Below, piece after piece: positions 1 through 41,033 of a DNA stretch of 41,033 nt. Position 1 is the first letter of the stretch, and the number at the start of each line of letters is the position of its first letter. The stretch is from a virus, in IMG/VR virus record IMGVR_UViG_3300010389_000040, positions 1 to 41,033 of that record; one strand, given 5' to 3'. Both the position numbers and the translations under genes were made by a program. Below the pieces are notes generated by a model. The model made no database searches. It worked only from the letters and a program-made list of their open reading frames with translations, and was not told the DNA's origin.

Positions 1-91
1 CTCATAGTGTGCGCTCCACCCGATACGGGCTATTGGCAGAGGAAGCCGAAGCGCACCACGGTTAATCCTCATTTACGCGCTGTATGCGCCA

Positions 92-871
92 CTACATTGT
101 CACCTGGTTATGTGCCATCAAGCATTGCCCTATGTATTCCGCTACCTGTGGCACTACTGCGTTGCCTAAAGCCCCTATTTTGTCCAATTCTTCGGAAACC
201 CCATCATCCATTCCACAAAAGTCGCTTTTGGATATTTCCCCACCCACAACAACAACAACCTCACCAAGCCAACGCTTCCATCCACTCCCCGACTTGATAC
301 CTTTCGTGGCACGCCATTGCAAGTTTCCCGAAATACCATCTTCTTTGTTAAAGATGATGCTGAATTGGCTAAACTTCTCACAGGGGTAGGCAATAAGAAA
401 AACCCTTTCCCTCTCGTGTGGGGCACCAAAGGCTGACGCTGGTAACACTTCCCATTCCGCATCATACCCGATCTCGGCCAAGCCTCCGAGAACTCTACCA
501 AACCACTTGCCATTGTCTCCAGAAAGGAGGTTTCGCACGTTCTCCAAGACCGCGTATCTTGGTCGTAACTCGCCAATAATTCGGTGAAACTGCGACCACA
601 ATCCCGACCTTGTGCCCTCGCCAATTCCTGTTTGTTTTCCTGCAATGCTGACGTCTTGACACGGGAATCCTCCGCAAATAACGTCAACTGTTCGTAAATT
701 GTGTTTTCCGACATCGCGCACATCCTCATATCGTTTTACATCAGGCCAATGTTTTGCAAGTTTTTCTCTGCACCACGCATCTTTTTCCACCTGCCACAAA
801 CATTGCATCCCTGCACGTTCAAATCCCAAATCAAATCCGCCAATGCCTGCAAACAGGCTACCAAATGTCAC
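92..871 (-). CDS. DNA (cytosine-5) methyltransferase
   Basis: This gene should methylate cytosine at C5 using S-adenosylmethionine, most likely to protect phage DNA from host restriction. The 259 residues contain the family motifs in order: motif I FAGIGGFDLGF (about 7-17), motif IV GGFPCQDVS with the catalytic Cys at 71, motif VI ENV (110-112), motif VIII RER (154-156), and motif X ALGNAVVPQVAEYIG near the C terminus. The target-recognition region between motifs VIII and X is short, so the protein is at the small end of the family, but no core motif is missing. No restriction endonuclease is adjacent, so it is an orphan enzyme. It lies downstream of the leftward amidase. A second long open frame lies inside it on the same strand. 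The family call is secure; the recognition site cannot be read from sequence. Confidence 0.95.
   Translation of the reverse strand: MTFGSLFAGIGGFDLGFERAGMQCLWQVEKDAWCREKLAKHWPDVKRYEDVRDVGKHNLRTVDVICGGFPCQDVSIAGKQTGIGEGTRSGLWSQFHRIIGELRPRYAVLENVRNLLSGDNGKWFGRVLGGLAEIGYDAEWEVLPASAFGAPHERERVFLIAYPCEKFSQFSIIFNKEDGISGNLQWRATKGIKSGSGWKRWLGEVVVVVGGEISKSDFCGMDDGVSEELDKIGALGNAVVPQVAEYIGQCLMAHNQVTM
175..714 (-). CDS. Overprinted reading frame inside the methyltransferase gene
   Basis: A 179-codon frame runs on the same strand as the methyltransferase but in another phase, over 69% of its length. It starts at an ATG with GAGG nine bases upstream. Its product contains TLFAEDSRVKTSAL near the N terminus, then AWPRSGMMRNG, LLPTP and near the end FVEWMMGFPKNWT. 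From memory, similar strings occur in hypothetical proteins predicted next to or over phage cytosine methyltransferases. The similarity may be only a shadow: these strings are exact frame-shifted readings of methyltransferase motifs IV, VI, VIII and X, so selection on the enzyme would conserve them. It is listed because the frame stays open for 540 bases and has a plausible start. Translation is unproven. Confidence 0.35.
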   Translation of the reverse strand: MSENTIYEQLTLFAEDSRVKTSALQENKQELARAQGRDCGRSFTELLASYDQDTRSWRTCETSFLETMASGLVEFSEAWPRSGMMRNGKCYQRQPLVPHTRGKGFFLLPTPVRSLANSASSLTKKMVFRETCNGVPRKVSSRGVDGSVGLVRLLLLWVGKYPKATFVEWMMGFPKNWTK

Positions 872-909
872 GCTCTCACCCCCTCAATAAATGCCTCGTA
901 GCCACCTGA

Positions 910-1473
910 TTACGTGGCCAGTGATTTAATGTGACCATCGACTGCCTGGCGGTGTTCCGTTGGGTTTTCGGGGCCAAGCATCGCGTCACACAAAATATCC
1001 TTAAACGGAAATCCTTTCCCCGGATCAATCTTTCGGCCTGGACTTATATCGCTGTGGCGACGAAACGCATCAATGCCCCACCCGTAACGACTGCGCAAGT
1101 CTTTTATCAACTCAATGACCGCGATCCGCTGGCCTTTGGTGAGCCATTCCTTGGCAATCGTGCGCGAGAAGGATTCATAGGTGTGGCACCCCCCCACCAT
1201 AATCTCGATGCCAATGGTGCCATAATTTGCACCTCTGGCGTGGGCACACATCATCGTTTCGTCTGCCGTGTGAATGCGCAAACCAGACGGGGTGATAAAG
1301 TAGTGTGCTGAATAGGGTGTCACGTGTTGCAGGTAGTCGATGCAGTGCAAGTCTGCATCGCCAAATTCGATGTATTCAGCGATTGCGTGGATTACAGCGC
1401 CCTCCATTGTGTCCTTTGCTTGGATTGTGCTGTTTGGTGTGATAGGCCAGCGGATGTTGCGTGCAGAAAACAT
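910..1473 (-). CDS. Endolysin, N-acetylmuramoyl-L-alanine amidase (Amidase_2 type)
   Basis: Zinc amidase that should cut the bond between N-acetylmuramic acid and L-alanine in peptidoglycan to release progeny. The 187-residue protein has the Amidase_2 / T7-lysozyme pattern: first zinc His in VIHAIAEYI (H29), SAHYFITPSG, a central ANYGTIGIEIMVGG strand, and the C-terminal RRHSDISPGRKIDPG, which supplies H140 and probably D150. The start is set by AAAGGAG five bases before ATG at 1473; the frame stays open 18 codons upstream but that stretch has no SD. There is no signal peptide or membrane segment, so it needs a holin or other export. It is transcribed leftward from the divergent promoter at 1508-1536, far from the putative lysis membrane genes near 21 kb. 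Confidence 0.9.
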   Translation of the reverse strand: MFSARNIRWPITPNSTIQAKDTMEGAVIHAIAEYIEFGDADLHCIDYLQHVTPYSAHYFITPSGLRIHTADETMMCAHARGANYGTIGIEIMVGGCHTYESFSRTIAKEWLTKGQRIAVIELIKDLRSRYGWGIDAFRRHSDISPGRKIDPGKGFPFKDILCDAMLGPENPTEHRQAVDGHIKSLAT

Positions 1474-1507
1474 AGTTGCTCCTTTGGTTGGTGTTTTTGT
1501 ATATTGG

Positions 1508-1549
1508 AATATACAAATGGTTGACATATATGTCCATGGTTTGTATTAT
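1508..1549. promoter_or_regulatory. Divergent promoter pair with shared operator dyad
   Basis: Rightward promoter: TTGACA (1521-1526), 17-base spacer, TATTAT (1544-1549). Leftward promoter: TGGACA (1536-1531 on the minus strand), 17-base spacer, TATATT (1513-1508). The two -35 boxes lie back to back and together form the dyad TTGACATATATGTCCA (1521-1536), whose core GACATATATGTC is a perfect palindrome. One bound repressor could block both promoters. The XRE protein encoded at 1862 is the obvious candidate ligand, by position only. A near-identical dyad occurs at 39471-39488. Confidence 0.8.
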
Positions 1550-1554
1550 TCGAT

Positions 1555-1839
1555 ATGGACTTTAACAAAAACGACCCCCAATACCACGCCATTGCACGAA
1601 GATTGCAAAGCGAAAACCACATCGCCATACTGCAAAACGAGGCTGGCACAACCTATACATTTGTGAGCCGGGATGGCACATCACCATCCACCATGTCACA
1701 GATGATCGGCCTAATCAATGCAATGGATGGAATGGCGAAAGCAGAAATGCCCCCTGACGAATACGAAAGGTTCAGTAATGCTCTCCAAGCGATTTTTGAA
1801 ATATCAAAAGACTGCCTCTGCGATCAACAATCGCCATGA
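1555..1839 (+). CDS. Hypothetical protein, 94 aa
   Basis: First gene of the rightward block; family not recognised. It encodes a soluble acidic 94-residue protein with no membrane segment. The segment HIAILQNEAGTTYTFVSRDG (about 22-41) reads as two beta strands, followed by helices rich in Met and Glu. The ATG lies six bases after the -10 box of the promoter at 1521-1549, so the transcript would begin at or within one base of the start codon: a leaderless mRNA. There is no Shine-Dalgarno sequence. It is followed by the XRE regulator 22 bases later. It may be an accessory to that regulator, but nothing in the sequence shows this. Confidence 0.65.
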   Translation: MDFNKNDPQYHAIARRLQSENHIAILQNEAGTTYTFVSRDGTSPSTMSQMIGLINAMDGMAKAEMPPDEYERFSNALQAIFEISKDCLCDQQSP

Positions 1840-1861
1840 ACCCATCACGAAAGAATACAAA

Positions 1862-2137
1862 ATGCGCACAGACAGCGTTCAGCGCGTTGTGGACTTGGCA
1901 CTGGGTCAGCGCGTGGCCGATATGCGAGAAAAGAAGGGGTGGTCGCAGGTTGCGTTTGCAAGGTATTTGAATATCGACCCCACTGCGCTGTCGCGCTTTG
2001 AGGCTGGACGCATCAAAGACCCACGATTGTCACTTGTTCTGGATATGGCAGACGCTTTTGGTGTTACAGCGGATCGCCTGTTAGGGCGCAAGGTGGACAG
2101 GTCGAAGATGGCCAGTAAGGAGAAAATGCGTGGCTAA
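1862..2137 (+). CDS. XRE/Cro-family transcriptional regulator
   Basis: A 91-residue DNA-binding protein. The helix-turn-helix spans about residues 14-70: LGQRVADMREKKGWSQVAFA, then NIDPTALSRFEAGR as turn and recognition helix, then LVLDMADAFGVTADRLLG, the usual XRE closing helices. The C terminus (about 76-91) is basic. The ATG at 1862 is chosen because the domain begins immediately after it; the longer in-frame extension to 1718 is out-of-frame sequence of the preceding gene. The SD is weak (GAAAGAA). It is probably the early repressor or Cro-like switch protein for the dyads at 1521-1536 and 39471-39488; this target assignment is inference. Confidence 0.88.
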   Translation: MRTDSVQRVVDLALGQRVADMREKKGWSQVAFARYLNIDPTALSRFEAGRIKDPRLSLVLDMADAFGVTADRLLGRKVDRSKMASKEKMRG

Positions 2138-2441
2138 GGCACTGTTTTGGACGCTGTTCGTGGTGGCCATATCGTGCTTTGATGCACTGCGCGATGTGGG
2201 CCGTGGCCAGTTTGAATATTGGGTGTGGCACACGTTTAAATGGTTGTCGTTCTACCCTCCACTGGCCTATATTTTTTATCGCAATGTTTACAGGCCGGTC
2301 AAGTCGATTTGGTATTGGCGATGGATCATTCCCATGCTTTGTGTTTTTTTGAGTGCGTGGGGATGGTTGTTGATGGCCAAGTGGTTTCGGCCAGAACATT
2401 GGGGGCCATGGTCGAGTCAGTGGTTTGGCTTTTTGTTTTAG
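2130..2441 (+). CDS. Small membrane protein, about three transmembrane segments
   Basis: A 103-residue aromatic-rich membrane protein with GTG start, preceded by AAGGAG seven bases upstream and overlapping the end of the XRE gene by 8 bases, so translation is probably coupled. Hydrophobic stretches at about 4-20 (ALFWTLFVVAISC), 38-52 and 66-83 (IIPMLCVFLSAWGWLL) suggest three membrane segments. Trp is unusually abundant. Size and topology would fit a holin or superinfection-exclusion protein, but its place in an early regulatory block argues against calling it a holin. No family recognised. Confidence 0.7.
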   Translation: MAKALFWTLFVVAISCFDALRDVGRGQFEYWVWHTFKWLSFYPPLAYIFYRNVYRPVKSIWYWRWIIPMLCVFLSAWGWLLMAKWFRPEHWGPWSSQWFGFLF

Positions 2442-2449
2442 AGGTGCCA

Positions 2450-2872
2450 ATGAACATAACAACCCAATCATTTTTCGTGCGCTCAACCGACCAGATCGAG
2501 GTCGGTGCGTTTTATCAGATCATCGGCACGATCACCAATCCAGACACAAAGTTTCGTCCGTGGCTGGATGACCGGCTGCCCCTGCCGCCGCAGTTTATAC
2601 AGGTGTCCGGGCCAGTGGTGTATGCCGAAAATGAAGAACCGTATATCCCATGCACATTGTTTGTGGATGTGGGCGAGGCAAAAGAACACAAACCCTACAT
2701 GATCAAGTCGGCCCTGCGCTTGCACGAGGTGAACATTCCAGAGCATGGTGTCCATGACCATCACTTGGTCAAGGTGCCCGATGGCCTCATGGCCGCGCTG
2801 GGCGCAACCAGAAAGACAAACAAACAAAACGACTATGGCGAAATGGTGGGGTATCGCTTGGGTCGGTATTAA
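2450..2872 (+). CDS. Hypothetical protein, 140 aa
   Basis: Unrecognised soluble protein. The start is ATG 2450 after GAGGTG; the longer open frame to 2240 is a shadow of the membrane-protein gene. The sequence alternates short beta-like strands (QSFFVRSTDQIEVGAFYQII, then IPCTLFVDVGEA) with a His-rich loop (EHGVHDHHLVKV) near residue 103, which might bind metal. It lies between the membrane protein and GroES in a closely packed rightward operon (9-base gaps on each side). Confidence 0.65.
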   Translation: MNITTQSFFVRSTDQIEVGAFYQIIGTITNPDTKFRPWLDDRLPLPPQFIQVSGPVVYAENEEPYIPCTLFVDVGEAKEHKPYMIKSALRLHEVNIPEHGVHDHHLVKVPDGLMAALGATRKTNKQNDYGEMVGYRLGRY

Positions 2873-2881
2873 GGAGCGAGT

Positions 2882-3253
2882 ATGCAACAAGTAACAGAGT
2901 TTGAGCCGTTGGGGGATCGCATATTGATCGAGCCAGATGGCGCAAAGGACAAAACGGAGAGTGGTTTGTATATCCCCGACATGGCAAAGGATCGGCCCCA
3001 GCAGGGCACTGTTGTGAAGGTGGGGCCGGGCAAGTATGACCCACAAACCCAATCGTTAATCCCAATGCGCGTAGAGGTTGGTGATCGGGTGATGTATGCA
3101 AAATTTTCTGGCACCGACATTCGGTTGGACGATGTGCCCTATCTTATCACCACAGAACAGGATATTTTCGGCATCATTAAGGTGCGCCGTGAAGATGAAA
3201 AACTGAAAGCCTTTAATGGAGGTGCAGACGATGAAGCAGTATCTGTTGGTTGA
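2882..3253 (+). CDS. groES: GroES-like co-chaperonin
   Basis: A phage-encoded Cpn10 that should cap the host GroEL ring to fold phage proteins, as T4 gp31 does for its capsid protein. The 123 residues follow the GroES pattern: FEPLGDRILIEP at the N terminus, a mobile-loop region with ESGLYIPDMAKDRPQQGTVV, then VGPGKYD, VEVGDRVMYAKFSGTDI (roof/base strands) and YLITTEQDIFGII at the end of the core. A 20-residue acidic tail extends beyond the usual 95-100 residues. The SD AAGGAG is clear. There is no GroEL gene in the window, so it must work with the host chaperonin. It overlaps the next gene by 23 bases. Confidence 0.93.
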   Translation: MQQVTEFEPLGDRILIEPDGAKDKTESGLYIPDMAKDRPQQGTVVKVGPGKYDPQTQSLIPMRVEVGDRVMYAKFSGTDIRLDDVPYLITTEQDIFGIIKVRREDEKLKAFNGGADDEAVSVG

Positions 3254-3599
3254 TCTTGGAGATCGCGTGGACTTTTCCTCTGGCGACCTGGCCGGGGTGG
3301 TGGTGTGTGCCGTGTCGAAGGAAGGGTTTCGGGTGATCGCAGAAACCGCTGGGGTCGTGCCTATTGGCACCAATTCACCGGTCGAGTTCGATGAAAACGG
3401 TATCGCCGCAGGGCCAAGCATGCAGAAGTTGTCTGAAGCACGCACGCTCACGCTGGCAGAGTCGATTAATGTGTGCAACGAGGCCAGTCGGCTCATGCAG
3501 GTGCAAAGCCAGATCGGGCACCTCAAGGCAGAGTTCTCAAATCGCAGAACGCCCCCTGCCGGACAAGGCCCACGCGGTTCCAGCATTATCATGCCGTGA
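3231..3599 (+). CDS. Hypothetical protein, 122 aa
   Basis: Unrecognised. The start is ATG 3231, which has GGAGG eight bases upstream; it lies inside the end of groES. The N-terminal half is beta-rich (MKQYLLVDLGDRVDFSSGDL, then GVVVCAVSKEGFRVI), suggesting a small barrel. A helical stretch follows (about 67-104, LTLAESINVCNEASRLMQVQ), and a Pro/Gly-rich tail. It overlaps the following GTG start through GTGA, so translation is probably coupled. Its place directly after groES hints at an assembly role, without sequence support. Confidence 0.65.
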   Translation: MKQYLLVDLGDRVDFSSGDLAGVVVCAVSKEGFRVIAETAGVVPIGTNSPVEFDENGIAAGPSMQKLSEARTLTLAESINVCNEASRLMQVQSQIGHLKAEFSNRRTPPAGQGPRGSSIIMP

Positions 3600-3835
3600 G
3601 CAAAAAGCGCAACAAGGGGTGGTTTCCAAACGAAAACTCCTACAAGGGCCCTCGCGACCTGTATGGCGAGAAAAATCCATCAGCGATTTTGACCGCCAAG
3701 CAGGTACGCGAAATCCGCTGGCGCAAGCGGTTTACGCGCATCACAAATCAAGAACTGGCAGACGAATATGGAATCAAACACGGCAGCACCATCTCAAACA
3801 TTGTCAACAGGAAACGCTGGGGCCACATCAAATGA
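3596..3835 (+). CDS. Small HTH DNA-binding protein (HNH-endonuclease C-domain type)
   Basis: A 79-residue protein starting at GTG 3596, overlapping the previous stop by GTGA. The sequence GEKNPSAILTAKQVREIRWR, then ITNQELADEYGIKHGSTISN and IVNRKRW is the helix-turn-helix found at the C terminus of many phage HNH homing endonucleases. No HNH catalytic His-Asn-His is visible, so this is a stand-alone DNA-binding unit or the remnant of a homing endonuclease. It sits directly before the terminase nuclease gene (ATGA overlap). That position matters because homing endonucleases often invade terminase genes and the terminase here is split. Confidence 0.7.
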   Translation: MSKKRNKGWFPNENSYKGPRDLYGEKNPSAILTAKQVREIRWRKRFTRITNQELADEYGIKHGSTISNIVNRKRWGHIK

Positions 3836-4398
3836 CCGAAAACCCCGTATTATTCGTAGGCATTGATGTCGCCCATAAGCGTGACACGGCGGCACTGGTC
3901 GCCGTGGCAAGGGATCGCGAGGCAGATCGTATCTGGCGGTATGGCCATGTGATATGGAAACCCCCGGTCTTTATCCCCGACATCACCGCGTGTGCGCTAC
4001 ATATCCTCAACACGCGGCGTGTCGGGGCAATTTTATATGACCCTGCACAATTCGTCGGTGAGGCCCAGCGCCTCATCGACGCAGGGTTTGAGCATGTCCT
4101 ACACGCCATCAACCAACAAAGCATGATGGTCGAGGTGGCCAGCACGCTCCACAACCACATCCAGCGCCATGACTTTGTGTGCTACAAAGACGCAGAGTTT
4201 CGGGGCCAGTATTCATGGACAAATGCCGTGGCCACAGAGCGTGGCTATCGCATTGTGAAGATGAAGCAGTCGAGGCCCATAGATGCCGTGGTTGCAGAAG
4301 CGATGGCTCTGTGGGGCGCAAACCAAGACTTTGCACACATGTCCTCGCCAGCATACAGCGACAGCCAGCACGCAATTCCCCTCACGGATTTAGCATAG
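3832..4398 (+). CDS. Terminase large subunit, nuclease (RNase H-fold) part
   Basis: This 188-residue protein matches only the C-terminal nuclease domain of a TerL packaging motor, the part that cuts concatemeric DNA at the start and end of packaging. VLFVGIDVAHKRDTAALVAV gives the first metal Asp (D12), ILYDPAQF the second (D70) and SRPIDAVVAEAMALWGA the third (D151). The family pattern between them (EAQRLIDAG, Q-rich helix, CYKDAEFRGQYSWTNAVATERG, RIVKMKQS) is intact. No Walker A or B is present. The start is ATG 3832, which overlaps the HTH gene stop as ATGA; the open frame upstream to 3364 is a shadow of the neighbour. The matching ATPase part is a separate gene at 39583-40842. Confidence 0.87.
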   Translation: MTENPVLFVGIDVAHKRDTAALVAVARDREADRIWRYGHVIWKPPVFIPDITACALHILNTRRVGAILYDPAQFVGEAQRLIDAGFEHVLHAINQQSMMVEVASTLHNHIQRHDFVCYKDAEFRGQYSWTNAVATERGYRIVKMKQSRPIDAVVAEAMALWGANQDFAHMSSPAYSDSQHAIPLTDLA

Positions 4399-4407
4399 GA
4401 GTCAACA

Positions 4408-5157
4408 GTGATCCACCTTATCAGTCGGCGCACAGGTGATGGCGTAGAGGTTCATTATTCGGGCAGTAGCAATGAAACGATCTGTTTTGAGTTTGCTCGA
4501 ACAGTTATTGGTATGGTATATCCAGAACCCAGCAAGCAGGGTGGCATGACCCACCGGGCCTATGCGTGTATGTTGGCAGAGCGCACGCGGCCACAAATTG
4601 ATGATGACGTTGAACCGATTCGGTATTTTGTGTGCCTGGACGAAGTGGACACACACGATGTGGAGGCGTATTACCAAAATGTGATCGCCATGAAGGATAA
4701 GTATCTGTGCGACACGGTGTTCTGCCCCAAAAGCCCACGGCCATCTTTTGAGGCATTGCGCGACCTTGAGGGGTTGTCTTTTTACCCTAACGAATCGGCA
4801 ATTCACAGCCGGGTGCGATACCCCGGCTTTGTTGACCACAACACAACGGCCAGCATACAAGAAACCGATCTGCCCAACGATGAAAGTGTGCTGGCAACGA
4901 TCAATGCGTTTTTGCGCAAAGAAGTGATCGACCCCTACACACGGTTTCCGGTGTTAGCCGCCAAACATCAGTCGGTATATCGGTTGATGTTGCCTGATGG
5001 GGCCAACAACAGAAAGGCCAGAGAGGCGCTGGCAACGAAGAATATGATGCCTATTCGTGCGCTATGGCTTGCGGCACAAGGACTTGAGGCGTCCACATCG
5101 TGGCAATTTGACAACATAACAACCAGTTTGCATCAACCCGGATCGGCAGGGTATTAA
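4408..5157 (+). CDS. Hypothetical protein, 249 aa
   Basis: Family not recognised. GTG start with AGGAG six bases upstream. The protein is soluble and acidic: a beta-rich N-terminal part (MIHLISRRTGDGVEVHYSG), an internal segment RYFVCLDEVDTHDVEAYYQN, then FFxPN-like aromatic stretches and a helical C-terminal third ending in a Ser/Thr/Gln tail. It lies between the terminase nuclease and two Cys-rich proteins, nearly without gaps (stop and next ATG share one base). The location would fit a packaging accessory or small terminase, but no helix-turn-helix could be seen to support that. Confidence 0.7.
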   Translation: MIHLISRRTGDGVEVHYSGSSNETICFEFARTVIGMVYPEPSKQGGMTHRAYACMLAERTRPQIDDDVEPIRYFVCLDEVDTHDVEAYYQNVIAMKDKYLCDTVFCPKSPRPSFEALRDLEGLSFYPNESAIHSRVRYPGFVDHNTTASIQETDLPNDESVLATINAFLRKEVIDPYTRFPVLAAKHQSVYRLMLPDGANNRKAREALATKNMMPIRALWLAAQGLEASTSWQFDNITTSLHQPGSAGY

Positions 5158-5405
5158 TGAGCCAATTCAACATCTTTGGTGGCGAAGATGCTGGCCCGAC
5201 ACAAAGTGAAAATCCAATGGTGCGCGAGTATGGTGCCTACTCGGACACAACAAAAACCTGCAAGCAGTGTAAATTCTTGTGGCACGACGACCATCACAGC
5301 AAATCGTATATCAAATGCGCCCTGCGTGGCACATCACGATCCAGCGCAACAGACCATAGGGCCAAGTGGTCTGCATGTCGCATGTATGAGGAAGTGAAAC
5401 CATGA
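5157..5405 (+). CDS. Small four-cysteine zinc-binding protein
   Basis: An 82-residue protein with CKQC (C35, C38), C54 and C74 in the pattern CxxC-x15-C-x19-C, and the string ATDHRAKWSAC. From memory this matches small phage proteins of unknown function near terminase genes. It probably binds one zinc ion. The start ATG overlaps the previous stop (TAATG) and the stop overlaps the next start (ATGA). Confidence 0.7.
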   Translation: MSQFNIFGGEDAGPTQSENPMVREYGAYSDTTKTCKQCKFLWHDDHHSKSYIKCALRGTSRSSATDHRAKWSACRMYEEVKP

Positions 5406-5737
5406 CAATAGAACAACTTGTTGACCGGGTTGACTGGTCGGTGTTTGACGAAGAAACCGAGCGACTGGCAAGAGAGGGCGATCAGCGCATCGGAGAATTG
5501 GATATGGACGAGTGGCACGATAAGCGTGAAGTGCTTGTAACCGGGGCGCTGTATGCTTGTACGTGCCGGGAGTGTTCGTGTCGGGCAGAATACACTGTGG
5601 ATGGGGAGTGCGAGGACTGTGGGGGTGCCATGGTGCCCGATTGGAATGCCAGAATGGATGCGCGAAGGCTTCTTGGCCCAGCGTGGAAGCAGGTCAGGAG
5701 CATCTTGAAGACGGAGGGCTTGCTGTTAAACAGTTGA
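5402..5737 (+). CDS. Zinc-ribbon-like protein, 111 aa
   Basis: The N-terminal 45 residues are acidic and helical (EETERLAREGDQRIGELDMD). A Cys cluster CTCRECSC (C53, C55, C58, C60) pairs with CEDC (C70, C73), in a zinc-ribbon arrangement. The C terminus is a basic helix with DARRLLGPAW. Last gene of the block that began at 1555; its stop lies 46 bases before a strong terminator stem. The start overlaps the previous stop (ATGA). Function unknown. Confidence 0.65.
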   Translation: MTIEQLVDRVDWSVFDEETERLAREGDQRIGELDMDEWHDKREVLVTGALYACTCRECSCRAEYTVDGECEDCGGAMVPDWNARMDARRLLGPAWKQVRSILKTEGLLLNS

Positions 5738-5762
5738 CAAAACTGTTTTGTTTTGCTAATGT
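5728..5762 (+). promoter_or_regulatory. Candidate promoter with 21-bp operator-like dyad
   Basis: AAACAGTT (5728-5735) and AACTGTTT (5741-5748) form a perfect inverted repeat with a five-base centre. It surrounds TTGACA (5734-5739), a consensus -35. Seventeen bases further is TAATGT (5757-5762), a weak -10. If active, this promoter would drive the portal operon but must pass the terminator at 5786. The dyad could bind a repressor. The -10 is poor, so activity is uncertain. Confidence 0.45.
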
Positions 5763-5785
5763 AATGGTATATATATGACATACAT

Positions 5786-5840
5786 GACCGTGGGCCGTGT
5801 GGGGGCCTGACTCTCTCCTGCATGGCCCACGGTCTTTTTT
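5786..5840 (+). terminator. Intrinsic terminator before the portal gene
   Basis: A perfect 11-bp stem GACCGTGGGCC (5786-5796) / GGCCCACGGTC (5824-5834) is followed at once by six T. The loop is 27 bases. It ends the rightward early transcript. Only 19 bases separate it from the portal start, so late transcription must read through it. Together with the promoter just upstream it could also yield a short RNA of about 70 nt. Confidence 0.85.
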
Positions 5841-5859
5841 GTGCTTGTGAGGATGCCCT

Positions 5860-8148
5860 GTGCCAGAAGAAATGGACATACCCCTATTCCCACCACGACA
5901 GCAAATCGAATTTCGTGACGACGAGGCCACAGAATTAACTGAGGCGGTCATACAGACGTATGAACAGCGCGTGCGAGATCGAAGCTCACGTGCCAGAAGT
6001 CACGAAAAATACGACCAGATGTATCGTGGCAAGGTGAAGGAGTTTAACCCACGCAAGGGGCCTTGGGAAAACAGCGCGAACACGCACGTCCAAATGCCGT
6101 ATTGGCTTGTGGATGCGCTCAACGCACGCGCTACGCACATGATATGGTCACAAAACCCGTTGGTGGTGGGCAAGTGGGAAGACCCCAGCGACCAACCTAA
6201 AATGCAACGGTCATCACGATTGGTTGAGTGGAACTTGCAGCCGCGGCGCATGAATGCACGCGCCATGTGGGATCGAGGCAGCAAAATCCGCTTCATCCAT
6301 GGCCACAGCGTGACATGGATGTATTACGCCAACGTGTTACACCAATACCGCATCATCGAGCCGCCGCGCCCGGAGGATGCGTATAAGTTTAATGGCGCAG
6401 TGCCACAGGTGGATCAACAAGGTAATCCCGAACAGCGCCGCGCTGGGCCGCGCTATCGGTGGGTCAGAAAGACCAAATACCAAGGGCCAGTAATGTACCC
6501 GATGGAGTGGGATGATGTTCTCGCGCCAGAAGGGTGTATGAACTATCAGCCCAACAGTCCAGAAAATCCCGGTGGTGCCGACTCAGTAATTTTGCGTTAC
6601 AGTGAACTTTTAAGCACCATGTTGAAAAAGTATGACGGTGGCAACGGTGACTATGCCGCCATGATGGACAATCGCCGCACACGCCTGTGGTGGGAACAGC
6701 AGATTCCAAAGCGTTCCGCAGGTACCTCTGGCGAACTCAACGACCAACGCCGCGCACAACAAAACAGAATGGATGGCATCACGCCAAACCATACCCCAAA
6801 GCGCGACAACCGCACACAAAACCCTACCGCAGAAATCCTCGTATATTTTGGCCCTTGGCGGCACCCCGAACTCAATGAAGATGTAGAAATGATGCTGTTC
6901 TTCTGTCGCAATCCACGCATTTACCTTGGTGGATATGCGCTTACGGATGTGCTTTATACAGGCGTGCGCCCACTTTTGGAGATGCACTACAAGACTGTAT
7001 CGAACACAATTTACAGCATGGGCGTCTGCGAACTGGTTGAATATCTGTCCAATGAACTCGATACAATCCACAACCTGCGCATAGATGTTGGCTTTGCTAC
7101 CAATATGCCGTGGTATTTTGTGCGCCGTTCTTCGGGCATGAAGGGGTCGCAGATACAGATCAAACCTTTGGCGCTGGTTCCTGTGGACAGTCCAAATGAT
7201 GTGGTCAATGGCCACAACGGGCAAAACGTGACCGCATTTTACCACGAAGAAGAAACCCTGCTCTTAAGTATTGTTGAGCGTGTCATGGGCGTGGCAGACC
7301 TGTTTTTGGGTGTCAACGTGCGAGGCGGCGCTTCGGCGCGTCACGCAACAGGCTTTCAAGGCCAGCGCGAAGAATCCGAAGCGCGATTGGCAGATGTGAT
7401 CGCTCAAGACGCCGAATCATTCTCTTTTATGTGCCGCACCATCAATGACATGGAGTTTATGTATGGCCCCAAAGAGCGTAGATTCCGATTGACCGGCGAA
7501 TTGGGCGAGGGCACGACATTCAAGATCAACCGTGAAGATTTGTTCTATCAAGGCGAATATGACTTTACGCTGGGTGCCAATGTGGGGATGTACAGCCAGC
7601 AGTTTCGCACACAGCGTGCCATGGAAGAATATCAGATGTTGTTGCAAAACCCATTGGTCGGACAGGATTTGGGTCGCATTTGGGAGATCACCGCAGAGGT
7701 TTTGCGTGCCTCTGGACACTCCGAGGCAGAAATTGAAATGCGAATCGGGCCTAAGTCGGCCTTGCCAACGGGCGATCAGAAAACACCAAGTCAAGCTGTC
7801 AATGAGATCATAGGCGGCAAGTATGGCCCCGATGGGTTTCCACATCCACACCCCAACGATGACAACGCGAAATTCATTGAGGAAATCATGGCATTTGTTC
7901 AAAGCGATGCCTTTCGTGGTCTTGGCCAAACCAATATCCGCGGCCTCATGAATTATCTCCGGGCACACCAAGAAGCCTTTGCGATGAAGCAACAACAGAT
8001 GATGATGATGCAGCAGCAGGGGCCACCACAGCAACCCACGCCACTACCACAAGGCCCAGCGCCCAACAATGGCTCCGGCCAAATGGGCGGCATGACAATG
8101 CAAGACACGTATGCGTCACAGACAGGACAGGGGCCACCAAATGCGTAA
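5860..8148 (+). CDS. Portal protein
   Basis: The 762-residue protein should form the dodecameric ring through which DNA enters and leaves the capsid. Evidence is its size, its place as the first morphogenesis gene before scaffold and capsid, and the domain layout: a helical N-terminal clip/wing region with the Arg-rich QRVRDRSSRARSHEKYDQMY, NTHVQMPYWLVDALNARATHM typical of podoviral portals, the long central region with GVCELVEYLSNELDTIHNLR, and RHATGFQGQREESEARLADV before the crown helices. The C terminus is a flexible Gln/Met/Pro-rich tail (QQQMMMMQQQGPPQQP). The start is GTG 5860 after GAGG; ATG 5872 is an alternative four codons in. Its end overlaps the next gene by 8 bases. Confidence 0.85.
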   Translation: MPEEMDIPLFPPRQQIEFRDDEATELTEAVIQTYEQRVRDRSSRARSHEKYDQMYRGKVKEFNPRKGPWENSANTHVQMPYWLVDALNARATHMIWSQNPLVVGKWEDPSDQPKMQRSSRLVEWNLQPRRMNARAMWDRGSKIRFIHGHSVTWMYYANVLHQYRIIEPPRPEDAYKFNGAVPQVDQQGNPEQRRAGPRYRWVRKTKYQGPVMYPMEWDDVLAPEGCMNYQPNSPENPGGADSVILRYSELLSTMLKKYDGGNGDYAAMMDNRRTRLWWEQQIPKRSAGTSGELNDQRRAQQNRMDGITPNHTPKRDNRTQNPTAEILVYFGPWRHPELNEDVEMMLFFCRNPRIYLGGYALTDVLYTGVRPLLEMHYKTVSNTIYSMGVCELVEYLSNELDTIHNLRIDVGFATNMPWYFVRRSSGMKGSQIQIKPLALVPVDSPNDVVNGHNGQNVTAFYHEEETLLLSIVERVMGVADLFLGVNVRGGASARHATGFQGQREESEARLADVIAQDAESFSFMCRTINDMEFMYGPKERRFRLTGELGEGTTFKINREDLFYQGEYDFTLGANVGMYSQQFRTQRAMEEYQMLLQNPLVGQDLGRIWEITAEVLRASGHSEAEIEMRIGPKSALPTGDQKTPSQAVNEIIGGKYGPDGFPHPHPNDDNAKFIEEIMAFVQSDAFRGLGQTNIRGLMNYLRAHQEAFAMKQQQMMMMQQQGPPQQPTPLPQGPAPNNGSGQMGGMTMQDTYASQTGQGPPNA

Positions 8149-8458
8149 GCATGGCGTAGAAGATATGGCAAAGGTGTCTGAGGATGTGCGCAAGCAGTAT
8201 ATTGCCGAAATGGTCTATCATCCGGCGTGGCAGTTTTTGGTAGATCGCGTGCAGACACTGGTTGAAGAATCCCAACAGACCCTTCTTGACGAAGCAGGTA
8301 TCATCGACGAACAACACGGCATTGAAAACATCCGCTACCGAAAAGGCGTGTGTGTGGGCGTACAGGAAACCCTTTTGATATTTGTGGAGTTAGAGGATGA
8401 GGCGCAAAAATACATCGACAGAGATAGCCGAACATCTCAAACCTCAGATAGCACGTAG
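8141..8458 (+). CDS. Hypothetical morphogenesis-region protein, 105 aa
   Basis: Helical, acidic protein starting inside the end of the portal gene (ATG 8141, 8-base overlap). It contains YIAEMVYHPAWQFLVDRVQT followed by a Glu/Gln-rich helix, and a second helix YRKGVCVGVQETLLIF. Small proteins of this type commonly follow portal genes in podovirus-like genomes; the function is not known to me. The next gene starts 62 bases before its end, in another frame. Confidence 0.65.
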   Translation: MRKHGVEDMAKVSEDVRKQYIAEMVYHPAWQFLVDRVQTLVEESQQTLLDEAGIIDEQHGIENIRYRKGVCVGVQETLLIFVELEDEAQKYIDRDSRTSQTSDST

Positions 8459-8654
8459 ACTGATAGAGCGTGCCGCTGGGGGGCAAGGTAAGTTTTTATT
8501 GGTGTATTATGATCCCAACGGGAACATTGAAATGCGTATGCACAGTGAATCAATGACCGCGACAAATTTTAAAGATGCTCGTGATTACGCACACGAACAG
8601 GCATGCAAAAAAGAAAAGGTCGCAGTGCGACCCTTCGAGCCGGTGGAGCCATAA
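8397..8654 (+). CDS. Hypothetical protein, 85 aa
   Basis: Unrecognised 85-residue protein overlapping the previous gene by 62 bases, with TAGAGG just before ATG 8397. An N-terminal basic helix (AEHLKPQIARRLIERAAGGQ) is followed by a beta hairpin (KFLLVYYDPNGNIEMRM) and another helix. The basic character might suit nucleic-acid or portal contact; this is inference. Confidence 0.55.
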   Translation: MRRKNTSTEIAEHLKPQIARRLIERAAGGQGKFLLVYYDPNGNIEMRMHSESMTATNFKDARDYAHEQACKKEKVAVRPFEPVEP

Positions 8655-8686
8655 CCCACGCAACAAACACACACAAGGAGGATGCC

Positions 8687-8836
8687 ATGGGCAAAAAGTC
8701 CAGCAAGTCAACAAAGTATGATGGTGCAAAGCCAAATCCCAATTTGCGCACAGCCACCAAAAACAATCCCGGTGGTATGAAAAAAGCCCCTGCTGGGGGC
8801 GGCAAAGATGCCAGCGGTGGTTCAAAAATGTGGTAA
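8687..8836 (+). CDS. Small basic Gly/Lys-rich protein, 49 aa
   Basis: A short gene with a very good SD (AAGGAGG, five bases before ATG 8687). The product is Lys-, Ser- and Gly-rich and disordered (MGKKSSKSTKYDG, then GGMKKAPAGGGKDASGGSKMW), with no Cys or hydrophobic core. It could be a small head protein or DNA-condensing peptide packed with the genome. The strong SD and place between portal and scaffold support that it is real. Confidence 0.65.
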   Translation: MGKKSSKSTKYDGAKPNPNLRTATKNNPGGMKKAPAGGGKDASGGSKMW

Positions 8837-8837
8837 G

Positions 8838-8909
8838 ATCGGGTCGGTGTGGTTCGGCATAACAGTCGGCCCCACACCCGATTTGTTTGTGCCGGTTATC
8901 ACACCGGCC
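8838..8909 (+). terminator. Hairpin pair before the scaffold gene, possible attenuator
   Basis: A stem ATCGGGT...TGTGG pairs with CCACACCCGAT (8838-8882, three-base bulge), followed by the T-rich TTGTTTGT (8883-8890). A second stem GCCGGT/ACCGGC lies at 8892-8909. The first resembles a leaky intrinsic terminator. It would lower or tune read-through between the portal block and the scaffold/capsid genes, or protect the downstream mRNA from 3' exonucleases. Confidence 0.4.
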
Positions 8910-8928
8910 ACTATTCATGGAGCGTATT

Positions 8929-9882
8929 ATGCCAGCACGTACAAATACGGGCGTTAATAACGCTGGGAAGTCGCCCGGCCCAGCATCCTCACAGACACCT
9001 GCCGACAAGCCATCCGGGGCGTCAAACCGGGGCGGTGAAGGTGAGAGCAATACTCCGACCTCAGTCGCCTATGATCGCTTTTCAAGCGTAGTACATGAGC
9101 GCAACGAGGCCCGGAACCAGTTGGCACAGGCACAGCAGATCATCGCAAACCTGTCGCAACCGAGAACACCCGCAGATAACCGAGAGGCCGGTTCGGCTGA
9201 CGATGAGACACTTCGCCCATTCCTTGAAAGTGCAACAGACGAGGAAATAGGGCGCGAGGCCCATCAGGCCGTTGTGGGTGTATCGAAAAAAATTGCCCAA
9301 GAGGCGGCAGAAAAGGTGGCAAAGGACAATCAAGCGTATGTCCAGCAAACCATCGCCGCACTACAGGCAAACGGTGAGGTTGAAAATCGCATCGCAAGAA
9401 TGCACGCGCAGGGCGACCTCGACCAGAATACAGAACGTGCCCTGCGAGACAATATGGAGGCAGAGATCAAGGCCAACCCACAATGGGGTGGCGTTAATCA
9501 ACTGCTCTTACTTGACACGGTGTATGGTCGCATGACACGCGAAGGCCATGTTCGCCCAGGCACGTACCAACCATCATCTATGCCCGGCCCCGGCGGTATG
9601 GGAGGGGCACACCAACAGGCCAAATCTGCCGACGAGAAGTTGCAAGAACATCGAGACATTATCTCAAATGTGCGAAGCATGCTTCCGGAGCGATTTGGGC
9701 AGTATTCCGTAGAAGAAATGGAAGAAATGTACCCTGTTGAACAGATGGGCCCCGGACGTGTTATCACCACGGAATATGGCGACATCGAGGACAAGGTGAT
9801 GCGAGATGGGTTTTCGCACTTCCGGCCCCCTCCCGGCCATGAGTTTTGGCAAAAATCAGCCGGTCGCCGGTCAACGTATTAA
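8929..9882 (+). CDS. Probable capsid scaffolding protein
   Basis: A 317-residue, highly charged, mainly helical protein. A disordered Pro/Ser/Gly N-terminal stretch is followed by a coiled-coil-like segment (SVVHERNEARNQLAQAQQII, and EEAAEKVAKDNQ-type repeats at about 110-150), and a Gly/Pro linker near residue 220. This composition and its position between portal and major capsid are typical of scaffolds that guide procapsid assembly. ATG 8929 has GGAG six bases upstream; an in-frame ATG at 8887 has no SD. No protease gene was seen, so the scaffold would be ejected rather than cleaved. Confidence 0.7.
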   Translation: MPARTNTGVNNAGKSPGPASSQTPADKPSGASNRGGEGESNTPTSVAYDRFSSVVHERNEARNQLAQAQQIIANLSQPRTPADNREAGSADDETLRPFLESATDEEIGREAHQAVVGVSKKIAQEAAEKVAKDNQAYVQQTIAALQANGEVENRIARMHAQGDLDQNTERALRDNMEAEIKANPQWGGVNQLLLLDTVYGRMTREGHVRPGTYQPSSMPGPGGMGGAHQQAKSADEKLQEHRDIISNVRSMLPERFGQYSVEEMEEMYPVEQMGPGRVITTEYGDIEDKVMRDGFSHFRPPPGHEFWQKSAGRRSTY

Positions 9883-9904
9883 TCCATAAAGGAGCAAATG
9901 TATC

Positions 9905-10780
9905 ATGGCAAAAGCAAAAACAGATGCCGTTGCAAAAGCAGACGTTCAAGAAGAACCGGAGCAAGAGAACGATGCAATGGCAGAAGAACACGAACTGTTG
10001 GAACTGGCCGCCAAAACAGCGGCCACGGACGCGCAGACCAACGAAAAAGGCGATCGGCTTTGCCCGTTGTGTGGCTACATCACCACACTGGCAAAAGAGG
10101 ACAGCCAGATCGAGCAGTTGTCCAAGCACTTGTTGGGATCACACCCTATGGCCATCAGCGCCTTTGCGATGAATCCAGAATTGGGCATCGAGGCGTATTC
10201 GATTCTTGTGGAGCGCAAGAAATACGAAGATATGGAATTGCGGTTGCCTCCCGAGTTGGGCATCGACCCGGTGGACGAGTTGGACGATTGGGATTATTTG
10301 CAGGTGGATCGCACCTACAAAAAACAGGTAGAAGCCACAGGTGGTAAATTGCGCTGGTGTACAATGCAAAATGTGAGCCGATACCAGCAGCGCGGATACC
10401 GATTGGCAGAGGCCGATCAGTTGCCGGACATGCCGTTTAATCACAACCATGAAGATAATACGGTGCGCACCAACGAAATGGTGCTGATGGTGATCCCTGA
10501 ACCTGTTGTGGAAAAGCAGAAGCAACTGCACAACTATCGCGTTGCCCAGCAAAGCGAGGGTCTGATTAATCGTGGGGAGCAGAACGAGCAAGACCTCGAC
10601 GACAAGGGTCGCCAGATATTCAACTATTACACAAGAGTACGCGGTATGCCAGCGGCAAACGCAATGAAAGTAACCAATATGCGCCTCAAGCGCCTAAGCA
10701 ATGGCGAGCCCATGGACAATGCCATGAGTCCTGAGTTTCAAGAAGGAACCAAGACCGTTGTGCATCGGGGGCGCATGTAA
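9905..10780 (+). CDS. Head-region protein with C2H2-type zinc-finger motif
   Basis: A 291-residue acidic protein. Residues 1-45 are Ala/Glu/Lys-rich. CPLCGYITTLAKEDSQ begins a CxxC-x18-HxxxxH motif (C53, C56, H75, H80), a zinc-finger-like element. The rest has charged helices and LRWCTMQNVSRYQQRGYRLA followed by a C-terminal region ending in RGRM. It lies between scaffold and decoration genes, so it is probably structural or assembly-related. AAAGGAG precedes ATG 9905 by ten bases. I do not recognise the family. Confidence 0.7.
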   Translation: MAKAKTDAVAKADVQEEPEQENDAMAEEHELLELAAKTAATDAQTNEKGDRLCPLCGYITTLAKEDSQIEQLSKHLLGSHPMAISAFAMNPELGIEAYSILVERKKYEDMELRLPPELGIDPVDELDDWDYLQVDRTYKKQVEATGGKLRWCTMQNVSRYQQRGYRLAEADQLPDMPFNHNHEDNTVRTNEMVLMVIPEPVVEKQKQLHNYRVAQQSEGLINRGEQNEQDLDDKGRQIFNYYTRVRGMPAANAMKVTNMRLKRLSNGEPMDNAMSPEFQEGTKTVVHRGRM

Positions 10781-10807
10781 ATCACCAGAGAAAGGTAGGT
10801 GAAAAAC

Positions 10808-11317
10808 ATGGCAAATGAAGATCGAGCATTTGGTTTCAAACCATCCGGCATGGTGCGCCGCACAGGCTTTTATGAGCAAGATGCGAGCGATACCACTGCT
10901 GTTTTTATTGGTGACGTAATTGATGCGGAAGATGATGGCAACGTGAGCCCTGCCGCGGCAGGTAGCACAGACATCCTTGGCGCTTCGGCAGATTATAGCG
11001 CGGCCAGCACAGCAAAGACAAACCTTTGCGTGTTTGACCATCCCGATCAAGAGTTTTATGCTCAAGATGATGGTTCTGCGACACCCACGACAGACTATCG
11101 CTTCGGGAACTGTGACCATATTGCTGGTGCCGGTGATACCAACACCAAGCTCTCCGGGCACGAAATCGCCGCAGACGACATTAAAGATGCCACTGCTGGC
11201 TTTCGCCTTTTGGGCTTGAGCAAGCAGGTCGGTAACGCGATTGGCGTCAATGCGATTTGGCGTTGCACAATCAATGAACATCACTTGGCCAAGGCTGACG
11301 GTATTTATGCCGCATAA
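10808..11317 (+). CDS. Head decoration-like structural protein
   Basis: A 169-residue protein opening with ANEDRAFGFKPSG and closing with GVNAIWRCTINEHHL. From memory this pairing marks a family of phage structural proteins encoded just before the major capsid gene and thought to decorate the head surface. The body is beta-rich and acidic (TTAVFIGDVIDAEDDGN, FRLLGLSKQVGNAIG). Start chosen at ATG 10808 with AGGTG six bases upstream; GTG 10799 is three codons earlier. Structural role is likely, exact role inferred. Confidence 0.7.
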   Translation: MANEDRAFGFKPSGMVRRTGFYEQDASDTTAVFIGDVIDAEDDGNVSPAAAGSTDILGASADYSAASTAKTNLCVFDHPDQEFYAQDDGSATPTTDYRFGNCDHIAGAGDTNTKLSGHEIAADDIKDATAGFRLLGLSKQVGNAIGVNAIWRCTINEHHLAKADGIYAA

Positions 11318-11363
11318 CAGTTAGGTCGATAAGTAAAATCCAGTATGGCAAGGAGGTGACACT

Positions 11364-12281
11364 ATGCCAGCAGTAGCACGCACAGCGAATTTCCCAAATG
11401 GTACAACCACGCGGGGGATTCACATGATCGTTTATCAATCGTGGACACAGCGCGAACCGCAAGGTCGCCGCTATTTCCGTGTCTATCAATCTTCGCAATA
11501 CCGGGAACACTCATTGACGTTTGGTGGGTTGGGCCTTATGGATCAAAAAGACGAAGGTGAAAGCGTGAACTATGAAGCGCCCGTAGAGGGTTTCTTGAAC
11601 ACGTTTACCCATGTCTGGTATGCCAAAGGTATTCGCATCACCCAAGAACAATGGTCTGACGACCTTTACGGGGTGATGGAAGATTCCCCTGCTGAGTTGG
11701 GTCGGATGGCTTATGCCACCGAGGAAACTGTCTTGGCCAATGTTTTCAACAATGGCTTTGACTCTAACTACACCGGGCCAGATGGGCAACCGCTGTTCTC
11801 GACGGCTCACTTGCGCGAAGATGGGGCAACCTATCGCAACGAGTTGTCAAGCGCCGCCGACTTGTCCACCACGTCTTTGGAACAGGCATTGATCGACTAC
11901 CGCAACTTCCGCGATGGCGGAAGCAAGCGCATCCAAGTGCAACCCGGCGTTTTGTTGGTGGCTCCAAACGCACAATTCAACGCCGCACGCATCTTGAAAT
12001 CGACCCATCGCCCCGAAGATGACACAAACGCCATTCAGCCATTGAATGACGTAGGTTTGCGATTGGATATTTGGGATTACCTGACCAGCGATGAAGCATG
12101 GTTTGTTGGCCCCAAACAAAAAAGCGAAGGGCACCTCATGCTCTATGAGCGCGAACCCTTTTCTTCCGACCATATCTTTGACTTCGACACCGGCGACATT
12201 AAACTCAAAGGTGGTTATCGTCAATCATCTGGTTGGGGTGATCCTCGCGGTTGGTTTGGTTCTCCCGGTGCAGGTAATTAA
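11364..12281 (+). CDS. Major capsid protein
   Basis: A 305-residue protein that should form the capsid lattice (HK97 fold). Signs are the size, its place after scaffold and decoration genes, and sequence landmarks: FRVYQSSQYREHSLTFGGLG, a helix with WSDDLYGVMEDSPAELGRMA (spine-helix region), DGQPLFSTAH, which recurs in phage capsid proteins, the strand GVLLVAPNAQFNAARIL, and LKGGYRQSSGWGDPRGWFGS at the C terminus. AAGGAGG precedes ATG 11364. Two weak hairpins follow the stop. No N-terminal delta domain is evident, which fits the separate scaffold gene. Confidence 0.85.
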   Translation: MPAVARTANFPNGTTTRGIHMIVYQSWTQREPQGRRYFRVYQSSQYREHSLTFGGLGLMDQKDEGESVNYEAPVEGFLNTFTHVWYAKGIRITQEQWSDDLYGVMEDSPAELGRMAYATEETVLANVFNNGFDSNYTGPDGQPLFSTAHLREDGATYRNELSSAADLSTTSLEQALIDYRNFRDGGSKRIQVQPGVLLVAPNAQFNAARILKSTHRPEDDTNAIQPLNDVGLRLDIWDYLTSDEAWFVGPKQKSEGHLMLYEREPFSSDHIFDFDTGDIKLKGGYRQSSGWGDPRGWFGSPGAGN

Positions 12282-12298
12282 TAGTTAAAACCTCGGCA

Positions 12299-12384
12299 GA
12301 TTTGAAACTGTTTCTGCTCAAAACAGAGGGGGGTGAGTAGCTTCGGCCAAAGCCCCACTTACATTCTTATTTTGGAGTTTTTCG
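12299..12384 (+). other. Intergenic hairpins after the capsid gene
   Basis: The spacer contains CTGTTT...AAACAG (about 12308-12327) and a GGGG/CCCC stem-loop, followed by a T-rich stretch and TTTTGGAG as the SD for the next gene. These may stabilise the abundant capsid mRNA or cause partial termination. Neither hairpin is strong. Confidence 0.3.
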
Positions 12385-13275
12385 ATGGCAAATTTAGCAA
12401 AAATTTCTGGACGCTGGGTCAACCTCGACAAGCCCGGTGGGTTGGTGTTGTTTGTTGGTGGTGGCACAAGCGCCTACCAAGGCAAGGGGGCCAGTGACAG
12501 CAACAGCGGCTTGCACCCCGAAGAACCAATGTCCACTATTTCAAATGCGCTGGCCAAGGTGGTGACGGGTCGCGGTGACACGGTGGTCATTTTACCCGGC
12601 ACAGTCACGTTGACTGCTGGGTTGACGATTGATGAAGATGATGTCACGCTGTGTGGCGTTGAGGGTGTTGGCAGTGTTAATCCAAGCGCGATTGCAAACA
12701 CGCTGGCCGCGTCTGATGATGTGCTGGACGTGACCGGTGATAATGTAACCATTGAAGGGTTGCACTTCCCTGCAAGTGGCGCGGCGCTTACATCCCGAAT
12801 CAATGTCGGCGGCAGTGGGTGCGTTATTCGCAACAACACGTTTTTGTGCGGTGCAAATGACCTCGAAACCATCACGATCCCGGCGGCAGGTACGTATTGC
12901 ACAATTTCGGGCAATCGATTCGCCGTGACAGCAAACGGCCCAGACGCCGCGATTGAGATCGAGGCCGCCGGTGCGGCACATTTGTCGGTCTTAAATAATG
13001 TGTTTCATGGTGGCAACGACACCAATGCTTGGGATGCAGGTGCGGTCAATTCTGGCGCGGCCCATACACAGTGCCTTGTGAAAGGCAATGTTAGCAACTT
13101 TGGTGCAGCTATCGTCTTTACAGCGGCCGCAACCGGCGTGATTGCCAACAACTTCACTGGCGAAGGCACGTTGGGGTCTATGATTGATCCCGGATCATGC
13201 ATGTGCTTTGAGAACTACGAAGCAGATGCCATCGACGAGACTGCTCGCGTATTCCCTACCACAGCGGCAAGTTAA
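12385..13275 (+). CDS. Right-handed beta-helix structural protein
   Basis: A 296-residue protein with the short-strand repeat rhythm of a parallel beta-helix (pectate-lyase-like): GDTVVILPGTVTLTAGLTID, VTLCGVEG, NVTIEGLHFP, GCVIRNNTFLC, YCTISGNRFAV, HLSVLNNVFHGG, TQCLVKGNVSNF, GVIANNFTG. No catalytic residues are evident. It follows the capsid gene, so it is probably a head fibre, decoration or baseplate-type protein rather than an enzyme; an acidic C-terminal tail closes it. Confidence 0.75.
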   Translation: MANLAKISGRWVNLDKPGGLVLFVGGGTSAYQGKGASDSNSGLHPEEPMSTISNALAKVVTGRGDTVVILPGTVTLTAGLTIDEDDVTLCGVEGVGSVNPSAIANTLAASDDVLDVTGDNVTIEGLHFPASGAALTSRINVGGSGCVIRNNTFLCGANDLETITIPAAGTYCTISGNRFAVTANGPDAAIEIEAAGAAHLSVLNNVFHGGNDTNAWDAGAVNSGAAHTQCLVKGNVSNFGAAIVFTAAATGVIANNFTGEGTLGSMIDPGSCMCFENYEADAIDETARVFPTTAAS

Positions 13276-13297
13276 TAATTCGGCATAAGGAGACAAC

Positions 13298-13699
13298 ATG
13301 GCCACACCTACGCCTGTCGAAAAGCTACGGCGGATCGGCAACGAGTTTGCGCTGGTATGGGATGCTGAATGGGGAACTACGGACAACTTCACCGACGAAG
13401 CAATCCTCGATGTATCAGCAGATTTTGGCGACCTGACGAACAAGATCAAAATCAAAACGGTGTATATCATCTCAACAACCGGCATCGAGGTGGAATTGCA
13501 GTTTGATGCAACGACCACAGATGAACCGATTGCGACATTGCCAGAAGGTGCCACCGGGCCGTTTAAGTATGACTATTGCGACTTCCCGGATGGCGGTATA
13601 ATCTTGCAAGAGGCAGGTGTCGGTGATGTGTTTTTGACCACCACAGGTGCCGGATCGGGTGATCGCGTTTTCATGATTATTACTGGCGAAGCGTATTAG
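13298..13699 (+). CDS. Hypothetical structural protein, 133 aa
   Basis: Beta-rich acidic protein with strands NKIKIKTVYIISTTGIEVEL, GPFKYDYCDFPDGGIILQ and GDVFLTTTGAGSGDRVFMII. AAGGAG lies before ATG 13298. It sits between the beta-helix protein and the adaptor, so it is probably a virion or connector component. Family not recognised. Confidence 0.65.
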   Translation: MATPTPVEKLRRIGNEFALVWDAEWGTTDNFTDEAILDVSADFGDLTNKIKIKTVYIISTTGIEVELQFDATTTDEPIATLPEGATGPFKYDYCDFPDGGIILQEAGVGDVFLTTTGAGSGDRVFMIITGEAY

Positions 13700-13710
13700 G
13701 GGGAGATTGC

Positions 13711-14739
13711 ATGGCATCGTTGACGCTGGGCGAGGCAGTTAATCGGGCCTTGGTGATTATTGGCGAACCCGAAATCACAGAGTTCACATCGGACAACCAA
13801 CTACAAACACTGCTTATCAACATGGCCAATTCGGCTGTGGTGGATATTCGCGAAGAAACGTGGTATGCCGAGTGGGCTTTTTTGCATGACGCGGTGCCCA
13901 GCGTTGCCACAGTAACCAGTGGCACGATTGCTGTGACCAATGGCGGCACGACCGTGACCAGTAAAGATGACGATGGTGACGATGCCACCAATTTCACCAA
14001 CGTGGCCGCTGGCGATTGGCTCCGCAAGGGCACAGACCTGACCAGTTATAAAGTCTTGTCTGTGGACACCTCAACCACGCCCCACACCTTGGAATTGGAA
14101 GATGCTTTTCTTGGTGAAACCGCGACCGCATCTTCCTACAAAATAATCCGCGACACATACAGTCTCGACCAAAGCGATTTGGACGAGGTTGTTATCATGG
14201 CCTATGGCGACAACGCCTACGGCTATGGGGGCGCACGATTGCATCGTGTGGATATGTCGCGCATCTACGCACTCTCTGGTGGAGATCGACACCGAAACAC
14301 TTCTGGTAAACCGCAGTATTTCACGCGCATCAAAAATGACGACAGCGGCAATCCTCGCATTGTCCTGTGGCCCTACCCTGACTCAACTTACCTGTTCGAC
14401 CTTTGGCACACCGCCAAATACTCTGCACAGTCCACATTCGATGCCAATTTACTTGGTGTCGATGCGCCAAGCATTGCCCATGAAGCCATCATTGCAAAGT
14501 GTCAATGGGCGGCGTGCGTATTTGACAACGACACAGAACAAGCACGCATTTGGGGTGGTGCCGATGGTGAGGGTGGCCGATATGGCAACCTGCTGACAAA
14601 GGTGGCAGAGCGAGAAATGCGATCCTCGCGTGACGACAACCAACTCCAACTCCAAACCTACCGCGACTGTGGGTCGCCATACGGGTTGCGCGGTGAAAGC
14701 CAAATTGCTTTTGATCGCGTGGGCCCGTACAAGCCATAA
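13711..14739 (+). CDS. Head-to-tail adaptor protein (P22 gp4 / tail-tubular A type)
   Basis: A 342-residue protein with the layout of the podoviral adaptor ring that joins portal to tail. The N-terminal helices (LGEAVNRALVIIGEPEITEF, LLINMANSAVVDIREETW) are typical of this group. A beta-sandwich insertion follows at about 68-140 (SGTIAVTNGGTTVTSKDD, DWLRKGTDLTSYKVLS), then YSLDQSDLDEVVIMAYGDN and WPYPDSTYLFDLWHTA. The C-terminal helix contains NLLTKVAEREMRSSRDDN. GGGGGAG precedes ATG 13711. The role follows from family layout and gene order. Confidence 0.75.
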   Translation: MASLTLGEAVNRALVIIGEPEITEFTSDNQLQTLLINMANSAVVDIREETWYAEWAFLHDAVPSVATVTSGTIAVTNGGTTVTSKDDDGDDATNFTNVAAGDWLRKGTDLTSYKVLSVDTSTTPHTLELEDAFLGETATASSYKIIRDTYSLDQSDLDEVVIMAYGDNAYGYGGARLHRVDMSRIYALSGGDRHRNTSGKPQYFTRIKNDDSGNPRIVLWPYPDSTYLFDLWHTAKYSAQSTFDANLLGVDAPSIAHEAIIAKCQWAACVFDNDTEQARIWGGADGEGGRYGNLLTKVAEREMRSSRDDNQLQLQTYRDCGSPYGLRGESQIAFDRVGPYKP

Positions 14740-14741
14740 CA

Positions 14742-15071
14742 ATGTATCAAGTCCAAATAAACAAAGCGAACCAGATCGTGCCCGTTACGATGGTTGACAA
14801 TTCGGGCAGTCTGTTGACTGGTCTTACATCTCCGACAGTGCAAATCAGTAAAGCCGGTGCGGCGTATGCGTCCTGTGATGATGGCACCTTCGCAGAGATC
14901 GGATATGGCGACTACACGGTGCAACTGTCGGAGGTGGACACAGACACAAGCGGATTGCTCGTGGTGCGCGTCAAAGATGCAACAAGCGCCGAAACAAAAG
15001 TGCTGTGCTGGGTAGGCGTTGCCGATGCGGCACAGCGCAAAATCATTACCACAGACTCTTACTTCAGGTAA
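14742..15071 (+). CDS. Beta-sandwich virion protein, 109 aa
   Basis: A short Ig-like protein: VPVTMVDNSGSLLTGLTSPT, then TVQISKAGAAYASCDDG, GDYTVQLSEVDTDTSGLLVV and TKVLCWVGVAD. Such domains occur in phage tail accessory proteins. The start is two bases after the adaptor stop, without a clear SD, so it is probably translated by coupling. Confidence 0.65.
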   Translation: MYQVQINKANQIVPVTMVDNSGSLLTGLTSPTVQISKAGAAYASCDDGTFAEIGYGDYTVQLSEVDTDTSGLLVVRVKDATSAETKVLCWVGVADAAQRKIITTDSYFR

Positions 15072-15076
15072 ACAAC

Positions 15077-16639
15077 ATGTCCGGGCGATGGAAGGTTGAC
15101 ACATACTACGATACGGGCGATGGTATTTGCCGGGTGCGCAGACAAAAAGACCCGAACATGCCACGCGCCACGTTTTGGGATTTGCTCAACATGGTCTATG
15201 ATGCAGAGTCGGACGATCCAGAGGCCATGCGAGGTGCGACATTTTATGGCAACACACCCTTGGGTGGTGCCGTGTCAAACATCTTCGACCATGACGATGG
15301 GTCGAAGATCATTGCAACATGTGAAGATGGTAAGATTTACGAGTATGGCACCGATTGGGCTGTGACCAGCGGTGCCAGAGCAACGGGCAATTCCACCACA
15401 TCGGGGTTGCGATGGTCGGGCCTTACCTATGAGTCAGCCACATCGAGCAAGGATTTTACCATTCTATGCAATGGTGTCGATGCGCCAATCAAATACGACC
15501 CGGCAACGGGAGCCACATCGCTGGGTGGATCATCCCCATCAACTGGCAATTACCCTGTCCAATTTCAAGGGCGAGCAGTAATGGCCGCTGGGGATGTTGT
15601 GTATTTCAGCAAACCCCAAGATTGTGAAAAGTGGGCCACATCGGATGGCGGTCGACAAATCCCCGTTGCACCGGGAACAGATGGAGATATTACCGCACTA
15701 TTCCCATTCGGTGACAACCTGTTCATTTTTAAGCGTTCATCTATTTACCGCCTCAACCCCACACTGACATTTGACTTGGCAGAGGTAAAACTGGTCAGTT
15801 CAAATATTGGGTGCGTAGCGCACAACGCAATAGACCAAGGTGGGCCAGAGGGTGCAGAAAACCTGATCTTCCCATCATCGCAGGGCGTTGAGATGGTGGC
15901 CGCGACAGACAGTCGCCTTGGCTTTCAAGTGCGAAACATTACACGGTGGGTTAAGCCCATCATTGACACGCGAAACAAATCCGCCATGGCCTCGTCGTGG
16001 GGCTTGTTCAATATCGACCGGCGAGAATATTATTTTGTATTTCCCACAGGTACGGCATCGACACCAAAGGAATGGCTCATTGGAAATTTCGGTCGAGCCG
16101 GAACACGGTTCCCTCGCTGGACACGCGCAAACCTTAATAATATCACAGCCGGTGCCATGGTACATTTGGGCAATGGTGAATATGCGCAGTTCGCAGGAGA
16201 CACCAATGGGCGCATCTATCGCATGCACATTGAGTCTGCGGCGACATTTGGGGATCGCACGTTTACTTCAAGGCTTGTTACGCCATACCGATTGCAGGGT
16301 GCCCCATTCTCCCTCAAGGAATACGGGTGGAGTCACATTGATGTGGACACTGAGGGTGCATATACCGTCACAGCAAACCAAGTGCTACTGCGGCCCAATT
16401 TACCCAATCCGCCAAGCAATCGCGCAAACTTGCGATACATCGGCGTACAGTCTGGTTGGGGTGAAGGGTATTGGGGGGAAGCTGTGTGGGGTGGCAAGTT
16501 GTATGCCGGGGAACGAATACGCCCCCCGAAGGCGCGTCGGGGTGCTGGCATGGCCCACATTGTAAGTTCGACAAATTGGTTTCGCTTTAACGGCGAGGCG
16601 ATTGCATCTAAATATAAACGGGATTCTCTCGCCGCTTAA
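15077..16639 (+). CDS. Tail/stabilisation protein with beta-propeller-like repeats (gp10 type)
   Basis: A 520-residue protein placed after the adaptor, where podoviruses encode the tail nozzle or DNA-stabilisation protein (P22 gp10 / tail-tubular B type). The sequence contains blade-like repeats: NIFDHDDGSKIIATCEDGKI, FTILCNGVDAPIKYD, VQFQGRAVMAAGDVVYFSKP, ITALFPFGDNLFIFKRSSIY, AENLIFPSSQGVEMVAATD, and the C-terminal RPNLPNPPSNRANLRYIGVQ. The start ATG 15077 lies 6 bases after the previous stop. Family assignment rests on repeat pattern and position, not on a unique motif. Confidence 0.7.
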   Translation: MSGRWKVDTYYDTGDGICRVRRQKDPNMPRATFWDLLNMVYDAESDDPEAMRGATFYGNTPLGGAVSNIFDHDDGSKIIATCEDGKIYEYGTDWAVTSGARATGNSTTSGLRWSGLTYESATSSKDFTILCNGVDAPIKYDPATGATSLGGSSPSTGNYPVQFQGRAVMAAGDVVYFSKPQDCEKWATSDGGRQIPVAPGTDGDITALFPFGDNLFIFKRSSIYRLNPTLTFDLAEVKLVSSNIGCVAHNAIDQGGPEGAENLIFPSSQGVEMVAATDSRLGFQVRNITRWVKPIIDTRNKSAMASSWGLFNIDRREYYFVFPTGTASTPKEWLIGNFGRAGTRFPRWTRANLNNITAGAMVHLGNGEYAQFAGDTNGRIYRMHIESAATFGDRTFTSRLVTPYRLQGAPFSLKEYGWSHIDVDTEGAYTVTANQVLLRPNLPNPPSNRANLRYIGVQSGWGEGYWGEAVWGGKLYAGERIRPPKARRGAGMAHIVSSTNWFRFNGEAIASKYKRDSLAA

Positions 16640-16653
16640 AAAGGGGATAGGAT

Positions 16654-17274
16654 ATGGCCGCTGGAACACCTGTTGCTGATTCGATGGGCGAAAACACGTC
16701 GAAAGAAGGCAACAATATCGCCATTTTGGGCGATCACACAGACGACAACCCGGATGCACTGGCCGCCATATTGGACGGGTCGAGTGCAACGCGCCTCAAT
16801 GCCGCAACCGGTAAAGCGATGCACTTTGAAAATCTGCCTTACACAAAAGACCATAAGGCGGATCGCATCGACGTGTACAACAATTCTGGCGGCGCAATCT
16901 CCGAGGGTGACACATTATACGTAAGCGGATATAATGCCACGGAAGAATTATACGAGGTGTCAAAAGCGGTGGTCACAGAGAGCAACACGACAACGCTGTA
17001 TGCGACATGGATTGCTGACGAAGGGATTGCCAATGGCGCGTCGGGTAAAGCTGTCAAGGTGCGCCCGTTGACAGGTCAGGACACCAGTGGACTCACCGTG
17101 GGCCGACCCATATTTTTATCTACAACCGCAGGGGGTTGGACGGGAACGCTCCCTGTCGCCGCAAATCGAATACAGATCATTGGCTATGTTGCTGTGGTCG
17201 ATGCCAGTGTGGGCCGGGTAATCTTTGAACTGCCCGGACAAATCCTTAATTGGGAGTCAGCAGATGAGATTTAG
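16654..17274 (+). CDS. Tail-associated structural protein, 206 aa
   Basis: Beta-rich protein with KADRIDVYNNSGGAISEGDT, LYVSGYNATEELYEVSKAVV, and VGRPIFLSTTAGGWTGTLPV followed by NRIQIIGYVAVVDASVGRVI. The last part resembles the repeated surface domain seen in tail fibre or head-spike proteins of many phages. It overlaps the long tail-fibre gene by 11 bases, so the two are probably expressed together. Confidence 0.65.
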   Translation: MAAGTPVADSMGENTSKEGNNIAILGDHTDDNPDALAAILDGSSATRLNAATGKAMHFENLPYTKDHKADRIDVYNNSGGAISEGDTLYVSGYNATEELYEVSKAVVTESNTTTLYATWIADEGIANGASGKAVKVRPLTGQDTSGLTVGRPIFLSTTAGGWTGTLPVAANRIQIIGYVAVVDASVGRVIFELPGQILNWESADEI

Positions 17275-20200
17275 ACTTTTGTTTCTGTTTGTGTGCCTGG
17301 GCCTTGTGCCATTGCAGGTCGAAGGAGCCACGCGAGAAATTGATGCGCGTGCAGATACCAGCACAAAAAGTGCTGGCAAGCACGTAAGCATTGCGCATGG
17401 GCGAATTGACACGGTTTCGTCGGACAGTGCCACGATTGGCACGCTGAATGTTTTGGGTGGCATCACTATTCCTGCCGCATCAACGCAAACACTTTCCGCC
17501 TTGACTGTAACGAGTTACGTGGACTTCTCTGCGGCAAGCACTGGCACAGTGGATCGGGATTCATCTACTGCCGCGATTACAAGCGGAACGATTACAGGTA
17601 TCACAGACCTTGCCGTAGCAGATGGCGGAACAGGCGCATCGGACGCAAGCACAGCACGAACCAACTTGGGGCTTGCCATCGGCTCTGATGTTCAGGCATA
17701 CATCGCAACCATCGACAAAGATTCATCTACTGCCGCAATTACCTCTGGCTCAGTCACAGGTATCACCGACATCACAGTAGCAGATGGTGGCACAGGCGCA
17801 TCGGACGCATCCACAGCACGAACAAACTTAGGCGTTGCTATTGGCACTGACGTTCAAGCCTACATTGCAACCATCGACAAAGATTCATCCACTGCCGCAA
17901 TCACCAGTGGGACGATTGCAGGTGTGTCATCTATCAACAGCGCAACATCCAACACGCTCGGTGGCACATCCACACTGACAGGGAATTTTGGCATCACCCA
18001 ATCAGGTGGCACATCTACATTAAACGCAGACAGCACATATTTCGCATTTCCAGACACCATACTTGCCAAAGCATCATACAAGATATTGCCATTCGATATG
18101 ACGGATGGACAGTTTCTTGAGATTGACACGCATACGGGTGAAACGGCATATCAAAAGTTCTTGCAAAAGGTAAAGAACACATCGTGGGTGCTTGAGGAAC
18201 GAGCGCAACGAAATGATCCTACGTGGGTGTTTCCGCGCAGGGGTGCTTGGCAGATCACCACTGGACAAGATAGTGTGATTTTGTGGGATTACACGGTGAG
18301 TCCCGTTGATACGGTGATGGTGTTTGCGCGTGGTGGTGCATCCATTGTTTCAGGCGGAAATATGGTTGGGGCATCCAGTGATGTTATTACAGATGTGAAA
18401 TTTCTTGATGGAACTTTTTACGTGGGAACAAAAACGGGAACTGGTGCAATATTTAACGTGATTGATTTTGTTAAAGACCGTTCTTTTGTTTACAGGTCAA
18501 ACAGTAACTACATATATAATGGAGGCATTTCTCAGCGCAACAGTGGCGTATCGTTTTATCAAACCGCAACTATTGCGGTTGTCGTAAACGAGAACGTCAA
18601 CGCAGTCTCAGTAATCCGTGACCCTGAAGGTGCGACAGATGAATTTGGGCGCAGGTTGCCTATTGTGGGTGTTGCTACGGCAGGTGGGGCAAGTGTGAGT
18701 GATGCAGGTATCAATAATTTTTACGACAGTTCTACTTCTACTGAATTTTACAGCATAGATATATCGCCTGATGGTTGGATAGTTGTTGGCGATAGAAATG
18801 CAAGCAATCCAGATCGACCATTTCTTAAGAAATCTGTGAAAACAATTACTGCTGATAGTTGGTCGTTTGACATTTCATTTGCGAATGGCAATGGTGGCAG
18901 TCGTGAAGGTAGTTGGTCTGACGCATCTGTTCACAATGAGACATTGTTATTGCCAAGCCAAAGTGTTGTAAATGGTGTTGACCCTGTGTTTTTGCAAGCC
19001 ACATCTGAAAATATTTTGCTGGCACATATCAACTCAACATCCCTATCAGATGGCATAAATGTTCACATAGACTCTGATGGCAATATTGCATACCAAGACA
19101 CGCTTGCGTGGGATTTGGGTAGCGTGAATGGCGTGTTTAATAATGCGCTGACGAATGTTGGCTCTGCAACATTTGTTGATGGTAAAATTGGTAAAGCCGT
19201 ATCACTGAATGGCACAACCCAATACTTGATTCGACCTGATGACAATGCGTTCAACTTTGGCACGTCAGATATGGCTATTACATTTTGGTTCAAGTCTGCA
19301 TCTGCATCAAATCCAGCAGGTACAGTTAATGTTGTGAGACTACAAAAGAATCCTGACAATTTAGGCTTTGGACTTACAGCTAATGGTTATCCAAACTTTT
19401 TTGTGTGGGATGATAATGCTGCGACAAGTGACGCAATAACACCATCCATAGACGTATATGACGCACTTTGGCACAGTGCTTTGGTTGGGCGCGATGGTGC
19501 TAATTGGGTTATGTATATAGATGGTGTAAAGGTGGGAGAAACAGCAGTTTCAAACGCTTCCGCATCCATCGACCCTGATAGTTTACTGGTTGGAACAGCA
19601 GTTTTTGGTGGCAGTACGACAGGGTTTTTTGCTGGTAATGTTGACAATCTCGCCATCTGGAAACGCGCATTGGTCAACAATGAAATTGTATGGCTGAACA
19701 ATCGTGGACAAGTCGCCAATGGCAACCTCTCTGACTACTTGGGCGCAAACGATGTGGACTATGCAAGCGCAGACCCCAACAGCAACACGTTCACATTTGG
19801 TAATCAAGACACAACATATCACACAACCACATCTGGCTTACCTCTGGCACGTATTCCAAGCGCAGGGGGTAACGTCACAGACGCACACGTAATTGCTTCT
19901 GGTGACAGCACAGCAATCTACCAAGCGACATCGACAAAGACCAAAATCTATCAGCCTGACTTGACAGTGCAACAGTTGGCGCAGGATAAAGGCGTGGAGT
20001 TTGCGCGACCAGTCGCCAACATCAAGCGGTTCGTTGCACCAAGTAATCTGCATCTGTTCGATGCTGTTGTGGACGGTGCAGGGTATGGGGATTACACGCA
20101 AGTAGATCAAGCCATTGATGCTGGGGCAAAGTCGATCTTTATCAAGAACGGCACGTATGACCCATTTGATGCTGATGTGAGTGACTTGTGGATTGTCGGG

Positions 20201-20719
20201 GAATCGCAACGCGATGTTGTGATTAACGGTGGCACGACAGACGATGCCATTGATGTGACAGGCAACTTTGTTACAATCGAAAACCTTGCAGTAAAAACAA
20301 CAGGCGGAACTGGTAATGGCTACGATGGAATCAATCAGTCATCAGGTCAAGATATGCGTGTTTTGCGTGTGTGGGTTCTGGACTCAGATGATGACGGAAT
20401 TGCAGTTGAATCTGGTGCGATACAGGCGGTTATTGAGGATTGTGTGATTTTTGATGCAGATGGCGATGGAGTATTTATCAGTGGCGCGAGGGTTAGGGTC
20501 ATAAACAACCTGTTCCGTGAAAACATCGGTGGCAATGGCGTATCTGTGGATGGCAACGGTGACAATTTTTCAATCACAAGCAATATGATCCGAACCACAT
20601 CGGCAGGTATTTCAATTTCTGCTGGTGGCGACAATGGCATTTACGATGGGAATATTATGGATGTTGCAGTATCAGACTCAGGCACAGGCAATACCGCTGG
20701 TGACAACGAAACCTATTAG
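17264..20719 (+). CDS. Large tail fibre / adhesin with predicted signal peptide, LamG-like and beta-helix domains
   Basis: A 1151-residue protein likely to recognise the host surface. ATG 17264 has GGGAG about seven bases upstream and overlaps the previous gene. Residues 1-22 (MRFRLLFLFVCLGLVPLQVE, then GA) have basic, hydrophobic and cleavage regions of a signal peptide, which is unusual for a fibre. Residues about 98-220 hold a 54-residue repeat with ADGGTGASDASTARTNLG, common in fibre shafts. Residues about 265-580 are beta-rich and unassigned. Residues about 590-812 are LamG/concanavalin-like (GKIGKAVSLNGTTQYL, MAITFWFKSA, WVMYIDGVKVGET, NLAIWKRAL). Residues about 930-1146 form a beta-helix (SIFIKNGTYDP, VTIENLAVKTT, RVINNLFREN). 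The middle of the gene is more AT-rich than its flanks, which suggests domain acquisition. Confidence 0.8.
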   Translation: MRFRLLFLFVCLGLVPLQVEGATREIDARADTSTKSAGKHVSIAHGRIDTVSSDSATIGTLNVLGGITIPAASTQTLSALTVTSYVDFSAASTGTVDRDSSTAAITSGTITGITDLAVADGGTGASDASTARTNLGLAIGSDVQAYIATIDKDSSTAAITSGSVTGITDITVADGGTGASDASTARTNLGVAIGTDVQAYIATIDKDSSTAAITSGTIAGVSSINSATSNTLGGTSTLTGNFGITQSGGTSTLNADSTYFAFPDTILAKASYKILPFDMTDGQFLEIDTHTGETAYQKFLQKVKNTSWVLEERAQRNDPTWVFPRRGAWQITTGQDSVILWDYTVSPVDTVMVFARGGASIVSGGNMVGASSDVITDVKFLDGTFYVGTKTGTGAIFNVIDFVKDRSFVYRSNSNYIYNGGISQRNSGVSFYQTATIAVVVNENVNAVSVIRDPEGATDEFGRRLPIVGVATAGGASVSDAGINNFYDSSTSTEFYSIDISPDGWIVVGDRNASNPDRPFLKKSVKTITADSWSFDISFANGNGGSREGSWSDASVHNETLLLPSQSVVNGVDPVFLQATSENILLAHINSTSLSDGINVHIDSDGNIAYQDTLAWDLGSVNGVFNNALTNVGSATFVDGKIGKAVSLNGTTQYLIRPDDNAFNFGTSDMAITFWFKSASASNPAGTVNVVRLQKNPDNLGFGLTANGYPNFFVWDDNAATSDAITPSIDVYDALWHSALVGRDGANWVMYIDGVKVGETAVSNASASIDPDSLLVGTAVFGGSTTGFFAGNVDNLAIWKRALVNNEIVWLNNRGQVANGNLSDYLGANDVDYASADPNSNTFTFGNQDTTYHTTTSGLPLARIPSAGGNVTDAHVIASGDSTAIYQATSTKTKIYQPDLTVQQLAQDKGVEFARPVANIKRFVAPSNLHLFDAVVDGAGYGDYTQVDQAIDAGAKSIFIKNGTYDPFDADVSDLWIVGESQRDVVINGGTTDDAIDVTGNFVTIENLAVKTTGGTGNGYDGINQSSGQDMRVLRVWVLDSDDDGIAVESGAIQAVIEDCVIFDADGDGVFISGARVRVINNLFRENIGGNGVSVDGNGDNFSITSNMIRTTSAGISISAGGDNGIYDGNIMDVAVSDSGTGNTAGDNETY
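17558..17881 (+). repeat. 162-bp tandem repeat in the tail fibre gene
   Basis: GATTCATCTACTGCCGC-type sequence recurs at 17558, 17720 and 17882, giving two full 162-bp units and a partial third, each unit coding for 54 residues. The units have diverged at many third positions, so this is an older repeat, kept by selection for shaft length. The protein string DGGTGASDASTARTNLG marks each full unit. Confidence 0.85.
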
Positions 20720-20730
20720 GAGGCTACATA

Positions 20731-21123
20731 ATGTTTAAACTTTTACTCGCAGCATTCGTAATGGCGGCCTCTGTGGAGGCGCAGACCGTTGAAGAGTTAC
20801 AAGCACAGATCGACAGCATCAAAGCAGTCGAAGTTACATTGGCGTCACAGGTTCGTGCAGATACGCTCATCGCACAACGTGACAGTGCCATTGTAGATTT
20901 TGGTATCACATTCTACGCAGACAGCGTGGACTCGCAATGGGTGCAGATCGACTTTCCATTGTCCACGTCAACGGGATACAAGCGCGCATTGATACTTGGT
21001 AGCATCGAGGAGTGTATCAGCGATCTCGGTGCAAAACAAACGAATACCGCAGGTCGGTTACGGATTAGGCACGACAAGGCAAAACGCGCAACGACACGAC
21101 TTAACAAGGTGCTGACGCAATGA
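20731..21123 (+). CDS. Exported protein with signal peptide, 130 aa
   Basis: MFKLLLAAFVMAASVEA is a textbook signal peptide with VEA as the cleavage site (after residue 17). The mature part begins with a coiled-coil-like helix (QTVEELQAQIDSIKAVEVTL) and ends in a basic helix. It has an AGGAGG SD and follows the tail fibre, whose N terminus is also signal-like. It precedes the cationic peptide (ATGA overlap) and two membrane proteins, so it may be an exported lysis factor such as an outer spanin-like partner, though it has no lipobox Cys. Function is inferred from context only. Confidence 0.7.
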   Translation: MFKLLLAAFVMAASVEAQTVEELQAQIDSIKAVEVTLASQVRADTLIAQRDSAIVDFGITFYADSVDSQWVQIDFPLSTSTGYKRALILGSIEECISDLGAKQTNTAGRLRIRHDKAKRATTRLNKVLTQ

Positions 21124-21254
21124 AAAACATATTCAAGCGACTTGCAAAGTGGGCCATTAAAACCCTCAAGCGCGAGGGCAAGAAAACCCTGCGCGACAAA
21201 CTGAATGAGCCATTGCAAGACATTGGCATCCCACGCAAGAAGCGGAGGAAATAG
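21120..21254 (+). CDS. Cationic amphipathic peptide, 44 aa (possible disruptin-type lysis peptide)
   Basis: A small gene coupled to the previous one by ATGA. The product begins MKNIFKRLAKWAIKTLKREG and ends IPRKKRRK; 17 of its 44 residues are Lys or Arg, against 4 acidic ones. The first 25 residues form an amphipathic helix with a hydrophobic face of Ile, Phe, Leu, Trp and Ile. That is the profile of membrane-active cationic peptides and recalls the disruptin of phage phiKT, a short cationic peptide that breaks the outer membrane in place of spanins. It lies between an exported protein and single-span membrane proteins. Its GGAGG-containing end provides the SD for the next gene. It could also be a DNA-binding peptide. 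Confidence 0.65.
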   Translation: MKNIFKRLAKWAIKTLKREGKKTLRDKLNEPLQDIGIPRKKRRK

Positions 21255-21256
21255 AC

Positions 21257-21553
21257 ATGGACTTTCTGTCTGGCATTGCAGGACAAGATTTGGGGTGGCT
21301 CGGCACAGTGGCCTCATTGCTCATTGCTGGTGCTTTTCTACCTGCTGTAATTACAATCATTGTGAACTTGTTGCGATTGCCCGTATTGAGGCAGACAGTT
21401 GAGGCCAGTTGCTTTTCTGCTGGCAAGCTGATCTCTGCGCTGGCAACAAAGCGATTGGGTAGTGTAGGGCAAAAACTGGAAGATGGGTTACAAGAGGTCA
21501 AAAATCTTGCCAACGATGCCTTTGATCGTGGCTTAGATGCCGATGATCGGTAG
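21257..21553 (+). CDS. Single-span membrane protein, 98 aa (holin candidate)
   Basis: One strong hydrophobic segment at about 14-40 (LGTVASLLIAGAFLPAVIT then IIVNLL), followed by a basic turn and a helical cytoplasmic or periplasmic tail with VGQKLEDGLQEVKNLANDAF. GGAGG lies eight bases before ATG. The size, single span and place in a cluster with an exported protein, a cationic peptide and a membrane-anchored coiled coil make a holin or other lysis role plausible, but there is no family motif. Confidence 0.6.
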   Translation: MDFLSGIAGQDLGWLGTVASLLIAGAFLPAVITIIVNLLRLPVLRQTVEASCFSAGKLISALATKRLGSVGQKLEDGLQEVKNLANDAFDRGLDADDR

Positions 21554-21564
21554 AGGGGCGAGCA

Positions 21565-22047
21565 ATGGACTTCTCTTGGGTTCCTCACGCAATAGCCGAA
21601 ATCAACAGAGTGCCAGCAGGGCTGCAGATTGCACTGATCGGCCTGGCCTATCTCATTGTCATTCGCACAACGGCATATATCAAAAAGAAGCGGAATGGTG
21701 ACGACACGGTTTCGGGTCGTGCCACATCTACGAGGGGTGCTGTGGAAGAATTTCGTCAAGAATTTGCGCCTATCTTAAAAGACCTTAACGATGCTATTCG
21801 GGCATTGGATAAAACGGTGGGGTCGCTGGATAACTCAGTGAATGAGATTCGTAATCTTGCTAAAAAAAACGCAGAGGATGTTGAGTCCATAAAGGCGACC
21901 ATGCGTGATGCCAAAGAGGAACTCCGCAGGGTTGCAGATATAGAGTTGGCGATTGCAGACAAGATCAATGGTCTTGTTGAGCGCATGGTTGAGGTGAGGA
22001 CGAATCTTGAGAATGTAATCCGACAGGAAGTGAGAAAAGCAATATGA
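21565..22047 (+). CDS. Membrane-anchored coiled-coil protein (inner-spanin-like)
   Basis: A 160-residue protein with a transmembrane segment at about 18-38 (GLQIALIGLAYLIVIRTTAY), a Lys-rich stop (IKKKRNGDD), then a long coiled coil to the C terminus (LNDAIRALDKTVGSLDNSVN, IKATMRDAKEELRRVADIEL). An N-terminal anchor with a long coiled coil is the layout of inner-membrane spanins, although the basic residues after the span would usually face the cytoplasm. No outer-spanin lipoprotein was found inside or near it. A virion or membrane-tether role is the alternative. Confidence 0.6.
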   Translation: MDFSWVPHAIAEINRVPAGLQIALIGLAYLIVIRTTAYIKKKRNGDDTVSGRATSTRGAVEEFRQEFAPILKDLNDAIRALDKTVGSLDNSVNEIRNLAKKNAEDVESIKATMRDAKEELRRVADIELAIADKINGLVERMVEVRTNLENVIRQEVRKAI

Positions 22048-22097
22048 TGATGGCGTTTCCAAAAGGTGAGTTTGGTTTTTAGACAAGAGGACAGATC

Positions 22098-24557
22098 ATG
22101 GCATACACAACACAGCAACGATCAGAGTTTTTGAATTGGGCAGGGCAACAGCGCGACGGGCAAGGGTTTACGGGCGAACAATATCAGCAATATCAATCCG
22201 ACCCCAACGCATACATCGCGCAGTCCGGGTGGCAACCCAGCGCCCCGGCTCCGTCTGGATCGAGTGGTGCCACAGCGAATGGCACCATGATCCCTGCGAC
22301 CAAACAAGCGAACTGGTGGGAGCAAAACAACCAAGAGGGCAACCAACAAAACAACCAACAAAACAACCAACAAAACAACCAACAAAACAGCGTGCAACAA
22401 GCCCCACCGTGGGCCACATCGTCCATGATTGGCAATGATGGCAGAACGACATATCGAGCCAGCAATGGATTGTGGTATGACGCAAACGGCAACCCCGTAG
22501 GTGTCACGCAGTCGGGCAATGATCCCAGCGACGATCAAAGTTCTTACGTGATGGGGCCAATGGGCGCAGGAGCGCCGGGTGGTTTTTTTCGCGGTGGTAA
22601 CGGTTTAAATTTTGATATTACTGGCGGTCTGATTCCGCAAACAGGTGGCCCCGGTGGCCAGCAACCCGGTGGAGCAAATGATGGCGTGCCGGGCAGTGTG
22701 GGTTTCAATAGCCAAGGGTTGATGATGGGGCCAGATGGGCGATACATGGTCGGGTTTAACCCTGCCGGATTGAACATGGACGCGCAAGGTAACTACGGTG
22801 TGGGTTATAATGGCCCTCAATCTATCGGCTACCAAGGCCCGTCCAGCATTGGTTACAGTGGGCCACAGTCCATTGGCTTTGATTCGGGGGGGTTGCGATT
22901 CGACAGCAATGGCAATTACTCCGTAGGTTACAGTGGCCCTCAATCTATCGGCTACCAAGGCCCGTCCAGCATTGGTTACAGTGGCCCCAATGCTATTGGC
23001 ATGAACACTGACCTGCGAAGCCTGTTTGACCAAGGTGGCATCGGCTACCAAGGCCCATCCAGCATTGGTTACAGTGGGCCACAATCTATCGGTTATAATG
23101 GCCCAGAGAGCATTGGCTACCAAGGCCCATCCAGTATCGGCTACCAAGGCCCTGACGCCATTGGCATGAACAGTGGCCTCCAAAGTCTTGTGGATCGTGG
23201 TGGCGTAGGGATGAACAATGCCCTGTCCGACCTCTTGAGTCGCGGCGGTGTGGGGATGAACAGTGGCCTCCAAAGCGTTATCGACCAAGGTGGTGTGGGA
23301 TTTGACTCCACCGGACTCATGCAAGATGGCAGTGGGAATTTTCGCGTCGGCGGCCCGGACACGTCACAGTTGAGTGGCCTTTTAGGTGATTTGCAGTCCT
23401 ACACTGGCAACCTGTCCAGCACGTTGGATCGCGTGGGGCCAGCAGGTGAGTTACAGAACACGATGGCCTATTTGAACCAGTTGCGCACAGGTGTTGGTGG
23501 CGAACCCGGCGTGCTTGCTGGTATGGACGACAACACATTCAATCAGCTTGTTCGCAATGTGATCGGTAACGAATTGGGCGTGTATTTGAATGGCCCAGGG
23601 TCAAGCAGTGTGAATAACCCCGGCCAAGGGTTCCCCCCCGGCGGCGGTGGCCAGCAACCCGGCGGCGGTGATGGATCGACAGGTGGGGGTTCTGGTGGCG
23701 GAACGGGCGATGGCCAAGGGTCGGAAGGGTTGCCAAGGGCACTTGATTTGGCGACAGATTTTCCTGTGGTGCCAACGGGTGCCGCGGAAACAGCCATGGA
23801 TGTACTGACAAACCGATTGGGCTCAGAACGCGACCCAAAAGACATCAACGAACTCGTGCAGTCCATGTTGGGCTTGCAACAGTTACCGCAACAATCGTTC
23901 TATTCGCGCAACCTGCCACGCGCCCTACAGGGCGTAGAGGACTTGTACAATGTCCAAGCAGAACACATGCGCGATGATGGTATCAAAACCTCGCTCGATG
24001 CCATCAATGCGCCCAGTACAAGTTTTGACATGTCAAACCGAGATTACGACATGACCAACCCCTACCTCGAACAGGCGGCAATCGAGAATGAGCGCGAGTC
24101 TCAGGAGTTGGATTCTATGTTGGGTGCGCTGGGCATTGCCGGTAGCGATATTGGCGACGACAGAAAGCAGCGCATGCTCGATGCTCAAGACCGGCGCAAA
24201 AACGCCGCCAAGATTCAATTCATGCGCGAGATGGGGGCAGAGCAACGCGCCGATGCGGCCACGGAAAATCAGTTGGAAACATCCGACTTCAACGCAGAAA
24301 TTCAAAAACTGTTGACCGGCGAGAATATCTACGGTCAACGGTCGAGCATTGCACAGCAACCGCTGTCAATGTTGCTGTCCACGCTGGCCGGAAACAATGT
24401 GGCTCCACAAGTGGCCCAGCAGTTGCAGATGCCACAAAGTGGAGGCGGTGGTTTTGGCGGTGCTTTGGGTGGCATCCTTGGCGGTGTAGCCGGGTCATTC
24501 TTGGGGCCGGTGGGGGCAATGGCTGGGCAACAAGCCGGTTCACGATTGTTCGGATAG
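22098..24557 (+). CDS. Large low-complexity virion protein with GYxGPxSI repeats
   Basis: An 819-residue protein. Residues about 77-97 are a Gln/Asn tract. Residues about 234-354 hold eleven octapeptides of the form GYxGPxSI in three blocks (3, 3 and 5), broken by GFDSGG- and GMN-type linkers, followed by copies of a GMNSGLQSLVDRGGV-type unit to about residue 400. A Gly/Pro-rich linker (GGGGQQPGGGDGSTGGG) lies near 515-545. The C-terminal 250 residues are helical and charged, ending in a Gly/Ala-rich hydrophobic stretch (FGGALGGILGGVAGSFLGPV) that could insert in a membrane. Position and composition suggest an internal or tail-tip protein ejected with DNA. No enzyme motif is seen. Confidence 0.7.
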   Translation: MAYTTQQRSEFLNWAGQQRDGQGFTGEQYQQYQSDPNAYIAQSGWQPSAPAPSGSSGATANGTMIPATKQANWWEQNNQEGNQQNNQQNNQQNNQQNSVQQAPPWATSSMIGNDGRTTYRASNGLWYDANGNPVGVTQSGNDPSDDQSSYVMGPMGAGAPGGFFRGGNGLNFDITGGLIPQTGGPGGQQPGGANDGVPGSVGFNSQGLMMGPDGRYMVGFNPAGLNMDAQGNYGVGYNGPQSIGYQGPSSIGYSGPQSIGFDSGGLRFDSNGNYSVGYSGPQSIGYQGPSSIGYSGPNAIGMNTDLRSLFDQGGIGYQGPSSIGYSGPQSIGYNGPESIGYQGPSSIGYQGPDAIGMNSGLQSLVDRGGVGMNNALSDLLSRGGVGMNSGLQSVIDQGGVGFDSTGLMQDGSGNFRVGGPDTSQLSGLLGDLQSYTGNLSSTLDRVGPAGELQNTMAYLNQLRTGVGGEPGVLAGMDDNTFNQLVRNVIGNELGVYLNGPGSSSVNNPGQGFPPGGGGQQPGGGDGSTGGGSGGGTGDGQGSEGLPRALDLATDFPVVPTGAAETAMDVLTNRLGSERDPKDINELVQSMLGLQQLPQQSFYSRNLPRALQGVEDLYNVQAEHMRDDGIKTSLDAINAPSTSFDMSNRDYDMTNPYLEQAAIENERESQELDSMLGALGIAGSDIGDDRKQRMLDAQDRRKNAAKIQFMREMGAEQRADAATENQLETSDFNAEIQKLLTGENIYGQRSSIAQQPLSMLLSTLAGNNVAPQVAQQLQMPQSGGGGFGGALGGILGGVAGSFLGPVGAMAGQQAGSRLFG
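22341..22388 (+). repeat. 12-bp tandem repeat coding NQQN
   Basis: AACCAACAAAAC is repeated four times without change. It encodes the Asn/Gln tract and is a natural site for slippage, so copy number may vary between isolates. Confidence 0.9.
22800..23160 (+). repeat. Octapeptide repeat region (GYxGPxSI)
   Basis: Eleven 24-bp units code for GYxGPxSI with x mostly Q, S or N. Units such as GGCTACCAAGGCCCGTCCAG recur nearly verbatim while others differ at third positions, so the array has been extended more than once. The Gly-Pro spacing is not that of collagen (Gly every third residue). Confidence 0.85.
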
Positions 24558-24566
24558 GAGTTTGAT

Positions 24567-25601
24567 ATGGGATTTTGGGATAACTTCGGGCAAAGCGCAC
24601 AGCGAAGCATGCAGTCCAGCGGTCGGGCATTTTTGGCCCAAAAGGCGCGTGAAAAGCTGATGCAAGCACAGCAAGAGCGCCAAGATAAAGACAATTTGGT
24701 CAACATCATTTTGCGTGCCAACAACCCAGCAACAGCGCGGTACGGACAACAACAAGCATCCTCGGCAGGTTTGGGCGATTTGGCCGAATTTGCAGGGGAG
24801 CGCATAACCGACCTGGAGGTAAAGGAACTGTCCAACACACCGGTCAATACCATGCAAGATTTGATGTCCTTGAATGAACGGTATGATCCCGAAGTGTTAG
24901 ATCGCGCACGCCCACACGTACAGGCCGCACAGCAACAACGCACGATGGCCGCAGACCAAGCAAGGGTAAAGGGTGCGCACGAAAGGCAGTCCGGCGTGAC
25001 GAGGGCACAACAGGCCAAGGCGTCCATGATAAATGCCCAAGCAAATATGCGACGTGCCAATGAACCGGTTCAAGTTGATCCGACCAAAGATATGTATCAA
25101 TATGATGCCAATGGGAATTTGGTGCGCACCCAAGAGGCGCGACAAAAACCCGGCACACTGCGTGCGTCTGAAAAAGCCGAAGATGGGCGATGGCGGTACA
25201 TGGACACGGGCGAATTGGTGTTTCCCGGTATTCGCGCAAAACGCGACCTGCGCACATACCAAGGCAAGATTTACGATGTGACAGACCCGGAAAAGCCGGT
25301 GCTGATTGTGGACATGGCGACCGCGGACAGAATGACGCCAACGCAAGCGCGAAATGAATACCTCAAGTTGACGAAGTATGTCACCGAACCATTGACATTT
25401 GAGGGCACCACAGACGAAGATCGCCAAGAGGCCCTTAAGCGCAAGCGTGAATTTGCCGACGTGCTGAAGAAGCTGGCCGAAAAAGGCAACATCAACACAT
25501 CTGCTCGCACAGAAGTTGACCCCAACAGCACTGAGGCAATGAGCGCAAAACTCGACTCGCTGATCGAAGCACGAACCCGACGGACACAAGGAACTCCGTA
25601 A
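24567..25601 (+). CDS. Probable internal virion protein, 344 aa
   Basis: Helical, Gln/Arg/Ala-rich protein (RAFLAQKAREKLMQAQQERQ, QAAQQQRTMAADQARVKGAH) with a small beta part in the middle (MYQYDANGNLVRTQEARQ, GKIYDVTDPEKPVLIVDM) and a basic helical C terminus. This composition and its place between two giant low-complexity proteins resemble the ejection-protein cluster of podoviruses (T7 gp14-16, P22 gp7/16/20). Its SD AGGAG overlaps the previous stop; its own stop shares a base with the next ATG. Confidence 0.65.
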   Translation: MGFWDNFGQSAQRSMQSSGRAFLAQKAREKLMQAQQERQDKDNLVNIILRANNPATARYGQQQASSAGLGDLAEFAGERITDLEVKELSNTPVNTMQDLMSLNERYDPEVLDRARPHVQAAQQQRTMAADQARVKGAHERQSGVTRAQQAKASMINAQANMRRANEPVQVDPTKDMYQYDANGNLVRTQEARQKPGTLRASEKAEDGRWRYMDTGELVFPGIRAKRDLRTYQGKIYDVTDPEKPVLIVDMATADRMTPTQARNEYLKLTKYVTEPLTFEGTTDEDRQEALKRKREFADVLKKLAEKGNINTSARTEVDPNSTEAMSAKLDSLIEARTRRTQGTP

Positions 25602-28600
25602 TGGCAAAGCAACCCATCGCAAACGCAATCCTCGGCACAGCGGAAGAAGAAGCACCCAAAATGCAAACGGCACAACCATCATCGCTCGATGTGGCAGATA
25701 CTGGCGTTGCGCAATCACCGGCACCAGTTGACAACATGATGGCCCAGCAGTCACCATGGCCCGACGATCAACCCGACGAAGTGCCCGACCCCGAACCTGT
25801 GGACATCCCACTGGAACCGCTGACCGCGTTTACAGAAGATGATCGCATGGAGTTTGGGCAGATGCTCGATATTGCGAGCAAACTGGATGGGTATGATCCG
25901 CACCGACCAAACATGAAAAAGGTGATCCAGTTATTTGTGTCCGAGGGGCACTCTCTGGACGACATTCGCCGTGAGGCCGATCTTAATTCGCCACTCGGAA
26001 AGTGGTTAGGCCCCGAAAAAATGGGGCCAATAAGCGATGCCATTCATGCTGTCGGTAAAGAATTGGAAGGGTTTGGAACGGGCTTGGTGCGAAGTGCAAC
26101 CCTTGGGGCGGCTGAACCGCGTGAAGATATGTTGGCATACGATGGCAACGCGTGGGAATTTGACGAAATCCCCTATCTGGCAGACCCCGAAGTGACGGGC
26201 AAGTTTAGTGAGATGTTTAAAGATGTAAGTCCAAGTCGCGCCGCCGGTAATATTGCTGGCAGTTTACTGCCTTTTGGTGCCGTTAAGATGGCAATGGACA
26301 AGTTGTTTGGTGTAGGCAAGGTCGCACAAGTTTTGGCCAGTCAGCCCGGTGCCTCCGTATCCACGCAAATCCTTGGGCGCACTGCTCCGGCAACCGAGAT
26401 TGCCGTTGGGTATGCCGTGGCTGATTCTGGCGCAGAAGCGTTTCGACTGCTAAATGCTGGTGAAGAAATAACCGCAGACAAAATTGCACAGGCCGCCGCG
26501 ATTGGCATGGCGTTTGGTTTGGGTTTGGATGTTATGATGGCGATGGTGCCACCGGCATTGCGCGGTGAGTTTCGCAAAACGCTGGCCACGGAACAGGTGC
26601 AAGATCAGGCCAAGCGGATGCGTATGCAATGGGAAGCAAACCAAGTGGACATCGAGGGGATTCGGGAGGGTGTCGAACGCCGCGCAAACCTGCTGGCCGC
26701 AGAGGCAGGCATCAAAGAGATCGGCAATCGCCCAAGTCAGCGCCCAAGAACCCAAGCGGATATCGACAAGACTCATGCCGCCGCAACGGCTTACGAAGAA
26801 AAGAAGGCGCTTGGCCTTGTGCGTGACCCGGAAGATGTGCTTTCCGACTTGCAGGCAAAGTATGGCCCAAACGATCCACCGGCTGATCCAAACCTTGAAA
26901 TGCGCATCAAGATTCGCCAGTTGTCTGACCGACTGAATGATCGCGGCCCAACAAGACCACGGTCTGCGGCATCACTTAATGCTGAGATCGAACAAGACCT
27001 TTTGGCGGCCCAAGAGATCGCAGATGCGTTGCGCCTGTCCGGTGCGGATAATGCGTCAGCGGCAAGCGGTGAGGTGCTATCCGAAGCAGAATCGTTGTTG
27101 TCGCAGTTGCAAGCAAAGTATGGCCCAAACGATCCACCGGCTGATCCAAACCTTGAAATGCGCATCAAGATTCGCCAGTTGTCTGACCGACTGAATGATC
27201 GCGGCCCAACAAGACCACGGTCTGCGGCATCACTTAATGCTGAGATCGAACAAGACCTTTTGGCGGCCCAAGAGATCGCAGATGCGTTGCGCCTGTCCGG
27301 TGCGGATAATGCGTCAGCGGCAAGCGGTGAGGTGCTATCCGAAGCAGAATCGTTGTTGTCGCAGTTGCAAGCAAAGTATGGCCCAGAAAACGTGGTGATG
27401 GATGAATACCGCGATGCCAGAGTGCGTGCGCGTGCAATTATTAGACAATCACAAGAAACGCTCGACAGATTAAAGTCGAACATTGGGGGTGGTGGCCCAG
27501 ACATACCGCCGCCGCCGCCATCGGGTGGCACGCCGCCAAGTTCTGGCCCAACATCGCCCACGTCGGGCATTCCGCCAGCAGGGGCATGGCCAGAAGGTGG
27601 CGAGGCGTGGGCCGATGCGCAAGTGCAAGGCAAAAGCGAATCCGCACTGAAGAACCTGCGTGCCGATATGGTCGGGGCCAGAGAGGCCGATCCGGGCAAT
27701 CCGCACATTCATAGCGTAATCGCCAAAATCGACAGCGCGATCCGTGACATTAACGCAGACCGCAATGCAGACAAGGCGGTTCAAGCCACAGCACGACAGG
27801 GCGATGTGCCCGAAGGGTTTGAAGCACCTGCAAGTGAACAGCCATCGACAAAAAAGCCCATGGCCACGATGGACGAAACAGAACAAGTCGATCCGGTGGG
27901 CATTACCGCTGACGACTTGACACAACAAAAAGCCGACACAGGTGAACCAGCGCCAAAATCATTGCAAGACATGTCCACGGAAGATTTGGAAGCGGCGGCT
28001 ATGCGGATTGAGGATGCCGAAATTGCAATGGGTGAGGCAGGTGGTGATCCGCGATTGGCAGATGTGCAAGTGCGACTCAGGGCCATACAGGAGGAATTGG
28101 ACAGGCGCGGCGTGTACAGCAGAAGTGACCCTTCAAACCTTAGCGGCGAAGAATTGGCACAACAACAAGCACAACAACATGCCAGTGCTGGACAATCGCC
28201 CATGTCATGGGATGCGTTTGCAGAGGCAAAACGCGCCACAAAACCGGGCATCGTTGACAGGGCGATCACGCGATACTACGATGAATACATTAAGGCGTAT
28301 AACGAGGCAATGGCCACTGGCCCAACGGAACTGACACCCCGGTCGGCTGCAATAGAGGCTGACCCCATGGGTGACATGGATGCGCCGCGAGTCACCTTTG
28401 GCAACAAGTCGCGTGCCGGTGAATCGGACTTTGCGTGGGCCAACACCATGACTAAGAAGGGCAATGTCGATGTTGATTATGGTGGGTTGCCGTATAAGCT
28501 GTCGTGGAAAAACGAGGGTGGTACTGCGCGGTGGACACTGACTGAGCGCGAAGGGAAAAACACAAAGCCGATTTGGACATACGAAACCGGCACTGGGGAT

Positions 28601-31600
28601 GGCCCATCGAGCGCTGAAATCAAAGCAAAAGTGGAAGAACATGCCAGCAAGATGAACCAAGCATTGGCCAACGCAAAATCCATCGGCACAACCGTTGATG
28701 CGTTTATGAAAAAGAAGTCTGGTGTACTTCAAGCACTGGCCAAAGACCTTGGATTGGCATCGAAGGGCACCAAGAAAAAATTGTCGGGCTTAATTGTGGA
28801 CAGGTTGGCACGCGCAGGGGATCGAAAACTCCCCCCACCTGACCACACGCGGTTGGCCAGTTTGGTCATGGGAAAGGTGGGCACAAGCCCACCAAAAAAT
28901 CTGCGTGAGATGTTGCGTGCTGTGGCACCTGATGGTGTCAATTTTGGCGCACTCACTGGCGAAATGGAAGATATGCCCTCACATCTGTTTGCCCAGCGCA
29001 TCGTGCGCAAAAATGGTGGCAAACCTGTGGATCGCGTATTACAGGAATTGGAGAGCGCGTACCCCGGTCACGGCATCAAGGATGCCAGCGATTTAATCGA
29101 GGCCATGAAGAACAAGGATCGCATGTATGGGGATATGACCGACAATGTAAATGAACGCGCCTTAACAGAGGCCGGTGATGAAGCAGAAGATATGCTGGCC
29201 GATACGTTCAAGCGTGGGCGCGAAGATGCGCTCAATGGCGACATGCCCCCGGACGACACGACCTTTGGGGATGAACAGGCACGCCAAGCGTATTGGGGTG
29301 GGTATTTGTCAGCGGCCCCCGATCCATACAAAGATATTTGGAATATGACACTGGACGAGATCGAGGCCCAACCACACATGAATCTGACGCGTGAGGGCCA
29401 AATGATGTTTGTTGAAGGACTCGAAGATGGCGTCCACAACAAGAAGCCCGTTCATTACCGCCGTGTCGAGGAAGCAATTAAGGATGGGCGCGAGGTGCGG
29501 CCAGAGGTATTGGAAGATTACCCATCGCTTCAAGAGTTGTATTACGAAGTGAATGCCCAGCAGGGGATTGACTTCTTCTCGCCTGTGGACGAGGACAATA
29601 TGACCGAAGGGTGGCGCGTTTCGTCCATGCGAAACAATCTGGAAAACGCCAAGTCACCAGATGAAATTGACGCACTCTTGAAGTCGGCATCCGATGATGT
29701 GAATGCCACAATGGAGCGATATGAAAACGCCACGGACATTGGTGAAAAAGAGGTGCTGGCCGAAGAATTGGATGATGCGGTAGAGGCATTGCGCTTGGCA
29801 GAGGATTATAATCTGGATAGTGGAGGTGACACTGCCCCGCGCACAGAGGCCACGGAGGCCGGTCAGCAGGGGCTGATCGCTGGCACAGGGGGCCGACAGG
29901 TTCCGATGGGGCCAAAGCAGGGTGGCGGTGCAGACTTGGAAGGTTTACCACTGAATCCCGGCGCACGCGCAGACCTTGAAGCCGGAGGCACGCAGGGGTC
30001 ATTATTGGACATGCAAGCCGGTGGATCACGCGCCCAACAAGTAAATACGGCACTGGCCAACGTGGAGCAACGCCTTAAGGATTTGCCAGAGGACTCCGCA
30101 GAGTATTCCGCTTTGTCTGCCCAGCGCGATGCCTTGCGCATTGAGAAAATTAATTTGGAGCGCGGTGGCACCACGCGAGAACATACGCCATTCTTTAATC
30201 CAAAGGCAACCAAGAAGCAACGGGGCCAAGCGTTTGTGTTGCTCAATGAAATGGGCATCCAGCATGGCACGCCGGAGTATAAGGCCATCCTAAAACGATT
30301 GGGTGGCGTGGACTCGATGAACGACTTGACTGTGCCACAGGCCAACAAGCTCATATCGGGCCTCATGAACGAAAAAGCTGTGGAGGAAGCGGCACGCACA
30401 GAGAGTTTGTTGCATGAAATGGAGCAACTGGCCAATAGAGATAAGGGCGATGTGCGCAATGAAGCCGTGGGCGTTGGTGCGCCCGAAGGGTATGGCCGCG
30501 AGGTCAGCGCAGTACATCCTCTGTCGTCGCCACACAGTGAAAATTTGGGTCTCTCGCGCAATGAGGCTGGGCGTCGCGTGGTGAATGCCGCCGTATCTGC
30601 CGCCCGATCTGAGCGCCAAATGACAAACCAGTGGGCAGAGATGATCCACGACTTCCAGCAACAGGCCCAATTAGATGTGCGCGACAAGCATCTGGTTGCA
30701 CAGGCGCTCGATGGGCAAGTGCGACCGGCAAGCCTTAACGAGGTGCAACGCGCAGGGTATGAGTTCTACCGCGACCTGTACAATGAAATCGCACAGCAGT
30801 TGGGGTTGCCGCCAGATCGGCGCGTAGCAGAATATTTCCCACATCTGTTCCCCGGATCAATGGGCAAGCGGATGTCTGCTGTGCTGGCGCGTGATCTGGA
30901 TTTGCCAACGGGCGATATTGTGCGCGGCACACAAACCATGCCCCATGTGCCAACAGAAAAGATGTTCCGTCACCTGTTCCCACGCACAGGCGAGGGGGCC
31001 TACATGATGGACTTGGACAAGGTGACATGGGCCTATCTGCGCGGTGCCAGCCGAAAAATAAACCAAGACCCATTTCTGGCGGTCTATGCCTCTGAGATCG
31101 AGAAGGTGCCAAACAATCTGGTCATGAAATCCGAGATTGCCGACTATGCTCGCGCAGTCAGTGGGGGCCAGCACAAGCGCCGCGTGGCCACAGCAAACCG
31201 ACTGGAACAAAGCGATGCGATCAAAACAGGCGTCGAATCATTGATTGAGTGGGTGGCTCCGCCATCTGCCAAAGGATCACTCAAGACGCCTGAGAGCGCG
31301 ATTCAGTTTATCGACAATCTGGCGCGTGTAGCACAGGAGCCGATCCCCGGCACCGACATTGGCCGTGGCACCACACGGCTGGAGCGCACACGCGCACGTG
31401 TGGCCATGGGCATAGATGAAATCTTTGAACAGATGAAAGACCCCCGGCAAGCGCCTTGGGTTGCAAATAATGTTTACCGCGCCGTTGTGTGGCAACGGTT
31501 GGGATTGAACGTATCATGGGGGCTGCTCAACTATTCAGAATTGCTCACAAATGTGATGCCCGGCCTCAATCCACGCAGAACAGCAACGGCGCTATTTGAC

Positions 31601-32512
31601 TATCTGAAGTACCGGTCTGATGATACCTTTGAAATCAATGGCCATGCAGTGCGTGATATTGTCAAAGAATTTGAACTTGATGAAGCGCTGGCGCTGGATC
31701 ACTTAGACCCCACGACACATTCGGGGTGGTCACGACTTGAAAAGGTGATGATGTCACCCGGACGCATCCCGGAGCGACAGGTGCGTGCCATTGCCGCGCT
31801 GGGCGCGTTTCGCAGAGCCACCGACAAGGGCATGAATTATGGACAGGCCAAAAAGTTTGTCGAAGAATTTGTCACCAAGCACAAGTTTTTCACTGGCAAA
31901 GAAGGGTCTGTCGCACTGCTGAGAAACCCACTCATGCAACATCTACTCATGTTTCAGAGTTGGTCGATTCACGAAGTGAACATGCACGCCGATCTGTTCA
32001 TGAAAATGGCAAGCGGATTTAAAAAGCTGAAATCCAATACCAGCGAACAGACCCGAATGGAAATTGTGGACGAAGAAATCATGCCCTTCATTTATCAGGC
32101 GATGGCGTTTTTGGGTGCCTATGGATTGGCAAATATGACCGGTTTTAATTTCCATGAGCGCATCGCGTCACCGGCTGTGGAGTTGGCAGATGCCGCGTGG
32201 AATGCGAAGTATGAACCGGTGATCCAAGCGCTGGAAAGTCGCATGGGGCTTAGTTATGCGGATGCGATGATCGAAACCGTCAAGGGCATGTTGGGTGAAA
32301 ATCCAGAGCCGGGAAGCAATCGGACATTCACGGAGAAATACCTGGCCCCCCAACCGGCGGCCAAATACATGAGCATGGAACGTCGTGGCGTGTCGCTATT
32401 TTCAAAAGAGGGCATTGTCGAGATTATTACGGGTGCCCGGCCCATTAAAGAGGGTCGGCGCAAGAAGCGCCCTCGCAGATCGAGGCGTCAGCGCCAGAGC
32501 GTTGGGTATTGA
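25601..32512 (+). CDS. Giant (2303 aa) probable ejection / polyvalent virion protein
   Basis: Largest gene of the window, last of the morphogenesis operon. N-terminal 130 residues are acidic and Pro-rich. Residues about 210-330 contain Gly/Ala-rich hydrophobic helices (AAGNIAGSLLPFGAVKMAMD, AAAIGMAFGLGLDVMMAMVP) suited to membrane passage. Residues about 419-590 are an exact 86-residue tandem duplication. A Pro/Gly linker lies near 630-665. A SAP-like segment (KGTKKKLSGLIVDRLARAG) lies near 1055. The C-terminal 600 residues include RRVAEYFPHLFPGSMGKRMS and VTWAYLRGASRKIN, a type I recall from very large phage 'polyvalent' proteins injected with DNA. No lysozyme, protease or polymerase motif was visible. 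It probably crosses the cell envelope with the DNA. Start ATG 25601 overlaps the previous stop by one base. Confidence 0.7.
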   Translation: MAKQPIANAILGTAEEEAPKMQTAQPSSLDVADTGVAQSPAPVDNMMAQQSPWPDDQPDEVPDPEPVDIPLEPLTAFTEDDRMEFGQMLDIASKLDGYDPHRPNMKKVIQLFVSEGHSLDDIRREADLNSPLGKWLGPEKMGPISDAIHAVGKELEGFGTGLVRSATLGAAEPREDMLAYDGNAWEFDEIPYLADPEVTGKFSEMFKDVSPSRAAGNIAGSLLPFGAVKMAMDKLFGVGKVAQVLASQPGASVSTQILGRTAPATEIAVGYAVADSGAEAFRLLNAGEEITADKIAQAAAIGMAFGLGLDVMMAMVPPALRGEFRKTLATEQVQDQAKRMRMQWEANQVDIEGIREGVERRANLLAAEAGIKEIGNRPSQRPRTQADIDKTHAAATAYEEKKALGLVRDPEDVLSDLQAKYGPNDPPADPNLEMRIKIRQLSDRLNDRGPTRPRSAASLNAEIEQDLLAAQEIADALRLSGADNASAASGEVLSEAESLLSQLQAKYGPNDPPADPNLEMRIKIRQLSDRLNDRGPTRPRSAASLNAEIEQDLLAAQEIADALRLSGADNASAASGEVLSEAESLLSQLQAKYGPENVVMDEYRDARVRARAIIRQSQETLDRLKSNIGGGGPDIPPPPPSGGTPPSSGPTSPTSGIPPAGAWPEGGEAWADAQVQGKSESALKNLRADMVGAREADPGNPHIHSVIAKIDSAIRDINADRNADKAVQATARQGDVPEGFEAPASEQPSTKKPMATMDETEQVDPVGITADDLTQQKADTGEPAPKSLQDMSTEDLEAAAMRIEDAEIAMGEAGGDPRLADVQVRLRAIQEELDRRGVYSRSDPSNLSGEELAQQQAQQHASAGQSPMSWDAFAEAKRATKPGIVDRAITRYYDEYIKAYNEAMATGPTELTPRSAAIEADPMGDMDAPRVTFGNKSRAGESDFAWANTMTKKGNVDVDYGGLPYKLSWKNEGGTARWTLTEREGKNTKPIWTYETGTGDGPSSAEIKAKVEEHASKMNQALANAKSIGTTVDAFMKKKSGVLQALAKDLGLASKGTKKKLSGLIVDRLARAGDRKLPPPDHTRLASLVMGKVGTSPPKNLREMLRAVAPDGVNFGALTGEMEDMPSHLFAQRIVRKNGGKPVDRVLQELESAYPGHGIKDASDLIEAMKNKDRMYGDMTDNVNERALTEAGDEAEDMLADTFKRGREDALNGDMPPDDTTFGDEQARQAYWGGYLSAAPDPYKDIWNMTLDEIEAQPHMNLTREGQMMFVEGLEDGVHNKKPVHYRRVEEAIKDGREVRPEVLEDYPSLQELYYEVNAQQGIDFFSPVDEDNMTEGWRVSSMRNNLENAKSPDEIDALLKSASDDVNATMERYENATDIGEKEVLAEELDDAVEALRLAEDYNLDSGGDTAPRTEATEAGQQGLIAGTGGRQVPMGPKQGGGADLEGLPLNPGARADLEAGGTQGSLLDMQAGGSRAQQVNTALANVEQRLKDLPEDSAEYSALSAQRDALRIEKINLERGGTTREHTPFFNPKATKKQRGQAFVLLNEMGIQHGTPEYKAILKRLGGVDSMNDLTVPQANKLISGLMNEKAVEEAARTESLLHEMEQLANRDKGDVRNEAVGVGAPEGYGREVSAVHPLSSPHSENLGLSRNEAGRRVVNAAVSAARSERQMTNQWAEMIHDFQQQAQLDVRDKHLVAQALDGQVRPASLNEVQRAGYEFYRDLYNEIAQQLGLPPDRRVAEYFPHLFPGSMGKRMSAVLARDLDLPTGDIVRGTQTMPHVPTEKMFRHLFPRTGEGAYMMDLDKVTWAYLRGASRKINQDPFLAVYASEIEKVPNNLVMKSEIADYARAVSGGQHKRRVATANRLEQSDAIKTGVESLIEWVAPPSAKGSLKTPESAIQFIDNLARVAQEPIPGTDIGRGTTRLERTRARVAMGIDEIFEQMKDPRQAPWVANNVYRAVVWQRLGLNVSWGLLNYSELLTNVMPGLNPRRTATALFDYLKYRSDDTFEINGHAVRDIVKEFELDEALALDHLDPTTHSGWSRLEKVMMSPGRIPERQVRAIAALGAFRRATDKGMNYGQAKKFVEEFVTKHKFFTGKEGSVALLRNPLMQHLLMFQSWSIHEVNMHADLFMKMASGFKKLKSNTSEQTRMEIVDEEIMPFIYQAMAFLGAYGLANMTGFNFHERIASPAVELADAAWNAKYEPVIQALESRMGLSYADAMIETVKGMLGENPEPGSNRTFTEKYLAPQPAAKYMSMERRGVSLFSKEGIVEIITGARPIKEGRRKKRPRRSRRQRQSVGY
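26855..27385 (+). repeat. Exact 258-bp tandem duplication
   Basis: Units at 26855-27112 and 27113-27370 appear identical base for base on reading both copies, and a third begins (GCAAAGTATGGCCCA) at 27371 before diverging. The unit is in frame (86 codons) and encodes a helical, charged segment (DPNLEMRIKIRQLSDRLNDR). Lack of any difference means a very recent duplication or an assembly artefact. Confidence 0.95.
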
Positions 32513-32537
32513 CAACCTGCGCCAGTCTTTGTACCAT
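32509..32537 (+). promoter_or_regulatory. Promoter of the candidate structured RNA
   Basis: TTGACA (32509-32514, overlapping the stop codon of the giant gene), an exact 17-base spacer, then TACCAT (32532-32537), which keeps the TA...T and A5 positions of a -10. Transcription should start near 32544. No open reading frame of useful size follows before 32812. Confidence 0.7.
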
Positions 32538-32543
32538 AGAATA

Positions 32544-32735
32544 TGACACAATGGTTGGCTCCGCTGTGTTCCCCCGGCCTGTCTCACCCCCCATGGACAG
32601 GTCGGGGCTAAACTAAAAACGAAATAGCATTGCGCCGCGAGACACCGCTTGGGGGAGAGCGATGTTGTTCGCGTGGGGAGGCGATGCTAAAAGGCCACAC
32701 TTGACAAATGAGTCAAGTGTGGCTATTTTTGTTTT
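32544..32735 (+). ncRNA. Candidate structured small RNA with anti-SD loop
   Basis: The region between promoter and terminator folds by eye into three hairpins before the terminator. A: stem ACACA/TGTGT (32546-32550/32565-32569) with a 14-base loop ATGGTTGGCTCCGC. B: a 12-bp stem (32572-32583/32596-32607, one G-U) with loop TCACCCCCCATG. C: a long imperfect hairpin, outer stem TAGCATTGC/GCGATGCTA (32625-32633/32681-32689, one G-U), inner stems CGCGA/TCGCG and CGCT/AGCG, apical loop TGGGGGAG. The C-rich loop of B could pair with the G-rich loop of C (kissing interaction). Loop A is complementary to the GGAGCCAACCAT start region of leftward genes. It could be a trans-acting regulator of translation. 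It is not tRNA, tmRNA or an RNA family I recognise. Confidence 0.6.
32694..32730 (+). terminator. Intrinsic terminator of the candidate RNA
   Basis: Perfect 12-bp stem GCCACACTTGAC (32694-32705) / GTCAAGTGTGGC (32712-32723), six-base loop AAATGA, then TATTTTTGTTTT. The stem contains TTGAC-N6-GTCAA, the same half-sites and spacing as the operator-like dyads at 1521 and 39472. Confidence 0.85.
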
Positions 32736-32811
32736 ACAATAAAAATCCACGGCCAACGCCAACCCTCACCAAGCAGGGGGCGCTGGCCAAAACAACACAA
32801 AGGAGCGAGCC

Positions 32812-33630
32812 ATGGAAAATGACACACTTGCAACACACATCATCATGTCGTATGAGGCCGGCCTTGCCGCCGACTACACGGACATTGGCCCCATTGGGGA
32901 GATCGGCCAAGATCGTGAATACCTCGGCATGTCGGGTGCTGGTCGGTGCCAGCGCCAACTTGGCCTGTCGGTCACGCCACAGGTTGATCGCAAACCCGAC
33001 AGCATCGAAACAAAGGCCATCTTCAAAGATGGCTACCTGTTTGAAGCTGACACTGTGGCGCGTTTGCGTGCTGGTGGTTTGGAAATTGAAGACCAACAGC
33101 AAGAAATGGTGCATGATGAATTTCCCGAAATCAAAGGCCATCACGATGGTTTGATCCGCATCGAGGGGGAATGGGTTTTGCTCGAAATCAAATCCATGCG
33201 ATCATACCCACAGGCAAAGGTTTTGGGTACACGTGGGCGCGGCAAAAACGCCATCAATGAAAATGTTGTCGGCCAGCGTGCCGGTGGGTTTACGCTGGCA
33301 TCGGGCGTTATTGAGGAAACCAATCAGCCCTATTGGGCGCAGGTGCAGGTGTATCTGAGGTCGCTGGACTTGCGGCGTGCCGCGATGGTCTGCCGGTTTA
33401 AAGAAACGGGCCAAATCGCCGTTGAGATTATCGAGCGAAACGATGCCGCCGCCGATGGGTATTTGGCCAAGTTGGCGAACATCATGAACCATGTGCAAGA
33501 GGGCATGGTGCTACCTGCTGACCACCACCCCGGCGTGGATTGGCAGTGCAACTATTGTGACTATTTGGACGTGTGTGATGGGTCGAACCGTGGCCTGTTG
33601 ACCATCGAGCAATTTTTGGAGGTGAAATAA
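32812..33630 (+). CDS. PD-(D/E)XK exonuclease, Cas4/RecB-like, with Fe-S-type cysteines
   Basis: A 272-residue nuclease that should resect DNA ends for recombination. KGHHDGLIRIEGEWVLLEIK gives the motif with D112, E125 and K127; YWAQVQVYLRSL supplies the usual Gln helix. One N-terminal Cys (C46 in GAGRCQRQL) and three near the C terminus (C246, C249, C255 in CNYCDYLDVC) match the four-Cys [4Fe-4S] arrangement of Cas4 and AddB-type nucleases. The SD AAGGAG is clear. The next gene starts two bases after its stop and is a candidate annealing protein, so the two form a phage recombination module. There is no CRISPR array or Cas1/Cas2, so a CRISPR role is not indicated. Confidence 0.87.
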   Translation: MENDTLATHIIMSYEAGLAADYTDIGPIGEIGQDREYLGMSGAGRCQRQLGLSVTPQVDRKPDSIETKAIFKDGYLFEADTVARLRAGGLEIEDQQQEMVHDEFPEIKGHHDGLIRIEGEWVLLEIKSMRSYPQAKVLGTRGRGKNAINENVVGQRAGGFTLASGVIEETNQPYWAQVQVYLRSLDLRRAAMVCRFKETGQIAVEIIERNDAAADGYLAKLANIMNHVQEGMVLPADHHPGVDWQCNYCDYLDVCDGSNRGLLTIEQFLEVK

Positions 33631-33631
33631 C

Positions 33632-34858
33632 ATGGCAAAACAAACCGCTGTTGTACCTAAGAATATTGTTGAGGCTGTGGCCGCTGACACCGGCCTGTCG
33701 GTCGAGAAAGTTCAACACGGCGTCACCATGTTTGATGGTGAGCCATATTTTGGCCAAGAGTTCTGTGAAATGGCGCTGGAGCATCGCTTTGGTGCCAAGA
33801 ACTTCTCCATCGAGGTCGAAATGCTGACGCTGGACGAATACCGCATGATGCGTGAAATGTCCGGCATCCGACCGGGCGAGCCGTATTTTGTGATGCGCTG
33901 TCGCATTACCATTCGCGGCTACCAGCGCCCATTTATCGAGTATGGCACTGCCCACAAGGGCAACACGAAGATGATCTCTGCTGGCAGTTATGGCATGGAA
34001 TTGGCCAGCACACGCGCACGCACGCGCTGCATGAAGTTGGCCATTGGACATGGCTTTGCGGTCAATGCCCCCTACGAACCCCCCAGCGCCGAAGAAGCCA
34101 GCGCGGCCCTGTTTGACGCGGATCAGCGCCCGGCCTTGCCAATGGGTGCGGCGTTTAAACCGCAAACAGGGTCGCCACAAGCAAAGTTTTTGGCCGACTG
34201 TGGAGAGATCAAAAAGCGCCTCGGTGACGATGCCTACTACACCATCTTGGGCAATTACGGCATCGAACACAGCAACGACCGCGCCCTAATGGATGATCTG
34301 GCGCTGATGCGTCAGGTGTGGGATGATTTACGCGCCGCCGCTGGCATCGAATCCTCCGACGAAACCGCCGATGTGATGGGGCGCATGGAGGCATTGCGCA
34401 CCGACTTGTTGGAATGCCCAGAGAAATGGCAGAACCAATTTGAAGGCGAGATCGAGGGCATGGAGGTGTCACGTCTTGAGTGGTGGGAAAAGCGCGTTGC
34501 TGGGCGCTTAAACAAGGCCAGTGACGTTTACGATCCGCCCGTCGATGCTGTACCTGCGGAAAACAAAAAGCATGAACCCCTGCCGGGCGACTGGCACGAA
34601 ACCGTCGATGTGGGCCATGTGGACTTTGATCTGTACGACATGATCAATCGTGGGGCGTCGCTGGGCGTGCTGGCAGGTCTGTATGCCAAACACCCGGCGC
34701 TGAGTGGGAAAAACTTCAAAGACCCATCCATTACCGACGGACAGGCCATGGAAACCTATGTGCTTGACAGTGGGGCGAGCCGCGACCAAAAGGTCGCCGC
34801 TTTGGAGCGTGCCGACAATGCTGTGCGAGCGTTCAATGTGAAAGCAAACGCCAAATAA
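33632..34858 (+). CDS. Candidate single-strand annealing recombinase
   Basis: A 408-residue protein paired with the exonuclease (GGAGGTG before ATG 33632). The N-terminal 170 residues alternate strands and helices and contain YFVMRCRITIRGYQRPFIEY, GTAHKG, and ELASTRARTRCMKLAIGHGF. The last string resembles the helix near the end of the core domain in Erf/Rad52-type annealing proteins. A second domain at about 185-240 (DDAYYTILGNYGIEHSNDRA, LMRQVWDDLRAA) resembles the C-terminal region of those proteins. An acidic linker and a helical tail follow. Gene pairing (exonuclease plus annealing protein) is the main support; the exact superfamily is not certain. Confidence 0.6.
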   Translation: MAKQTAVVPKNIVEAVAADTGLSVEKVQHGVTMFDGEPYFGQEFCEMALEHRFGAKNFSIEVEMLTLDEYRMMREMSGIRPGEPYFVMRCRITIRGYQRPFIEYGTAHKGNTKMISAGSYGMELASTRARTRCMKLAIGHGFAVNAPYEPPSAEEASAALFDADQRPALPMGAAFKPQTGSPQAKFLADCGEIKKRLGDDAYYTILGNYGIEHSNDRALMDDLALMRQVWDDLRAAAGIESSDETADVMGRMEALRTDLLECPEKWQNQFEGEIEGMEVSRLEWWEKRVAGRLNKASDVYDPPVDAVPAENKKHEPLPGDWHETVDVGHVDFDLYDMINRGASLGVLAGLYAKHPALSGKNFKDPSITDGQAMETYVLDSGASRDQKVAALERADNAVRAFNVKANAK

Positions 34859-34871
34859 GCGAGGTGTACAC

Positions 34872-34908
34872 AAAAAAGCCCCCGGCGATAATGCCGGGGG
34901 CTTTTTTT
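34872..34908. terminator. Bidirectional intrinsic terminator
   Basis: Stem GCCCCCGGC (34878-34886) / GCCGGGGGC (34893-34901), loop GATAAT, with A6 on the left and T7 on the right, so it works on both strands. It separates the rightward recombination genes from the convergent leftward operon, whose last stop codon overlaps the T-tract. Confidence 0.93.
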
Positions 34909-35164
34909 ATGGCCGCCACTTGTGCAGGTTCTCTGCAAATTCCTCAATCCCAAATGTCGGATCATCCAAGTACTTGGTGATTAATCGACTGGCCACTTCG
35001 GACAGCAGGTCGATGGGGTAATAATAATACCCCGGCGCGAAAGGGGCTTCTACAAGTTCAATCCCCACACCTGCACTGTCCAGTATTTCATGCTCTTTTA
35101 GAGAGTGGCTCAGGTTGCGATATTTGCCGTTTTTGTCATACAGTCGGATCATGATAAATGTCAT
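34907..35164 (-). CDS. Hypothetical protein, 85 aa
   Basis: Last gene of the leftward operon. Start at ATG 35164 (GGAG about ten bases upstream); the frame open to 35311 is a shadow of the neighbouring gene. The product has MIRLYDKNGKYRNLSHSLKE, then an acidic middle with FAPGYYYYPIDLLSEVASRL and a helical C terminus. No family recognised. Confidence 0.6.
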   Translation of the reverse strand: MTFIMIRLYDKNGKYRNLSHSLKEHEILDSAGVGIELVEAPFAPGYYYYPIDLLSEVASRLITKYLDDPTFGIEEFAENLHKWRP

Positions 35165-35195
35165 CAAGACATAACTCCAATTTATTGTGGTGAGA

Positions 35196-35423
35196 TTACG
35201 CGTTAAAACCCAAGCATTCAATTTTGACAGTTCGCCACATTGAACGGTTGCGATCTGGAAACGCGCCGCGCTGAAGATCACGGTATGCTTTGTTTTCGGC
35301 GTCTTCTTCATCTACTGCATAAACGTCCAACTTCCCACTGTATTGAGCGTAAAATCCTGGACGTGAATCAATCCAAACCCGATACTTTGCAAGTTGCCTG
35401 TCTGTTTCATACAATTCATACAT
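35196..35423 (-). CDS. Hypothetical protein, 75 aa
   Basis: Small soluble protein with AGGAAAGGG upstream of ATG 35423. It contains YRVWIDSRPGFYAQYSGKLD then VYAVDEEDAENKAYRDLQ, a strand-strand-helix pattern common in small phage early proteins. Function unknown. Confidence 0.6.
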   Translation of the reverse strand: MYELYETDRQLAKYRVWIDSRPGFYAQYSGKLDVYAVDEEDAENKAYRDLQRGAFPDRNRSMWRTVKIECLGFNA

Positions 35424-35444
35424 TTTTTAACCCTTTCCTGTGTG

Positions 35445-36224
35445 TTATGAGATTGCCTCTTTGTAGTGTTGTATTTTTGCGATTCGCGCCGGGTGACGCA
35501 ACGCGGCAAAACTTTTTTCCAGTATCTGCCGCACGCGCTCCCTGCTGATGCCGTGGCGATCTCCAATCTCTTGATAGTTTTGGTCATGAATGACGCGAGA
35601 GAGAAATATTTCACGGCTGCGGTCGTCTAACACATCCAAAACACCAAAAACCTCCGGCCCCCATTCCCCGGTGTATTCCGGGTCATGGCTTTGCAGGTGT
35701 TTGTCCTGCCAGTGCGGTTCTGTTTCTGTGTCGATGCCATCAAAAAATACATCATGCTGGCGTGCCAGCGTGGCCTTTTCATATCGCCCCAGCGACCACC
35801 CCAGCGCCCGACACAATTCTGCCGGGCTTGGTTTTCGGCCCAAGTCATGCGCCATGGCGTTTTCTGTCTTGTTCAATTTCAACCCATCGGCAAACTGATT
35901 GCCCGGCATGGGCCGCAAATTTGAGCGCTCAACTTCCATCATAATTCGTTTGAGTATGTGCCATCGCACATACGTTGCAAAACGCCCAGCGCTGGGTGTG
36001 TATTCCTCTGCCCCTTCGCACAATCCCAACATGGCGGCCCCAATTAGGTCGCCCAGGTCGGTGTGTGCCGTGTTTTTCTGCTTGGCAAATTGCACAGCCA
36101 TGCGCGTACATCTGCGGATCAATTCCGGCTTTGACTGTGGCCAGTCTTTCAAGAGTTCGGCTTCGTCGGCCTTTGTAAGTGGCCGGGCATCGCTTGTGTT
36201 GAGTATGCTGTCCAGTGTCTGCAT
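35445..36224 (-). CDS. Sigma-70 family RNA polymerase sigma factor
   Basis: A 259-residue sigma factor that should redirect host RNA polymerase. Region 2 is at about 55-100 (HTDLGDLIGAAMLGLCEGAE, TPSAGRFATYVRWHILKRIM), the core-binding and -10 recognition part. Region 3 follows (NKTENAMAHDLGRKPSPAEL, ALGWSLGRYEK). Region 4 at about 200-245 (DDRSREIFLSRVIHDQNYQE then IGDRHGISRERVRQILEKSF) is the -35 helix-turn-helix. There is no region 1.1. The start ATG has the leader AGGAGCCACAC. It could switch on morphogenesis genes; its promoters cannot be named, though the three best promoters here share TTTG just before or one base from the -10. Confidence 0.93.
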   Translation of the reverse strand: MQTLDSILNTSDARPLTKADEAELLKDWPQSKPELIRRCTRMAVQFAKQKNTAHTDLGDLIGAAMLGLCEGAEEYTPSAGRFATYVRWHILKRIMMEVERSNLRPMPGNQFADGLKLNKTENAMAHDLGRKPSPAELCRALGWSLGRYEKATLARQHDVFFDGIDTETEPHWQDKHLQSHDPEYTGEWGPEVFGVLDVLDDRSREIFLSRVIHDQNYQEIGDRHGISRERVRQILEKSFAALRHPARIAKIQHYKEAIS

Positions 36225-36233
36225 GTGTGGCTC

Positions 36234-36299
36234 CTATCGCTGTTTCAATACCGCACTCAAAAATACAATGATCCAAAAAATGATAATAACCCATGTCAT
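36234..36299 (-). CDS. 21-residue transmembrane micropeptide
   Basis: A tiny frame between the HTH gene and the sigma gene. Its ATG overlaps the upstream stop as ATGA, with GGGGGA six bases before. Its stop TAG is part of the TAGGAG SD of the sigma gene. The product opens MTWVIIIFWIIVFLSAVL and ends KQR: one hydrophobic span with a basic end. Tight coupling on both sides supports translation. It may act as a membrane toxin, host-enzyme modulator or translational coupler for the sigma factor. Confidence 0.55.
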   Translation of the reverse strand: MTWVIIIFWIIVFLSAVLKQR

Positions 36300-36517
36300 G
36301 AATCATCCCCCAATAAAACGTATTCCGCAACTGCTGTCTGTTTGTCCAAGCGTTTGTACTGGGTTTCGATCCGGTACCCCATTCTGCGCAACTCTAAAAT
36401 GCGAGCGCCCAAACGAAAGCACCCAAACTTGTGCAATGCGTCAAGCGGTGTTAGTGTTGCGCCGGTTTTGAGGTGTGCCAGTATGCGCCCGGCTTGTGTT
36501 TTTGGGTTTGGTTCCAT
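36296..36517 (-). CDS. Small winged-helix/HTH protein, 73 aa
   Basis: Contains AGRILAHLKTGATLTPLDAL, then FGCFRLGARILELRRMGYRI and a C-terminal hairpin with AEYVLLGDD. This matches the small helix-turn-helix family common in prophages ('ITPLEALxxFGCxRLAxRI' from memory). It probably binds DNA. Leader AAAGGAGCCACAC before ATG 36517. It precedes the micropeptide and sigma factor in the same operon. Confidence 0.75.
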   Translation of the reverse strand: MEPNPKTQAGRILAHLKTGATLTPLDALHKFGCFRLGARILELRRMGYRIETQYKRLDKQTAVAEYVLLGDDS

Positions 36518-36537
36518 GTGTGGCTCCTTTGCGGTTT

Positions 36538-36564
36538 GGCCCCCCGGCTATTTTCCGGGGGGCC
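36538..36564 (-). other. Intergenic hairpin 1 of the leftward operon
   Basis: Perfect 10-bp stem GGCCCCCCGG/CCGGGGGGCC with a seven-base loop, no T-tract. In the mRNA it follows the upstream stop as TAA-ACCACC-hairpin and precedes the AAAGGAGCCA leader. Two further spacers have the same plan (37110-37130 and 38471-38496), suggesting a conserved RNA-processing or stability element. Confidence 0.75.
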
Positions 36565-36570
36565 GGTGGT

Positions 36571-36882
36571 TTATCGCCCGGCGTAATCATCTGCCAGTAT
36601 GCGCCCGGACATGACCGCCCGGTATTCGTTGCGGTTGTCTGCGTGGCATGCCAGTGCGTAACGTGCTGCGGCGTGCCGGGCCTTGCGTGGGTAATGTTTT
36701 GCCAATTTCAACATCATGCGAGCAACATGCATGTAGGACTGGCCCACATTAACGCGGCCCATGTGGTGCCGGATTTGGCGCTGATCTCCATCACCCAAGC
36801 GCCATGCTGGATCACATGCACACACAAGGCCTTCGTCGGGGTTGTGTTTCATTTTGCAGGTTTTACACGTCGTCAACGTCAT
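36571..36882 (-). CDS. Cys-containing hypothetical protein, 103 aa
   Basis: N-terminal CKTC (C6, C9) and CAC (C21, C23) could bind zinc. A basic helical region follows (ARMMLKLAKHYPRKARHAAA, RYALACHADNR). The leader is TAAGGAGCCAAGC before ATG 36882. Function unknown. Confidence 0.65.
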   Translation of the reverse strand: MTLTTCKTCKMKHNPDEGLVCACDPAWRLGDGDQRQIRHHMGRVNVGQSYMHVARMMLKLAKHYPRKARHAAARYALACHADNRNEYRAVMSGRILADDYAGR

Positions 36883-36892
36883 GCTTGGCTCC

Positions 36893-37090
36893 TTATGATT
36901 TTATGGGTGATATGCACCGGTGCAACTGGTTTTTTTGCGTTTCGTCAACAATCATCAATTCAAACCATTCCGCAATGTTTGCGCCTTCCACGGCCGCGTC
37001 AATGCCTTTTTTATACGCTTCTGCTTCCTCGTATGTGCTGAATGGTTCCATGTGTGGCTTGCTGGCCACAAACCCAATTACATAAAACAT
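36893..37090 (-). CDS. Hypothetical protein, 65 aa
   Basis: Begins MFYVIGFVASKPHMEPFSTY followed by EEAEAYKKGIDAAVEGANIA: a short strand, then a helix, typical of small phage proteins with an 'F-x-T-x-EEA' motif. Start at ATG 37090 with AAAGGAGCCAAGC; the longer open frame upstream lacks an SD. The next gene (36882) starts 10 bases after its stop. Confidence 0.65.
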   Translation of the reverse strand: MFYVIGFVASKPHMEPFSTYEEAEAYKKGIDAAVEGANIAEWFELMIVDETQKNQLHRCISPIKS

Positions 37091-37109
37091 GCTTGGCTCC
37101 TTTGTGATT

Positions 37110-37130
37110 GGCCCGGCACATGGCCGGGCC
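37110..37130 (-). other. Intergenic hairpin 2 of the leftward operon
   Basis: Stem GGCCCGGC/GCCGGGCC, loop ACATG, no T-tract. Placed between TAA-CCACCC of the upstream gene and the AAAGGAGCCAAGC leader of the next, as in hairpins 1 and 3. Confidence 0.7.
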
Positions 37131-37136
37131 GGGTGG

Positions 37137-37358
37137 TTAGATTGTGCAACACCCACAACATGGCGCATCTTCGCACCTGCCGCGAGCGTTGCGCGTGTAG
37201 GTTTTGCCGCCTATTTGATACGAATTGACATGGCCACCATTGGCGCATGTTAAATGACGCACGCGCCATGCGCCGGATCGGCCACGAAACAACAAACCAC
37301 CATGGGCCGGCACTTCGCCGCCGCATGTGTCACATTCACCCCTGAACTTATTAACCAT
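37137..37358 (-). CDS. Cys-rich zinc-binding protein, 73 aa
   Basis: Eight cysteines: CDTC (C9, C12), C38, C62 and the terminal CCGCC cluster (C67, C68, C70, C71). The middle (GGLLFRGRSGAWRVRHLTCA) is basic, so nucleic-acid binding is plausible. GGAGG lies six bases before ATG 37358, inside the end of the upstream gene; the leader differs from the GGAGCCA type. Confidence 0.65.
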   Translation of the reverse strand: MVNKFRGECDTCGGEVPAHGGLLFRGRSGAWRVRHLTCANGGHVNSYQIGGKTYTRNARGRCEDAPCCGCCTI

Positions 37359-37542
37359 GGTTAACCTCCATAAATTCTTCGCATAAGTGCCTGTATTCAT
37401 AATTTTTTGAACACACACATGCGCCGCGCCAATATACGCACCAGACAAAATCAGGTATGACAAGGGCCAGCACATAAGGCCCATGGCGCTTTGCTATTTG
37501 GCTTTGTGGCCACAACCGCGAATTGTCCACATTTAAAAGCAT
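37351..37542 (-). CDS. Hypothetical protein, 63 aa
   Basis: Small protein with a hydrophobic, aromatic and Cys-containing middle (YVLALVIPDFVWCVYWRGAC). Start ATG 37542 after AAGGGGGA. It overlaps the next gene by 8 bases; its last codons carry the next SD. No family recognised. Confidence 0.5.
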   Translation of the reverse strand: MLLNVDNSRLWPQSQIAKRHGPYVLALVIPDFVWCVYWRGACVCSKNYEYRHLCEEFMEVNHG

Positions 37543-37553
37543 GACAATCCCCC

Positions 37554-38252
37554 TTATGCTTGTATCTGGATAAAGCCGGTATCTCTACCGGCCGTTTTTG
37601 CTCTTGTTTGGCCTTTCGATTTAAGGCCCACGACAACGCTGACGGGGTCTAAAAATCTCAGGTCATGCGCGTCACCGTCTATCACGCTATAACCATGGTG
37701 TGTGTCGGGTACATCATCAAAAACCATGGCAACATTAAACCCGGCCATGATTGCGTTTTGAGTGTCAATCTGTGTCCAACTGCACCCGGCGGAAACCGTC
37801 ACATGGTAATTGGGCATGCTCGGTATATCTTGCCATGGGCGTTTTGTATAATCAAAAAATTGCACTTTTGGAAACATATCAAAAATTGTCACCGGGCCGC
37901 CCATGACAGGCATGCGCCACCATGGCAAATCGCTGAACGTATTTAAACGGCATGCCAATTTGAGGCCGGTGCTTTTTGCTGTTTTCTCTGCAAGTTTCAA
38001 CTCGCCCAAGAGCATGGCCCAAAAAATGTCACGATCCTGAAAGAACAGGTTTGTTCTTTCAATTCGCGCGTTTATCACATTTGGAAAAATCCCCCGGCCA
38101 GCGGTAAATATGCATGCCTCCTCGCATCCGTCGGAATACTGGCATGTATTATATCCGCTGATCCGGTGCGGTGCCAGTTCAAGATTGACCTGCAAATAAC
38201 CATGCCGGTGCGCCTTTAATGCTTTGGTATTCTGTTGGGTTAATATCTTCAT
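37554..38252 (-). CDS. Phage protein with conserved three-Cys motif, unknown function
   Basis: A 232-residue protein that I recognise as a widespread phage family of unknown function. Landmarks are GYLQVNLELAPHRISGYNTC, then SDGCEEACIFTAGRGIFPNV (C37, C43, C47), RIERTNLFFQDRDIFWAML, LACRLNTFSDLPWW, FPKVQFFDYTKRPW, and near the end VIDGDAHDLRFLDP with VVVGLKSKGQ. The C-x5-C-x3-C cluster, followed by a barrel-like strand/helix pattern, could hold a metal or Fe-S cluster; this is inference. The leader is AGAGGAGCCAACC immediately before ATG, a 12-base exact complement of the candidate RNA loop. Confidence 0.8.
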   Translation of the reverse strand: MKILTQQNTKALKAHRHGYLQVNLELAPHRISGYNTCQYSDGCEEACIFTAGRGIFPNVINARIERTNLFFQDRDIFWAMLLGELKLAEKTAKSTGLKLACRLNTFSDLPWWRMPVMGGPVTIFDMFPKVQFFDYTKRPWQDIPSMPNYHVTVSAGCSWTQIDTQNAIMAGFNVAMVFDDVPDTHHGYSVIDGDAHDLRFLDPVSVVVGLKSKGQTRAKTAGRDTGFIQIQA

Positions 38253-38268
38253 GGTTGGCTCCTCTGGC

Positions 38269-38451
38269 TTAAAGGTGTTGTGTCAGGATTTCAACGGGCT
38301 TGTTATCAACTGCCATCAACCAAACATGCACCATGTGGCGCTGGTGCTTTGTGGGCCGGAAATATGCGCATGCATCGTCATGGGCCTTTTTGCTGTTTGG
38401 TGCGTTTATTTCAATATCTTCGGCGCGGAAATATGCCTTATAAGTGTTCAT
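38269..38451 (-). CDS. Hypothetical protein, 60 aa
   Basis: Small protein: MNTYKAYFRAEDIEINAPNS, then KKAHDDACAYFRPTKHQRHM and a final strand with HVWLMAVDNKPVEIL. The strand-helix-strand pattern recurs in small phage early proteins. Leader GGAGCCAACCAC before ATG 38451. Confidence 0.65.
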   Translation of the reverse strand: MNTYKAYFRAEDIEINAPNSKKAHDDACAYFRPTKHQRHMVHVWLMAVDNKPVEILTQHL

Positions 38452-38470
38452 GTGGTTGGCTCCAAATAAT

Positions 38471-38496
38471 GGCCATGCGGAATGCTCCGCATGGCC
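38471..38496 (-). other. Intergenic hairpin 3 of the leftward operon
   Basis: Perfect 11-bp stem GGCCATGCGGA/TCCGCATGGCC with loop ATGC, no T-tract. In mRNA order it follows TAA and a CCACCACC-type stretch and precedes the GGAGCCAACCAC leader. Confidence 0.75.
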
Positions 38497-38505
38497 GGTG
38501 GTGGT

Positions 38506-38751
38506 TTATTCTTCGTCAATGGCTCCGCTGCTGGTCATAAACTCATATGCCTTATTCAATACCAGAGTGGCTTTTGGTATGTCGTTAATGCGCATGGCGT
38601 CTGTTGTTATCCATTCGCCGTTTTCGGTTTGAACACGGCGCACAAGTTGGACACGGCGACATGTAAACCGGCGCCCGTTTTTCTCGTGCGTTTCCTCAAA
38701 AACCATGGCCGACATTGGGCCATGTCTAAAGGTGATTTCGGGTTGTTTCAT
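38506..38751 (-). CDS. Hypothetical protein, 81 aa (possible nucleic-acid binding)
   Basis: Beta-rich N-terminal half (EITFRHGPMSAMVFEETHEK, RRFTCRRVQLVRRVQTENGE), then MRINDIPKATLVLNKAYEFM, a helix. From memory the same plan (four-strand sheet plus helix with 'NDLPKAxxxLxKAYEY') occurs in small proteins of mobile elements; it resembles PC4-like single-strand binding folds, but this is uncertain. Leader AAAAGGAGCCAAC before ATG 38751. Confidence 0.65.
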   Translation of the reverse strand: MKQPEITFRHGPMSAMVFEETHEKNGRRFTCRRVQLVRRVQTENGEWITTDAMRINDIPKATLVLNKAYEFMTSSGAIDEE

Positions 38752-38790
38752 GTTGGCTCCTTTTGTGTTGTGGGGTGGGTGGTTGGGGAT

Positions 38791-39234
38791 TTAAAAAAGG
38801 TTTGCTTCTTTCATGCTCAAAAAGCGCTCCGGCCCCACAATGATGTGGTCTAATAATTCAATCCCTAAAACGTCGCCTGCCTGGGCAAGTCGGCGCGTCA
38901 ACTCTATATCTTCCCGGGTGGGCGTCACGTTGCCGGATGGGTGGTTGTGGGCGACGATCACGGAAACGGCATTGTTTAATAGGGCCGTTTTGAATACTTC
39001 GCGCGGGTGAACAAGTGAGGCGTTCACGGTGCCGATTGACACAACATCCTTGCTCATGATCTGATTGCGTGCGTTCAAGTGAAAGCACACAAAGCGCTCA
39101 CGGTCGGCGCGTTTTTCTTCTTCCAGCAATCCGGCAACATCCGCCGGGCATGTCATGCTCATGATGGATAAGGGCGCGTTGTCGGCGTCGCGTACAATCT
39201 CACATTTTAATAGTCTAAGTCTTGGCGTTCCCAT
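38791..39234 (-). CDS. radC: RadC-like JAB/MPN domain protein
   Basis: A 147-residue protein with the RadC core: ERFVCFHLNARNQIM, VHPREVFKTALLNNAVSVIV, the metal motif HNHPSGN (H96, H98) with D109 in TPTREDIELTRRL, and ELLDHIIVG. It lacks the N-terminal helix-hairpin-helix region of chromosomal RadC and so is the short mobile-element form. The JAMM-type site is intact, so it may be a metallo-protease or nuclease acting on DNA-repair or defence components; its biochemical role is not settled in the family. Leader AAAGGAGCCAACC before ATG, a 12-base exact complement of the candidate RNA loop. Confidence 0.92.
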   Translation of the reverse strand: MGTPRLRLLKCEIVRDADNAPLSIMSMTCPADVAGLLEEEKRADRERFVCFHLNARNQIMSKDVVSIGTVNASLVHPREVFKTALLNNAVSVIVAHNHPSGNVTPTREDIELTRRLAQAGDVLGIELLDHIIVGPERFLSMKEANLF

Positions 39235-39251
39235 GGTTGGCTCCTTTGGGG

Positions 39252-39446
39252 TTAATATCCTAAGTGAATTTTGACCGCGTTTAGGTCAAAACAATATGTA
39301 TATGTATCTTGGCCGGGTATCAAATTATTTAACCAGAGGCCGCTTTTGCCAGCTTCAGCATACCAAGGGCATGCATGATCATCGGCCCACATGGCCATGA
39401 CAATTTGTTTTGGCGTCAATGTTCGCGTCGCTGCTTGTGATAACAT
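39252..39446 (-). CDS. Hypothetical protein, 64 aa (first gene of leftward operon)
   Basis: Contains ATRTLTPKQIVMAMWADDHA, then CPWYAEAGKSGLWLNNLIPG and DTYTYCFDLNAVKIHLGY. Leader AAAGGAGGAAAAAC before ATG 39446, not the GGAGCCA type. It lies next to the AT-rich promoter region at 39447-39582 and so is the promoter-proximal gene. A perfect inverted repeat TTTTGACC/GGTCAAAA lies in its 3' part (39269-39291). Confidence 0.6.
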   Translation of the reverse strand: MLSQAATRTLTPKQIVMAMWADDHACPWYAEAGKSGLWLNNLIPGQDTYTYCFDLNAVKIHLGY

Positions 39447-39582
39447 GTTTTTCCTCCTTTGATGTGATGGATTGACTTATATGTCAATATTAATATAAAA
39501 CCACCAAAAAAACAAGGCTAAAAAATAACATTATTGTCAAGTCCTTTTTTATTTTTGGGCCTGTTTTCGTATATTCCATGGC
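39447..39582. promoter_or_regulatory. AT-rich divergent control region with operator dyad
   Basis: Rightward promoter TTGACT (39472-39477), 16-base spacer, TATAAA (39494-39499). Its -35 lies in the dyad ATTGACTTATATGTCAAT (39471-39488), which matches 15 of 18 bases of the site at 1520-1537. A leftward promoter for the small-gene operon is likely here too: TTGTTT (39515-39510), 17 bases, TAATAT (39492-39487) is the best I can find, with the dyad lying downstream of its -10. A T-rich run at 39541-39557 could also end leftward or rightward transcripts, but no stem was found. Confidence 0.6.
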
Positions 39583-40842
39583 ATGATACCAAACACAAAA
39601 ACCAGGACCGGCATGACGGGTCATTTTCCGGCCCCTTATCAATATGGAATCGAGCCGACCGCAAACCCGGCACAATGGCCACCAATCCCAAAAGGGCATG
39701 AGAGAATACCGAATAATCCATGGGGTCTCACGCAGCCAACAAACCCAGCATGGGCGGATCGTTACCAAGCGCACATGACCGAAATCATAGAGCGTGAATA
39801 TTTGCCCATCTCACCGGCAAACCAACAGCCCGAAGGCGAGCCCGGCGCATGGCTTCAACCTTTCCAAGTGCGAATCCTCAACCATTGCTTTACGCCTCGC
39901 CTTTGCTCGGATGGTTTGTACCGATTCCCATACCATACCATCATATACAGTGATTTGAAAAAATCAGGCAAAACCGGCATGGGTGGTGCAATTTCCTATG
40001 GTTGGTCCAGGTTGGTCGGTGGTGAATTGTACCAACTGGCCAACAGCAAAAAACACAGCGCCGACCGAGCCTATAACCGCATGTTTATGTTCTTGTCCTA
40101 TCTTGAACGCACAAACCCGGCACGCTATCACAAAGAGGTGAAAAGCCGGGGCTTGGAACGCATGGAATCGACCGAAAAAACGGAAGATTTACCATATTGG
40201 CGCATGGAAGCGTTGCCAGTGTCAGCAGGGTCAAGCGCCGGGGGCTTTCAATCGCTCACCGTGTGGGATGAATTATGGAGTTATGAACACGATGAAGCGG
40301 TGCGTTTATTCTCCGAAATGCAACCAATCAGCACGCTACCACCGGCCCAAATTATGCATGAAGGTGCGCCAGTTTCGGTGCAATCGCCCAGCCTCCGGCT
40401 GATTGTGACCTATGCAGGGTACCATGGCGTGAGTGAATTATTGTGGCAATTATACGAGCAAACAGTCAAACCCGATGGCGACACATTGACACCTACCGGG
40501 ATTAAAGCGGATGGGTTGGAAGACCTCCCATGTTATGTCTCCGACGATGGTGGCGTGTTCGCATATTGGAACCAGGACACCCCCCGCATGCCATGGCAAA
40601 TCCCGGCCTACTTCGAGCAAGCGCGCAACGATCCTATCAACCGGCTCCGGCCTGAGGAGTATGCCCGGCTTCATCGCAACCAGTGGACAAGCGCCCATGG
40701 TGCGTTTCTTGACATGGCCCAATATGACGAATGCGCCAACATCGGCGAGGCGCTCCACCTGGCCAACCGCATCGACTGGACGCCAGCCGGGTCGCACATC
40801 GAGATGGCGCGACATGAGATCACGCGAAACCGGCACCGATAG
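39583..40842 (+). CDS. Terminase large subunit, ATPase part
   Basis: A 419-residue protein carrying only the motor domain of TerL. LQPFQVRILNHCF is the N-terminal adenine-binding region, SDLKKSGKTGMGGA the Walker A (K130), SLTVWDELWSYE the Walker B with D229 and E230, and LIVTYAGYHGVSELLWQLYE the coupling motif. FAYWNQDTPRMPWQIPAYFE and LHRNQWTSAHGAFLDMAQYD form the linker that normally runs straight into the nuclease domain. Here the protein stops about 30 residues later with an unrelated tail (TPAGSHIEMARHEITRNRHR). The nuclease domain is a separate gene at 3832-4398. No SD is visible before ATG 39583; ATG 39613 is an alternative. Confidence 0.88.
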   Translation: MIPNTKTRTGMTGHFPAPYQYGIEPTANPAQWPPIPKGHERIPNNPWGLTQPTNPAWADRYQAHMTEIIEREYLPISPANQQPEGEPGAWLQPFQVRILNHCFTPRLCSDGLYRFPYHTIIYSDLKKSGKTGMGGAISYGWSRLVGGELYQLANSKKHSADRAYNRMFMFLSYLERTNPARYHKEVKSRGLERMESTEKTEDLPYWRMEALPVSAGSSAGGFQSLTVWDELWSYEHDEAVRLFSEMQPISTLPPAQIMHEGAPVSVQSPSLRLIVTYAGYHGVSELLWQLYEQTVKPDGDTLTPTGIKADGLEDLPCYVSDDGGVFAYWNQDTPRMPWQIPAYFEQARNDPINRLRPEEYARLHRNQWTSAHGAFLDMAQYDECANIGEALHLANRIDWTPAGSHIEMARHEITRNRHR

Positions 40843-41033
40843 CATACCAACACCCGGCCACGGCAGCATGCAGCAGCAGCACCGATCCACGGCCACGGCT
40901 GCACACTGGCCAACGCCCGGCCACGAATCACGACACGCCAATCGGCCACGGCCCGACGCCATCGACCAGCGCCGACGAGGGGGGGCATCGACCGTCCGGG
41001 CCTCCCCCGCGATGGGGTGGGGGCCTCAAAGGG
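40843..41033. other. GC-rich window end with CGGCCACG repeats and an open frame
   Basis: The last 191 bases are more GC-rich than the rest. CGGCCACG occurs at 40855, 40890, 40918 and 40943. A rightward frame opened by ATG 40814 stays open to the window edge (73 codons, low-complexity product). No known gene is recognised. It could be a packaging (pac/cos) region or terminase-binding site, given the adjacent terminase gene, or foreign or erroneous contig-end sequence. Confidence 0.35.

Follow-up and report, generated by a model that had tools for sequence, protein, structure and literature searches.

In the 41,033-nucleotide stretch of viral DNA that was analysed here (IMG/VR record IMGVR_UViG_3300010389_000040; the window), a candidate structured RNA has a hairpin whose loop mirrors the ribosome-binding sites of most leftward genes, and thus is predicted to be able to switch them off together. 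That this RNA base-pairs with the leader shared by these genes and lowers their translation as a group is, in our judgement, somewhat probable. The argument is built on the sequences themselves, on complementarity and its statistics, on a predicted fold and on a leader/anti-leader pair that is conserved in unrelated large phages. A group repressor of this type had been proposed in a sequence-only reading of the window, and the pairing on which it depends has gained weight, both from interaction energies that surpass two null models and from the conserved loop/leader pair found elsewhere, whereas the repression is a step that we infer. Most phage regulatory RNAs known so far have a single phage gene or genes of the host as their targets; with a loop that matches the leader shared by a whole block, an RNA would have a simple post-transcriptional way of turning down a group of genes.

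The candidate RNA extends on the plus strand from about position 32544 to 32735 and has a predicted folding energy of −89.1 kcal/mol (z = −6.62), a stability that none of 200 shuffled sequences attained. Upstream lies a promoter-like sequence, TTGACA-17-TACCAT (32509–32537, +), which is a consensus match only and would place the start site at about 32544. The end of the rightward structural operon is at 32512, and no terminator lies between that point and the first hairpin. In the predicted fold, hairpin A (32545–32570, +), in which GACACA and UGUGUU enclose a 14-nt loop, is followed by hairpin B (32572–32607, +) with the loop ACCCCCCA and by a central branched domain (32616–32692, +) with an exposed UGGGGG. 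Modelling gives a weak indication that the loop of hairpin B could form a 6-bp kissing pair with this UGGGGG at 32650–32655. The RNA ends in an intrinsic terminator with a 13-bp stem and a U-rich tail (32693–32735, +). Such a terminator, together with an origin from a promoter-like sequence of its own or from a 3′ UTR, is what a small regulatory RNA should have, and both are recognized here from sequence only. No Rfam family matches the candidate, either at the gathering score or up to E = 10.

The terminator stem also holds a palindrome, TTGAC-N6-GTCAA, that overlaps a promoter-like sequence for the downstream exonuclease gene, TTGACA-17-TATTTT (32701–32729, +). The palindrome occurs at 1521–1536 (one mismatch), 32701–32716 and 39472–39487, overlapping −35-like boxes, and the copies at 1521 and 39472 sit in two divergent control regions. 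These palindromes are likely operators of a phage regulator. Furthermore, the segment UCUCACCCCC of hairpin B (32582–32591) is a 10-base complement of the leader of a DNA methyltransferase gene (start 871, −), a weak match that could be due to chance.

The loop sequence of hairpin A, AUGGUUGGCUCC (32551–32562, +), is the exact complement of the leader GGAGCCAACCAU. On the minus strand the corresponding 12-mer, GGAGCCAACCAT, is found without mismatch at 32551–32562, 38251–38262 and 39233–39244, the latter two being the starts of a GP88-family gene (38252) and of radC (39234), and with one mismatch at 38452–38463. This agrees with the earlier claims of an exact complement at radC and at the gene for a three-Cys protein, which is better named a GP88-family protein (PF17338), and of 11 of 12 bases at the gene starting at 38451. 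Twelve sites lie within two mismatches of the 12-mer, as compared to 4.7 ± 2.1 in shuffled sequences. The longest complementary runs between the RNA and the leaders are 12, 12, 11, 9, 8 and 8 bases; the leaders of the genes at 38751, 37090, 36882 and 36517 and of the sigma factor gene (36224) have 7–9 complementary bases, as had been noticed for five further genes including the sigma factor, and the 7-base match of the 36517 and sigma leaders falls within hairpin A. The motif GGAGCCA-ATG occurs seven times on the minus strand and not at all on the plus strand, so that it is confined to the leftward strand. The loop is less exposed than originally supposed: UUGGCU is left unpaired within the 14 nucleotides, as predicted, while UGG and CCG may form a small inner stem, so the loop is not fully open.

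The probability of such complementarity arising by chance was estimated from dinucleotide shuffles of the 299-nt intergenic stretch: 0 of 1000 contained 12 bases complementary to any leftward leader, and 3 of 1000 contained 11. When the whole intergenic space on either strand is taken into account, the 12-base match becomes a coincidence of roughly 1%. Since the leaders resemble each other, the match counts as one coincidence and not as nine independent ones, and since CUCC is the anti-Shine–Dalgarno sequence, the loop match is partly generic.

The same bases could also be regarded as the remnant of a leftward gene start, i.e. a minus-strand leader that has lost its gene, an option that was already mentioned in the sequence-only reading. 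The minus strand indeed reads AACACAGCGGAGCCAACCATTG, which is leader-like and is followed by a frame of 49 codons. However, the codon score of this frame (−0.14) equals the antisense background (−0.15 ± 0.09), the frame runs antisense into the gene for a 2303-aa protein, similarity stops at the leader-like bases, and both the promoter-like sequence and the terminator are on the plus strand. We consider such decay the least likely explanation, with hardly any probability left to it.

Predicted interaction energies, in which the accessibility of both partners is counted, point to pairing of the RNA with the leftward leaders. When 41 start sites were scanned, nine of the ten best belonged to eight leftward genes and the exonuclease gene, with energies of −10.3 to −16.3 kcal/mol and with all nine predicted pairings covering the Shine–Dalgarno sequence and start codon; the tenth was the methyltransferase. 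On the minus strand, the most favourable energy is that for the gene at 38751 (leader and start 38749–38762, −16.3 kcal/mol), where pairing reaches the upstream AACACA, followed by the GP88-family gene (38250–38264, 12-base complement, −15.9), radC (39232–39246, 12-base complement, −15.3), the gene at 37090 (37088–37102, −14.6), the gene at 38451 (38449–38463, 11-base complement, −14.4), the sigma factor gene (36222–36236, −12.1), the gene at 36882 (36880–36894, −11.9) and the gene at 36517 (36515–36529, −10.3). Pairing is predicted to be extendable through the 3′ arm of hairpin A to CACA upstream of several Shine–Dalgarno sequences. The mean energy for the twelve leftward leaders plus the exonuclease leader (13 sites) is −11.8 kcal/mol, a value that was reached by none of 160 dinucleotide-shuffled RNAs (mean −6.2 ± 0.8) and by none of 100 RNAs with a randomized loop in which CUCC was kept (−6.3 ± 1.1). 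The comparison with shuffled controls that the earlier reading had called for thus comes out in its favour, and the accessible complementarity to start regions exceeds that of the controls, as would be expected of a trans-acting small RNA, at the level of prediction.

The position of the exonuclease gene in this series brings up another function. The RNA could be a cis element of the exonuclease operon, consisting of a structured leader and terminator in which hairpin A sequesters the exonuclease Shine–Dalgarno sequence on read-through transcripts. The order of promoter, structured RNA, terminator and gene fits such a function, the exonuclease leader is the partner of hairpin A in the minimum-energy fold of 32513–32811, and the predicted energy for leader and start of this Cas4/RecB-type exonuclease gene (32795–32814, +) is −14.6 kcal/mol, with pairing in cis if read-through occurs. 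On the other hand, a separate promoter-like sequence for the exonuclease gene lies within the terminator, overlapping the palindrome of the 1521 and 39472 control regions, and a cis element leaves the exact match to the leftward leaders unexplained. We find this explanation improbable. Slightly less probable still is that the RNA targets host messages and that the phage leaders match because they are similar to host leaders. Phage small RNAs such as PreS do act on host genes (PMC12197685), and GGAGCCAA leaders occur in many unrelated phages, but the rightward genes of this phage lack the leader, which argues against a general host-imposed sequence.

No close relative carrying the RNA or the early region, in which loop and leaders could be compared, was found by a DNA search of phages or among relatives of the structural genes. 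A protein search with the exonuclease gave only two matches, both remote, and searches with the portal, the 2303-aa and a 408-aa protein gave no relatives that share the early region. Portal and capsid profiles yielded about 30 relatives, with capsid protein identities of up to 75%; those of which other regions are readable have almost only structural genes in common with the window and do not share its early region. Capsid relatives were not found in bacterial and archaeal genomes. A search of viral contigs for the loop-plus-stem pattern returned seven matches, none of which forms a hairpin-A-like structure; one of them, L011, is an ATPase-leader locus of the kind discussed below. With respect to genome organization, the large terminase seems to be split, with genes for an ATPase half (39583–40842, +) and a nuclease half (3364–4398, +) located far apart, and the two halves are likewise separate in relatives G011, G012 and G031, by up to about 20 kb. 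In G031 (L086–L088) a homologue of the gene at 12385–13275 runs across both ends of the record, so that the 45 kb of this relative may represent a whole genome in circularly permuted form.

A similar combination of leader and hairpin was encountered in other phages. Scanning viral contigs for relatives with the leader AAAGGAGCCAASCATG provided at least 120 stretches, including those of a phage group with records of up to 349 kb that have an AAA+ ATPase gene, phrog_1250 (T4 nrdC.10 family). The leader of this gene is AAAGGAGCCAACCATG. The 3′ UTR of the gene contains a hairpin, located 10–1731 nt past the stop codon in the loci that were measured, whose loop has GGUUGGCUCCG at its end. An intrinsic terminator comes next, and in many cases a promoter-like sequence and the following gene lie beyond it. 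Thirteen records show the exact pattern, and each of them has a single copy of the hairpin. Among the matches listed, all 28 of the 28 testable ATPase records have the hairpin together with the leader GGAGCCAACC, and it is present in 0 of 91 other leader-bearing loci; these counts are stem-based, stems around CATGGTTGGCTCC being only the reverse strand of the leader. Loci L125, L147, L196 and L203 were too short, and here the hairpin was verified on the complete records, while L158, which ends after the leader, was left out of the count. The same 3′-UTR hairpin and terminator, matched to the phrog_1250 leader, were seen in L220–L226, L100 and related loci.

In an alignment of 20 sequences of this hairpin, pairing is complete (100%) in both stems, with double changes at five pairs, GGUUGGCUCCG is invariant, and stem covariation amounts to 0.248, where slid controls do not exceed 0.098; three more members (L139, L145, L155) have a shifted stem. 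Loop and leader are both invariant in the ATPase-linked group and the stem varies, with the reservation that the leader itself was the search term; this builds in part of the leader's conservation but none of the hairpin's. In bacterial and archaeal genomes, a 17-mer across the loop has 21 copies, where about 30 are expected by base counting, and none of these chance copies is part of a stem of at least 6 bp. GCAC...GUGC flanks the ATPase leader, and the third positions of codons 2 and 3 of the ATPase gene are conserved at 1.0 and 0.96, against an average of about 0.6 downstream; flanks and near-fixed synonymous positions together suggest that the leader itself is displayed in a loop. Distant homologues of the nrdC.10 family (PA5oct, Vibrio D506) have neither the leader nor the hairpin. 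The PA5oct record (L227:1367–1985) has an annotated putative lncRNA near its nrdC.10-family gene. The phrog_1250 leader/hairpin pair is apparently undescribed, and the hairpin may provide feedback on a single operon.

These phages also bear on the possibility that the window RNA is real but has another role, such as 3′-end protection or protein binding, and that its loop is a generic CUCC anti-Shine–Dalgarno loop whose match to the leaders was extended by chance. The further hairpins and the possible kissing pair point to a folded RNA with additional functions, most leader-bearing loci do without such a hairpin, and a chance match at the corrected level given above is conceivable. Nevertheless, loop randomization with CUCC kept never reproduced the interaction pattern, and unrelated phages conserve the same loop against the same leader. 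We regard this alternative as unlikely, although it deserves more weight than the other alternatives.

In group repression through leader pairing, the RNA would be transcribed from its own promoter-like sequence and/or derive from the rightward structural operon, as its 3′ UTR. Loop A would then pair with the Shine–Dalgarno-to-start region of the leftward genes, i.e. radC, the GP88-family gene, the sigma factor gene and small genes, and also with the exonuclease leader, which would block ribosome binding at these starts. The direction of the effect would be downward, the leftward genes being lowered together as the RNA accumulates; on read-through transcripts, the RNA may in addition affect the exonuclease in cis. 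As the RNA lies at the structural operon's 3′ end, its level could go up along with late transcription.

Several phage RNAs are known to work by base pairing. The c4 antisense RNA of P1 and P7 has hairpin loops that pair with the ribosome-binding site of a phage mRNA and block translation (PMC12197685; PMC5320573). The window RNA likewise has a loop complementary to a ribosome-binding site, but it differs in size and fold, gives no match to the C4 covariance model of Rfam even at E = 10, and would address a target common to many genes, whereas c4 controls the ant message. The sar RNA of P22 and the OOP RNA of lambda also base-pair with phage mRNA (PMC12197685). They are encoded opposite their target; the window RNA, at 32.5 kb, is several kilobases away from its main predicted targets at 36.2–39.2 kb and so falls outside this cis-encoded antisense class. 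In the literature on related themes nothing closer to the window RNA was found. The best model, reasoning from sequence, is that it represents a variant of the phage base-pairing RNAs, c4- or sar-like in its working and outside the Rfam families. In T4, RegA is a translational repressor. RegB inactivates early mRNAs of the same phage at GGAG motifs, and according to a review of T4, no small trans-acting RNA of this phage had been functionally characterized (PMC3014915). The targets of both proteins are the translation initiation regions of phage messages, a logic similar to that proposed here, for which the window candidate would be an RNA counterpart. The hairpin of the ATPase phages shares with the window the loop GGUUGGCUCCG, the leader GGAGCCAACC, the terminator and the subsequent promoter for the next gene; the loops differ at their edges only, but stem, genes and genome size are unrelated. 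Moreover, leader and hairpin are on one transcript in the ATPase phages, with one fully complementary leader per record, whereas the window RNA would act in trans. It is possible, and we propose it tentatively, that hairpins keyed to the leader GGAGCCAACC are used by unrelated phages in different ways: for feedback on the ATPase through loop–loop pairing in the large phages, and as a group switch for leftward genes, comparable to RegA and RegB, in the present one. The conserved pair in the large phages offers a family in which leader pairing can be tested.
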